64,000 nucleotides of DNA, from positions 124,001 through 188,000 of the forward strand of contig VKHL01000026.1 of assembly GCA_015146655.1 (NCBI GenBank), in the 5' to 3' direction. Positions 1-64,000 of the stretch are shown in pieces. This stretch comes from Ochromonas danica (Eukaryota; Sar; Chrysophyceae; Chromulinales; Chromulinaceae). The notes under the pieces were generated by a model. It had not been told where the DNA came from, made no database searches, and saw nothing but the letters and a program-made list of their open reading frames with translations. How positions within the stretch are numbered: the first letter of the stretch is position 1; each line of letters opens with the position of its first letter. The translations under genes were made by a program, and so were the position numbers.

Positions 1-2202
1 CCACGATATAATCGAAGAAGACATCATGGCCATCATCGGAAGATGAAGAATAATTGGCTATGACAGATCCACCCTCTGCCCCCGCATTAACATTGCTAAC
101 GTTGAGAAGTAAGTAAGGATAACCCTGAACAACAACTTCCTGGTCGAACTTTACTGCGAATCGGATTACTTCTCCTGCACCATACTCACCACTCGTAACA
201 TTAGCTGTTAAGGAGATGATCTGCGGTGTGGTAGTAGAAATATTGAACGAAAGATCATGCTGGGGCAATACCGTGTTTATAGCCTTCCCATTGCCATCGA
301 CAATATTGGAGCCATTCAAATGGAGAGCACTGTTGTTTAACAGCTGTCTCCCTGGATGACTGTAATCACCTGATTGAACCGTATAAACAAAGAGCAACCT
401 CTTTGTGGCATCAATCTCATCTTTTACGAGTGATGCCTTCGCCAGGTAGTCATCGTTTCCATTGTTGAAGATATTCAACACGAGCACAGGCCATTGATTG
501 TCAGTGTCATTTCCAATTACTGAAATATGATACGGTGATGTCAAGGTCAAATACAGCGTATCTCCAGCAGCATAACTCTTATTAGATGACCAGTTACAGG
601 TGATCGCAGTGATATTTGTAGGTGGGGCATCGCGAGTATCGATTACAATCTGATTATTCACCGAGAGAGAGGGAATACTGGTCATCCTAACAATAGAAGA
701 GAAGTCCGTCGTGATGAGGTTATTCCCATAGTCTGTAATCCATAATACAGGTTGTTTTAGAAAGTATTGTTGACCAGCCCAGGCTCCTCCAGCAGGTCTC
801 TGGATCGACAACTTCCGTGCAGGTCCAATTCCCACATTAAAACGCATGGAAGTAACGTTAATAGCAGTCGAAGAGAATGAAGAGTTAGCAAAGGAATAGT
901 TGTAGTATATGAAGCACAAAGTGAATCCATTTCCCGGATGATCGATTATCAACTGGCTGAACTGCACTTTTCCCTGTCGTGCAATGGCGAAGACACTCTG
1001 TTGGGGACCAATTGTTGCTTTACTAGGATTTTCTTGGATAGTAACCAACAGACCCGAGGAGTTGTCTCTGTTCACTAAGTTGCCACCAGCGTCAAGTAGC
1101 AGCACAGCTGGAGGTCTGGAGATGAACTCTCCAGCGGAAATGGTATTATTTGCAGGATCTGTGCCTTGAACAATTGAAAGTTGAGAAACATTTCCAACCG
1201 CCACATGGAAGATATTCGAAGTCACTGATGCAACGCCGCACTATAATCAAGTATCAAAATTAACAAAATTAAGACACAAACAACAAGAATTGTTCCCTTA
1301 CTTGAGGACATTGGAAGAGAAGTTGGTATGGAAATCCAGCCTCATTGATATACAAACCCTTGAACACTGCCATCCCTTTTGAGATAGGGACTGAGAGACT
1401 GTTCACGGGACGAAGTTGCTCCAGACCTGTTGGAGACTCCGCCAACGAGACCGTCACTGTCCCTGACCTCATCGTGGTAATGACATTTTCTCCGCGATCT
1501 ACCACGCCAACGGTAGGGTAGGTTTCAAACACCTCCCCACCAAAGGCATTTCCTGTATAATTATAAAAGAAAAGTTTGTATTTGGGCCCCACGAGAACTG
1601 GAAAAGTGCTACTCGTGACAGAGGCGAAGGCTACACCATCACTTGATCGACCAAAGAAGCGAAGAGAATAGCCTTGACCAGATTTTTTCAGATACAGATT
1701 CTGCTCAGCAAAAACAACACAAATCATGTCAAATACAACATAAAATGGTATAAGTTTGTATACGAAACGGCAAAACAAACGGAAAGAACTTACGCTGAAC
1801 GACGCCACACCATTGATAAAGGAGGAGGAGGCTAAAGTACCAGTCACCTCATAGTCACATGATGTCAAATCACAAGCATCGCCATAATAAAGTTTCTCGT
1901 ATCCTGTGGGGCTGGCGGCCAGCTGGACATAGACAGACCCATCGAATGAATAATCAATCTCTCCTGTCGATCGAAACGTTACTGCGACCATAGGCTGGGT
2001 GGTACAAGGAACTCCACCATAGCAACCGGATGGGTTGGTCTGCATCACTAACTCGTGGACCTGGCCGTGGCCTGAACAAGCACGACGATCACTACCACTC
2101 ACAGACAGACCAGCAGACAAACAGCTCATACTCACCTAGTCGAAGGAGAAACAAGAGAAATAGACAAAGAGAGTACATCCCAGCATGGAAATTTTCTTTC
2201 AT
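1..2202 (-). CDS. Large secreted surface protein with SwmB/Ig-like repeats (5' part, runs off left edge)
   Basis: Four exons can be assembled on the minus strand: 2202-2136, 2071-1794, 1700-1302 and 1240 to beyond base 1; introns of 64, 93 and 61 bp have GT-AG ends and keep the frame (phases 1, 0, 0). Exon 1 encodes Met-Lys followed by a strongly hydrophobic stretch (YSLCLFLLFLL), a signal peptide. The rest is rich in Ser, Thr, Val, Asn and beta-strand-like segments with many N-X-S/T sequons. Residues encoded by about 215-1 (VTSGEYGAGEVIRFAVKF, then YLLLN) resemble the SwmB/Calx-like repeats of bacterial and algal adhesins. No stop is met in the last 1,240 bases, so the protein is long and incomplete here. 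A role in cell surface or matrix adhesion is inferred from repeat type only. The first Met at 2202 and a second at 2178 are both possible starts. Confidence 0.75.
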
Positions 2203-2672
2203 GAGGAGCAGTCTCGTCACTATAAAGTCATCAACTCTTCTTCTATTTATTTCATGTGAGCGCTTTCGACACGAAACCGCATTATTAAGGAATTGCTTAA
2301 CCAGATTGAGGAAATACTTAATTCAATTTTGTTAGCATTCATTTCAAATCGTAGCACGCACTAGTCTACGTTTGCTATTGTTGTGGCGTGTTTAGTGAGT
2401 GTTGCTCGAACGATCGAAAAAATCGTCCATGCTAAAATGAAGCAAGTCGATTTTCCTATATTTAGCTATATCATCTATGTCTCGCGATGGATAGTGGTCG
2501 GTGGTGTTCATGTTTGCAGCACTGGCTTCTCCACACATAGACCTAAACCACCTGTAGGAAGCTGAAGAGTAGTTCTTCTCCAGCTTCAAATAGTTTGAAT
2601 TTATTGTTACTCACATTCTCGCTTTTCACTAAACCAATGAATCTTTTCTTCTCCCACTACATCCAAGTGTTG
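2203..2672. other. Intergenic region, no gene seen
   Basis: About 470 bases between the start of the surface-protein gene and the end of the AP-2 alpha gene. AT-rich, with short open frames on both strands that lack recognisable protein character. Presumably holds the surface-gene promoter and the AP-2 3' flank. Confidence 0.5.
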
Positions 2673-5657
2673 TTAAGACATCTGGCTCACAATGAAATCC
2701 TTCATTGCCGAGGAAACCTTTGGATTCGTCGCTCTAACGGTGACACGAAACTTGTTATTGACAGGGTCGGCTTCCAAGCGCAGCAAGACGCCAACCACTA
2801 TGCGACTACCGTCGGCAGCAGCAGTTCCCGTTAAAAACGAGCAACCTCCCGTAGCAGTCTTATCGTTGTCCAGACCATCAGCAACGCCGATCTTGGCCTT
2901 ACTGAAGAAAATGTTGCGGATATTAGTGACTAAATTGGTATCCACTGTAACACCCGACGCAAAGACCACTTGACTTTCAGTACCCTCCGCAGTGATAGCC
3001 TTCCAGCGGTTCATGTACGTCGTTTTGTCCATTGCCAACGGCTCGCAATAGCAACTAATAGAGATTGGCAATGGGATCTTATAGCTATAGCTGCTTCTTT
3101 CCACGGAGAATCTGAGCTCCAAAATGGGTTGATCAACAAAAGGTTTCATGCAATCGGCAGAAATCTGCAGCACTGACTCCTCTCCAGGAGACAGTCTGCT
3201 GCTGAGACCTTGTTGCTTAAAGCTGATCGCATCATCGGAAGGAAGCAGGGCAGACAAATTCTGAATGTCGAAAGAAGACTTGTTCAACAAGGTGAGCATC
3301 ACGCGACCTTGATGAGCACGATAATCGTGAGCAACACTAATGTTCAGCAAATCTCCATTCAACAGAGGACTCTTAGACTGAAGGCCTCTAACCATGACAG
3401 CCTTCTTGACATTGGAAGCCAAGGTTGCCTGCTGATCAGCCGATAGAGTGGCACCAACAGGAGCACTGCTACCAAAGGAGTTTCCACCAAAATCGTTGTT
3501 ATCGTCATCTAAAGAGAGCAAATCAACGCTCTAGAAAGCAAAACAACGGAGTTAGGCCGCAAATCGAATCTAGCGATACGCTGCAATCAGTGGGTTTACC
3601 TTTGTAACGGGCTGGACTGAAACTGGAGCAGTAAACTTGACTTCCTCAGCCTTGGTTGAAGAAGGCGCGGTCGTCGCTTTGCGAGCATCTTGCAGAGCAG
3701 CTCGAGAAGCATCCTTCTCGGTCTGCTCCACAGCCCAAGCAGGACGATCAGCTGTGGCACTCTCAGTATTCTCCATGGACATCAGCACATTCTCCTTCTC
3801 ATTGATTTCGAAAGGTGGCATCACATTAAGAACTGCTTCTCTGGTAGTTGGATTAATAGCTGCCAATGCGGTATATTCACAAGCACGCTGTTGCAATTCC
3901 AGATGAGAAGAGGTCGAGTATTTGTTGAAAACTTCCGCAACCAAATCCTTCAATTCGGGATAGAGATTCACCAGCTTGACATAAGTTGTCAATAGAATGC
4001 AGCGGACTTTAGGGGATACATTGGAAAAATGCTGGTCCAAGGCAACAAACTGGTCGTAACCCGTCATGTTAGGATTTTCACAAATGTTGACGCCAATCTC
4101 CCCGAGCAAGTAAGCAGCAACTGCAACCATAGTTTCATGGCAATACTTGCTCTTAACACTTTCCAAAACCTTCTCTGCAGCATACTCGTGAACATCAGCG
4201 TTATTGACGACAACTTGTACAACTCTATACCAAACAGCCTCAGCAACATAGTCACCAGCCAGAAGGATGGTCTGCGCCATGGTGTCCACATACCAGCGAA
4301 AGTCATCCGTATAGCGCTCAGCCAAAATAGCAATCTTCACGACAATATCCTCTTTCATGGTGTGGTCAGCCAATGGCAGGTTCAAGAGAAGCTCTGCAAC
4401 CACTTCCTTGGCATTGTTGTTGTTTGACATAACGTACAAAAGAGTTAGTGCACGCTTTCGTACGGAAATATCCGTATCTTTCAAGGACTCAAGAACAGTG
4501 TTCTGATAAGCTTGAACAGCATCAGGTCCTTCCAATTTGGCGAGGCGAGTCATGGCTTCAATGCCCAGATAGCGAATATTGGGGTCTTTCATCGCAATGA
4601 AGCGGCCTAACCAGTTGCAAACATGGTCTTTCAGCACAGTTGGGGCGTCAGTGGCATAGGAGATGACCAAATTCACAGCCTCAAATAGTACAGAGTTATC
4701 TGCATTGGTCTTATTGTAAGGATCAGTAGGATTCTCAGTTTTGATCAAAATGATGCTCAGCGCATCGTTCAACAAACCCAATTGAGTAGCATCTGTTGGA
4801 ACCTTATAGTATTGAAGGAAACGGAGGCATTTCACTTGGATCCAAGGAGAAGGAATATCATAGTAGAGGTAATCGTGGGAGCAGGATCGATTAACTACAA
4901 GTCTGGAAAGAATGGAAACAACATAGGGCACCAAAGGCTCGAATGTGGCAGGGGCAGTGGAGGCATAGCCCAGAAGCAAACTCAAGACGGACGTAATCAC
5001 GCCAAGATCTCTATCCTCCAGTAATCGAGCCATGCGACTCATCCATTCCTCGAGAAGAACACACTCAGGGTTTGTTCTGAAAAGACGGAGCAGACACAAA
5101 GCCGCCTTTTTGCAAAGCAGAGCCTTATTTCTGAAGTTCTCTTCAGCACTAATGGGTCCATATAATGGGCCGGAATCCAATGGTGAGATTATCAATCTTT
5201 GAACGTCAGCTGATAACGCCTCAGCTAAGTCATTTCCCCCCATATTGGACACCGCCGCCAAGGCGAGGGTTTGGCCGTGATGAGCCGTGCCAATGATATC
5301 ATTTCTCATAGAATTGACAGCAAGAGTCATCAATTCATCACCAGGTCTGAACATCAAGGAGAAAGCCATGTAGCCCACGGCCTTCTCGGTGTACTTCGTT
5401 GAGGAGAGCAAGGAAATGAATTCTACGTGGCCAAAATCGACTTCATAGCCAAGCATGTAGATGTAACATAACTTCCACACATATTTCTTCTTATCATAGG
5501 AGGACAAGTTGGCAGGATTGGCGAACTTGTTGCGAATATTCGCGAGTTCCTTGTCCACTCTCATGCGCTCATCATCTTTGCTTTTCGCACTTCTTATATC
5601 GGAAATAAAATTATGTAATCCTCTAGGTTGAGAACTTAAAATAGTACTGAAGTCCAT
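2673..5657 (-). CDS. AP2A: AP-2 complex alpha subunit (alpha-adaptin)
   Basis: Large subunit of the clathrin adaptor AP-2, which links clathrin and cargo to PtdIns(4,5)P2-containing plasma membrane during endocytosis. Two exons, 5657-3600 and 3530-2673, flank a 69-bp phase-0 intron and encode 971 residues, close to the usual 900-1000. The N-terminus (RGLHNFISDIRSAKSKDDE, then ELANIRNKFA) is the diagnostic alpha-adaptin trunk start with its basic phosphoinositide-binding cluster; KKYVWKLCYIYMLGYEVDFGH and SSTKYTEKAVGY follow as in the family. The trunk is an alpha-solenoid to about residue 640, then a Ser/Thr/Ala hinge, then a beta-rich appendage in exon 2. The exon junction gives VTK-SVDLLSLDDD, a clathrin-box-like LLSLD placed in the hinge. 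Alpha is preferred over gamma or beta because of the RGL..FISDIR start. Confidence 0.95.
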
Positions 5658-5987
5658 GTCTGTTCTTAAGTCAAGACAGAGAAATTGCCGTCAATCTTCA
5701 AGCCTTTAAGACCAGCTTTCCTTTTCTTTTCATCGCTTCGACCCTCTGTCGACCATGATGTCCCGGATACGGGACCTCCAACTTTCGATTTTTGTTTTCC
5801 GTTTTTCGCTTTCGTTTTCGTTTTTTGGACCTCTCTATTTTGGTGAGAAAGAATGCTGCTCAAAGGCTTTTCAGTTTTCTTGCTCTGAAAAGATCCGAAG
5901 GCACCCCTACCTCGTCAGTGAATTCTCTCAATCATCACAATCAAATCATCGAAGCGAAAGCGGCTGAGCTAGAAAAAGAAGCAAACT
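5658..5987. promoter_or_regulatory. Divergent promoter region, AP-2 alpha / Argonaute
   Basis: 330 bases separate the two start codons, so both promoters must lie here. A T/C-rich stretch (TTTTGTTTTCCGTTTTTCGC and similar, about 5790-5830) occupies the middle. No TATA box stands out. A 65-codon minus-strand frame (5863-5666) ends just before the AP-2 start and is not credible as a gene. Confidence 0.4.
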
Positions 5988-8900
5988 ATGTCGCATCGTG
6001 ATTATCGTGACTACGATCGCAGACCAAGATCTCGTGAGCGTGAGGAAAGGGGAGGTTCCCGTGAGAGAGGAAGTTCTTATGGTGGCTATGAAGAGAGGGC
6101 ATCATATCCTGGCCGATTGGGAAAGAGGGGCAGAGAGGAAGACCCTTATGAGTCAAGACCCTACAGAGCAGGTACTGTGACATTACCATCACTTCAACAA
6201 TTGTTCTAAACCTTAATTCCTTGGAAGCAGAGTCCCCTTATGGTGAACCTAGAGGCCATGAAGGTCCATCTTATGGCGGAAGAGGAGGCCATGAAGGTCC
6301 ATCTTATGGCGGAAGAGGAGGCTATGAAGGTCCATCTTATGGTGGAAGAGGAGGTTATGAAGGTCCATCTTATGGTGGAAGAGGAGGCTACGGTGGCCGG
6401 GAGAGTTATGGAGGAAGGAGTTCTTCTTCAAGTTATGGGAGGGGCGAAGAACGCCAATTTGGAGGGTCGGAAAGATTTGACGGTGGTGGAAGAGGTGGTG
6501 GTAGAGGAAGAGGGAGGAGTGATTTTGATGGCGGTCGTGGAGGAAGGGGTGGACGCGGTGGCCCTGGAGGACGCGGTCGCGGAAACAAAAAGCCTCACAT
6601 GGGCGAAGTTAATGAAATTACTCATTTAATCTCTTCTCGTCTTGATTTGTCTGACGAAAGTTGCATGAGCGTCATTGACCCTCCGTTTGAGGAAAAGCTG
6701 CGCGAGAACTTCATCGTTATGAATAAAAATAATGACCAATCTGCGGAAATCAACACCAATGCAAGAACTTGCTTGTGCACTTCCATGCCGTGGCGTACCG
6801 CTGGATCTGTGGGTGTCATGTTAGATAACGTTACGCAAGTTGTTCGTGCAAACTACTTCAAAATGAAACCTTCAAGTACTTTGCCAAAACGTATATTTAA
6901 CTATCGTGTGGGCATTTATCGAATGGGACAGAATCTTTCTGAAGAAAGAAAGTTGGAGGATTTATGCAGCGGCAAAGGCGAGAAAGCGCTCACTACAGCT
7001 ATTTTGAGAGCGTTGATTGCAAGCCATTCTAATTGGCATCAGGACAGTCAAGGAAACCCTATTGGTCTGGCCTATAATGGCACAACGACGCTTTACACAA
7101 CTCACCAGCTTGATAACTCGCAGGTTGACGTGAATATGCCTTATGAGGCAAATTATGGGGGGTATACTTTTAACGTTGTGTTGACTGAAACCAGTGGATC
7201 AGTAAATGTACCACGACCCAACGCCATCAGTAAGAACTGCTTTCTGACCTTTTTGGTTGTGAATTTGTGATGTGTGAATGCTATTTTTTAGATGAGTGGC
7301 GTGACCCAAAGAATTTTGAGGCATCTCATGCTCTGGATATCAGCTTGCTCTCTTTCGCCAGGTGGGAAGATGGAAAGGATGTACCGAATTGGATTCTTTC
7401 CGGATCCAAAGCTTTTAAGTTGCAAGGGACTCAATATAGTTTTGGTTCTGTTTTTCTTGGAAGGCTAGGTTTCTATGCAAGTTTGAAGTGCACCTTGTCT
7501 GGATTGGCGATGATCAGCGAAGTGTCGGTTGGTTGTTTCCTGAAAGGAGGTAATTTAGTTGATGTTATGGCAAACGTTGGAGGATACAGAAATATTGAGG
7601 ATATGCTGGATGAAAGTCGGCGCTTCTCTGAGAGCGGTAATAGTGGTGGCCTGCCTCCTTCTCGTCTTCATCAAATATCAGAAGTTTTAAAAGGTGCGCG
7701 AGTGAAGTTAATTCATTTGGGCCACGGAAAGAAGATCAAATCCTTCGGTAATGTTATGCTTTGCATGTCTTTTAATTTGTCTTAACTTATTGGTGATGCT
7801 TAGGCCCTAGCGCGAATGCCAAGGATAGCTCATTCGACGTGGAAGGGGAAGACTTCACTGTGGAAGAGTACTACCAGATGATGGCTACCAAGAATTCTAA
7901 GTACATGGATGCTTTAAGAAATGGCCGTCTGAAGTCCCCTACTCTTCCAACTGCGAACTTCGGATCTAATAAGAAGGCAGTGTTGGTCCCCGCTGAACTG
8001 ATATACGTTGTGGAAGGTCAGAGCAGACAGCGTGGTCTTCCTGCTGAAATAGCCAACAATATCATCAAATATGCTGCCCAAGCACCTGATGTGCGCTTCG
8101 ATTATCTCACCCGGGAATCAAAAGAGTGCGGGGTCCTAGATGCAATTCAAAGTGATCCAAACGCCATTGCATTTGGTGTTAGTGAGTTCTACGACACGCC
8201 AATGAAAGTGCAGGCATGCATTTTGCCGCCGGCCAAGCTTAAATACGGTAACAGGACTGTTGAGCCTGAATTGCGAGGATCTTGGAACCTGTCTGGTGGT
8301 ATTCAGTTTGCTCATCCAGCGAAGCCCTCTCCTGGAAAGAATACGCTATCTTACGGGCTAATAGTGACCTATGACCGTTCTGAGCCGAACAATATAGATC
8401 GATTGGTCGGGGACTTTCAACATGCCCTTGAGCACGAATCAAGGAATGTGGGAATACCTTTGCAACTGTGTACACGATTTTTCTGTGTAAAGGGTTCTGC
8501 CAATGTTCTTGATGAAGCTGTGCAAGATCTCAAGCGAAGAGGAGCTCAGATTGTTGTAGCTCTTCTTCATTGGGATGTTTACTCCTTATTGAAAGTAGTT
8601 GCAGATCGCATCTGTTTACCTTCGCAGTGCGTGAAGTGGTCCAATGTGATCAAGCCTCCTCGGAATTATCACACTTCCTTATTGGTCAAAATGAATTACA
8701 AAATGGGTGGCATCAATCATACGTTAGCTTCTCGAATGCCTCGTAGGATAGATGATGACGATTCTTTTCAAAGCCCTCCCAAGTCTATCTCTTGGCTTTT
8801 CGACGAGCCGTGCATGGTGATGGTGAGGTGTCAACTTTTATTCCAAGTTAAACTTGTTCACTGGTGTTGTGCTTGTTGCTAGGGAGTTGACGTTAATCAC

Positions 8901-9821
8901 CCCGAGATCAATGGTGCGAAAGGTGGATCTAGTGTTGCTGCCGTAGTAGGTTCAACTGATGGGATGCTTGGTCAATATTGTGCTCATATTTCTGCAATTG
9001 GCTTTTCTGAAGGACCTGTAAGCGGCCTTGAAGAATCCGTGGGTGCAGTGTTGGACACGTTTTGCCAACGCAACAATGGCAATATTCCTCGCCGCATAGT
9101 GGTGTATCGTGATGGTGTCGCAGATAACCAGTTTCACGAGGTGTTGGAAAAGGAATTAGCCGCGTACAAAGATGCGCTCAACCAGCGTGGTTACAACGAA
9201 GACTCTGTTCAAATTGCTTTAGTTATTTGCCAAAAAAGGCATCACACTCGTTTGGTTTATGATTCCCAGGAGCATGGGTATCTGAACCCTTGCGTTGGTC
9301 TTTGTGTGGATGCGCGCACTGCCCAATTTCAAGACAAAGAAGCGCAAAAAAAGAAAGAGGGTGAAGCAGATGAAGTGGGATCAATTTCCTCTCCTGGCCT
9401 CAATGAATTCTATTTAAATTCACACGCAGCTGTGTTAGGAACTTCGAAGCCCTGCAAATATACACTGATCTATGATGAAATCGGCATTAAAGTGAGCTAA
9501 AATGCTTGCATGGAGATGTTACTTGAGTTTCTAAGTGTGTGTTATGTGAATAGATGACGGAACTGGAGCTATTGACCTTTTGGCTCACTCATTTGTATGC
9601 TCGTTGCACTCGATCTGTATCTTATGCCACACCAGGTAAAGGCATCAACAGAATTCAGCCATCTGTGAAGTTAACATGATTGTATGATTTTAGCATATTA
9701 TGCTCATTGGGCCGCGAAGAGAGGCAAAAGTTTGCTGTCTGGTGGGGCTGATGCGAAAGATCTCGTTGAGTTTAGCAACAACTGGATGAAGGAAAGTGTA
9801 CCAAGTCTCTATTTCGTGTGA
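5988..9821 (+). CDS. AGO: Argonaute (slicer-type, with N-terminal RGG-like repeats)
   Basis: Core RNA-silencing effector that binds a small guide RNA and cleaves paired targets. Seven exons: 5988-6171, 6231-7229, 7292-7747, 7804-8822, 8883-9491, 9554-9635, 9694-9821; introns of 56-62 bp; 1,158 residues. Order: Arg/Glu/Ser-rich leader; Gly/Tyr/Arg repeats (GGRGG) to about residue 195; N and PAZ regions; MID; PIWI. PIWI catalytic residues are visible: GVDVNHP (Asp, spliced together across intron 4), VYRDGV (Asp) and LNSHAA (His), with EINGAKGGSS after the first Asp. The C-terminus ends PSLYFV, as in eukaryotic Argonautes where the last residues sit by the guide 5' pocket. It looks intact and slicer-competent. 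The Gly/Arg-rich leader could be methylated on Arg and bound by Tudor proteins, as known for some Argonautes and Piwis; that is inference. Confidence 0.95.
6254..6385 (+). repeat. Four 33-bp tandem repeats in the Argonaute leader
   Basis: Four consecutive 33-base units encode (H/Y)EGPSYGGRGG, followed by degenerate Gly/Arg codons to about 6590. Units differ by third-base changes (ggcgga/ggtgga) and a His/Tyr switch, so the array is under protein-level constraint yet prone to slippage. Confidence 0.9.
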
Positions 9822-9979
9822 GTACTTGAAGGTATCCTCACTAATGACCAGGATCCATTATTGTTTGCTGTGATTACTTCTTTGAGGTTTTCCTACTTGT
9901 GGGAACATTCATAGTTCTTAATCATGTATGTTGTGAATAATTCGCGTAATGATTGTTTACAATATTCTTTCCTATATTT

Positions 9980-11248
9980 TCATTTCGAAGGTGCACCGAC
10001 AATGGCCTTCACTTCATCAGCAACCACCTCTTCCACCTTAATGGCATCATTGACTATTTCTTTTTGAAATTTCTCTAGCTCCTGTTCTAAATAGGAGATG
10101 CTCTTCTCAGCTTCTTTCTCTTCTTCCACGACAGTATTTATGGCCGCATTACGAGCTGCCGTCAATTGCTCTTGAAGCTCTTCTTCGCTAGTGATCAGCA
10201 GCCTCTTTGCGAACTGCTCCCTCAGAATAGTGGGGCTCTCCTCAAGCTTCTTGCAAGAGTTATCGTTCAAGACAAAGTCGCTCCATTTGTACGGCAACTT
10301 CGCTCTCTCCATGGCCTTCTCGAGTCGTGGGAAGAGCTCAGGTCGAGCCGTTGGAGTGCGCGTATAGAGGAAAGCGCCCCCATATCCATCCCAAGCATCA
10401 TTGGATCCGCGATAATAAACCAAGACAAAATCATCGGGTTCATAGTCTAAAATGTACCAATCATCTTTATAATGCAAATATTCGTTGTCGTGATTGATTA
10501 GGTGGGCGGGATTGTCAGGATCTTGCTTGAAACGTTGAATGGCATTCTTGGTAAAGAACTCTCCATCAGGCTCGGTAATGCGCCAAAACAACTTGGCATA
10601 GAATAGCCCAGGCTCTGGGCTCGTGAAGAAGTGAACTTGACAATCGAATGTATCGAAGATTTTGTTCAAGCCAGCTGAAATATAATATCGTCCGTTCCAG
10701 ATGGAGGTATCAAAAGACTTAACCGTACCTTCCTTTGCTGGCATTGGCCATAGCCCTTCATCTTGCTTTTGAGGTACACATTTCTTTTGACTGACCGCAC
10801 AACTGTTGAATTTACCAACAACATCATTTTCAAAGAGATCTCCACAACGAATTTCACAAGCGGCTTCATCTTTTCGTCCATTGCAAGCATTCAAACAGAC
10901 TACATTCGCGAGGCATTTAGGATTTAGCATGCACTGTGCAAGCTCTAGTTGGCATGATTGCAACAAACATTTGCCGACTGCAATAGTATCGGCTGCTTGA
11001 GAATTGCTGATGGGGCTCATCGTCAAAATACATGATGTGAGGACTGCTGAAACCAATTTCTTGAAATTAATACCTTCTCTAGCCATTGATAACGAAATTA
11101 TGGAATCTCTAGGACTTCGATTTCGTATTACCCATCGATTTGTTCTAGGTATACTCAAATCATGATGATTAAACGAAAGAGCAAGACTAACGATCACCAG
11201 AAAGAACAAAGCGACTGTTTTCATGCTGCGCGACAATCTCGCCTTCAT
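9980..11248 (-). CDS. VDE: Violaxanthin de-epoxidase, plastid lumen
   Basis: Lipocalin-fold enzyme of the thylakoid lumen that uses ascorbate to de-epoxidise violaxanthin (or diadinoxanthin in algae with that cycle) under excess light. Single exon, 422 residues. The N-terminus has an ER signal peptide (KTVALFFLVIVSLALSF), a basic transit-like stretch (RNRSPRD), then a second hydrophobic segment ending SNSQAA, a thylakoid lumen signal: a three-part leader expected for a lumenal protein in a four-membrane plastid. The mature start is Cys-rich (CLLQSCQLELAQCMLNPKC), the VDE disulphide domain, followed by the lipocalin core (WNGRYYISAGLN, FDTFDCQVH, YRGSNDAWDGYGGAF) and a Glu-rich C-terminal helix thought to help membrane docking at low pH. 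Met9 is an equally good start. It is divergent to ZEP across 543 bases. Confidence 0.95.
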   Translation of the reverse strand: MKARLSRSMKTVALFFLVIVSLALSFNHHDLSIPRTNRWVIRNRSPRDSIISLSMAREGINFKKLVSAVLTSCILTMSPISNSQAADTIAVGKCLLQSCQLELAQCMLNPKCLANVVCLNACNGRKDEAACEIRCGDLFENDVVGKFNSCAVSQKKCVPQKQDEGLWPMPAKEGTVKSFDTSIWNGRYYISAGLNKIFDTFDCQVHFFTSPEPGLFYAKLFWRITEPDGEFFTKNAIQRFKQDPDNPAHLINHDNEYLHYKDDWYILDYEPDDFVLVYYRGSNDAWDGYGGAFLYTRTPTARPELFPRLEKAMERAKLPYKWSDFVLNDNSCKKLEESPTILREQFAKRLLITSEEELQEQLTAARNAAINTVVEEEKEAEKSISYLEQELEKFQKEIVNDAIKVEEVVADEVKAIVGAPSK

Positions 11249-11791
11249 CTTTTATGCTACTACTAATTACTATGTATTATTTGAAATTGTCTCTATATAC
11301 ATATAACTTGCAATAAATTGCAGTCCGAATCTTTCCTCTAGAGAATGAGACAATAAGTAATTTCACCTCCAATCCTTCTTTTCGTCCCAGTCAGATTGCG
11401 GAGATGCCCTCAAGATACACGTCACCCACTTTCTTCACTTCGCAGAGTGCGTCATTTTCCGGTACGGTTTTCTCATCTCGTCACTGAGAGAGAAAAGAAG
11501 TCGGAAAATGGAAAAATAGATCCGTTTAACGGGTTGCAGTGGCAGAGAGAGTGGCAGTGTGAGTGCAACAGAGAGAGCGGAGTGAGGGCATGCAGTCAGC
11601 CAGAGGAAGGCAAAGGAAGCAGATCTATTCCTTTCAACACAAGGTTCTTCTTCCCCTCTTGTTCCTCTTGCTTCATTGCGCATCCTTTCTCATTGGAGAG
11701 ATTGCTTGCCATTGCATTCAAACATCTGGATAAGGATATTCCTAAAGATTTCGTTGTTAAATACTTGCAAAAATTGAACGCATTCTTGACG
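11249..11791. promoter_or_regulatory. Shared divergent promoter of VDE and ZEP
   Basis: 543 bases lie between two genes for opposing steps of the xanthophyll cycle, so they probably share light control. A TGACGT core (minus strand, 11424-11419) matches the site bound by bZIP/aureochrome factors in photosynthetic stramenopiles; a single hexamer is weak evidence. An open frame continues upstream of the ZEP Met, but signal-peptide position favours the start at 11792. Confidence 0.4.
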
Positions 11792-13518
11792 ATGAGTGTT
11801 CTTCGACTTTTCATTATTGTTGCTCTCTGTCTGTTGCTGACTGTGCACGGATTGGGTCTGTCCTCTAAAGGAAAATCTTCCTTGAGAGCATTTTCCATGA
11901 GTACTGGTGGTTATCCTTCAATCAAGGCACAGGTTCCGTTGAAGGTGGCCATCATCGGTGGAGGGATTGGTGGATCGAGTTTGGGCTATGCTCTGCAAAC
12001 CCGAGGATTCGATGTCACTGTCTTTGAGAAGGCAGCCCAATTCTCACGATTTGGTGGACCTATCCAATTGGCTTCCAACGCGTTGTCATGTGTGCATGCA
12101 TTGGGTCCTGATGTCTTCGAGAAAATTATGGAACGCTTCACTTTCACTGGTACTCGCCAGTGTGGTATCAAAGATGGAGTTCGCAATGAATGGTACTCGA
12201 AGTTTGACGCCATCAAGTAAGTCTTGCTCTCTTTGTTGTGTCTCATCCTGTTGTACTAACTTGTTGATATTGTAACTTCAGGAATTTGGCGGAATGGAAT
12301 ACTTTGCCTTACACTGGTGTGATCGACCGTCCTGACTTGCAAGAGGTTCTTCTGAACTCCATGAAGCGCGGCACTGTTCGCAATTCAAAGAACATCGACA
12401 AGTATGTTGAGCATCCTGATGGCAAGGTCGACCTCTATTTCAGCGATGGCGAAGTGCTCAAAGGCTTTGACGTTTTAGTGGGTGCTGATGGTATCTGGTC
12501 CTCAGTACGCAGACAGATGTGGAACGAACCCGTTGAGAAGCCTGGCACGTGCACATACAGTGGCTACACTTTGTTTGCTGCTGAGAACATTCTTCCTCCT
12601 GACTCCAAGTACTTCAAGGATGAGGGTTACTTTGAGTCTGGATATAAAGTCTACATTGGCCCTGGAAAGTACTTTGTTACAAGTGATGTGGGCAGTGGTC
12701 GCATTCAGTGGTACGCTTTCCTGGCTTTACCTCCAGGAACTAAGGCTCGTGCCAGCAACCGCGATTATGTCAAGGAGCAATATGCGGGCTGGAGTGATGA
12801 GATCCATGCTTGCCTGGACAATACTCCGGAGGAGATCATTGAACAACGTGATCTCTATGACCGCAGGCCTTCTGTGTTCCGCAGCTGGTCGAAGGGCAGC
12901 GTTACCATGTTGGGCGATGCAGTGCATCCCATGATGCCTAACCTTGGTCAAGGTGGTTGCCAAGCCTTGGAAGATTCTTTGGTTTTGACTGAAGAGCTCT
13001 GTGCTATTACCGATCGCGCTCAAGTCCCCAAGGCTCTTCAAAATTACTACAATCGTCGTATTGTTCGATCTGCTATTGTTCAAGGAATGTCTCGTCTCAG
13101 CTCTGACATTATTGTTGAGCAGTTCTCTACTCCCTTCAGTTTGAAGGAGTTCCTAAAAGAAGGCTTGAGCTATAAGTATCTCAAGCCAACTTCAGTTCTC
13201 ACTTCTTTACTTCGTGGCTTTCTCCCAAGCATTTTCTACGCCCAGTTTGGTTACCTTTACTCGTATGTGCCCTCACCTTTCTCCAAGGAGCAAGTTAAAA
13301 GGCTCGTGGACACCTCATTAGCTAGACAACAAATCGAATTGAACACAGTTTACAAGTATTTGAAGAAAGGATTCCAAACGTACTTCAACGCCAAGACCAT
13401 GAGCTTCATGGAATACAATATTAAGAACAAGAAGATGAACAAGATCTCTGATGTTCAAGTCGTGAGAAGCGACACTGCCAAGAAGCTCAATGTTCAGCTG
13501 AGCAAGCAAAAGCGCTAA
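11792..13518 (+). CDS. ZEP: Zeaxanthin epoxidase, plastid
   Basis: FAD- and NADPH-dependent monooxygenase that converts zeaxanthin to violaxanthin (and, in algae with it, diatoxanthin to diadinoxanthin), the reverse of VDE. Two exons, 11792-12216 and 12282-13518, with a 65-bp intron; 553 residues. The start was chosen because SVLRLFIIVALCLLLTVHGLG is an ER signal peptide; a Lys/Ser-rich transit-like stretch follows. Then VAIIGGGIGGSSLGYAL (Rossmann FAD motif GxGxxG), VFEKAAQF, VGADGIWSSVR (DG motif) and GDAVHPMMPNLGQGG (second FAD motif). The FHA domain of land-plant ZEP is absent, as in many algal forms. The Lys-rich C-terminus is unremarkable. Confidence 0.95.
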
Positions 13519-13681
13519 GCTGTTGTTCCATTTATCCCTCTCTAAGGTGCAAGTATTCCCGTTTGCTGCTACGGCCTGACTTGTAAATGTAAATACCATT
13601 CATAAGTTATCAAGATTTGAATGGCTTTATTGAATTACAGCATCCCCAAAGAGGTTAGTTTCCACTAGACTAGCTCATAAA

Positions 13682-15469
13682 TTATTCTCTTTGTCTAGGG
13701 GCAGCCTTGATAATGTGATCAACTCGGAGAATCATCTCCGCAGCCTCTGCGGCGGAGACAAGGACTTGCAACTTACTCTTGAACGCTTCCGTGACACCCA
13801 ACTCGCGCATGTCGGCGATGACACCATTGCGTACATCCAAACCAGAAAAACCCTCTCCACGCACATGAGCAGCGCGGAGCTGAGCAACAAGAGAGCTGCT
13901 GTCCAGACCGCAGTTGTCGGCAATAATGGTGGGCAGCTGGCGCAGGGCAGTGGAGAAAGCCTCCATGGCCAAGGCCTCTTTGCCAGCAACAGTAACAGCT
14001 TGCTTGTCAATTGCACAAGCCATGAGCATCTCAGCACATCCACCACCACGCACAACACGAGTTTCTTTGACTGTCTCCGTGAGGACACATAATGCATCAT
14101 GCAACGAGCGCTCCGCTTCGTCCAAGAGGTGCGAAGATGCTCCGCGTAAGACGATGGTACATGCTTGGCCTCCAGCACAGCCAGAGAATCGAATCAACTT
14201 GTCTTCACCAATCATAACCTCATCTAACTTCGCACATTTGCCCAATTTGACCAACTCAGGCTTGTCAAAGGTGGAGGCAATCTCTCCGCCAGTCACAGCT
14301 GCAAGCCGCTCAATACCATCGAAATCAGCATGTTCAATGGAGACAACACCAGCTTCTGTAAAGATAGACTCGGGGAAATTGTAGATCAATTGTCGGTTAA
14401 TGAAGCAGTTGATTCCATGATCAATGATCTTCTGACATTTGTTGCGCATCTTATCCTTCTCTGCTTCTTCAATTTCTGCAACCTTTAACATGCTATCCAC
14501 ACGAACACGAGATCCATAGATCTTAATCTTATCAGCATCCATGGAAGTGTTGGCAATGAGAATGTTGACGTTCTCCAAGCAGCGGGGCTGACCAATACCG
14601 AAGGATTTGTCCAGAACGAAGCCATCTTCCAAATAGGAATCATGCAAGCTTTCTCCAGGCTTCTTGATCAATTGGATATAATCCAGATTACCACTTCCTT
14701 TCAAACGCAGGACAGCCTCCACAGCCAAGCGAGCGAAATGCTCTTTCTCAACATTGAGCAACTTGGAAGACAGAGTGGTCTTGGCGATATTCAACAAATC
14801 ATTGTAGAAGGCCTCAGGATCAGACTCGTGGGATACAGCATGACCTTCCAAAGCTTGCCGAGCGATAGTTAAAGCCTTGCGCCAGCCAGCGATGATAGTC
14901 GAGGGATGGATACGCTGGTTGACCAACATCTCCGCCTCGCGAAGGAGCTCTCCGCAGAGCACAGTCACACTGGTGGTACCATCACCAACGGTCTCATCTT
15001 GTATCCTTGCAATGTCGACCAAAACCTAGACACACAGGAAGGCGTTGAGTGGGTGGGTGTGAGATAGTGTGCGGTCAAGAGAGATCTTACCTTGGCAGCA
15101 GGATTTTCCACAGGAACAGCACGAAGAATAGTTGCACCGTCATTGGTTATAGTAATACGGACATTGTTAGGGTCGGAAACCTGTAAAAATATCAAAAAAT
15201 GAGAAAAGCGTGGTGGCCATCAGATGAACAGATCAAAACTGACCGACTGCAGAATCTTGTCCATGCCATTGGGTCCTAACGTTGTCTTCACCAAATCAGC
15301 AATAGCAATGGCTCCGACAAAAGAAGACATGCGGGCTGATTCACCCTATATAGACAAATCCCATTCAAATTTACATTTACACATACACACACTGTGGTAT
15401 TTAAATAAAAGATAAAGGAAATACCTTAGAGACTTCAGCATCAGCTGAAACAACACCTTCAGCGGACAT
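13682..15469 (-). CDS. CCT2: T-complex protein 1 subunit beta (CCT2)
   Basis: One of eight subunits of the cytosolic chaperonin TRiC/CCT that folds actin, tubulin and other proteins. Four exons: 15469-15425, 15345-15244, 15180-15091, 15025-13682 (introns 79, 63 and 65 bp, all phase 0); 526 residues, the normal length. Visible ATPase motifs: [31 protein letters not shown] and the intermediate-domain [32 protein letters not shown] identifies the beta subunit rather than the other seven. The C-terminus [14 protein letters not shown] fits CCT2. Confidence 0.95.
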
Positions 15470-15928
15470 GATAATGAAGTTTAAAGAAAGAGGAGAAAGC
15501 TGGCTGAGGGAGCGAGCAAAACTATTTCTTTCTTCTCAATCAATCGATCGCTCCACAGAAAGTCCACCCAGCCAGAGTGTTAACTTCACCGACCAGGGAT
15601 GTTAACATAACGATCTTGCTAAGTTAACTATCTGTGGGGGAGTATACTTGTAGTATTTGTCGTTTAACATATATAATAGATAATATCAATGGAATAGGTT
15701 AAATCAATTCAACAATTCTTTATTAGATTCCTTCTTACTATATATCTCATTACTACACATATTTACTGCTAATTTACCTTTATATATATTAAGGACAGCG
15801 TGTAGACTTATTAACTTAAGGATAGAATGTGAAGTTAACGCCCTGGGCTGCTTCTGTCTCACTGCGAAGGCGCAGTGAAATCATCGCATAGCATTGCCAT
15901 CACATCGTAATCGCTTTCCGCTTCCACC
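15470..15928. promoter_or_regulatory. Divergent promoter, CCT2 / NDUFB7, with four GTTAAC motifs
   Basis: 459 AT-rich bases between divergent start codons. The palindrome GTTAAC occurs at 15579, 15601, 15623 and 15834, three of them spaced 22 bases apart. The same word recurs close upstream of other genes in the window (18881, 57334, 57354, 60114), so it may be a promoter element. Confidence 0.4.
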
Positions 15929-16235
15929 ATGACAGGATCCACAGAAGCTACTCGTCAAGAAATGATTGACAATTTAGTACCTCTTCATGTTCGTGATAAC
16001 TGTGCTGGAGTTCTCATACCTTTGAACAAGTAAGAAAATGAATTTCTTCTTGTCAACAACCTTCTGTACGACCGGTAGATCTCATTAAACCATATCACCA
16101 TGTCTTAATATTAGGTGCAGGCGAGCAAATTTTTACTTGCCTTTTTTCTGTGGTGAAGAGAGACATAGTTATGAGATCTGCATGTACAAAGAATATGAGA
16201 AGCGCCGTGAGATCAAGGAGAACAGCAAGAAGTAA
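15929..16235 (+). CDS. NDUFB7: NADH dehydrogenase (complex I) subunit NDUFB7/B18
   Basis: Accessory subunit of mitochondrial complex I, facing the intermembrane space. Two exons, 15929-16029 and 16115-16235, separated by an 85-bp intron; 73 residues, shorter than the animal protein (about 137) because the C-terminal helix is trimmed. The twin Cys motif is present: NCAGVLIPLNKC and FCGEERHSYEIC, the paired CX9C pattern oxidised by Mia40. The RRANFYLPFFC block between them is diagnostic for B18 against COX17-type proteins. No presequence, as expected of Mia40 substrates. Confidence 0.93.
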
Positions 16236-16415
16236 AACCTGCTTGTCCTGTCTGTAATCCAATAACACCTCCCACTTGAACAAAGTCAAAGAAAGTGAAG
16301 TAAATCTTCATATCTTAGCCATCTAGTGACATGTCATTCTATTTGTTACTACTAATATGAAGATAGATCGTCTAGAGTAAGTGATCCAATCAATGGTTAG
16401 TCTAGGTTAGTTCGC

Positions 16416-18810
16416 TCAAAAGCCGACAGTTTCCAGGCACTGCAGGAACTGGTCGGGAGAGACATTGTCAGCGAATTCTGCACGAGCCATTTCCAACGCC
16501 ATGAGGAGCTGTTTCACTGCGATTGGCTTGTTGATAGCCTTGCTGATAGGAGCAATCTGTGCTGGTGTCATGTTAGAGTAGGTCTTCATGACCATCTGGA
16601 ACTCGGCCGGTGTCTGCAACAAGCTGACATGCAAGTTGACGTTGAAAGCCTGGGTCAGTTGAAGAGCTTCCAAAAGATGCCCAACGGAGCTGGTGGCGAT
16701 CACCAAGAGACGGGCAGGAGCGGGTGGAACTTTGCGGAGCAGAATCAGCAATGTTTGCAGAACCGCGTTGTTGAAACGAGGGCCAACAGGGGAATACTCG
16801 ATAATACGCTCGATATCATCCAAGAAAATAATAGATTGAGGAGAGCGATATGCATCAGTGAAGATCTTCAGGAGGCGACCGCATCGCTCTGCTTCCCCGA
16901 AGCCAATCATGCTGTCTGGACTAATCATGCGCACGAAAGGGAACTCGCTTTCTGCAGCTAATTTTGCTGCCAAGGCAGTTTTTCCACTCGATACAGCACC
17001 TTCCAGTAACACTGACATGAGAGGAGTACGCACCGACTGGCGCACTTGATTGACGAGGCGTTGCAAGGAGGTCCAGAGATCTTCAAATGCTGGACCATAA
17101 TTACATACACCATTGCTGTAATTGGCTTGGAGCTCATCGTTATCCCTGTTACCATAAGCAGGAACAGTTTCAATTAACGCACGCTCGAAGTCACCCCATT
17201 CCAGTCTAATGGCAGAGTCATCGAGTGTTTTCATGGTTGCAGCATCAACACTTCGTGCCAGAGCGAAAGAGGCTGCGTTACGGACAAGTCCTTCTAACTC
17301 GGCGCCTGTGAAGTTCTTAGCACGTTGTGCAAGTTCAGGCAAACGATCTATGCATTCTTGTGCAATACGTTTATTCTTTCTCATCTCGGCAGTCTTAATG
17401 TTGAGGATCTGCAAGCGACCACCTTCATCAGGGAGTGGGATCTCAATATGAATCTCAAGACGTCCAGGACGAAGAATAGCCTCATCGATCATATCCTTTC
17501 TGTTTGTCATACCAATAAGCAGAATGTTGTTGAGACTATCAACACCATCAATCTTGCTGAGCAACTGATTGACAATGCTATCTGATACTCCAGTGCTGTC
17601 ACGAGTAGAGCCACGGGTCTTCATAATGGCATCCATTTCATCAAAGATGATGATATGAAGCATGGAAGCATCTCCCATTTCCTTTTGTTCCTTCTCTGCA
17701 TCAGCAAAGAGAGCACGAATCTTCTCCTCAGATCCACCAACAAACTTGTCCAAAACTTCGGGACCATTCACAATCTTAGGTTCACGAGCATTAAGGATCT
17801 TGCCGATCTGTCGAGCAATCAAGGTTTTACCACAACCAGGAGGACCATAAAGCAGGATACCACGAACATGATTAGTTCCCAGCTCTCTCACGACACCAGG
17901 AAATATACGAGAAGCAAAGGCAGTACGGAAGATTTTTTTAAATTGCTCATTCAAACCACCAATACCCAGCTGCTCAAAGTTGAAATCACCACGAAACAGC
18001 GCATCATTACGACGAGGAGCAGCACCTCCAGTGATAGCGATATCACTCACAGTACCGGGTGCTCGCTGGAAAATCACATTGGTTGCCAGAATTAGCTGAC
18101 CTAGAGGTCCTTGGTTTGCCCCATTACCAGTAACATCAGCATGATCAAACGAAGCAATACTGAGATCCAGCTTTAGTCCGTTGAAATCCATTGCCAATTG
18201 TTGATTCACACGGAAGACTTGGTTAAGAAACTGTTCACGGAAGGCATTACCCAGCTCAGTAGCATCAATGACTGCTTTATTACCAACTTTCTTGCCGAAC
18301 AAATCCACTGAGATAGTCATGCTGTTGAGAGCCACCTCGGAGGTGGGATGGAAGACACTGACGGACAGCTGTTGTCCAAGAGTGTACTGACCACATTTCC
18401 TCTGTTGAGAATTGAAAGCAATATCACTATCAGCTACGCCATCCACAGGACTAACAGTAGACAGTCAATAGAAGGAAAGGGTTTAGATGCACTGCTTCCA
18501 GCACAAACAAACAACAGGCAGTTCTCTCACCTAACCAAGAAGACGAATTGCTCTCCAAAGGAAGGATTGATAACACTCAGATTGACACAAGGATCAACTT
18601 CACCAACTTTACGAGAAGATCCTACACTCAATTCCTCGAAGCGAGCCTTGCTCACATAGGCTCTACATCATCGAAAACAAAACACAGAGAGAAGGAAGTC
18701 TTATTACAAGTCAAACAAAACAACCCTCTTCTCTAAATATCCTACCGATTAGTAAAAGCCAATCGAGGATTGGGAAGGTTCGTCACATTAAGCTTTGTTG
18801 ATCTCGACAT
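16416..18810 (-). CDS. NSF: N-ethylmaleimide-sensitive factor (NSF), SNARE-disassembly AAA ATPase
   Basis: Hexameric double-AAA ATPase that, with SNAP adaptors, disassembles SNARE complexes after membrane fusion. Three exons: 18810-18746, 18662-18531, 18450-16416; 743 residues, almost exactly the family length. N-domain at residues 1-200 (LNVTNLPNPRLAF, EQFVFLVR). D1: GPPGCGKT (Walker A), IIIFDEMDAI (Walker B), MTNRKDMIDEAILRPGRLE (sensor and Arg fingers). D2: EGAVSSGKTALAAKL (Walker A) and IIFLDDIERIIEYSPVGPRF (Walker B). D1 carries the hydrolytic activity, D2 keeps the hexamer. Nothing is missing. It is divergent to the frataxin-like gene with 193 bases between the starts. Confidence 0.96.
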
Positions 18811-19003
18811 GTTGTTTATCTTTTCCTTCTTGTTCTTCTTCTTCTTTGCAACAAGTCCAACTGGGAAGGAGCAGGATCTCGTTAACTTAACTATGTTTAA
18901 CTTAACTGTATTTGTTAGAGTATTATTGTATTGCGTTGTAAGCTCTTATGGGTGCGTTTGTGCTTGTGTTGGTGAAAGAAGAAGAAAAGCAATCAGAACA
19001 AAA
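18811..19003. promoter_or_regulatory. Divergent promoter, NSF / frataxin-like
   Basis: Short shared promoter containing a run of TTAAC words around 18881-18907 (GTTAACTTAACT then TTTAACTTAACTG), a near-direct repeat, 71 bases upstream of the NSF start. Confidence 0.35.
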
Positions 19004-19462
19004 ATGCTGGGACGAATCTCTTCCTTTGGTAAAGTCATTCATGTTAATCATGCTGTGATACGACAAACAAGTCGTGCCTTTGCACAACCTGTATCACGCA
19101 AGAAGAATCGTGATCAGTCAGAGAATTCTAATTTGGAATATTACTTTGAAGAGGAAGTGCAGAAAATGTTGAAGGCGATGGAAGCATCTGTTCAATCTTT
19201 AATCCCCTTGAATGAGAACTTCTCAGTTACCTTTACCAATCCTGAGCAATTGGTTGTTCAGACTCAACGAGGCAAGTACACCATTCACCCTGACCACACG
19301 AGGCAGATTCTTGTCATGCAGTCCTACATCTCCGGCTTCCACAACTATTACTTTGATCCCGTTGACAAAGTATGGCTTTCTGTCAAAGATAATCATGATC
19401 TTAGAGGTCTCTTTACCCGAGATCTCATGCGTCATTGTGCTGGCTGTCCATCTTTCGCATGA
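19004..19462 (+). CDS. Frataxin-like protein, mitochondrial
   Basis: Probable frataxin/CyaY homologue, the mitochondrial protein that accelerates iron-sulphur cluster assembly on the NFS1-ISCU complex. 152 residues, single exon. The start at 19004 gives a basic presequence (LGRISSFGKVIHVNHAVIR, Arg/Lys/His without acids). Then an acidic helix (YYFEEEVQKMLKAMEASVQ), beta strands with NFSVTFTNPEQLVVQT, GKYTIHPDHTRQILVMQS (the frataxin V-I-N-K-Q-x-P-x-K-Q-I-W-like strand), then WLSVKDNHDLRGLFTRDL. The acidic ridge is weaker than in human frataxin, hence moderate confidence. An upstream in-frame extension to 18770 exists but is hydrophobic promoter sequence. The last 124 coding bases and the 3' flank are copied three times further right. 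Confidence 0.7.
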   Translation: MLGRISSFGKVIHVNHAVIRQTSRAFAQPVSRKKNRDQSENSNLEYYFEEEVQKMLKAMEASVQSLIPLNENFSVTFTNPEQLVVQTQRGKYTIHPDHTRQILVMQSYISGFHNYYFDPVDKVWLSVKDNHDLRGLFTRDLMRHCAGCPSFA

Positions 19463-19796
19463 AGAACTTGTCAAGACAGTCTGACAGTGCGAAGATGTAA
19501 GAGTGAACTCTCTCTATATACTGTAATGGGAAAGCGAGGTGAGAGATTCTGAGTTTGTAGACCATGTGAATAGTAAGATGACGTATAAACTTTGTAGATA
19601 AAGACAGACATCGTCATCACGTGGTGGTATTGTATTCAATCATTATTATCATTGACAACAGCATCACTATCTTCTATGATTACAGTACGTCTTCAAAACC
19701 ATACAGAGGTCAATTTCCTCCAAATACAAAAAGATTCAAACCTTGCTTAGCCTGTTGATAGAAGCTCAATAGACGGCTCGAAGTGTGATTCCATCA
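19463..19796. other. Convergent 3' flanks of frataxin-like and ankyrin genes
   Basis: 334 bases between two convergent genes. The part 19463-19573 is copied in the three duplicated units; 19574-19780 is missing from all of them, which marks this locus as the ancestral arrangement. No gene seen. Confidence 0.6.
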
Positions 19797-21858
19797 CTAC
19801 TGCTGGTTATTATTCAACTGCGCTTGAATCATTTCCACACCTTCCGAGAAGCCCATTCTTCTTGCTATGTCCAATGGTGTCTCTCCATCCTATTAGTTGG
19901 TGGCATTAGATTACTCTTTGGCAGTTAGTGAAAGGAAGCTGACCTTGTTCTGCAGACTGAGATTATGAAGAATTGAGCTGGACAAGAGGCAATAAACAAG
20001 TCTGGGCTGGCGCTTGGATACAACCTCCATAAGAGCTGTTGTTCCTTTCTATTGAATATATCGAACTTAACATGATAAACAACGCAGTTCATTTGGCAAG
20101 ATACCCACCTCGTCTTGTAGATTTGGATTGAGATCGCCTCTCTCCAGCAGTAATGTGCAAGCATCGCCATCGTTTCCGCTGACAACATTCATCAATGCCG
20201 TTCTTCCCATCTGTAGAAAGCAAACTTGGTTATCAATTGTTGCCATCAACTGGATAAGAGTTCTGCTTGATTTACCTTATTCTGGGTGTTGATGTAAAGG
20301 TGTGGAAGAGTAAGCATGGACTCTAGCAACAGATAATTAACGCTTTTCTGCGCGCACAATATCAATAGCGCAGAATTGCCCAACTAAGTCGAAAAGCAAG
20401 TTCGAGGTGAGCAGCAGAACACAATGAACATTAGACACAGGGATGATACCTCATCCCGCAGGTTCATATCGGTACGAGGGTCATTGATCAGGAGGTGAAC
20501 GATGTCAGCATGTTCTTCGGTGCAAGCAATCGTCAATGCTGTGGTGCCAAGCTATGGAAGGTTTGGATTAGCTCGTTTATCTCGTTGGTTCGACATAAGG
20601 GATGTAAGACTTACAGCGCTTCTTGCATTGATGTCAAGATTGGAGAAATTCAACAAAGCTTGAACTGCCTCAATGCAGCCGGTTCTGCACGCTTCCATCA
20701 GAGCTGTTTTGTTTAGCTATTAGAGGTCATATTCATATTTGATTGTCTTGCATTGATGTAGTTGTCAAAGAAAGTGTGGTGCTTACCCATGAGGTGGTGT
20801 TAAGGCTATGAGTAGTCTGGGATCTGCTGAGCAATGCTCTTACAGCCCGTGGTATACAGTTTCGGCAAGCGATTATTAAAGCCGTCTCGCCAGACTATCA
20901 TGCATTGGTGTATTGGTGTGAGTGTGTCAGAGTGGTTAAGTTACTAGACTAACCTTATTCTGCATGCCCACATGCAACTGCTCTTGTTCTAACAGAATTG
21001 GGATTGTTGAAGCTTGTAAATCACTCTCACAAGCTCTCATTAAAGCTGTTGTTCCATCCTTATTGGCAAGATTGCAGTCTACCCCTCCATAAGAAAGGAG
21101 ATGTCGAACCATCGCGGAAGAGCCTCCTTTGACAAGAAGTAGTAATGCTGTTTCACCATCACGCTGGAGCAACAATTGCAAGTATTAGGTTGAAGAATAT
21201 TCAAGAACTATGGACGATATTACCAACCTCTCGGCGGTAGTTCACATCTAATCCAGAATGTGACAAGACAGCTCTCAGCATAGCCAAGCTTCGGCTCTCA
21301 CACGCCAACAACAGAATGGTCCCGTTATTCTGTGGGTTAAGCAAAGCGATTAACATCTTTAATAAGCAGATGAAGATGTCAATAGAGGTCTTACCAAGGT
21401 GTTGTGGTTGAGCATTACACTCTGCTGTTCCAATAGTAACTGCATGGTTTGTACATGTCCATTATAGCACGCCTTCGTTAGTGCCGTATCATGGTTCTAT
21501 GAGCCAAGCCAAATCACAGTTATTAGTCGCTTAGAGTTTGCTTTCAATGTGATATCTCTTACCCAGGAATCTGCAGCGGAGGGATCAGCACCCTCTTGAA
21601 GCAACCATCGAACAAGGCCGACCTTTCCCTTCATAGCTGCAGTGATCAGTGCAGTTCTTTCACTCTGATCAGCATACATAACCACCAGTTAATATGAGAA
21701 TAGGAGTGTGAAGAGAGAAACCTTACATCTTCTGGGTTCTTCCATTGCACTGGGTCTGAACGTTTCATGGCAACAGGATCCATTAAGAGCTCTCTGAGCT
21801 CTATCTCCTTGTTCTCATTGACCAAGGTATAGCAAAGCTGACCAAAGTGCACATTCAT
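19797..21858 (-). CDS. Ankyrin-repeat protein, intact copy A (12 exons)
   Basis: 455-residue protein built almost wholly of ankyrin repeats, a protein-binding solenoid; partner unknown. Exons (minus): 21858-21727, 21664-21563, 21496-21395, 21329-21228, 21163-20954, 20894-20787, 20716-20615, 20551-20450, 20383-20276, 20210-20109, 20048-19944, 19889-19797. Every intron is phase 0 and falls just before a repeat's xG(x)TAL signature, so each of exons 2-12 is one repeat of 30-36 residues (exon 5 holds two). Typical starts: SERTALITAA, DGETALLLL, LGTTALTIAC, MGRTALMNVV. The start is placed at MNVHFGQ because the sequence upstream differs from copy D by a frame-changing indel, so it is not conserved coding. 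No signal peptide or membrane segment. Confidence 0.88.
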
Positions 21859-22620
21859 GTCGCTAGCCGAGATCAGGTCGAGGTATAACAACAGGCAAGA
21901 TGAGGATTCAATTGTGAGAGACAGGTGCTCTCTGTGGCGAGGGACGAACAGCTTCTGAGCAGACAATGAACGGACGTTTCTTTGAATAAAAGCTGTTTTT
22001 GATTCATTTGCGACCTCACGATTTGCAGAACTCTTATTAATCGAGTTGAAACGCAATTTGCTCTATCAGAAAGTTCAATATTTTCAACAGCTCGCCCAAA
22101 AGTGAGAGCCCCAAAAGGAGTCCTCTATGGAATCACAGACACGCACAATCTTCTCAGCAAAATTGAAGTTTGCTCAGTGAGGAAGAAAGGTTTCAACTCG
22201 ATTGATGCGAGCTCAATTTCCGATTTGCTCAGAAACCAGTCAGAGAGAGTTGCAAACCAGACAAGAGTTAGAGTCTATCGTTTTGCATGGCAAACAAATT
22301 GGCTGGATTACATCAGTCAATAAACAAATGAGCTCCAGCCGGATCCAATAACATTTTGAACTGTCTCATTATATAGTCTTTAGATCAAGCGATTGCGATT
22401 GGTCATAATGTCATTATGAATTACTTTATTGTCTTTCTTCTTCTTCTACAAGGATAGCTAACGAATAGAGCAATTCGTTACAATGTAATGTGTTCTTCCT
22501 TAGATCATTATAATAGCGTGATGCAGGACCGCCATGGCCATTGCTACCACCACACTTCTTTTTGCGGATCCACCACCACTTCGTCATAATGGCTAGCTGT
22601 TGGACAAACTATCACTTCCT
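21859..22620. other. Upstream region of ankyrin gene A, no gene seen
   Basis: About 760 bases. 21859-22010 is shared with copy D (43453-43600); beyond that the sequence is unique. Open frames of 60-75 codons are present on both strands without recognisable composition. Confidence 0.5.
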
Positions 22621-25600
22621 TCATCCAGATCAATCAGAAAGCAAATCGCCTAAGAAATTGCATCTGGAAAGACAAACTAAGCATCTGTAAGCCTCGTACT
22701 TGTACCAGACTAGTATCGGCTGGATACATTTGTTCGAAGAGACGACACAAAGAGAAAGGACCTCGAAGGCGTTGGCGTTGCTCCAAAGAACGTGCAATTC
22801 GCTCTGTTAGTTGACGAAGGATACGGTCGTACGCTAATACTGCGATGCCAGTAAGATTGAGTGAATTCGTGGAGTCCATTCTTTCTCACAGTCTCTTGAA
22901 AGGAGTATTGACTTCGAAACCCAGAAGACTTCATACAGATCAATCAGAAAGCGTGGTACTGATCTACTATCACTATTGGACATGCGGAATCGTTGGATAC
23001 TGTCTTGTGCATTAGGAGGAAGGCGCATAGGCGAGGAAGGCCTTGACAATCCATCATACCCATCACCATTCGTTATACGTGCTGGTGGTCGAGATGGTCC
23101 AGTTGTATTCACATCTGAATATGTCGCGGCAGCAGCACGATCTAGTTCGTCACAAAAGTCCATATAGTTAGCAAAAGAACGATTGCTAATGCTTGAGAAG
23201 TCTTCGATCGCTTTGGTCAGCTGATGATCTACAAGAGATCCAATCGACTCACCACTTCTCGAAACTTGTTCACTGAAACCAGTCCACGATCGAGATCGTA
23301 AGCTTCAAAGATATCTTGAGAACTACTTTCAAATCACGAAGTCAACTCAAAACACGGTCAGAGAGATAAGGAGGAGCGGAAACCATTTCAGCACCCGAAG
23401 CAGCCACTCTTCCCATCAAGCTCCCAGCACTATCAACAGCTCTATCAACAGCTCTATCAACAGCTCTACAGAAGGCACTTCGAGCAAATGGATACTGCCG
23501 ATACTGGTCTGGTACAAGTACGAGGCTTACAGTTGCTGCTGGAGGAGCTTGGCTTGGCCTTGACACCATCTGAACTGCAAACCGTGTATGCGATGTATAG
23601 TCGACCCAACTAAAAGAGAAAGGACCTCGAAGGCGTTGGCGTTGGCGTTGCTCCAAAGAACGTGCAATTCGCTCTGTTAGTTGACGAAGGATACGATCGT
23701 ACGCTAATACTGCGATGCCAGTAAGATTGAGTGAATTCGTGGAGTCCATTCTTTCCCACAGTCTCTTGAAAGGAGTATTGACTTCGAAACCCAGAAGAGT
23801 AGTGACGGAACGATTCATGACTGATGCAGTGGCAAGTGGTAAGAAAGTTATGCCACTCCAGGATAGGCATAGGCGGGTAAAGCTCCCCACCACGTCGCAT
23901 TTGAAGCTCGCATGCTGGTGCTCAGACCACCCACTGCTTGCCCAGGACCTGCTGCCCATGAACCACTTAGCATTTGCATGGACTCGATACTGTGGGATTA
24001 AATGATTGCTAGACAGACTGCAGAATGCGATAGTCTATCATCTGGCCTGCACCCACAGCTCCCTGGAAGAAGTTCCGACATGGCTTCGAGATCATAACTG
24101 GTTAAATGACAATCCATCATCTTAGCGATACGAATCAAGCCATCTTTGGATATGCGACCAGTAAGACGTAAGTCAAGAAGAGAGCAAAGGTTAAGTAAAG
24201 ATCTGCCCGCAGTCGCAGAAGCGATGGCAGTGTCTTGAAAACGCGTGAAGACCACCTCTGCTTTGCTCTTTGGAACTGAGTCAGTAACAAGAACGAGCAT
24301 TTAATAAAGTCTACATGACATGACATTCCTGGACATTAGCGTACTTTCTAAACATGTCACAACAGATGGAAAGAACTCACTTCTCATGGTCGATCTGCAC
24401 ATCACCTCCAATAGAAGTCTTCCTTTCCAATTTCTCCTTCAAACGGCGTAAATCAGAAGCAGTTAGGTTATCTTGCAGGCCCGATCTCCTATTAGCAATC
24501 AAGACTATTGAGCACATCAACACCTCAATTATCGTTTGATATTAAGCAAACCTGAGAAAGGTACGAAAACGTTCTTCCGAAACGATTCCTTTCAGCTCTG
24601 GATCGGACTATTGGGAGAAACGACGAACAGCAGCACGAACCACTTCCCAATGCTTCACCATGTTCCTAGAGTCAATGGTACGATGTCTTGCAGTAGATCG
24701 CTCATTTTGCACATTAGTTCATGATCTGTTTAGGTGTCGTCTCCTTGAGAAGACCTCATCAACTTCATTGTCTGACAGATTCAAACGATCTGTTTCCGCA
24801 CTTTTCTTCTGACGTTCGCTGTCTCGGTCAACTTGCTTTCGATCAGCTTGCTTGTAAGATGTTGTGTTTGTTTTAGGTGCCGCATTCGTCTTTCTGGATT
24901 GTCTGGTTATCGATCAAGAATGTAATTCGAGAACTCTCTGATGGAAAGTGGACCATCGCGATTGCGATCACATTCATCGAATAGTCGACGAATCATACCC
25001 GCGTCCATGCTTCTTTAGTATTCTTATAATGTAGACGCTTGAATGCAAGACGAAACTCTTTGGGAGAAAGCATGCCATCACCATCTACATCAATCCGACG
25101 GAAGAACGTCTCATAGCGAGGGACATCAAGATGTTCTCCTTTTGTTCTTTATGGTCCAAACAAAGAGAGCGAAAGAGAGAAACAATCAAACATGGGAGCA
25201 CATGTAATAATCACATTTGCTCTTCGCATAGATCCTTGAAATACTTCTTAAGTTCCACTGGCAATGGTGGGAAAGCGTTGCTCCAGCAAGTGCATCAAGA
25301 TCAGTAACAGTATTATTATTCTCTTCGTCACCTCCCTCCTAAGAGATGTTTTCACTCATCCATCACCACCACGACTTGTTGTTCAGGAGATGGAAACAAC
25401 AGACCCAGACAACCTTCGATCGATAGTAGAAAGCCTCCGTCTCATACGATGTAGATCTTCTGTAAGATCTCTTTCTTTGATGTTTCTAGTTCGTAATTCT
25501 ATTTTACGATTCACTATTGCCTCGCGTCGTTCCCGTTCTTTGCGCATCTCTACAAGAATTCGTTAAGTATTCGGCATTGCAATGCGTTCTCCTTCAGAGA

Positions 25601-25999
25601 CTCAGCGTGTCATAGCATGTAGACGGCCATATCTAGTACCATAGACATGATCCCATAAAGCCAGCAGCTCTAACACACGAGGAGACAAGACATCCACGCC
25701 CTGAGGGACGACAGCATTGTCCGAATCTCAACAAAGGAGAGGGCGGTAGATGAAGAGGGTGTTGTGTAAGTGGTAGAGCCTCTTGTGGTGTGAGTGCTAT
25801 TTGGGTGACTTCTCTTTCTTGAGGATGAGGATGACTTTGAAGTGGACTTTGAAGTAGAAGGGTTAGTAGTAGTAGTCACCGGTTTGGGTACACTAATAGT
25901 CTTTTGATTAATAACGACAGATCCATGACAATCAGAATAGTTCAAAGACTTGAGATCCGGAGATATAATAGACACGAATAATAGCCACACTGTCATCAA
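22620..25999 (-). pseudogene. EF-hand protein gene, copy 1, apparently degraded
   Basis: Minus-strand coding-like segments are scattered over 3.4 kb. At about 25092-25054 the frame reads DVDGDGMLSPKEF, a textbook Ca-binding EF-hand loop, and near 24990-24916 DRNRDGPLSIREF gives a second. Around 24300-24030 an EF-hand-like helix set (LLDLRLTGRISKDGLIRIAKMM) occurs. Upstream, 25999-25680 begins with a hydrophobic Met-start stretch and a Ser/Thr/Lys-rich linker; 25560-25390 is a basic coiled-coil-like piece (RKERERREAIVNRKIELR). I could not join these into one open gene with good splice sites, and part of it (22750-22920) is an extra partial copy of 23611-23790. Either a decayed multi-exon EF-hand gene or one with unusual introns. 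Confidence 0.45.
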
Positions 26000-26039
26000 G
26001 AAGCCTGCACCCAGAACTAGAAGACTAAAAAGCTAAATC

Positions 26040-26811
26040 TGGCCATATGTGCACAGATTATTTGCAGTGCATGGAACGGTATGGTGTGGTATGGTATGGT
26101 ATGGTGTGTATCCACAGCAAGCAAGCTCTTGTCTAAATTGCGAGTACTACCTCCGTCTCCTTTTAGTTGATCTTTATCTTTTTGTGCTAAATGAAACATT
26201 CTCCAATTCACTTTCAAGAGTGCTTCATATGGCCAAAGTTAATTTACACAATCATTTTTATAATTTATACTTTCAATCATTATACACACGGTTATATTCA
26301 TCGATGTCTATGGTGAGGTCCATACTAGTGTCCTGAACCTAGTGTTGGTTTCTTGCACCAGTATGAGGCTTGGGGTTCTTTGCTCACTTTGATTTGTTAC
26401 GTTACCCACTTTGATACGATATAGTTATTTAAAATATGATTTATTTCATTTACTCACACACACTTCTTGTACTATTCATGGTGATTGCCATTTCACTCTG
26501 AGTTGTCAGGAAGACTGATAGGTGAGGCTAAGGTGCTTGTGTTGAAGCAGTGTTGTGCATATGTGCACAGTACAGCTACCGTTTATTATTGTATTAAGGT
26601 TATTTATTTTATTCAAGAGAATTAGAGCAGCAGATTGACTGCAACGAAAATAATTTAAAGAATGCCATGATTTAGAAAAATACAGATGAAGAATGTGGTC
26701 ACGCAGTGTCACACCTGCTAATAAATTATAAATTCTCACATCCAATGATATTAATAGCATAGCAGTACAGTAACACAATACCAGGCATACCACACACTGC
26801 ACTTCTTATTA
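26040..26811. repeat. Duplicated non-coding segment, copy 1
   Basis: Contains a TGGTA microsatellite (about 26076-26105) and AT-rich sequence lying downstream of gene X. Most is repeated at 38760-39465, and 26390-26811 also at 30570-30980. No gene seen. Confidence 0.8.
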
Positions 26812-28256
26812 TTACTTGAAAGAATTACGATAATCCTCACTTTCATCTGATGTGGCTGTAAAATCGTATTTCCTGAAAGTGAAAGTGAAAGATTTTGGTA
26901 CATTAGCAAAACCACCACCAGGGTTAAAGATATCCATAAATGCTCTTAAAGCCTCTGCATAAAACTCCTTGTGACGCTTATTGTAAGCGGGAACATCATG
27001 AGGATTTCCAAACTTGTATTTCGCAATAGTTTTGTCACCTTGAGTACGACCATTTGCTTCGATTGTTCTCTTAATCAAACCACCACGAATTAATTTGCCT
27101 GGAGAAGTTTCAGACAAAGCGAAAGTTTCTTTTATCTCATCACCTGACACAACGGTAGTGATCATATTATGAAAAGCAAAATATATAATTACGTCTCAAA
27201 ACTTGTACCTTTTGGATCGGTGTAGGTACGAGAATCGCGTACTATAACACCAGTCCCCTCCGCCATTGCGACTGTCTCGAATTCTCCGTCTTTGTCGCTG
27301 ACTTCATAATCATCTACAGAAACAGCAATAAAACAAAGAAGACCGTGAGCATAAGATATAAAAACAAGGCAGAGGTAGAAGATAGCTTATAGTACCAGTC
27401 TCCGCGGAACCTTTCAAGCTAGCTCCGCCAACGTTGGGTTGGCCAAAGTTAGCAGAACACCCCATGGCGGTGGAGGACTGGGAAAAGAATTCACCATAAT
27501 CGTCGCTCTCGGTGTGGTCAGCTTGACCGGGTTTAGAAACAAGGTTGACAAGGTTGACTCCAGACGCCTTCTCTTTCTCATTCATGATCATCTTGTACAG
27601 ATTCTGAAGCTTATCGATGGGCTCAGAGGGATAGTTGTTCTGCAGCACGACTCTCAGTGTCGAACCACTGACGTCCTGCGCCGCCACGGAGGACAACATC
27701 ATGCAACACACAACAACATTCTTGGTGACTTCGATCAGACTCTTGCTGGTGAACTGGTAAGAGTACAAGTAGAAATCGATGCGTTGAATGCCACCAAAGC
27801 AACCAATGCAAACTTTGTACAACTTCTTCTCCGCAATGTTTCCCGTATAACTTCCGAGAAGAGCATCGAGCGCCAAACCAGCTGCGCCAGTGATGGCCTC
27901 AACAAAGTCCCCGGAAATCAGACTCTTCACCATGTTGGCAACTGCTGCTTTTAGATTAGCGTCGTTGCTGTTAACACCGCATCTGACAATGAAATCAGAA
28001 GAAATCACCTGATGATTCCAATCAGAGATAGACAGATAAAACGGTGAAGAAAACAAATGTGTTGCTTTTCAATAAATTTTACCCTCTCGATTGGAATTTC
28101 CTTGGAGTCCGCTCCACCTTCAACATAAGTCTTGAAGAGAGCGAGCTTGTCTTGGGCAATGGTGTTCAAAGAATTCAATGCGTCATTTGCAGTTCTTTCG
28201 TCCTCCACACTTCTCTGAGCAGCAGCATCATGAACAACAGAGACAGTTTGTCCCAT
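26812..28256 (-). CDS. Unknown protein, gene X copy 1
   Basis: Not recognised. Four exons: 28256-28083, 28008-27396, 27313-27209, 27143-26812; introns 74, 82 and 65 bp, frame kept; 407 residues. Start chosen at MGQTVSVVHDAAAQ. Exons 1-2 (to about residue 262) are an alpha-rich region with an Ala/Gly/Leu segment (FVEAITGAAGLALDALLGSY), a Tyr/Phe-rich strand pair (GGIQRIDFYLYSYQF) and a Cys/Met hydrophobic helix (VVVCCMMLSSVAAQ). Exon 4 holds a separate basic domain ending FTFTFRKYDF. No signal peptide. Exons 1-2 and their intron are almost identical in copies 2 and 3, whereas exons 3-4 differ strongly from copy 2. Confidence 0.7.
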
Positions 28257-28607
28257 TTCCACAGCTTTTGATTATAAGACTCCTTCAATAAAATTGTGAT
28301 TTGATCTCTGAAGCGAACTGCAGCAGAAAAAAGAACGAGGGGAGTGCGGTGCGCGGGCCGTGGATTTCAAGTTCAAGAAGGATCCAGATCCGACTTTTTA
28401 GAGCATCAGAGAGAGCAGCAGAGAGAGCAGCAGAGAGAGCACCCAAATTTTCAAAACACATCTGGGAATTTGAAAATGCCAGTTTTGGCGGCATCGAGCA
28501 AGAGAAGGCTTTCCATGCAGCCAATGATGAGGTTTAAGTGCGAATAATGACCTTTTGGTGTCCCTCTGCTGCGGTGGTTTCGCCAATTAAAGAAGGCCAA
28601 GCCGAAA
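28257..28607. repeat. Duplicated spacer upstream of gene X1, with short GA-rich tandem repeat
   Basis: Shared promoter-side spacer between gene X and the frataxin fragment, repeated at 32431-32781 and, with an extra 0.5 kb inside, at 40510-41328. Includes about three 15-base units of the type AGAGAGAGCAGCAGAG near 28405-28440. Its right end carries a few codons (ANDEV) left from a filamin-like domain that is fuller in the third copy. Confidence 0.75.
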
Positions 28608-28870
28608 CACAACTATTACTTTGATGCTGTTGACAAAGTATGGCTTTCTGTCAAAGATAATCATGATCTTAGAGGTCTCTTTACCCGAGATCTCATGCGT
28701 CATTGTGCTGGCTGTCCATCTTTCGCATGAAGAACTTGTCAAGACAGTCTGACAGTGCGAAGATGTAAGAGTGAACTCTCTCTCTATACTGTAATGGGAA
28801 AGCGAGGTGAGAGAGAGATTCTGAGTTTGCAGGCCATGTGAATAGTAAGATGACGTATAAACAGAGGTCT
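28608..28870 (+). pseudogene. 3' end of the frataxin-like gene, fragment copy B
   Basis: Begins inside the coding sequence at the equivalent of base 19339 and runs through the stop into the 3' flank. Differs from the parent by GATGCTG for GATCCCG near the start and a few flank indels. No start codon or promoter of its own; a passenger of the duplication. Confidence 0.9.
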
Positions 28871-28879
28871 ATTTCCTCC

Positions 28880-29780
28880 AAATACAAAATCATTTCCACA
28901 CCTTTCGAGAAGCCCATTCTTCTTGCTATGTCCAATGGTGTCTCTCCTTCCTATTAGTTGGTGGCATTAGATTACTCTTTGGCAGTTAGTGAAAGGAAGC
29001 TGACCTTGTTCTGCAGACTGAGATTATGAAGAATTGAGCTGGACAAGAGGCAATAAACAAGTCTGGGCTGGCGCTTGGATACAACCTCCATAAGAGCTGT
29101 TGTTCCTTTCTATTGAATATATCGAACTTAACATGATAAACAACGCAGTTCATTTGGCAAGATACCCACCTCGTCTTGTAGATTTGGATTGAGATCGCCT
29201 CTCTCCAGCAGTAATGTGCAAGCATCGCCATCGTTTCCGCTGACAACATTCATCAATGCCGTTCTTCCCATCTGTAGAAAGCAAACTTGGTTATCAATTG
29301 TTGCCATCAACTGGATAAGAGTTCTGCTTGATTTACCTTATTCTGGGTGTTGATGTAAAGGTGTGGAAGAGTAAGCATGGACTCTAGCAACAGATAATTA
29401 ACGCTTTTCTGCGCGCACAATATCAATAGCGCAGAATTGCCCAACTAAGTCGAAAAGCAAGTTCGAGGTGAGCAGCAGAATACAATGAACATGAAACACA
29501 GGGATGATACCTCATCCCGCAGCTTCATAATGGTACGAGGGTCATTGATCAGGAGGTGAACGATGTTCCACCAGAGCTGTTTCGTTTGCTGTTAGAGGTC
29601 ATATTCATATTTGATTGTCTTGCATTGATGTAGCTGCCAAAGAAAGCGTGGTGCTTACCCATGTGGTGGTGTTAAGGCTATGAGTAGTCCGGGATCTGCT
29701 CAGCGATGCTCTTACAGCCCGTGGTATACAGTTTCGGCAAGCAATTATTAAAGCCGTCTCGCCAGACTATCATGCGTCAG
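28880..29780 (-). pseudogene. Ankyrin gene fragment, copy B
   Basis: Carries exons 12-9 and pieces of 8, 7 and 6. About 200 bases spanning exon 8 to exon 7 are deleted, with the junction at about 29564-29570. Exon 12 has lost its stop codon through the deletion that also removed the frataxin 3' spacer, so its frame would run on into antisense frataxin sequence. No exons 1-5 in this orientation; exons 4-5 lie inverted to the right. Confidence 0.85.
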
Positions 29781-29789
29781 CGTTGGTGT

Positions 29790-30550
29790 GTTAATACTGC
29801 GAGCAATGTTTGGAGATTTGACAAGCCGCTTAATTGAGGGGAATGACAGTAGAAGCTGCTCCGCTCGTGTTCTACTAATCTATTTTACCTTTTGCAAACA
29901 AGAAAATTGGTTCAATCTAATATTGCTGACATATCGTAGTACTGGTGAATCAGAGACACCTTGCTTGCTGTTTGTCCTTGCTGCTGCGCTTCTGCCACTG
30001 TTTAATCAGATTGCAATTAGTCAGCGTAGTTAATTGATAACGTTATAACAAATGCACCATTAATTAAAGATGTTAATCGCTTTGCTTAACCCACAGAATA
30101 ACGGGACCATTCTGTTGTTGGCGTGTGAGAGCCGAAGCTTGGCTATGCTGAGAGCTGTCTTGTCACATTCTGGATTAGATGTGAACTACCGCCGAGAGGT
30201 TGGTAATATCGTCCATAGTTCTTGAATATTCTTCAACCTAATACTTGCAATTGTTGCTCCAGCGTGATGGTGAAACAGCATTACTACTTCTTGTCAAAGG
30301 AGGCTCTTCCGCGATGGTTCGACATCTCCTTTCTTATGGAGGGGTAGACTGCAATCTTGCCAATAAGGATGGAACAACAGCTTTAATGAGAGCTTGTGAG
30401 AGTGATTTACAAGCTTCAACAATCCCAATTCTGTTAGAACAAGAACAGTTGAATGTGGGCATGCAGAATAAGGTTAGTCTAGTAACTTAACCACTCCTCC
30501 ATCAACTGACACACTCACACCAATACACCAATGCATGATAGTCTGGCGAG
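29790..30550 (+). pseudogene. Inverted piece: PLC 3' end plus ankyrin exons 4-5
   Basis: Reverse-complement match to 34120-34872: first the last codons and 3' flank of the phosphodiesterase gene (antisense to its parent), then ankyrin exon 4 (30093 onward) and exon 5 (about 30262-30471) in plus orientation. Directly after it, about 30545-30564 matches the phosphodiesterase coding strand at 34887-34906 in the opposite orientation, so the locus once looked like copy C and flipped. Confidence 0.85.
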
Positions 30551-30564
30551 TTGGGAGATTCGTT

Positions 30565-30980
30565 TTTGTGATTTGTTACGTTACCCACTTTGATACGATA
30601 TAGTTATTTAAAATATGATTTATTTCATTTACTCACATACACTTCTTGTACTATTCATGGTGATTGCCATTTCACTTTGAGCTGTCAGGAAGACTGATAG
30701 GTGAGGCTAAGGTGCTTGTGTTGAAGCAGTGTTGTGCATATGTGCACAGTACAGCTAACATTTATTGTATTAAGGTTATTTATTTTATTAGCGACTTAGA
30801 GCAGCAGATTGACTGCAAAGAAAACAAAGTTAAAGACTGTCATGATTTAGAAAAATGAAGAATGTCGTCACGCAGTGTCACACCTGCTAATAAATTATAA
30901 ATTCTCACATCCAATGATATTAATAGCATAGCAGTACAGTAACACAATACCAGGCATACCACACACTGCACTTCTTATTA
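30565..30980. repeat. Duplicated non-coding segment, copy 2 (short)
   Basis: Matches 26390-26811 with small indels; lies downstream of gene X copy 2. No gene seen. Confidence 0.8.
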
Positions 30981-32430
30981 TTACTTGAAAGAATTAGGAT
31001 AAGAAGCATATAAAACGGCATCAAAATCCTCTTCTCTGAAAGTAAAAGTGAATTTAGCTGGTAAATTAGCCAAAACACCACCAGGTTTAAAGTTATCCAT
31101 AAATGCTATTAAAGCAGCTTTATAAAACGCCTTTTCATGGCCAGAGTAAACGTCACCATGAGGATCTCCAAAATCATAATCCACAATATTAAGTTGTTTT
31201 CCAGGAGCCATTTTTCCTTTGGTAATTGTGCGCTGAATTTTACCACCGCGTCCATGTCCTTTTCCTATTTTAATTTCGTCCACCTCAAAATCTTCTGTTA
31301 TCTCAACACCTAAACAGACGGCAGTGATCATATTAGGAAAAGTAAACTGTATAGTCAAGTTTCAACGATTGTACCATTTGGATCTGTGTAGGCACGAGAA
31401 GCCTTTCTTTCAATACCCTTCCCCGTATAAGCTGCACTTGCGAGTGTCTCGAATTCTCCTTCTTTGTCGCTGACTTCATAGTCATCTACAGAAACAGCAA
31501 TAAAACAAAGAAGACCGTGAGCATAAGATCTATAAAAACAAGGCAGGGGTAAAAGATAGCTTATAGTACCAGTCTCCGTGGAACCTTTCAAGCCAGCTCC
31601 GCCAACGTTGGGTTGACCAAAGTTAGCAGAACACCCCATGGCGGTGGAGGACTGGGAAAAGAATTCACCATAATCGTCGATCTCGGTGTGGTCAGCTTGA
31701 CCGGGTTTAGAAACAAGGTTGACAAGGTTGACTCCAGACGCCTTCTCTTTCTCATTCATGATCATCTTGTACAGATTCTGAAGCTTATCGATGGGCTCAG
31801 AGGGATAGTTGTTCTGCAGCACGACTCTCAGTGTCGAACCACTGACGTCCTGCGCCGCCACGGAGGACAACATCATGCAACACACAACAACATTCTTGGT
31901 GACTTCGATCAGACTCTTGCTGGTGAACTGGTAAGAGTACAAGTAGAAATCGATGCGTTGAATGCCACCAAAGCAACCAATGCAAACTTTGTACAACTTC
32001 TTCTCCGCAATGTTTCCCGTATAACTTCCGAGAAGAGCATCGAGCGCCAAACCAGCTGCGCCAGTGATGGCCTCAACAAAGTCCCCGGAAATCAGACTCT
32101 TCACCATGTTGGCAACTGCTGCTTTTAGATTAGCGTCGTTGCTGTTAACACCGCATCTGACAATGAAATCAGAAGAAATCACCTGATGATTCCAATCAGA
32201 GATAGACAGATAAAACGGTGAAGAAAACAAATGTGTTGCTTTTCAATAAATTTTACCCTCTCGATTGGAATTTCCTTGGAGTCCGCTCCACCTTCAACAT
32301 AAGTCTTGAAGAGAGCGAGCTTGTCTTGGGCAATGGTGTTCAAAGAATTCAATGCGTCATTTGCAGTTCTTTCGTCCTCCACACTTCTCTGAGCAGCAGC
32401 ATCATGAACAACAGAGACAGTTTGTCCCAT
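30981..32430 (-). CDS. Unknown protein, gene X copy 2
   Basis: Exons 32430-32257, 32182-31570, 31485-31375, 31309-30981; 408 residues. Exons 1-2 and intron 1 match copy 1 almost base for base. Exon 3 keeps only its first half (DDYEVSDKEGEFET) and exon 4 is about as long as in copy 1 but conserved mainly in pattern (FMDNFKPGG, KFTFTFREEDF versus FMDIFNPGG, SFTFTFRKYDF), with indels in the linker. Splice sites and frame are all kept, so both genes look functional and their C-terminal domains are either diverging fast or were exchanged. Function unknown. Confidence 0.7.
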
Positions 32431-32781
32431 TTCCACAGCTTTTGATTATAAGACTCCTTCAATAAAATTGTGATTTGATCTCTGAAGCGAACTGCAGCAG
32501 AAAAAAGAACGAGGGGAGTGCGGTGCGCGGGCCGTGGATTTCAAGTTCAAGAAGGATCCAGATCCGACTTTTTAGAGCATCAGAGAGAGCAGCAGAGAGA
32601 GCAGCAGAGAGAGCACCCAAATTTTCAAAACACATCTGGGAATTTGAAAATGCCAGTTTTGGCGGCATCGAGCAAGAGAAGGCTTTCCATGCAGCCAATG
32701 ATGAGGTTTAAGTGCGAATAATGACCTTTTGGTGTCCCTCTGCTGCGGTGGTTTCGCCAATTAAAGAAGGCCAAGCCGAAA
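32431..32781. repeat. Duplicated spacer upstream of gene X2
   Basis: Essentially identical to 28257-28607, including the 15-base GA-rich tandem units. No separate gene seen. Confidence 0.8.
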
Positions 32782-33044
32782 CACAACTATTACTTTGATG
32801 CTGTTGACAAAGTATGGCTTTCTGTCAAAGATAATCATGATCTTAGAGGTCTCTTTACCCGAGATCTCATGCGTCATTGTGCTGGCTGTCCATCTTTCGC
32901 ATGAAGAACTTGTCAAGACAGTCTGACAGTGCGAAGATGTAAGAGTGAACTCTCTCTCTATACTGTAATGGGAAAGCGAGGTGAGAGAGAGATTCTGAGT
33001 TTGCAGGCCATGTGAATAGTAAGATGACGTATAAACAGAGGTCT
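32782..33044 (+). pseudogene. 3' end of the frataxin-like gene, fragment copy C
   Basis: Same boundaries as fragment B and the same GATGCTG variant, so B and C derive from one another or from a common copy. No promoter or start. Confidence 0.9.
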
Positions 33045-33053
33045 ATTTCCTCC

Positions 33054-34600
33054 AAATACAAAATCATTTCCACACCTTTCGAGAAGCCCATTCTTCTTGC
33101 TATGTCCAATGGTGTCTCTCCTTCCTATTAGTTGGTGGCATTAGATTACTCTTTGGCAGTTAGTGAAAGGAAGCTGACCTTGTTCTGCAGACTGAGATTA
33201 TGAAGAATTGAGCTGGACAAGAGGCAATAAACAAGTCTGGGCTGGCGCTTGGATACAACCTCCATAAGAGCTGTTGTTCCTTTCTATTGAATATATCGAA
33301 CTTAACATGATAAACAACGCAGTTCATTTGGCAAGATACCCACCTCGTCTTGTAGATTTGGATTGAGATCGCCTCTCTCCAGCAGTAATGTGCAAGCATC
33401 GCCATCGTTTCCGCTGACAACATTCATCAATGCCGTTCTTCCCATCTGTAGAAAGCAAACTTGGTTATCAATTGTTGCCATCAACTGGATAAGAGTTCTG
33501 CTTGATTTACCTTATTCTGGGTGTTGATGTAAAGGTGTGGAAGAGTAAGCATGGACTCTAGCAACAGATAATTAACGCTTTTCTGCGCGCACAATATCAA
33601 TAGCGCAGAATTGCCCAACTAAGTCGAAAAGCAAGTTCGAGGTGAGCAGCAGAACACAATGAACATTAGACACAGGGATGATACCTCATCCCGCAGGTTC
33701 ATATCGGTACGAGGGTCATTGATCAGGAGGTGAACGATGTCAGCATGTTCTTCGGTGCAAGCAATCGTCAATGCTGTGGTGCCAAGCTATGGAAGGTTTG
33801 GATTAGCTCGTTTATCTCGTTGATTCGACATAAGGGTGGAAGACTTACAGCGCTTCTTGCATTGATGTCAAGATTGGGGAAATTCAACAAAGCTTGAACT
33901 GCCTCAATGCAGCCGGTTCTGCACGCTTCCATCAGAGCTGTTTTGTTTAGCTGTATGAGGTCATATTCATATGTGATTGTCTTGCATTGATGTAGTTGTC
34001 AAAGAAAGTGTGATGCTTACCCATGTGGTGGTGTTAAGGCTATGAGTAGTCTGGGATCTGCTCAGCAATGCTCTTACAGCCCGTGGTATACTGTTTCGGC
34101 AAGCGATTATTAAAGCCGTCTCGCCAGACTATCATGCATTGGTGTATTGGTGTGAGTGTGTCAGAGTGCTTAAGTTACTAGACTAACCTTATTCTGCATG
34201 CCCACATGCAACTGCTCTTGTTCTAACAGAATTGGGATTGTTGAAGCTTGTAAATCACTCTCACAAGCTCTCATTAAAGCTGTTGTTCCATCCTTATTGG
34301 CAAGATTGCAGTCTACCCCTCCATAAGAAAGGAGATGTCGAACCATCGCGGAAGAGCCTCCTTTGACAAGAAGTAGTAATGCTGTTTCACCATCACGCTG
34401 GAGCAACAATTGCAAGTATTAGGTTGAAGAATATTCAAGAACTATGGACGATATTACCAACCTCTCGGCGGTAGTTCACATCTAATCCAGAATGTGACAA
34501 GACAGCTCTCAGCATAGCCAAGCTTCGGCTCTCACACGCCAACAACAGAATGGTCCCGTTATTCTGTGGGTTAAGCAAAGCGATTAACATCTTTAATTAA
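33054..34600 (-). pseudogene. Ankyrin gene, truncated copy C (exons 4-12)
   Basis: Exons 12 to 4 are present, including the exon 7-8 region deleted in copies B and D. Exons 1-3 are missing: past exon 4 (34559) the sequence switches at about 34597 to the 3' flank of the phosphodiesterase gene. Exon 12 lacks the parental stop, as in B and D. Without a start and first exons it is probably not expressed as a protein, though long stretches of frame remain open. Confidence 0.85.
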
Positions 34601-34822
34601 TGGTGCATTTGTTATAACGTTATCAATTAACTACGCTGACTAATTGCAATCTGATTAAACAGTGGCAGAAGCGCAGCAGCAAGGACAAACAGCAAGCAAG
34701 GTGTCTCTGATTCACCAGTACTACAATATGTCAGCAATATTAGATTGAACCAATCTTCTTGTTTGCAAAAGGTAAAATAGATTAGTAGAACACGAGCGGA
34801 GCAGCTTCTACTGCCATTCCCC
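34601..34822. other. 3' flank of the phosphodiesterase gene, also found inverted at 29.8-30.06 kb
   Basis: Unique-looking sequence joined to truncated ankyrin copy C. An 81-codon minus-strand frame crosses it into the gene end but has no protein character; its duplicate arises from DNA copying. Confidence 0.7.
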
Positions 34823-36625
34823 TCAATTAAGCGGCTTGTCAAATCTCCAAACATTGCTTGCAGTATTATCACAAACTGGCAGACAAGGCGAGTTGGGAGA
34901 TTCGTTCACGAATGGGTGATTTTGCCCAGTATTGGAATCCATATAGACCTTCGCATTCTTTTGTTTGTAGTAGGATTCATTCATGAGGCAGAAGGTAGGA
35001 TTAGCGTAGTCATATGCATACAGTGGGGAAGGATAAAAATAAAGTCGCCAGTGCTTTAAGTCTTTTTGCGTGTCCTCGTTTACGAGGAAGCCAGTTGATT
35101 CTCCACTCGCAGAAACTGGAACATTTCTTTTACAGTTGATTAGTTTGAAATATGCTCCGCCTCGATAAATAGCTTTCATCTTCCACATTCTGTAATCACC
35201 GTAACATAAATTCGACATGTACGGATTGATACCATCGCCGGCATCCAGGTAACAGTTACCGTCCTCAGCTTGGCGTTTGGGATTACATAGAAGGACAAAA
35301 CCCGCAGCTTTGTCTTCCACTGCAAAGAAGGTGTTAATGCTGTGACAGATGGGCAGGATCGGAAGGTCAGGGAAAAGGAAATCTAGAAGGATAATGTTGG
35401 GAAAGCTTTGAGGCGAGCAAGCCGGCAAGATGCGGCTCAGAAGAGTATTTGCCCAATATGCTAAGCCGTCGATTTCCGCGGCAGGATGCTTTATAATCAT
35501 CGTTTCTAAAGTTGAAAAATACTTCTGAGTGAGCGTCCACGATAAGAGGAAAACTGGATCATCAGGCTTAGTTTTATTATCCGCCATTTTATTCAATTGA
35601 TTTTCTGCCATTTCATGCGGATAAATTGTATTTGAATATTCACCAAACATTGGGAATGTAGAACCTTGATGAATCCCAGGGAATTCGCGCCAATTGATGG
35701 ACGGTGGTAGATCGCGGGGATTCTCTGTCAAGACTACCACGACTGCGGAAGAACCGGATTTTACAAAGTCGCTCAGCTTTACTTGCGTAAGATCATCAGC
35801 ACTCTCAGTGTAGAGATCGTTCAAATCCTCGAGCTGAGTAAAGAAGTCTTCCCATATATGTTGATTAAAGGGCTTGAAATCCTTATCAGTATCCATGGAA
35901 TGAGACACAGCCAAAATGATCACTTCACTTTTGCAATAGGAAGTGAAATCATTTATCTGAGCGATAATATCATCAAGGGACAGTCCTCTCCCGCCAGCTC
36001 GTAAATTCTTGAGCCCCCATGCGTAATCAAAAGGAGAATAATCACCTGTGTGATATTTCCCTGACCCTTTGATCACGCGCAAGTCAAAGTAGCGAACACC
36101 CATGGCCAGCTGGTCACGGATTGTCATTCTCTGTGTGATAAAACAGCCATCCAAGCTCAAGAGAGGGCCACGTTCATTTATGGACATTCCTGCATCATGC
36201 GAGCCAGGCAAGCAGATGTTACGCAATGTCCGGTTTCCAATTTCACTCATCTTGTCTCCCATCCAGCGACTGTAAGGCATAATAGTGAGTCTCAAACCAC
36301 CGATCAATGAGTCCTCCAGGACCAAGTATCCATTGGAACATTGGTTCACTTTCTTGGTCGAATAGTCACTCAGTTGAGAGCTGAAGGTAATGGAAGAGCC
36401 GTCCGTGAAATTGGCAGTCACCGTGAAGTCGGCTTTGGACGAACCAATGGCAACTTTCTCAGGGAATTCAGCTGCAGTACGCACTTTGATAACCAGATTT
36501 TGGAAGTTTCCTTCACGATCAGGTCTGGAGTGTTGGTCTGGCCAATCGTGGTCATTGGCAACCGTGACCTGAATGGTTGCATCATGATAAGTACTGTTGA
36601 TGATTTTGAGGGAGGTGTCAGTCAT
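34823..36625 (-). CDS. PLC-like phosphodiesterase (PI-PLC X-type TIM barrel)
   Basis: Single-exon gene, 600 residues. The catalytic barrel starts with NICLPGSHDAGM (first catalytic His), continues MGVRYFDLRVIKGSGKYHTGDY (second His and the Asp/Arg strand), EVIILAVSHSMD and VVVVLTEN, the pattern of phosphatidylinositol-specific PLC X domains of bacterial and single-domain eukaryotic type. The first 130 residues form an unrelated beta-rich domain (FTVTANFTDGSSITFSSQL). The last 150 residues are Tyr/Asn/Cys-rich and could be a beta-trefoil or lectin-like domain, which is a guess. No signal peptide. Substrate (phosphoinositide, GPI or other) cannot be told. Its end and 3' flank are duplicated in inverted form at 29.8 kb. 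Unlike its neighbours it is a single-copy full gene inside the array. Confidence 0.85.
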   Translation of the reverse strand: MTDTSLKIINSTYHDATIQVTVANDHDWPDQHSRPDREGNFQNLVIKVRTAAEFPEKVAIGSSKADFTVTANFTDGSSITFSSQLSDYSTKKVNQCSNGYLVLEDSLIGGLRLTIMPYSRWMGDKMSEIGNRTLRNICLPGSHDAGMSINERGPLLSLDGCFITQRMTIRDQLAMGVRYFDLRVIKGSGKYHTGDYSPFDYAWGLKNLRAGGRGLSLDDIIAQINDFTSYCKSEVIILAVSHSMDTDKDFKPFNQHIWEDFFTQLEDLNDLYTESADDLTQVKLSDFVKSGSSAVVVVLTENPRDLPPSINWREFPGIHQGSTFPMFGEYSNTIYPHEMAENQLNKMADNKTKPDDPVFLLSWTLTQKYFSTLETMIIKHPAAEIDGLAYWANTLLSRILPACSPQSFPNIILLDFLFPDLPILPICHSINTFFAVEDKAAGFVLLCNPKRQAEDGNCYLDAGDGINPYMSNLCYGDYRMWKMKAIYRGGAYFKLINCKRNVPVSASGESTGFLVNEDTQKDLKHWRLYFYPSPLYAYDYANPTFCLMNESYYKQKNAKVYMDSNTGQNHPFVNESPNSPCLPVCDNTASNVWRFDKPLN

Positions 36626-37405
36626 CTTCTGTTTAACAGCAGTAGACTAGTAGCAGTGGACAAGTTCAAGAGGATTTCCAAGAGTTGAGGATGATGATGC
36701 TCGTTCTGATTGATTATGATGAGAAAGAAAGGCTGAGAACGCCTCCTTACACAACCTCGGTCGCTGTTGCCCGCAAGCCAGCTTGTCTTCAAGTCGTCGG
36801 GGTTGGGCTTCCTTGAGCACAACCACTTCATTGCCGCACGGCCTTCGTTCCGGAGGAGGGCCCCTTGGAGCGTCGCCAAGGAGCAGTCGGCACGCTGTGG
36901 CGGCCAAGCCTTCCTTGAACATATCCATTTTAATTCAACGACCCCAAGGAGCAGCAGCGGTAACATGAAGGGACGCCGTTCTCAACAACAACGACCCCCA
37001 AGGAGCAGCAGGCATCTGCGTGAAGTTAATATTGTTAACATAACATGTGAACTTAAAGCAGTTCTTATTGGTTCTCATTCCGTCCACCACTTCATGAATA
37101 ATTCTTGAAAATGAAAGAAGCAGATCGACTGGAACACTAAATTCGAGCAAGCTTCAGTGGGAACTCCGAAAAGAAAACTCCGATATAACTTGACAAGAAA
37201 AAAAGCAATTAATTTGTTAGGCCTGCATGCATCATGGGCGCTGCGTAATGCTACAAAAAAAAGACAACAGCATTTAGTAGAAGTATAGTCTTCTTTCTTT
37301 ACTATGTAAATAATCCAGGAACATGAACATGTCCGGGTCCCTGTGCTGTCCACTTTAAAAGATGCGGAGGAAGAAATTTGAAGTAGTTGGAAATGTTGCA
37401 GCTTT
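36626..37405. other. GC-rich upstream region with imperfect repeats
   Basis: 36770-37020 is much richer in G+C than the flanks and contains two related blocks about 126 bases apart (GGGCTTCCTTGAGCACAACC and a diverged GCCTTCCTTGAACATATCC) plus two copies of CCCAAGGAGCAGCAG (36954 and 37004 region). Several frames stay open but none resembles a known family. 37075-37405 is AT-rich and empty. Possibly the phosphodiesterase promoter plus a degraded insertion. Confidence 0.4.
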
Positions 37406-38733
37406 TTATGGTAAAGTGAGATCATGGTAATGCATGTTTGTAAACTTCGAAATGAAGAATTGCCTAAGAAATTGCATCTGGAAAGACAAACCAAGCGTCT
37501 GTAAGCCTCGTACTTGTACCAGACTAGTATCGGCAGGATACATTTGTTCGAAGAGACGACACAAAGAGAAAGGACCTCGAAGGCGTTGGCGTTGCCATTG
37601 CTCCAAAGAACGTGCAATTCACTCTGTTAGTTGACGAAGGATACGATCGTACGCTAATACTGCGATGCCAGTAAGATTGAGTGAATTCGTGGAGTCCATT
37701 CTTTCCCACAGTCTCTTGAAAGGAGTATTGACTTCGAAACCCAGAAGAGTAGTGACGGAACGATTCATGACTGATGCAGTGGCAAGTGGTAAGAAAGTTA
37801 TGCCACTCCAGGATAGGCATAGGCGGGTAAAGCTCCCCACCACGTCGCATTTGAAGCTCGCATGCTGGTGCTCAGACCACCCACTGCTTGCCCAGGACCT
37901 GCTGCCCATGAACCACTTAGCATTTGCATGGACTCGATACTGTGGGATTAAATGATTGCTAGTCTATCATCTGGCCTGCACCCACAGCTCCCTGAAAGAA
38001 GTTCCGACATGGCTTCGAGATCATAACTGGTTAAATGACAATCCATCATCTTAGCGATACGAATCAAGCCATCTTTGGATATGCGACCAGTAAGACGTAA
38101 GTCAAGAAGAGAGCAAAGGTTAAGTAAAGATCTGCCCGCAGTCGCAGAAGCGATGGCAGTGTCTTGAAAACGCGTGAAGACCACCTCTGCTTTGCTCTTT
38201 GGAACTGAGTCAGTAACAAGAACGAGCATTTAATAAAGTCTACATGACATGACATTCCTGGACATTAGCGTACTTTCTAAACATGTCACAACAGATGGAA
38301 AGAACTCACTTCTCATGGTCGATCTGCACATCACCTCCAATAGAAGTCTTCCTTTCCAATTTCTCCTTCAAACGGCGTAAATCAGAAGCAGTTAGGTTAT
38401 CTTGCAGGCCCGATCTCCTATTAGCAATCAAGACTATTGAGCACATCAACACCTCAATTATCGTTTGATATTAAGCAAACCTGAGAAAGGTACGAAAACG
38501 TTCTTCCGAAACGATTCCTTTCAGCTCTGGATCGGACTATTGGGAGAAACGACGAACAGCAGCACGAACCACTTCCCAATGCTTCACCATGTTGCTAGAG
38601 TCAATGGTACGATGTCTTGCAGTAGATCGCTCATTTTGCACAAAAGTTCATGATCTGTTAGGTGTCGTCTCCTTGAGAAGACCTCATCAACTTCATTGTC
38701 TGACAGATTCAAACGATCTGTTTCAAGTTTCAA
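37406..38733 (-). pseudogene. EF-hand gene remnant, copy 2
   Basis: Matches 23611-24800 closely, plus 22650-22750 at its right-to-left end. It lacks the part with the clearest EF-hand loops: after about 38723 the sequence jumps to the equivalent of 25990, and the join carries three copies of TTTCAAG, a filler typical of end-joining. Clearly a truncated duplicate. Confidence 0.7.
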
Positions 38734-38754
38734 GTTTCAAGTCATCTGGTTGTT

Positions 38755-39465
38755 GCACCCAGAACTAGAAGACTAAAAAGCTAAATCTGGCCATATGTGC
38801 ACAGATTCACAGTGTACAGTTTTGTAATGGAACGGTATGGTGTGGTATGGTATGGTATGTATGGCCCTCCAAAGCAAGCAAGCTCTTGTCTAAATTGCGA
38901 GTACTACCTCCGTCACCTTTTAGTTGATCTTTATCTTTTTGTGCTAAATTAAACATTCTCCAATTCACTTTCAAGAGTGCTTCATATGGCCAAAGTTAAT
39001 TTACACAATCATTTTTATTATACTTTCAATCATTATACACACGGTTATATTCATCGATGTCTATGGTGAGGTCCATACTAGTGTCCTGAACCTAGTGTTG
39101 GTTTCTTGCACCAGTATGAGGCTTGGGGTTCTTTGCTCACTTTGATTTGTTACGTTACCCACTTTGATACGATATAGTTATTTAAAATATGATTTATTTC
39201 ATTTACTCACACACACTTCTTGTACTATTCATGGTGATTGCCATTTCACTCTGAGTTGTCAGGAAGACTGATAGGTGAGGCTAAGGTGCTTGTGTTGAAG
39301 CAGTGTTGTGCATATGTGCACAGTACAGCTACCGTTTATTATTGTATTAAGGTTATTTATTTTATTCAAGAGAATTAGAGCAGCAGATTGACTGCAACGA
39401 AAATAATTTAAAGAATGCCATGATTTAGAAAAATACAGATGAAGAATGTGGTCACGCAGTGTCAC
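38755..39465. repeat. Duplicated non-coding segment, copy 3
   Basis: Matches 26005-26710, including the TGGTA microsatellite with a different unit number. Ends by fusing directly to gene X copy 3 within its exon 3 region. No gene seen. Confidence 0.8.
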
Positions 39466-40509
39466 TAAGAAAGACAATAGCCTTTCTTTCAATACCTTTC
39501 CCCGTATAAGCTGCACTTGCGAGTGTCTCGAATTCTCCTTCTTTGTCGCTGACTTCATAATCATCTACAGAAACAGCAATAAAACAAAGAAGACCGTGAG
39601 CATAAGATCTATAAAAACAAGACAGGGGTAGAAGATAGCTTATAGTACCAGTCTCCGCGGAACCTTTCAAGCCAGCTCCGCCAACGTTGGGTTGGCCAAA
39701 GTTAGCAGAACACCCCATGGCGGTGGAGGACTGGGAAAAGAATTCACCATAATCGTCGCTCTCGGTGTGGTCAGCTTGACCGGGTTTAGAAACAAGGTTG
39801 ACAAGGTTGACTCCAGACGCCTTCTCTTTCTCATTCATGATCATCTTGTACAGATTCTGAAGCTTATCGATGGGCTCAGAGGGATAGTTGTTCTGCAGCA
39901 CGACTCTCAGTGTCGAACCACTGACGTCCTGCGCCGCCACGGAGGACAACATCATGCAACACACAACAACATTCTTGGTGACTTCGATCAGACTCTTGCT
40001 GGTGAACTGGTAAGAGTACAAGTAGAAATCGATGCGTTGAATGCCACCAAAGCAACCAATGCAAACTTTGTACAACTTCTTCTCCGCAATGTTTCCCGTA
40101 TAACTTCCGAGAAGAGCATCGAGCGCCAAACCAGCTGCGCCAGTGATGGCCTCAACAAAGTCCCCGGAAATCAGACTCTTCACCATGTTGGCAACTGCTG
40201 CTTTTAGATTAGCGTCGTTGCTGTTAACACCGCATCTGACAATGAAATCAGAAGAAATCACCTGATGATTCCAATCAGAGATAGACAGATAAAACGGTGA
40301 AGAAAACAAATGTGTTGCTTTTCAATAAATTTTACCCTCTCGATTGGAATTTCCTTGGAGTCCGCTCCACCTTCAACATAAGTCTTGAAGAGAGCGAGCT
40401 TGTCTTGGGCAATGGTGTTCAAAGAATTCAATGCGTCATTTGCAGTTCTTTCGTCCTCCACACTTCTCTGAGCAGCAGCATCATGAACAACAGAGACAGT
40501 TTGTCCCAT
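39463..40509 (-). pseudogene. Gene X copy 3, lacking the C-terminal exon
   Basis: Exons 40509-40336 and 40261-39649 match copies 1 and 2 almost exactly. Exon 3 begins like copy 2 (DDYEVSDKEGEFET, YTGKGIERK) but the rest of exon 3, the last intron and all of exon 4 are deleted, the sequence joining repeat DNA at about 39466-39478. The frame reaches a stop soon after, so a shortened protein of roughly 300 residues could still be made. Listed as a broken copy; a functional short form is possible. Confidence 0.65.
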
Positions 40510-41328
40510 TTCCACAGCTTTTGATTATAAGACTCCTTCAATAAAATTGTGATTTGATCTCTGAAGCGAACTGCAGCAGAAAAAAGAACGAGGGGAGTGC
40601 GGTGCGCGGGCCGTGGATTTCAAGTTCAAGAAGGATCCAGATCCGACTTTTTAGAGCATCAGAGAGAGCAGCAGAGAGAGCAGCAGAGAGAGCACCCAAA
40701 TTTTCAAAACACATCTGGGAATTTGAAAATGCCAGTTTGGGGGGTGGGAACGTGAGACTCAACCATGATGATCTAAAGCTACTGTCTTTGGATCTTGTTG
40801 AGCGCAATGGAAATGCTATTATTGGTATGAATTCCTCACAAAGTCTAGTTTGCAATGCACAGTCTTTGAGTGGATCATTTACATTACAGTTTTGGAACAA
40901 TACTTTGAAGGTTTCCGCGAGTAATTCAGTTGCTCAAACTGAGAGGGCTATTAATATTTTACTGGGCTCCAAGGCCTCGGCATTTATCAATGGTACAGGT
41001 GTGATATGTGGAGAGAATTCATCGGTCGTAACATCCATCACAATTTCGACACAAGTTGGGGGCATTCCTCTATGGACTGTTGCTTCTTCGAATTTGGTTG
41101 AAGCGCAAGTTTTCCCTCTTGTAAATTCTATTGACAAGGTGGGTGTCGTTGATGGTGACCTGGGTATGTATTATATCACATATACACCCACAATTGCAGG
41201 AGTGTATGATATTTGGGTTAAAATTTCGGGCTTTGATGTAGCCAATGATGAGGTTTAAGTGCGAATAATGACCTTTTGGTGTCCCTCTGCTGCGGTGGTT
41301 TCGCCAATTAAAGAAGGCCAAGCCGAAA
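40510..41328 (+). pseudogene. Spacer with a filamin-type domain fragment
   Basis: Same spacer as 28257-28607 but with about 500 further bases (40737-41240). They stay open on the plus strand as a beta-rich, Ser/Val/Asn-rich segment ending in YYITYTPTIAGVYDIWVKISG, the C-terminal hallmark of filamin/ABP280 immunoglobulin-like repeats. It has no credible start and stops soon after (ANDEV). The two shorter spacers retain the flanking codons, so they lost this interior; the fragment is an exon piece of some large surface or cytoskeletal gene carried in with the duplication. Confidence 0.65.
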
Positions 41329-41590
41329 CACAACTATTACTTTGATCCCGTTGACAAAGTATGGCTTTCTGTCAAAGATAATCATGATCTTAGAGGTCTC
41401 TTTACCCGAGATCTCATGCGTCATTGTGCTGGCTGTCCATCTTTCGCATGAAGAACTTGTCAAGACAGTCTGACAGTGCGAAGATGTAAGAGTGAACTCT
41501 CTCTCTATACTGTAATGGGAAAGCGAGGTGAGAGAGAGATTCTGAGTTTGCAGGCCATGTGAATAGTAAGATGACGTATAAACAGAGGTC
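41329..41590 (+). pseudogene. 3' end of the frataxin-like gene, fragment copy D
   Basis: Same extent as B and C but retains the parental GATCCCG, placing copy D closer to the source. The flank shares the deletion seen in B and C. Confidence 0.9.
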
Positions 41591-41599
41591 TATTTCCTC

Positions 41600-43452
41600 C
41601 AAATACAAAATCATTTCCACACCTTCCGAGAAGCCCATTCTTCTTGCTATGTCCAATGGTGTCTCTCCATCCTATTAGTTGGTGGCATTAGATTACTCTT
41701 TGGCAGTTAGTGAAAGGAAGCTGACCTTGTTCTGCAGACTGAGATTATGAAGAATTGAGCTGGACAAGAGGCAATAAACAAGTCTGGGCTGGCGCTTGGA
41801 TACAACCTCCATAAGAGCTGTTGTTCCTTTCTATTGAATATATCGAACTTAACATGATAAACAACGCAGTTCATTTGGCAAGATACCCACCTCGTCTTGT
41901 AGATTTGGATTGAGATCGCCTCTCTCCAGCAGTAATGTGCAAGCATCGCCATCGTTTCCGCTGACAACATTCATCAATGCCGTTCTTCCCATCTGTAGAA
42001 AGCAAACTTGGTTATCAATTGTTGCCATCAACTGGATAAGAGTTCTGCTTGATTTACCTTATTCTGGGTGTTGATGTAAAGGTGTGGAAGAGTAAGCATG
42101 GACTCTAGCAACAGATAATTAACGCTTTTCTGCGCGCACAATATCAATAGCGCAGAATTGCCCAACTAAGTCGAAAAGCAAGTTCGAGGTGAGCAGCAGA
42201 ATACAATGAACATTAGACACAGGGATGATACCTCATCTTGCAGGTTCACATCGGTACGAGGGTCATTGATCAGGAGGTGAACGATGTTCCATCAGAGCTG
42301 TTTCGTTTAGCTGTTAGAGATCATATTCATATTTGATTGTCTTGCATTGATGTAGTTGCCATAGAAAGTGTGGTGCTTACCCATGTGGTGGTGTTAAGGC
42401 TATGAGTAGTCTGGGATCTGCTGAGCAATGCTCTTACAGCCCGTGGTATACAGGTTCGGCAAGCCATTATTAAAGCCGTCTCGCCAGACTATCATGCATT
42501 GGTGTATTGGTGTGAGTGTGTCAGAGTGGTTAAGTTACAAGACTAACCTTATTCTGCATGCCCACATTTAGCTGTTCTTGTTCTAACAGAATTGGGATTG
42601 TTGAAGCTTGTAAATCACTCTCACAAGCTCTCATTAAAGCTGTTGTTCCATCCTTATTGGCAAGATTGCAGTCTACCCCTCCATAAGAAAGGAGATGTCG
42701 AACCATCGCGGAAGAGCCTCCTTTGACAAGAAGTAGTAATGCTGTTTCACCATCACGCTGGAGCAACAATTGCAAGTATTAGGTTGAAGAATATTCAAGA
42801 ACTATGGACGATATTACCAACCTCTCGGCGGTAGTTCACATCTAATCCAGAATGTGACAAGACAGCTCTCAGCATAGCCAAGCTTCGGCTCTCACACGCC
42901 AACAACAGAATGGTCCCGTTATTCTGTGGGTTAAGCAAAGCGATTAACATCTTTAATAAGCAGATGAAGATGTCAATAGAGGTCTTACCAAGGTGTTGTG
43001 GTTGAGCATTACACTCTGCTGTTCCAATAGTAACTGCATGGTTTGTACATGTCCATTATAGCACGCCTTCGTTAGTGCCGTATCATGGTTCTATGAGCCA
43101 AGCCAAATCACAGTTATTAGTCGCTTAGAGTTTGCTTTCAATGTGATATCTCTTACCCAGGAATCTGCAGCGGAGGGATCAGCACCCTCTTGAAGCAACC
43201 ATCGAACAAGGCCGACCTTTCCCTTCATAGCTGCAGTGATCAGTGCAGTTCTTTCACTCTGATCAGCATACATAACCACCAGTTAATATGAGAATAGGAG
43301 TGTGAAGAGAGAAACCTTACATCTTCTGGGTTCTTCCATTGCACTGGGTCTGAACGTTTCATGGCAACAGGATCCATTAAGAGCTCTCTGAGCTCTATCT
43401 CCTTGTTCTCATTGACCAAGGTATAGCAAAGCTGACCAAAGTGCACATTCAT
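41600..43452 (-). pseudogene. Ankyrin gene, nearly complete copy D
   Basis: Exon 1 with MNVHFGQ starts at 43452 and exons 2-6 match copy A with only a few substitutions (for example LNVGMQNK for LHVGMQNK). Exons 8 and 7 are fused by the same deletion of about 200 bases as in copy B, and exon 12 has lost its stop, running into antisense frataxin flank. Splicing around the damaged exons could leave an open protein because all introns are phase 0, so expression cannot be excluded. Confidence 0.75.
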
Positions 43453-43751
43453 GTCGCTAGCTGAGAGCAGGTCGAGGTATAACAACAGGCAAGATGAGGA
43501 TTCAATTGTGAGAGACAGGTTCTCTGCTGTGGCGAGGGACGAACAGCTTCTGAGCAGACAATGAACGGACGTTTCTTTGAATAAAAGCTGTTTTTGATTT
43601 ATCTTCGTGATGATGCTTTCAAAATAGACCGTATTATCCCACAAATAAAACCATTCGATGGTTTCAGAAGTTAAGTAAGGATGACTCTATACATTTTTTT
43701 AAAGATTTTTTTAATGTTCACAAACTACTGGCCGTTCTATCTCACCTATCT

Positions 43752-45547
43752 TTACATCATGCCGCCCATTCCACCCATTCCGCCCATACCACCCATAGGA
43801 GGCATTCCACCAGCCTTATCATCCTCCACATTGTCAGCAACCATAGCCTCAGTGGTCATGAGAAGACCAGAGACAGAGAAGGCATCGACAAGAGCAGTCT
43901 TGACAACCTTAGTAGGATCCATGATTCCACTCTTGATCATGTCTTGGTATTCGCCCAACTGAGCATTGAAGCCGATGTCGTGAGTCTTCTGCTTCAGGAG
44001 CTCGCCAACAACAACGCTGCCTTCGAAACCAGCATTGTTGGAGATAGCCTTGACGGGAGCTCTGCAAGCTCTCTCAATAATTTCAACACCGATCTTCTGA
44101 TCCATGTTGACGCACTTCTCCTTGATCTCAGCCAACTGGCGGGAAGCCCAGAGAAGGGCGGTTCCACCACCAGGAACGATGCCTTGCTCCACAGCAGCCT
44201 TGGTGGCGTTGAGAGCATCAACAATGCGGTCTCTCTTCTCACCCACTTCGACCTCACTGCCGCCGCCAACCTTGATGACAGCAACGCCACCAACCATCTT
44301 AGCAAGGCGCTCCTGGAGCTTCTCCTTCTCGTAATCAGAGGTGGTCAAGCTGATGGATTCGCGGATGAGCTCACATCTTTCATCAATAGCAGCCTTATCA
44401 CCAGCACCGCTCATGATGATAGTGTCGTCCTTGGAGATCTTGACCTTGCCGCAGGTACCAAGATGCTCCTCAGTCACCTTCTCCAGATTCAAGCCCAACT
44501 CCTCGCTGATGACCTGGGCACCAGTCACGACAGCAATATCCTGAAGAGTTGCCTTGCGGTTATCACCGAATCCAGGAGCCTTGACAGCGCAAACCTTGAT
44601 TCCACCACGCAACTTGTTAACAACTAAGGTGGCAAGAGCCTCAGACTCGACATCCTCGGCAACAATCAAGAGAGGACGCTGAGAACGAACAACAGACTCA
44701 AGGAGGGGCACGATGGATTGCAAGCTGGAGATCTTCTTCTCGACCAAGAGGATCAAAGGATCTTCGAACTCGCAGGTTTGAGCCTTGTTGTCAGTGACGA
44801 AGTAAGGAGAGATGTAGCCACGATCAAAGCGCATGCCCTCAATGACATCAAGCTCGTCAGCCATAGTCTTGCCATCCTGGATAGTGATGACACCCTCCTT
44901 ACCAACGCGCTCCATAGCCTCGCTCAGAAGATCGCCAATGGCACGCTCACCGTTGGCAGAGATGGTACCCACCTGGGCGATCTCTTCCTTGGTAGAAATA
45001 GGTCTGGAGACTTCATCCAAGACCTGGACAACCCTATCCACAGCCATCTGAGCGCCTCTCTTCAAGTCCATAGGGTTCATGCCAGCAGCCACAGCCTTGC
45101 ATCCCTCGCTGAAGAAACGTACCCCACATTGAAGATTAGTGAAAATGAAATATTTCATTCCAAAACTCACTAAATCTTTTCCTACCTGAAGATAGCACGA
45201 GTCAACACAGTAGCAGTGGTGGTTCCATCACCAGCAATATCGTTGGTCTTGCTAGCGACCTGACGAACAAGCTGGGCACCCATGTTCTGGAAACGGTCCT
45301 TGAACTCGATGTGCTTGGCGACAGTAACACCATCCTTTGTGATCTTAGGAGCACCAAAAGACTGATCAAGGATGGCATTGCGACCCTTGGGACCTAAAGT
45401 AACTTGAACTGCGTCAGCTAACATATCAACACCCTGCAGCATCAAAGCTCTTCCTTCGACACCAAATTTCACAATCTTTCCACTTGAAGCATGACGAATA
45501 GCCATGCGAGAAGAAGCATTCAAAGCAGATAACTTGGAAGCAAACAT
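43752..45547 (-). CDS. HSP60: Mitochondrial chaperonin HSP60 (Cpn60)
   Basis: Group I chaperonin that folds imported matrix proteins with Cpn10. Two exons, 45547-45186 and 45108-43752, with a 77-bp phase-2 intron; 572 residues. Presequence: [21 protein letters not shown], Arg/Ser/Ala-rich without acids, typical of mitochondria; no signal peptide, so not plastid. Motifs: [33 protein letters not shown] (ATP site), [23 protein letters not shown], and the flexible C-terminal Gly-Gly-Met tail ([14 protein letters not shown]) that lines the folding chamber. Divergent to EPSP synthase. Confidence 0.97.
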
Positions 45548-45866
45548 TTTTTTCCTTCAAATGGAGTAAGAACAAGAAGACCTCAAAGTGGGGGAATTCA
45601 GGTTTGTTCTGGAAATGGGCGGTGGCCTCTTGTGGTTGCACCACCACAACACCACAGCCTTCACACAGCAGAACTTCCCATGCCACGCAGACAGCAACAT
45701 TCGAGAACATCGCAGAAAACGAAATTCCGAACTTCAACCAGTGGGAGATTCCATGGAATAGGTTCAAGACGTGTTTTTCTTGTTGTTATTTGCAAGTACA
45801 CAAGAAACTGGTTTTTCTCCTTCTTGAGAAAGCAGTCGTCTAAGTGAGAGAGTATCGGCTTTGGGA
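45548..45866. promoter_or_regulatory. Divergent promoter, HSP60 / EPSP synthase, possible heat-shock element
   Basis: 319 bases. TTCGAGAA at 45700-45707 is a perfect two-unit heat-shock element core (TTCnnGAA), with further GAA and TTC words nearby at imperfect spacing (to about 45740). Expected for an HSP60 promoter; binding is inference. Confidence 0.35.
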
Positions 45867-47475
45867 ATGAGATTCTTTCTCAGCATACTGCTGTTGTTGA
45901 CGATATGTCAAGTTTATAGCTTCACTCGGAGTGCATTAGGATGCAGGAGAAGGGAAAGCGGATTCCATGGAAGACTAACAAGCATGAAGCTAGAGAAGCT
46001 GACGGTTGACCCCATCACGAAGTTTCAAGGCGAGGTGAGGGTAACGCTCTTTCAAAGACTATTAACATGGTTGCTGATACCAATCCTATCTGATTAGCTG
46101 ACTCTCCCAGGGAGCAAGTCACTCTCCAATCGTGTTCTATTATTATCTGCTGTAAGTAAAGGTCAGACTGTCGTGGAGAATCTCTTGGAGAGTGATGACA
46201 TTCGTCACATGCTCAATGCTCTGAAAGAATTAGAGGTATTGATATGTTGTATCAAGCTTACTCGCGATTGGTGCTAACTCGATGACTTTGTAGGTGCCGG
46301 TTGACTTGCAGCTGGACGATAAGCGCGCTATTGTCATTGGCTTGGGCTCACCAATCGATGCAGTAACCAAGACGACCATCTTCTTAGGTACTCTTCTGAT
46401 CCTTGCTTCTTCTCCTTCTATTCATGGAAATGACAACGCATTTGACACTTCAGGCAATGCTGGCACGGCCATGAGACCGTTGACTGCTGTGCTCTGTGCT
46501 GGGAAAGGAAACTTTGTTCTCGATGGAACACCGAGAATGAGAGAGAGACCTATTAAAGATCTCGTCGATGGGCTACAACAATTAGGGGTAGACATTCATT
46601 GCAGCCCGACTGGCTGTCCGCCAGTGACTATCAGTGCCAAAGGATTAGCTGGGGGAGTGGCCAAGATATCCGGGCAGATCTCTTCGCAGTATCTCTCTGC
46701 TTTACTTATGACCGCACCTCTTGCTCGAAATGAAGTAAAAATTCAAATTATCGATGAGCTAATGTCTGCACCTTATGTTCACATGACTATGAACTTGATG
46801 CGTAAGTTTGGTGTTCGTGTTGACAGTCATGATGATAAGGTCTTCACAATACCAGGAGGGCAACATTATATCTCGCCAGGTCGAATGTTTATTGAAGGAG
46901 ATGCTTCCTCGGCATCTTATTTCTTGGCGGGTGCTGCAATTACAGGAGGGAAAGTCACAGTGCATGGCTGTGGTGCAGATAGTATTCAAGGAGACACACG
47001 CTTTGCTGATGTGTTGAGGAAGATGGGTGCCAATGTATCCTATGGACCAAATAGTATCACAGTGAGTAGATCAGCAACTAGGAAGTTGCAAGGTATAGAT
47101 GAAGATTGTGGTGATATTCCTGATGTGGCCATGACATTGGCCATTGTTGGTCTCTTTGCCGAAGGGAAAACTGTTATTCGCAATGTCTACAATTGGAGAG
47201 TAAAAGAGACGGAACGGATGGTTGCCATGGTGACCGAATTAAATAAGCTTGGAGCAAGAGTCGAAGAAGGGCGAGATTATTTGGTCGTTCATGGTCTACA
47301 GGCTGGAGAAAAACTGCGTAGTAACGTCGAGATAGAAACCTATGATGACCATCGAATTGCCATGTGCTTTGCTTTGGCAGCATGTGGAGGAGTGCCAGTT
47401 ACTATTCTAGATCCTGGTTGCACCGCGAAGACTTTTCCAGATTACTTTGATCGTTTGAAGGAGTTAACGGTCTGA
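45867..47475 (+). CDS. aroA: EPSP synthase (3-phosphoshikimate 1-carboxyvinyltransferase), plastid
   Basis: Sixth step of the shikimate pathway, joining PEP to shikimate-3-phosphate on the way to aromatic amino acids. Four exons: 45867-46034, 46098-46235, 46294-46387, 46454-47475; 473 residues. The third intron (66 bp) is a multiple of three and open, but removing it restores [13 protein letters not shown], so it is spliced. Leader: [20 protein letters not shown], a signal peptide with Phe at the cleavage site, then a basic transit region. Core: [94 protein letters not shown] is the class I (glyphosate-sensitive) active site. The sequence is notably like gamma-proteobacterial AroA. It stands alone, not in a fungal-style AROM fusion. 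Confidence 0.96.
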
Positions 47476-47836
47476 TGTAATGGCAGTGTATAATTTAATT
47501 GTTAATCCACCAGGCAGCATATCATTGACTTGTTTTTGATAGTATTAGAGCACACGTAGTCTTTATTTTGACCATAGAGGAGCCTGAGTAATAACATTTC
47601 CCTCAAGCGTTTATCTCTGGTAGTAATCCCGGTCGTCGTAAATGTGTCAAAGAAGAAGAAACAGAAGGCTGAAAGTTGGTAGAAATGACTCTACAGACCT
47701 TATTCCAAAACAGTTTCCCAACCGTTCTCAAAGGTATCCTTTTAAGGAAGAATCTGACTCTCCTAACCCTTCCTCAGCTCTTAGCGATGAGCTTTCTTGT
47801 CTTCTCCGGAGTTCTGTTCTGTTTGGATGGACTTGA
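47476..47836. other. Convergent 3' region between EPSP synthase and the RAP gene
   Basis: About 360 bases. A possible plus-strand mini-gene from 47686 (TLQTLFQNSFPTVLK, then a GT-AG intron of about 60 bases) would end at about 47836, touching the RAP stop. It is too short to identify and may be chance. Confidence 0.3.
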
Positions 47837-50744
47837 TCATTGGGACTTCTGTTCTTTACACTGTTCGAGAAAAAGTCTGTGGTTTATATGCTGAGCCAAG
47901 GCCACACCAGCTTTACGAGGTTTCGTTTTCTCCAAGTACACTCGATAGAAAGGAACATCAGCATAGCGCTGAACATACATGAACTCTTTCAGCTGCTCCT
48001 TACGTTTCAACACCATACCATCCTTATACTGAAAGTCAGTATCAACCTCTGCAAATGCAAAAAGTCTATCACCGTAGTACACTGCCAAATCAACAGGCAA
48101 GTTTGCTTTAAATCCATAAAATCGATCTACCACGCGGAATTTCTCAGATGATCGCACCAATGCCTCTGTTAATGCAGTTGCAACACCCGACGGCGAAATA
48201 GGCTCAGTACCAAAAGGAGCATTGGATTTGCGCCTTGCAAATGCACTATCAGCTAATTTTTCAAGACATCCACTGGCTAATTTATCTTCCCCAGAAAAAA
48301 TAGCCATCAACTCAAAATAAATGGAAAATTGACTGTATTGCTCTCGATCTTGCTCTGATAAATCCAACTTTGAGAACTTGTCTAACTACCAGTGATGCAA
48401 CTTCCAAAGCAAAGATATCTTTTGCTTCTTGGTTTCATCAACTACATTGTCAACGGGTATCTTACAATCAGAATCAAAAACCACCATAGAAGTGGCAAAC
48501 ATCATATTTGCTAGTCCCAGTGTGCTCATTCCCACAACTTGCTTTTCCGCAACTTTGACTAGCATCTTTAAGACATCTAATGAAAGATCATCCCAATTTG
48601 CATCCATAATACCCAAAGAATAGATCGTGTTCGACAATTGCTTATCAGTAAATCCCAATCCCACTCGAAGCAAAGCGGTCTCCAATGCTACTCTGGGTAA
48701 GTCCTTCCATATTGCTCCCATTTTTGCTAAGCTCAAAATACTACTGGAAAAGTGATGTGGGTTGTTTTCAGGGAAAGCTGTTGGTGAAGCAAGTTGAACA
48801 AGTAAAGCTCTACGAACTTCCTCTTGCAAGTTGAACCATCGTACTTGCATTGAACCTAAACCATACAAGGTATTGCATAGACTTTGACCACTTAATGGCT
48901 GTTGAATCAACTCTTTCATTATCCTTTCTGAGACTAAGGTAGGCAATTTTGACCAATGGAGTCCAAGCTGACCAAACGAGTATAAATCTATGGTCAAAGC
49001 CAAACAAACTGGATCATATTCTCTAAGTTTAGCAACTGCCTCAAATAGAACTTCGCGAATAGGTAATGGCACGTCATTCCAAGATTTCGCCATTCTCCTC
49101 GCCCCGTTCAGCATCGAGCCAACACCTTCTTTGGTTAAAGTAGACTGCTGTTCCTTCACGAACTTCCTGAATGATTCCACCACATTCTTATCAAGCCCTT
49201 TGAAAGGCACTGACATGCCTCCTAACCCATACAAAGTCATAGACAGATGCTGTGATGAAAAGCTGGTTATATGATCTCGTAAAGCGTCCAGGAGAGCAGA
49301 GCGGGCTTGTGGAGTGAAGGTGGTCCATTCTGCCGACATGACTCCTAAAGAATACAATATATTACTTAGGCTTTGCGAAATTCGATTGGAATCAGTCGAC
49401 TCAGTAAACAAAGTCCTCAATAGCTTATCTATGCCTTGGCGCATATTCATTGGAAGATCAGTCCATTTTACATGTGATAGAGACAATCCATAAAGTGTAA
49501 CAGATAGGTTCTGCTTTGTCATTGAAGGTAAAACAGTCAGAATTGCTTCATACAATTTATCTTGTAAACAAGGGTCTAAATCCATCCATGAAGTTTTCAT
49601 AACTCCCAGCGAGTAGATCACATTCGCAATATTCTGATTATTCACATCCCCAGCAGACTTCAGCAAGCAATCTTCCATCCAACCTCTCACTTCTCCCGAT
49701 ATGGATGGATATCGTTCACCCATCTTGGATAAGCTATAAAGTATATTAGCATTTTGTTGACCAATATTCTGATTGACCTCCGGAGTTTTGCTGAAACATG
49801 CTTTAGGGTTCGCAGCTTGCAGCACCAAGTCATAGACAATCTGATGCTCAAGCTTCTGCAGCTCTTTCATCGAAACACCCATTAGTCCTAAAGAATACAT
49901 CACCATGGTGCATTCTTGTCATTAGGTCGACTAGGTCTGCTTGCACACGAACCAAAGCATAAAGAGATAATTTCACTGATTTTGAAGAAGCTTTGTGAAG
50001 TTGAAGCTTTATCAGCCAAGGATCTAACCATGGTAGTCACTGGTCTCCGTTTTGCCCAAATTCAACGACAGGATTTCCCTCCCAACATGGAGATGTGGTT
50101 AATGACGAAGGTTAAAGCTGTAGTTAATGAGTTTAATGGCTATGAGATTTCAAATATATTATTCTCTCTATCGAAGTTAGGCTTGCCTGCTTCCTTTCTC
50201 TCAGCTAAAATAAGGTCCACTCTATTGAAAAGGTTGTCGTTGATCAAACCAAGCGCCCAAGATCCATGGTCCAATAGTTGTGGAGGACAGCAGATGCACC
50301 TTTTCTTCTAGCCAAGGGAGTAACTCATTCAATAAGGTAATATCACATCGTGATTGTTCAGCAATATTTTCCAGATATTTAACGAAGACGTGCACATCTT
50401 CGTTTGACCTGCACTCTCAGACCTTCCAATAGTTTGACCATTTCATGCTGCACAGGAGGTGAGAAATGCGATGGAGCTGAAGAGATTCCTTCCACTACAA
50501 GACTTTCTTTGGATGTTTCCAAAGGGTTATTAGCATCTATTTTGGGCGCTCGCTCAGGAAATTTCGCCTGCTCAAAAGTGGTCTGCTGCAATCCTACTCT
50601 TCCACACCATGCCCATGGACGAGAATTGCCACAGACTGGTAATAAAGAACAAGATCGAAAGGAAGAAGTCAATGCATGAGCTAATCGTAGTTGGAGAAGA
50701 GTAAAGAGAGGACGAGAAGAAGAATGAGAACTAAATGATCTCAT
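47837..50744 (-). CDS. RAP/OPR-type organellar RNA-binding repeat protein, rearranged
   Basis: Helical-repeat protein of the FASTK/OPR-RAP kind that acts on organelle RNA. Exon 1, 50744-50409, has an Arg/Ser-rich presequence (RSFSSHSSSRPLFTLLQLRL), mitochondrial by type; a donor follows at 50408 and a plausible acceptor at 50309-50308. From 49906 to 48389 the frame carries about nine 37-40 residue repeats with the signature LSNxxYSLGxMxxxWxxL (for example ANVIYSLGVMKTSW, SNTIYSLGIMDANW). The C-terminus, 48385-47837, holds a RAP-like nuclease-fold domain (VDLAVYYGDRLFAFAEVD). Two oddities: bases 49909-50263 are inverted relative to the gene, and an in-frame TAG (48388-48386) splits LLWKLHHW from LDKFSKLD just before the RAP domain. 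As it stands it looks non-functional unless the assembly is wrong here. Confidence 0.75.
49909..50263 (+). other. Internal segment of the RAP gene in reverse orientation
   Basis: The plus strand here encodes repeats of the same family as the surrounding minus-strand gene (SAKDLTMVVTGLRFAQIQRQ, NGYEISNILFSLSKLGL). The segment is bounded by the palindrome CCATGG at 49903-49908 and 50264-50269. Read with the segment flipped, the upstream join is in frame (QLLDHGAFLSLGRLG); the downstream join is off by one base. Confidence 0.8.
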
Positions 50745-50762
50745 TCTATTTCATCAACATCA

Positions 50763-51008
50763 TCAACCCAGAGGAAAAGCAACCACTGTTCTGGAAAAGA
50801 CCAACAATTCAAATATAAAGTCTGGAATTTGGAGTTTGGCAGGTCTCAGTCTCACCCCTCTGCTCCGCTGCTTGACAAGTTTGGGTTTTGGCGTTTTGGC
50901 GGAAAGACCACGGCGCTGTAGGGCCTTCTGCTTCTTCTGCTGTTGACACAACTGTCTCAAGTCATCCATCTCAATCTTCAAAGACTCTGTTTGTTCTTTT
51001 CCTGGCAT
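50763..51008 (-). CDS. Small Lys/Gln/Arg-rich protein, hypothetical
   Basis: 81 codons starting at 51008, whose ATG overlaps that of the divergent gene at 51007 (sharing the CATG palindrome). Basic and helical at the start (ESLKIEMDDLRQLCQQQKKQKALQRR), hydrophobic at the end. Not recognised. It ends 18 bases before the RAP start on the same strand, so it could equally be RAP leader sequence. Confidence 0.35.
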   Translation of the reverse strand: MPGKEQTESLKIEMDDLRQLCQQQKKQKALQRRGLSAKTPKPKLVKQRSRGVRLRPAKLQIPDFIFELLVFSRTVVAFPLG

Positions 51009-51888
51009 GTCTGGGCTGATTAAGCTTGTACTAGTCTATACGGGATTAATTTCCTTGTTCAGTGGGGAAAATCCCCATTTACGCGCTCCTGTTTCTTCTC
51101 ACAAGGAGCAAACACCTCTAGAGGGAGGATCGGCCTTCGATAAGGTGCAAGACCTCACGAAAAAATCTTCCCATGTTCCCCATTGGTTGAAAAATATTGA
51201 AAATCCTCATGTTCATTCCCCTCATGGTAAGGACAAGAGATTGTTGACCTACGAGTCAACTTCGGTTGTAAGCGAGAAGTATGCGCTCACAAACAATGGA
51301 CAGTTGCTCCGTATCACTGGTTATCCTCTCGATACTTGTATTTGTGGTGGAACTTCAAGCTCTTTGAAGTGCGCGATTGCCTCCGTGACCTCGAATGAAG
51401 AATCCTCTTTAGTTATTGCGGCTTCTTATTACAGTGGAAACTACTGCACTGCCACCCCTTCCTCTAGTGAGAACTTCACCTTAAGCGAAACGGTGGTTGC
51501 CGATACCATCTGCGACCTTGCCACCAATGTGACTATATCGTATACAGTAACCACTGGAGGCTACCCCTATGCGAACTATGGTGGCGGCATCCTGGGTCTT
51601 TATTACGGATTTGAAGATGAATGTTCATCAGGGCAATGGACCAGATATGATTTCTTCCCTAATTATAATTGTTTCTGCAATGCTACTGGATATGGTACTT
51701 CATATGAGAGCTATCTTTTCACTCAATACACTGACAGTACTTGCACGACAATTAGCAGCCAGCTGACCTCTCAGTACCAAAACCAGACTTGCTATGCTCA
51801 GAAGAATCGTGCTTCCGATGATATCAATTTAGTCAGCAAGCTGAACTATTGCCAAGTGCAAATCTTAGATCCAGTAACCTCGAAATAA
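51007..51888 (+). CDS. Secreted protein with Cys pairs, unknown family
   Basis: 293 residues, single exon. Signal peptide SGLIKLVLVYTGLISLFSG. A Ser/His/Lys-rich propeptide-like stretch follows to about residue 85 (ends GKDKRLL, a possible basic processing site), then a beta-rich Ser/Thr/Tyr domain with about ten Cys (TCICGG, SGNYCTA, DTICDLA, NCFCNA, DSTCTT, QTCYA) and several N-X-S/T sites. The pattern fits an extracellular disulphide-bonded domain. No family recognised. Confidence 0.7.
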   Translation: MSGLIKLVLVYTGLISLFSGENPHLRAPVSSHKEQTPLEGGSAFDKVQDLTKKSSHVPHWLKNIENPHVHSPHGKDKRLLTYESTSVVSEKYALTNNGQLLRITGYPLDTCICGGTSSSLKCAIASVTSNEESSLVIAASYYSGNYCTATPSSSENFTLSETVVADTICDLATNVTISYTVTTGGYPYANYGGGILGLYYGFEDECSSGQWTRYDFFPNYNCFCNATGYGTSYESYLFTQYTDSTCTTISSQLTSQYQNQTCYAQKNRASDDINLVSKLNYCQVQILDPVTSK

Positions 51889-52239
51889 AGTCATCGAAAA
51901 ATGTTCATGATGTTCAGGAAATGAGTACCCGCTATTCTGTGACCTTGGATCTAATAATGCCCTCTTATTCTCTATCACTCAATCTGGTGTTTTGATTGTT
52001 TTTTTTTGAAGTAAAGAAAATGTAGACTTACTAATTAAGCGTAAACCTGATGTACCCCTGAAATTCTAATTAATCAAAGTTGTAATATTTTACTTGAATT
52101 TTCCGAAATTTTCCGAAGACATTAACGCACTCAAAGAGAGAATTTATTAGATAAAAGAAATGTTCAAAAGACACTTTCAAAGGAAAAGAAATGCTCAAAA
52201 AGAAAGTTCTGGTTCTAAAATTAAAAAGGTGACTTCGAG
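51889..52239. other. Intergenic region with pol III terminator
   Basis: AT-rich and without a gene. A run of T on the minus strand (AAAAA at about 52223-52227 on plus) just past the tRNA 3' end suits RNA polymerase III termination. A direct repeat (CTCAAAGAGAG / TTCAAAAGACA-like) around 52130-52200 is weak. Confidence 0.5.
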
Positions 52240-52313
52240 CGATCGACCCAGGACTTGAACCTGGAACCTCCTGATCCGTAGTCAGGTGCGCTATCCAATT
52301 ACGCCAGCCGACC
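52240..52313 (-). tRNA. tRNA-Arg (anticodon ACG), copy 1
   Basis: Folds as a 73-base tRNA plus discriminator: acceptor GGTCGGC/GTCGATC (two G-T wobbles), D stem GCGT/GCGC, anticodon stem CCTGA/TCAGG around CTACGGA, T stem CCAGG/CCTGG with TTCAAGT. ACG, read as inosine-CG, decodes CGU/CGC/CGA. No intron; CCA not encoded. Position 26 is A. Confidence 0.97.
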
Positions 52314-52413
52314 TCTTGTTAGATTGCGAGCCACCATGGATTAGAAACACCGCAAAAGAAGAGCATTCAAGCGCGTCATTGGCTGGTCGTGCTGTGAAGG
52401 AACAGCCCAGCAG

Positions 52414-54309
52414 ATGTTGCTCTCTCTCCTCCGACCATTCCCCAACCAATCACTGAAGACTTCCATCTTCAGAAGACATTCCTTTCCTATCACTTCCTTA
52501 TCTGCTTCTTTATCAACTATCGAAATGACAACGAAAGATGGGAAACCCATGCAAATCATTTCTGAAGGAACTGCCCACATGCATTATGATCCTAACGAGA
52601 CCGTCTTCTACAACAAAGTACAAGTATTAAATCGTGATCTCTCCATTCAAGTTATTAAGTTGTATTCTGAAAAACTCATGGAGGAAAAGATAGCTCGTTT
52701 AGAGAAGCGCCAAAGCAAAGCCACGGACTCTTTTGATTTGCCCACAGCCAAAGCTGAAATCGAACAAGGAGTTACCATTCTGGATGCTCTTGCAGCCTCT
52801 GGATTACGTTCTATTCGTTATCTCAAAGAGATTCCTCATGTCAAGCATCTCACCATCAATGATCTTTCATCCACGGCGACTGATCTAGCTGTTGATAATT
52901 GTCAACGTAATTCAGTAGATCAAAGTAAAGTTATTGTGAGTAATCAAGATGCTATCATGCTCATGTATTCTCATCGTGAGCCTACAAAGAGATTTGATGT
53001 CATTGATCTCGATCCTTATGGATCAGCAGCACCTTTCTTGGATGGTACCGTGCAGGCTGTGGCTAATGGAGGACTGCTTTGTGTCACTTGCACTGACATG
53101 ACTGCTTTAGCTGGGGCTTATCCTGAAGTCTGTTTTTCTAAGTATGGGTCAGTACCAGTGAAAGCTAAATTCAATCATGAAATGGGTCTGCGAATCCTGC
53201 TTCATGCTATTGACTCCACTGCGAACAAGTACAAGAGACATATCGTTCCATGGCTTTCTTTGAGTGTGGATTTCTATGTACGTGTCTTTGTTCGTGTCTA
53301 TGAATCAGCTGCTGAGGTGAAAAACAGCTGCTTGCGTCGTGCCATGGTCTTGCAATGCACTCAATCGCCAACCTTTGTCATTCATCCGCTTGCCACCCGA
53401 AAATTCCACAATAAGGCCGAGAGATCTCGACCGAAGCAGAAAAAGGGTCAAATGAAGCAAGATGATGCTGATGCTGATAAATCTGCTGCTGCTGTCGTAA
53501 CAGAGCAAGAAGGTGAAGAAAAAGTGGAAGCAGAAGCGAAGGATGATGAAATTGTCGGAGGTGCGTATAATGCTTCAATCCTTCGTGCTTCTAATATCTG
53601 TGAAGACACTGGTGCGAATATGAAAGTTGGTGGACCCTTTTGGTCAGAGCCAATTCATAAACAGGAGATTGTTGATGAACTACTTCGTCGAGTTGAGACG
53701 TATTTGAACACTCCACGTGACCCAGCTGTTGTTGAGACTGATCCCATCCCAACTGCTCGTCGCCTTGGAGGAATTCTTTCGTCCATGTCTGATGAGCTCA
53801 AGGATGTGCCTCTGTACTATTCCCTGCCTGATCTTGCTTCCACGGCGCAAATCAAAGTGCCCACAATTGCTGAAGTTCAAGCTGCATTAGCATCAGCTGG
53901 CTACCGACACTCTCAATTTCATCATGACCCTTATGCTTTGAAGACCGATGCGCCTAGCAAGGTTGTATGGGATATTATTCGTAGTTACGCCAAGATTCAC
54001 CCTCCAGTTTTTAGCGCCAAGAGAGGTCAATCAGCCATTTCAAAGTATATCTTATCCCAAGAAATCACAACAAAAGTAGACTTTACTCACAGCAAGCGAG
54101 TTACCAAGGGCTTAGCGAGATTTCCTCCTAATCCCGAGGCTAATTGGGGACCTAAACGTCGAGCTGGTAAAAACCCCGTCAACCAGGAAGGCGCTTCCGT
54201 ACCTACCTCTGAAGATGCCTCTCAAAACGAAGTGGAGATGGAAACAGATGGTAATGAGGTTGAAGAGCCTGAGCACAAGCGCTGCAAGAAAGAGGAGGAG
54301 AAAATATAA
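52414..54309 (+). CDS. TRM1: tRNA (guanine26-N2)-dimethyltransferase
   Basis: SAM-dependent enzyme that makes N2,N2-dimethylguanosine at tRNA position 26, in cytosol/nucleus and mitochondria. Single exon, 631 residues. The first Met (52414) gives a mitochondrial-type leader (LLSLLRPFPNQSLKTSIFRR); a second Met at 52525 (TTKDGKPMQIISEGTAHM) starts the conserved enzyme, so two products with different destinations are likely, as in yeast. Catalytic parts: ILDALAASGLRSIRYL (SAM loop), DVIDLDPYGSAAPFLDG (the D-P-Y-G motif), LCVTCTDMTALAG. A Lys/Gln/Glu/Ala insert (about residues 340-380) and a Lys-rich C-terminus (KRCKKEEEK), a nuclear-signal candidate, are extras. It sits between two tRNA-Arg genes. 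Confidence 0.96.
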   Translation: MLLSLLRPFPNQSLKTSIFRRHSFPITSLSASLSTIEMTTKDGKPMQIISEGTAHMHYDPNETVFYNKVQVLNRDLSIQVIKLYSEKLMEEKIARLEKRQSKATDSFDLPTAKAEIEQGVTILDALAASGLRSIRYLKEIPHVKHLTINDLSSTATDLAVDNCQRNSVDQSKVIVSNQDAIMLMYSHREPTKRFDVIDLDPYGSAAPFLDGTVQAVANGGLLCVTCTDMTALAGAYPEVCFSKYGSVPVKAKFNHEMGLRILLHAIDSTANKYKRHIVPWLSLSVDFYVRVFVRVYESAAEVKNSCLRRAMVLQCTQSPTFVIHPLATRKFHNKAERSRPKQKKGQMKQDDADADKSAAAVVTEQEGEEKVEAEAKDDEIVGGAYNASILRASNICEDTGANMKVGGPFWSEPIHKQEIVDELLRRVETYLNTPRDPAVVETDPIPTARRLGGILSSMSDELKDVPLYYSLPDLASTAQIKVPTIAEVQAALASAGYRHSQFHHDPYALKTDAPSKVVWDIIRSYAKIHPPVFSAKRGQSAISKYILSQEITTKVDFTHSKRVTKGLARFPPNPEANWGPKRRAGKNPVNQEGASVPTSEDASQNEVEMETDGNEVEEPEHKRCKKEEEKI

Positions 54310-54745
54310 GTGTTAGTAGACAGACTCGGTTAGAATATAATTTGATAGCGACTGGCGAACTTAAACTAATAGGATCTCCTCCAGTCTCTGTCTTCAGTAT
54401 TTGTTTTTATTGGAAATTCAGGCATTGCCTTAGAACACCACTGCCTAACAGTAGTTCTTCAGTTGCATACCATCCTTTCTTGTGTAAAGATGTTACAAAA
54501 CCAAAACTCTGTGCGTAACTCCAGAAAGTGAGCAATATGACTGTCTATACTGCCTTCCACCTGATATTTTGGGTTGGCTACTCATGGGCAAAGACCGAGT
54601 CGATTTAGTTATTCTTCACCATCAAGACCACCACATCACCGTTGAAAACTAGTACCACACCATAGAATAATAAACAAGGGAATTATCACAAGGTTGATAA
54701 ATAAAACGAATAAATAACAACAAGTTGAAAAAAGGTTATTTCGAG
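54310..54745. other. Intergenic region downstream of TRM1
   Basis: 436 bases, AT-rich, no gene seen. A minus-strand T run (plus AAAAAA at about 54728-54733) follows the second tRNA and is its likely pol III terminator. Confidence 0.5.
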
Positions 54746-54819
54746 CGATCGACCCAGGACTTGAACCTGGAACCTCCTGATCCGTAGTCAGGTGCGCTAT
54801 CCAATTACGCCAGCCGACC
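54746..54819 (-). tRNA. tRNA-Arg (anticodon ACG), copy 2
   Basis: Identical over all 74 bases to the copy at 52240, and the match extends a few bases on each side (TTCGAG, CTCTT), after which the flanks differ. Same fold and anticodon. Confidence 0.97.
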
Positions 54820-54983
54820 TCTTTCTTGCCGCTGATTGCGACAACATCTAATATAAACACTGCGTTAAGTGCACTTGCAACTGAAGGGTGCGTAGTTTGC
54901 ATTGGTTGGTTTGCAGTCATTCCCAGCTGACACACTACCTTAACAAGGTCATCCTCTTTAGCCTTCGCTTCCTCGACTTTATT

Positions 54984-55829
54984 ATGCATTTGCCTTTTAT
55001 TACTCTTTGGTTTGTTTTGCTCATGATTTCGGTGACAAGTTTCCCTCGTTCTGCGTTGTTGTTATCCAAGTCTTCTTCCAGACTGTCTATCCGCTCCCGC
55101 ACCTTCTCATTGAAGAGTTCATCATTACGACAGAATCAATCAGGCTTTATTCCCGTTCCTGAGAATGCTCTTCATGTCGATCGAGAAGTTTTCCGTCCTA
55201 TCTTAGTGTCCATTGAAGGAAACATTGGGGCAGGCAAGACGACCTTATTGAAGAGACTGCGTGAGCAACATCCTGAATGGATCCCTATCGATGAGCCTGT
55301 GGACACATGGTCAACTATCAAGAATGATAATGGAGAGTCGATCTTAGAGATCTTCTATAAGGATCGTAAGCGTTGGTCTTATACTTTCCAAAATTGTGCT
55401 TTACTGACACGCTATCAGAATATTGAGGCAGCTGTGAGCAAAGTGAAAGAACAACACCGTACAGGAACCTTCATCTTCTTAACAGAGAGATGTTTGGAGA
55501 CAGATTACTATGTTTTCACGAAAATGTTACGTGATGAAGGTAGTATTAATAACATGGAGATTGAACTCTATCATCGCCTATTAGAACAATTGAAAAAGAC
55601 AGCCACTAACTTATCAGCAATCATTCATGTGAATACTCATCCTGAACAATGTCTTCAGAGAATTCGACAGAGAGGTCGTAGTGGAGAAGAGGCTATAACA
55701 CAAGACTATTTGAATCTGCTACATCTCTACCAAGACAAATGGATTAATCAATCTCCCTTGCCCATCTTTAGTACAGATGTATCTAACTATGAAGATGTGG
55801 AAAGCTTTATAAAAAACTTGGCCAATTAA
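54984..55829 (+). CDS. Deoxynucleoside kinase, probably plastid-targeted
   Basis: Salvage enzyme phosphorylating deoxynucleosides (dCK/dGK/TK2 family). 281 residues, single exon from 54984. Leader: HLPFITLWFVLLMISVTSFPRS, a signal peptide ending at a Phe, followed by a Ser/Arg/Leu-rich transit-like stretch (SSSRLSIRSRTFSLKSSS). Core: SIEGNIGAGKTTLLKRL (P loop), PIDEPVDTW (catalytic Glu region), LTERCLETDYYVF (the ERS-like substrate motif, here ERC), RIRQRGRSGEE (Arg-rich lid). The substrate cannot be told. A degraded 60-base echo of its 3' end lies at 59127-59190. Confidence 0.88.
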   Translation: MHLPFITLWFVLLMISVTSFPRSALLLSKSSSRLSIRSRTFSLKSSSLRQNQSGFIPVPENALHVDREVFRPILVSIEGNIGAGKTTLLKRLREQHPEWIPIDEPVDTWSTIKNDNGESILEIFYKDRKRWSYTFQNCALLTRYQNIEAAVSKVKEQHRTGTFIFLTERCLETDYYVFTKMLRDEGSINNMEIELYHRLLEQLKKTATNLSAIIHVNTHPEQCLQRIRQRGRSGEEAITQDYLNLLHLYQDKWINQSPLPIFSTDVSNYEDVESFIKNLAN

Positions 55830-56454
55830 AGAGACTCTTCTTCCCTTTTGTGCATAATGTCGATTTTGCGTTGTGATGGTGTTTGTTTGTTTCTTCTATG
55901 ATTACAACAATACTGTGCTTGAAGAGGTGTTGTTACTGTTGTTTCCATTGAGGGACAATGTAGTGCTGCATTGTTATCCTCTTCAATAAAAGTGAAGCGC
56001 AGTAAACGAATTTAAAGTTTTCAATTACTTTACTAGTTTTCAGATAAGATTTGCTTCCTTCATACTTGATAAGCACTCAGCAAGTGAGATCTATAGGATA
56101 TTAACGTTTCACAATGTAGACTATTCATTTTGTTGACCACCACCATTCAGCTGCAATAGCGTTGAAAACGAGCAGTGGCGGTAAATGCCACGCAAACTAA
56201 TAATAACTCGCGCGTTTGGCTGTGAGTTGGTGACGTCTCTCTCTCTCACGACTTGCACTTTCCAAATTCCTCTCTCTAATTCCCTCTCTCTAATCCTGCC
56301 AATCCTCCTTGGGAGAAATCATTGATGTGAGAAAATCCACTCCAAATCTCCCATCCACCGCGCCACGCAGAGAGCCGTGTGAGAGGAGAGGATCAACACA
56401 AGCACAACAGCAGAAGACTCACAATTTTTCCCGAGAGAAATAAATAATTGCAAG
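55830..56454. other. Intergenic region, pyrimidine-rich promoter
   Basis: 625 bases without a gene. 56220-56310 is strongly CT-rich (repeated CTCTCTCT and CTCTCTAATTCC) ahead of the Hsp20-like gene, a likely core promoter. Confidence 0.4.
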
Positions 56455-57024
56455 ATGGCCTCTCTTCTCTGTCTATGGCTTGTTGTCTTCATGACAATTG
56501 CTTTTATTAAAGCGTACGATGATGTTACCAATGTTTCTGATGTTAATATTGGATCAACTCCTCAAGATACCACAACCGACTTACCCCAGTCAATTGAAGG
56601 TGTCTTCAATACGAAAACCCAGAGGCAACACAGCCATATTGAACCGTGGGAGAGAAGAGCAATGCCTGTTCCCCATGGCACCGACGAGTTTATTCCAAGT
56701 TATGGTGCCACTTTCATCGAAAATGGATACAAGATTCGAGTGGATTTGCCTGGAATGCGCGAATTTAAAGTATTATTAAACAGCACTCCAAGCCTCTCCA
56801 GTCTTCCTTCTTATGATCACGATTGGGTTTTAGTGGTGGTGGATAGCAGGGACGAACAGTACCGTGTAGTCCATGTGTTGGGCTACAGACAGCGTCCTAA
56901 AGACGATCACTCTAGCGTATTTGGCAAGTTTCACATCGTTTCCAAAGTGTCATACGCTTACTACAACCCTAAAGTCACTCTAGATAATGGAGAATTGAAT
57001 ATTGTTTGGGAAAGAGTTAAGTAA
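56455..57024 (+). CDS. Secreted or ER-lumenal Hsp20/alpha-crystallin-like protein
   Basis: 189 residues, single exon. Signal peptide ASLLCLWLVVFMTIAFIKA. A Thr/Asp/Gln-rich spacer follows, then from about residue 80 an alpha-crystallin-type beta sandwich: NGYKIRVDLPGMREFKVLLN, WVLVVVDSRDEQ, FGKFHIVSKVSYAYYN, VTLDNGELNIVWE (the family's DNGVL strand). The I-X-I tail that docks into neighbours is not seen, so the oligomer may differ. Small heat-shock proteins with a signal peptide occur in the ER and plastid of algae; which one is meant here is open. Confidence 0.75.
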   Translation: MASLLCLWLVVFMTIAFIKAYDDVTNVSDVNIGSTPQDTTTDLPQSIEGVFNTKTQRQHSHIEPWERRAMPVPHGTDEFIPSYGATFIENGYKIRVDLPGMREFKVLLNSTPSLSSLPSYDHDWVLVVVDSRDEQYRVVHVLGYRQRPKDDHSSVFGKFHIVSKVSYAYYNPKVTLDNGELNIVWERVK

Positions 57025-57407
57025 ACACTCAATGCGCAGTATGATCATGTTGTTAATGCAGTAGACTATGCCGCTCATATCATCGGATAACTTATGCAAT
57101 ATATAAATTATCTCCTTTTAACTTGTTAAACTTTTGTTCAATCATCTTGTGTAGCCGGCTGTGATAAGTAATTAATAGTCTAATTGCCTTAGACATTTTG
57201 ACTTGACAGACCCCACGTTAGGATCTTTTCTAAACTTCAATCTTTGTATCTAATTATCATCAAGACTGGAAGACAAAGAAGCCAACCCAATTCGTTAGAC
57301 TTGGGACTAAACCTGGAATTACACTTTCACACAGTTAACTTAAGACGTCCAAAGTTAACGTCAGACGAACAAAAAGATCAAAAAGCAGGCCAGGCGAAGA
57401 GAAGGAA
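57025..57407. promoter_or_regulatory. Intergenic region with two GTTAAC motifs before the glycosyltransferase
   Basis: 383 bases, no gene. GTTAAC at 57334 and 57354 lies 50-75 bases before the start codon at 57408. Confidence 0.35.
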
Positions 57408-58988
57408 ATGAACTCTCGTGCTGCAAGGTGGCATAAGAAACCACATTCCTTCTTTGTCCTCCTATTCCAACTTGTGATATTATTAGTACCACTACCATGG
57501 ACTCATGCAACAATGAATATGAATAGCATGAAATCTTCCTTTGAGAAGAACTATGAGACAATCTGTTCCCACTATGCCTTTGTACAAAAATACAAAAATA
57601 TGATACAACAACCTCCTAACAAATACTTCATCTTTGTCTATCATGATAATGGTCATCATGTGAGTAATGGAGGACTTGGCGATCGTCTAGCAGGATTAAT
57701 CACAGCTTTCTTCTATGCATTACGAACCAATCGTACACTTCTGATTGAAGGCGATGTAGCCTTACAAAAGGCTTTCCAACCTTATTTTAAGTCATCTTCT
57801 CATCTTTCAAAAGTAACATGGGAAGATTGGAAATGGGCTGGATGGCAGGATTCTTTTGTTAATGAGATGGTCAATGTACATTGTATTAATCCACGTCCTG
57901 GTCATCGTCATTGTGCACTCGAAGATAGTCATCAAAAGAAATGGGAGAATAGTAAAGTTATTCGATATTATGGAAATCGCGTCTATTTGTGTAGATGGTT
58001 ATTTTCACAAGATGTTGTCTTACAAAGTGAATTACGAGAATTATGGCGAATTCTCTCTCCAACTGAGAAGAAGAGCAAACGCCATGATAACACAACCAAG
58101 ATTAATAGTAGTAGCACTGCAAATAGTACTAATAGTAGTAGTGGTGTTGGTGGCGATGGGAGTGGGAGTGAGGGTGCATGGCAGAAACAGGATGTCAACT
58201 TGTATGAGATTGCTGGTTGTGCATTACGATCTCTTCTTCATCCAACTGACTTGCTTTGGAATACTTCTATGGAGTTGATCAAACCAGCCTTATTGAAAGA
58301 AGATCGAAAGCAAATACAAGAAGCTTTTCCTCCTCTTCGTTTAGTGTCAACACATTTTCGATGTGGTGACAGTAGCTTCACTTCCAATCAGATAAACCCA
58401 CAGTGTGTTTTCAACACGCCCGCGACATGGCAAGGTACACCGTTCGGCGATGATCACTCTATGGACTCTCCCGTCGATCTCGCTCAGTGTGCTAAGCAAT
58501 TTCTTCCATCGAATAACTCACTTCCTTCTCATAGAATGGTGTTACTTTATGTTGCATCGGATAGTTCATGGTCTTCACAACAAGTTGTGGAGAAAGCTGA
58601 CTATAATTTGATCGTACAGCCTAGTGAACGCTGTCATGTTAATCTTCATCGTGATGCTTCCACTCTTCATATCTGTGCCACTCAAACATTTTCTCAATGG
58701 TTCTTGCTTGGACTGAGTGACTTTCTAATTACACAAGGTCTGCTGAAGCAGATTGCAGCGAATAATGCGTATGAAGATCAACCTAATCATATCTTCTTGG
58801 TGAACCAACTGACTGGTTATGATAAAGATGTACAAGCGCCCATCAGCGCCTTCTCTCGATTTGCTTCCATTTACTCACTAAAGACGAAAGGGTTGAGGTA
58901 TGGCTTACAATGCCATGAGATTGATGTGAAGAAGTTAGCCATGCGAACTCATGGAAACTGGGTTTGTAATCCAAACATGTTCTTCTAG
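57408..58988 (+). CDS. Fucosyltransferase-like type II membrane glycosyltransferase
   Basis: 526 residues, single exon. A short cytoplasmic basic stretch (NSRAARWHKK) precedes a signal anchor (FFVLLFQLVILLVPLPW), then a lumenal domain. NGGLGDRLAGLITAFFYALRTNRTLLI matches the N-terminal motif of xyloglucan/alpha-1,2- and alpha-1,6-like fucosyltransferases (GLGDRLxG), and VSTHFRCGDSSF is the H-x-R-x-G-D GDP-fucose-binding motif. A Ser/Asn/Gly linker near residues 230-250 (SSSTANSTNSSSGVGG) separates the two. Many N-glycosylation sites. Probably acts in the Golgi on wall or glycoprotein glycans; acceptor unknown. A second copy lacking only the first three codons and promoter lies at 61457. Confidence 0.8.
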   Translation: MNSRAARWHKKPHSFFVLLFQLVILLVPLPWTHATMNMNSMKSSFEKNYETICSHYAFVQKYKNMIQQPPNKYFIFVYHDNGHHVSNGGLGDRLAGLITAFFYALRTNRTLLIEGDVALQKAFQPYFKSSSHLSKVTWEDWKWAGWQDSFVNEMVNVHCINPRPGHRHCALEDSHQKKWENSKVIRYYGNRVYLCRWLFSQDVVLQSELRELWRILSPTEKKSKRHDNTTKINSSSTANSTNSSSGVGGDGSGSEGAWQKQDVNLYEIAGCALRSLLHPTDLLWNTSMELIKPALLKEDRKQIQEAFPPLRLVSTHFRCGDSSFTSNQINPQCVFNTPATWQGTPFGDDHSMDSPVDLAQCAKQFLPSNNSLPSHRMVLLYVASDSSWSSQQVVEKADYNLIVQPSERCHVNLHRDASTLHICATQTFSQWFLLGLSDFLITQGLLKQIAANNAYEDQPNHIFLVNQLTGYDKDVQAPISAFSRFASIYSLKTKGLRYGLQCHEIDVKKLAMRTHGNWVCNPNMFF

Positions 58989-59129
58989 ACTAATAATACC
59001 AAGCCATTACCTGCTGCAATAGATTGAATAGTCCACCACAAGGTTTACTACATACAGTCCTGAAGTCAATATCTTGCACACAAGACATATTATCCTGAAT
59101 AGAAAACTATGCGATGAACAACTGTAAAG
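57416..59129 (+). repeat. 1.7-kb duplication, parental copy
   Basis: Matches 61457-63170 at a constant offset of 4,041 bases over 1,714 bases. The one difference I noticed is T57480 against C61521, a synonymous Leu change. It starts 8 bases after the A of the start codon and ends 141 bases past the stop. Confidence 0.95.
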
Positions 59130-59190
59130 ACAAATGGATTATTGAATCTCTCTTGACATCTATAGCACACATATATCTAACGATGATATG
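59127..59190 (+). pseudogene. Degraded fragment of the deoxynucleoside kinase 3' end
   Basis: AGACAAATGGATTA then a diverged run resembles 55732-55796 (codons for DKWINQSPLPIFSTDVSNYED) with scattered substitutions and a small deletion. It abuts the right end of the parental glycosyltransferase duplication. Confidence 0.6.
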
Positions 59191-59285
59191 TGGGTTTTCT
59201 GCTTCTTTGCGCTCGTTGAGCTGTGTTGGCACTTCTTACTAAAGACGAATGCAATGGCCTGTGAAGTAAAGTAACCAATTTAATG

Positions 59286-59493
59286 TCTACTCTCCCGTGC
59301 AGCCACATGTGGTAGTAAACCTGAGGAACGCGAATTGCCATTGATGTTTTGCTATACATCCGTCACGGGGTTTAGTACCGCATGCGTTAGCCTCTACTCC
59401 GCTGTGCTGGGGACCCAGGCAGGAAACCGGAAACAGAGGGGTCCCAACGTCCCAACCGTGTGGGCAGATCTGTCCCGCGCAGTGGATAGTAGA
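59286..59493. ncRNA. Candidate structured RNA, family not assigned
   Basis: A 208-base GC-rich block in AT-rich surroundings. Its ends can pair (TCTACT 59286-59291 with AGTAGA 59488-59493, and TGC 59298-59300 with GCA 59479-59481, interrupted by mismatches). Inside are the palindrome CCACATGTGG (59303-59312) and a 7-bp hairpin stem GGGACCC/GGGTCCC (59410-59416, 59439-59445) enclosing an AAACCGGAAACAG loop. A GGAA loop in such a hairpin recalls SRP RNA helix 8, but the Alu-domain motif is not convincing. No protein frame fits. The strand is undecided. Confidence 0.35.
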
Positions 59494-59507
59494 GGTCAAT
59501 TGAACCC

Positions 59508-60236
59508 ACTAAATCTTTACTTCCGTGTTTTAGACTAATTGTTTCAGCAGTTGGGGGTTTATTAGATAGTCTTCGATGAGTTAGCTATGATAGAACTACT
59601 TAATGGGAGTAGCAAAAGGCAAATTAACTTAAAGAGAACGCCATTCCAGCAGGTTTTGGCCACAAACTTTGCAAAAGCTGCTGGGTAGCCGTTTCCTTTT
59701 CATTGACTTTGGCTTCATGAGAGAAAGAGACTTAAATTTAACTGTCTAATCTTGATGTCCAAGATTATGTCATCTGGGTCGTCTTCAGGATTGATGTGGT
59801 GGAAGTCACCTCTGCGAAAACGAAAAAAGTGTTACAGGGCTGCCAAACTGTCGTGTGCAGTGTGCTCCAGCATTCCCTGCCGTTTCGCTTTTGGATTTTG
59901 CCACTCTGGTTGGCACTACCTCAACTTCCAAGGCGAGGGAACAATAAGCACAAACAAAACCTTAAACTTGCGAGAATAAAATCGAATTTCCCCTCACCGC
60001 ACACCACACTGCGCCGTCAAGTTTTATAACCAGGGGGGGGACCACAGAGTATATTGGAGAAAGAGATCAACCCAATGCCAACAGCAGAAAGCAAACAGAC
60101 AGACTGAGAGAAGTTAACTGCTTCTTCTTCTCAACACTGGGCTTGATCTGTGAATTCTCTTGGCTGCTATAGCTATAGTTTTTCTTTGCCATTTGTTCAT
60201 TGGGGAATACCTCTCAAATTTCTTCCTGTCTGCAAG
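59508..60236. other. Intergenic region before the chimeric gene
   Basis: No gene seen. Contains a run of eight or more G near 60032-60040 and one GTTAAC at 60114, 123 bases ahead of the start codon at 60237. Confidence 0.4.
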
Positions 60237-63029
60237 ATGTCTGTTGCTCTTTCCAACCAGTGTCCGCAATATGTCTGTTGCTCTTCCATAAATATTGAAC
60301 AACTACTACGATCAAGTATCGGCCATTTCCAAGGCATGGTTTTCACCATTACTTCGTCTGGGCAAGTCAATGCGGAGCAGATTGGCCAGATCTATTTCGG
60401 TGAGCGTCTTTCTTTTTCATGCCCATATTTTATGCTTTTCGAATAATAAAATGATTCTCCTTTCGCCTTCTTTTTCATCCTAGATTCCTCCAACTTGTTA
60501 GAGAAGCTGTTGCGGAAAGAGCATTGGCTGAAGTTGGGGTGTTCCGCTGGCTGTGGCAGTGCTCCTACAAACTCTGTTACAGACCTACACAGTCTTTCTG
60601 ATCAATCAGATCAGCAAGAAGACTCATTTCCGCTTCATTCGAATGGAAAGGCAGCTCAGGGCGTATCGAGTTTGCCGGAAGACATCCTCCTGATCACATC
60701 CTTCGCTTGTTGTGCCGCCTGGAATAGTGTGAGACACCAGCTGGTGAACCAAACCCCCTCTAGATCAGGATCCGCGGCAACTTCTACGTTATCGTCTACT
60801 ATACCAATTCATCGTCTGGGCAGCGGTGACTTCTTGACGCGCAATAAGGAGATCATCTATCCCAAGGATGTTCTCATAGCGCTCGCGCCTTTCTGGGCAG
60901 CGACAAATGCTTTTCTCCTGCTTTGCACACATAGCAAAGGTGTCTTCACAAAGCTTAGTGTTGAAGCTGAGAGCCATGAAATGAAGCGTCGACTGCTAGC
61001 GCTTCAATTTCTCTCGTCGAAAGAATTGATCAATTCCGCTTCGATGAACATGAACGAAGACATACTTCGCCATATGACATACTCTCAAATATTGCACATC
61101 GAGCATTCTTTTAATTATTCACTTTACAGTCGACTGAAGAAAACTCTAAAGATGCAATTGAAAACGCCGTTGTTTCTGGCAACTTACTTCTCAATGACTC
61201 TTCATACTGACCTCTTACACTTGAACTTCGAGAGCTTTGTTCAGCGTGAGTCAAAGAAGGTAAAACCTGGTGCTTCGCAATCTAATCTTGCTTTGAACAA
61301 CACAACAAGCGCTGAGTCGACATTTTGTGAGACTCTTACCGAAAATAATAAACAAGAAAGAATTGTCCGATACGATCTTCTTTCCCTTGCAATTCTACAT
61401 GCGACTCCGAAAGCAAATCCTTTCAACGCCTTGACTGCAGTAGATAACTGCTGTAGTCGTGCTGCAAGGTGGCATAAGAAACCACATTCCTTCTTTGTCC
61501 TCCTATTCCAACTTGTGATACTATTAGTACCACTACCATGGACTCATGCAACAATGAATATGAATAGCATGAAATCTTCCTTTGAGAAGAACTATGAGAC
61601 AATCTGTTCCCACTATGCCTTTGTACAAAAATACAAAAATATGATACAACAACCTCCTAACAAATACTTCATCTTTGTCTATCATGATAATGGTCATCAT
61701 GTGAGTAATGGAGGACTTGGCGATCGTCTAGCAGGATTAATCACAGCTTTCTTCTATGCATTACGAACCAATCGTACACTTCTGATTGAAGGCGATGTAG
61801 CCTTACAAAAGGCTTTCCAACCTTATTTTAAGTCATCTTCTCATCTTTCAAAAGTAACATGGGAAGATTGGAAATGGGCTGGATGGCAGGATTCTTTTGT
61901 TAATGAGATGGTCAATGTACATTGTATTAATCCACGTCCTGGTCATCGTCATTGTGCACTCGAAGATAGTCATCAAAAGAAATGGGAGAATAGTAAAGTT
62001 ATTCGATATTATGGAAATCGCGTCTATTTGTGTAGATGGTTATTTTCACAAGATGTTGTCTTACAAAGTGAATTACGAGAATTATGGCGAATTCTCTCTC
62101 CAACTGAGAAGAAGAGCAAACGCCATGATAACACAACCAAGATTAATAGTAGTAGCACTGCAAATAGTACTAATAGTAGTAGTGGTGTTGGTGGCGATGG
62201 GAGTGGGAGTGAGGGTGCATGGCAGAAACAGGATGTCAACTTGTATGAGATTGCTGGTTGTGCATTACGATCTCTTCTTCATCCAACTGACTTGCTTTGG
62301 AATACTTCTATGGAGTTGATCAAACCAGCCTTATTGAAAGAAGATCGAAAGCAAATACAAGAAGCTTTTCCTCCTCTTCGTTTAGTGTCAACACATTTTC
62401 GATGTGGTGACAGTAGCTTCACTTCCAATCAGATAAACCCACAGTGTGTTTTCAACACGCCCGCGACATGGCAAGGTACACCGTTCGGCGATGATCACTC
62501 TATGGACTCTCCCGTCGATCTCGCTCAGTGTGCTAAGCAATTTCTTCCATCGAATAACTCACTTCCTTCTCATAGAATGGTGTTACTTTATGTTGCATCG
62601 GATAGTTCATGGTCTTCACAACAAGTTGTGGAGAAAGCTGACTATAATTTGATCGTACAGCCTAGTGAACGCTGTCATGTTAATCTTCATCGTGATGCTT
62701 CCACTCTTCATATCTGTGCCACTCAAACATTTTCTCAATGGTTCTTGCTTGGACTGAGTGACTTTCTAATTACACAAGGTCTGCTGAAGCAGATTGCAGC
62801 GAATAATGCGTATGAAGATCAACCTAATCATATCTTCTTGGTGAACCAACTGACTGGTTATGATAAAGATGTACAAGCGCCCATCAGCGCCTTCTCTCGA
62901 TTTGCTTCCATTTACTCACTAAAGACGAAAGGGTTGAGGTATGGCTTACAATGCCATGAGATTGATGTGAAGAAGTTAGCCATGCGAACTCATGGAAACT
63001 GGGTTTGTAATCCAAACATGTTCTTCTAG
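60237..63029 (+). CDS. Chimeric gene: unknown N-terminal half fused to a full fucosyltransferase-like copy
   Basis: Exons 60237-60399 and 60484-63029 (84-bp intron, phase 1) give a 902-residue frame. Residues 1 to about 379 are unrelated to the neighbour: Cys/Ser/Gln-rich start (QCPQYVCCSSINIEQLL), a hydrophobic stretch (DILLITSFACCAAW), another near VLIALAPFWAATNAFLLLC, and leucine-rich helices to LTAVDNC. I do not recognise this part. From SRAARWHKK onward it equals the gene at 57408 to the stop and beyond, including the former signal anchor, which would now be internal. The fusion is in frame at about 61457. Whatever followed LTAVDNC in the original gene is gone. Confidence 0.75.
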
Positions 63030-63170
63030 ACTAATAATACCAAGCCATTACCTGCTGCAATAGATTGAATAGTCCACCACAAGGTTTACTACATACAGTC
63101 CTGAAGTCAATATCTTGCACACAAGACATATTATCCTGAATAGAAAACTATGCGATGAACAACTGTAAAG
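61457..63170 (+). repeat. 1.7-kb duplication, inserted copy
   Basis: Copy of 57416-59129 in the same orientation. No target-site duplication, terminal repeat or poly-A is seen at its ends, so a DNA-level duplication or recombination is more likely than retrocopying. Confidence 0.95.
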
Positions 63171-63209
63171 GTGTATTGGATATCCAGTGTATTGGTAGGT
63201 ATTGTATTA

Positions 63210-64000
63210 TCAAGGATGATAATGGTAGCTGTTGTCTTTGGTGAAGACGTAGATGGGATTGATTAGCAAGTTGACAGCAAAGATGACAGAGAGAATAGCG
63301 AATCTGTCATCTCGGAATATCTGTACAGTCTTTTGAATAACATCCGCACGATTCTTTGCAAAGAAGAGGTGGTTCATGATCCAAGCATTTCCAGCCTCCA
63401 TCAAAGCTGCAACGATTATATAGACTATTGCCCTCCAACATCTGTCAAGACTGCCTTGTAGATCTGAAGACACCCAAGAGACTGTCTGTACAGTGAGCAG
63501 GAGAATAGACATACTCACGGCGGAAGAGATCATGACCACGACTCGTACTCCAAAGTCAAGTGCAATGAATTCCAGCCAATCTTGGCAATTAGTTTGATAA
63601 GGAATGAAGAGATTCCTTGCAATGGGAAGGTTAGGATGATCTTGAATATAGATCAGATAAGGATAGAGCCATTTGCTTGCTCGTAGAGGATAGAGGATCC
63701 ACTCAAAGGCAAGGTGGATGGCTTGAAAAGAGGCAAACATTCCCCAAGAGTCTACCGACTCAAACAATATACGATAGAAGGAATAGAAGAACATAAGTCC
63801 TGCAAACTCAGCAATAAAGAAGATGGAAGTAGATCCTATCTTATTACGATCTAAAGCAAGTCCTGCACGCTTTAGTAGAAATCGGAAAAAGCTAGCCCCA
63901 AGGACAAAAGAGAGGAAGCGAAAGGCTACGAGGAAGAAGTCTGTGTTGTCGCTATCCTTGCGGAGTAGATCCACAAAGTACATCAACAAGTAGTAGTAGC
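63210..64000 (-). CDS. Multi-pass membrane protein, N-terminus beyond the right edge
   Basis: At least 263 residues, open to the window edge, so the start is not here. Six or so hydrophobic segments: FFLVAFRFLSFVLGASFF, IFFIAEFAGLMFFYSF, an amphipathic IHLAFEWILYPL, VRVVVMISSAVSMSILLL, AIVYIIVAALMEAGNAWI, FAILSVIFAVNLLINPIYVF. Family not recognised. The stop is close to the end of the 1.7-kb duplication (63170), tail to tail with the chimeric gene. Confidence 0.7.
   Translation of the reverse strand, partial: YYYLLMYFVDLLRKDSDNTDFFLVAFRFLSFVLGASFFRFLLKRAGLALDRNKIGSTSIFFIAEFAGLMFFYSFYRILFESVDSWGMFASFQAIHLAFEWILYPLRASKWLYPYLIYIQDHPNLPIARNLFIPYQTNCQDWLEFIALDFGVRVVVMISSAVSMSILLLTVQTVSWVSSDLQGSLDRCWRAIVYIIVAALMEAGNAWIMNHLFFAKNRADVIQKTVQIFRDDRFAILSVIFAVNLLINPIYVFTKDNSYHYHP

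Follow-up and report, generated by a model that had tools for sequence, protein, structure and literature searches.

A chimeric glycosyltransferase-like gene in Ochromonas danica shares its junction with a second, diverged locus

Two nearly identical stretches of 1,714 bases lie close together on contig C26 of Ochromonas danica, one in a stand-alone glycosyltransferase-like gene and the other in the back half of a chimeric gene, which raises the question of whether the gene fusion is as young as the two copies are alike. Here, we analyzed the window (the whole 64,000-nucleotide stretch of C26 DNA) together with its own genome (31.2 Mb, 337 contigs), which was the scope of all DNA searches. The locus appears to carry a gene fusion of a familiar type whose past can be traced, and not a newborn gene.

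The direct repeat (57416-59129 and 61457-63170, spaced 4,041 bases apart) is exact but for a single mismatch (57480 T, 61521 C), which exchanges one leucine codon for another (1 synonymous, 0 nonsynonymous changes), and a match of this length cannot be due to chance. The flanks diverge immediately at either end, with the copies alike right up to both edges of the repeat, and the left edge falls 8 bases past the first base of the stand-alone start codon (57408). A sequence-only reading of the window had described both the recurrence with one synonymous difference and the start of the copy just past the parental start codon, and it was right on both counts. The features of the locus are as follows.

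57408..58988, plus strand: stand-alone glycosyltransferase-like (fucosyltransferase-like) gene, 526 aa, an open reading frame with an N-terminal hydrophobic anchor-like stretch
57416..59129, plus strand: repeat copy 1 (DNA search and copy alignment)
59130..59915, no strand: spacer from the stand-alone gene to the fusion, holding a dispersed-repeat piece (about 59504-59652)
59916..60236, plus strand: presumed promoter region and leader, resembling the region upstream of the C82 gene and, patchily from 59965, C9
60237..60399, plus strand: fusion exon 1, with start and donor site common to C82
60400..60483, plus strand: GT-AG intron, present in C82 (diverged) and gone from C9 along with exon edges
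60484..63029, plus strand: fusion exon 2, front half to about 61456, then the glycosyltransferase-like half
61457..61458, plus strand: fusion junction, where C82 similarity ends (61458) and the repeat begins (61457), a 2-base overlap, at the same place in C9
61457..63170, plus strand: repeat copy 2 (DNA search and copy alignment)
61488..61544, plus strand: internal anchor-like stretch, residues 390-408 (hydrophobicity scan; coordinates converted by hand)

The dispersed repeat in the spacer (about 59504-59652) has partial matches (82-92%) at 10 further sites across the genome.

The two fusion exons (60237-60399 and 60484-63029) encode 902 aa with a sole stop at the end, so the earlier description of an in-frame 902-codon chimera behind a two-exon front, with the GT-AG intron at 60400-60483, is borne out. 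The internal signal anchor of that description agrees with the hydrophobic stretch at residues 390-408; it was silent on a second stretch of nearly equal strength in the front half (residues 184-202, also in C9 and C82), because of which a simple one-anchor topology of the fusion is uncertain.

The front half came from another gene, as had been proposed. A gene on C82 resembles the window from 59916 as far as the junction (61458) and no further; the fusion therefore has the 5′ portion of a C82-like gene, with both front half and upstream region of that gene's kind. The intact C82 gene was modelled as 734 aa, ankyrin repeats match its listed 680-aa frame weakly (in every case under the Pfam cut-off), and a DNA search of the genome with its 3′ part matches C82 itself alone. 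Protein searches with the front half found three places (C26, C82, and C9). The proposed loss of the old gene's 3′ end is right for the gene that gave the front half, as the 3′ part seen in C82 is missing from the fusion, and the proposed gain of a promoter holds in position only, with upstream similarity to C82 reaching back to 59916. Parts of two distinct genes are thus joined in frame, and intact genes of both parental kinds are present (C82, as modelled, and the stand-alone gene in the window).

For the back half, a protein search gave nine matches, three of them close copies and six partial (C115, C91, and C5), which is a lower bound. The paralogous frames on these contigs (587, 531, and 616 aa, respectively; read without upstream exons, the C91 frame being listed from a TTG) share 30-31% amino acid identity with the window protein, and the stand-alone form looks like the usual one in this genome. 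The Pfam profile XG_FTase, which we take to be GT37, scored 20 bits against a cut-off of 23.4. The motif HFRCGD is invariant in 5 of 5 family sequences and presumably resembles the HxRxGD of other fucosyltransferases. A five-sequence profile reached four PDB sequences, all fucosyltransferases, via the GLGxR region (whole-sequence E values, 0.0057-0.009; best single stretch, E 0.38 in the two PDB matches shown in detail). With plant xyloglucan fucosyltransferases (XG_FTase; PDB 5koe, 5kx6, and 5kop) the window protein has a GLGxR-type motif and the following stretch in common, but it falls under the curated cut-off and matches 39 of 475 profile positions. The structure predicted for the stand-alone protein from one sequence had a mean pLDDT of 33 and was unusable for fold comparison. 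The fucosyltransferase assignment of the sequence-only reading is thereby reduced to a weakly supported name, fucosyltransferase-like, as both the Pfam and the PDB matches are weak. Literature searches combining fucosyltransferase, gene fusion, and stramenopile found nothing, which is no proof of absence, and among viral contigs 26 stretches fit a pattern, none of them a relative.

A DNA search with repeat copy 1 found three places, the two C26 copies and one on C9 at 91%. The C9 locus (356000-358879, minus strand) matches window positions 60139-63157 (about 88-90%) through the junction, interrupted by a gap at 60381-60525; the C9 deletion removes the intron together with the exon edges. Its junction is identical to the base with that of C26, and the flanks of the join differ between the two loci. 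The C9 frame is 911 aa from stop to stop and 883 aa from the ATG equivalent to 60237. Synonymous distance (dS) between the C26 and C9 fusions is 0.163 in the front half and 0.163 in the back half (overall divergence, about 10%), and 133 of 1,680 aligned repeat bases differ, from base 13 to base 1693. All coding length differences observed between the two fusions preserve the frame: 6, 15, and 3 bases in the back half, a 30-base stretch of exon 1 that C26 does not have, 3 bases close to the junction, and the C9 deletion. The alignment also has a one-base gap, at base 1636, which falls past the stop codon. With the same junction on C9 at dS 0.163 in both halves, the fusion most simply predates the C9/C26 split, and the simple reading is one fusion event followed by separation.

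This result bears on two of the earlier suggestions. The first was a young fusion caught soon after birth, in which the C26 fusion arose recently from the stand-alone gene. It would account for the one difference in 1,714 bases, and raw identity of the C26 front half is indeed higher to C82 (92.7%) than to C9 (89.6%). A newborn fusion should have no diverged copy of its junction; C9 holds one, and a C26 fusion born recently would need to rebuild that junction, with the two front halves at dS 0.163. We consider it very unlikely. The second was an assembly artefact, in which two haplotypes were merged in C26 or one copy of the repeat is not real. Having two almost identical copies within 4 kb invites such a suspicion, but the join recurs on C9, about 10% diverged and with different flanks, which speaks against an artefact as regards the join itself; moreover, the C26 copies differ in their flanks and by one base, and on C224 the assembly kept apart four light-harvesting frames that score equally and follow one another every 2.4 kb. 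We regard an artefact as improbable.

The likeness between the stand-alone copy and the back half of the C26 fusion is recent, whereas the fusion itself appears to be older: the synonymous distance of the two C26 copies is 0.003 (one change only) versus 0.16 to C9, and it is the latter number that bears on the age of the fusion, since the close likeness of a duplicated half gives no date for the join. The front halves add a further comparison (C9-C82 identity, 91.1%; dS, 0.161 for C26-C82 and 0.197 for C9-C82). From these distances, the three front halves split at about the same time, with C82 the least changed in protein. The distances fail to group the two fusions, so their sister relation rests on the shared junction and on a 24-base in-frame stretch of exon 1 (counted by eye) that C26 and C9 have in common and C82 does not, which could instead be a loss in C82.

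The history that we favor, and hold to be somewhat likelier true than false, has an old stand-alone parent, an old fusion, and then a recent conversion or unequal exchange between the C26 repeats. First, the upstream region, exon 1, intron, and early exon 2 of a C82-like gene would have been joined in frame, with two bases of overlap, to the anchored glycosyltransferase-like gene, in a single event that preceded the separation of the C9 and C26 fusion loci. Recently, gene conversion or unequal exchange would have homogenized the stand-alone gene (57408-58988) and the neighboring C26 fusion back half. A single substitution would have followed, probably in the fusion copy, since C9 shares the T of the stand-alone copy at the one variable base and the C26 fusion has C. 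The product is predicted to be a membrane protein with a long head, an internal anchor, and then the catalytic half.

That the stand-alone gene came first is favored because its similarity to the fusion starts exactly at the old junction and because the 3′ stretch of a small neighboring gene, described below, lies directly behind the C9 fusion. If it did come first, the near-identity of the C26 copies must be recent homogenization. The main rival reverses the direction: an old fusion was recently re-copied, its last 1,714 bases landing behind the small gene with an ATG 8 bases upstream. Such a re-copy accounts for near-identity over the full length and for sharp ends without any conversion, and the age of the fusion, from dS and the shared junction, suits it equally. 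Its left break, however, must land on the old junction by chance (3/1293 for a random break uniform over 60237-61530, or 3/130 over 61400-61530), and it must insert beside a gene whose fragment also abuts the C9 fusion. We think it doubtful, if far from negligible. Several points count against the favored history with its old stand-alone parent. A single conversion tract that reaches both repeat ends without a rim would be unusual; the copy alignment showed no unconverted, diverged rims at the repeat ends, which are the usual sign of conversion and not strictly required. Synonymous distance cannot tell parent from copy: the C26 copies are more alike (0.003) than the age of the split (0.16 to C9), and a recent re-copy predicts numbers equal to these. 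Finally, a tandem array headed by the fusion could also have given rise to the permuted piece on C9.

The small gene lies upstream of the stand-alone gene.

56455..57024, plus strand: small gene, 189 aa, an open reading frame; the stretch over its 3′ end (56904-57124) is found decayed behind the C9 fusion

DNA searches with it matched three contigs only (C26, C13, and C9). On C9, fusion similarity ends at 356000 and the small-gene 3′ stretch starts at 355998, running to 355799 (355799-355998, 76%). The order is swapped: on C26 the small gene precedes the stand-alone transferase, and on C9 the transferase precedes the small-gene piece. As this piece abuts the C9 fusion, the small gene and the stand-alone gene were probably neighbors before C9 formed. 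The swapped order is as expected after circularization or tandem duplication, neither of which is proved, because C9 is unrecognizable past the equivalent of about 57150 (edge set by eye). Circular-DNA duplications are reported to convert A-B order to B-A (PMC7450558); the swapped block order is shared with C26/C9, whereas the pieces here are about 2 kb, C9 similarity is lost past about 57150, and a circle is not proved. The second block does not run on to the opening point of a circle, in that 57140-57415 scored at best 18 against the adjoining 1 kb of C9, where shuffles gave as much as 31. Shared flanks were likewise not above shuffles for 57140-57415 and 59117-59915 against C9 or for 57354-57415 and 59130-59915 against C13, and 63158-65000 reached a score of 31 on C9 along some 30 bases (maximum of 30 shuffles, 28).

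The C13 relative of the small gene (L046:3472-5619; 78% and 69% in two pieces) has a 715-aa frame with a GTPase match (MMR_HSR1, 29 bits). The small gene is without about 1.3 kb that this relative has and may for that reason be an internal-deletion form. Transposase-like pieces (mariner-like by eye) lie 3′ of the C13 relative at L046:6250-7323 (DDE_3, 59 bits at 6253-6759).

Between C26 and C9, the back half of the fusion has 48 synonymous changes over 328 sites and 80 nonsynonymous changes over 1,220 sites (dN/dS 0.42; Fisher p 7e-6). Front-half dN/dS (Nei-Gojobori) is 0.60 for C26-C9 (p 0.017), 0.33 for C26-C82 (p 2e-5), and 0.34 for C9-C82 (p 6e-6). Three-way parsimony, leaving out 7 three-way sites and gapped columns, placed synonymous/nonsynonymous changes at 11/26 on the C26 branch, 16/36 on the C9 branch, and 16/7 on the C82 branch, which, with no outgroup, includes the stem of the fusions. 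Scaled by a neutral nonsynonymous/synonymous ratio of 2.55 (from simulation with an assumed 60% of transitions), these give 0.93, 0.88, and 0.17, respectively. The counts on the two fusion branches combined show no departure from neutrality (p 0.36) and are unlike those on the C82 branch (Fisher p 0.0013). Amino acid constraint on the head is clearly much weaker in both fusions than in C82, which does not imply its absence.

These counts bring in a reading compatible with the others, that the fusions are decaying by-products whose front half drifts almost freely and whose back half is alive only where the stand-alone gene renews it by conversion. The parsimony counts of the front half (11/26 and 16/36 versus 16/7) fit decay, and a mixture of one constrained copy (C26) and one unconstrained copy (C9) could lie behind the back-half dN/dS of 0.42. 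Against it, the front-half dN/dS of 0.60 at p 0.017 allows some constraint, both fusions have kept uninterrupted frames (883 and 902 aa), and coding length differences keep the frame; in neutral simulation, the whole 902-codon frame stayed open in one lineage in 1.3% of 2,000 runs at 4% change and in none at 7.5%. We see decay as possible, if on the doubtful side. A front frame open in both lineages occurs in 4.3% of neutral cases (0.043), and by itself it is weak evidence of translation. Rather unlikely, in our estimate, is a conversion-fed fusion, in which the 5′ fragment serves as promoter, start, and passenger frame and the fusion arose via insertion of a circle-derived, permuted segment; if this were true, head amino acids would drift almost freely, and the catalytic half would be kept by repeated conversion from the stand-alone parent. 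The C82-type gene, the stand-alone gene, and two fusions with one junction allow the evolution of chimera halves after the join to be measured.

Sdic of Drosophila melanogaster is a chimera. A tandem family of young genes is reported for it (PMC7475035, PMC10589255), with gene conversion a recurrent topic in the first; Sdic forms a tandem multigene family, while C26 has one fusion beside one stand-alone gene. Chimeras of Drosophila yakuba (PMC5460883) and fusion genes of Oryza (PMC9199173) are likewise reported to join part of one gene and its upstream region in frame to the body of another, but here the join occurs at two loci, and on C26 a stand-alone neighbor is near-identical to the back half.

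Recent duplication or homogenization is not rare in this genome, given a mosaic zone in the window and an array on C224, and the zone lends some support to the favored history. The zone (19340-43599) consists of duplicated blocks, direct and some inverted (among the 25 pairs listed, 14 at 97-99.4%), with repeated frames at 27310-28056, 31355-32230, and 39452-40309; a Pfam search with the first of these frames found no match. The four light-harvesting frames on C224 (8673-16382) are probably a near-identical tandem array. Light-harvesting matches in the genome number 47, and the best PDB matches of one such protein (among the best 60 of 394) are named LHCI, XLH, VCPI, and fucoxanthin proteins, which would suit a photosynthetic stramenopile. 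Elsewhere in the window, a violaxanthin de-epoxidase-type gene (9980-11248, minus strand; Pfam VDE, 331 bits) lies head to head with a FAD-binding monooxygenase-type gene (11396-13518, plus strand), a pair that we take to recall xanthophyll-cycle gene pairs.
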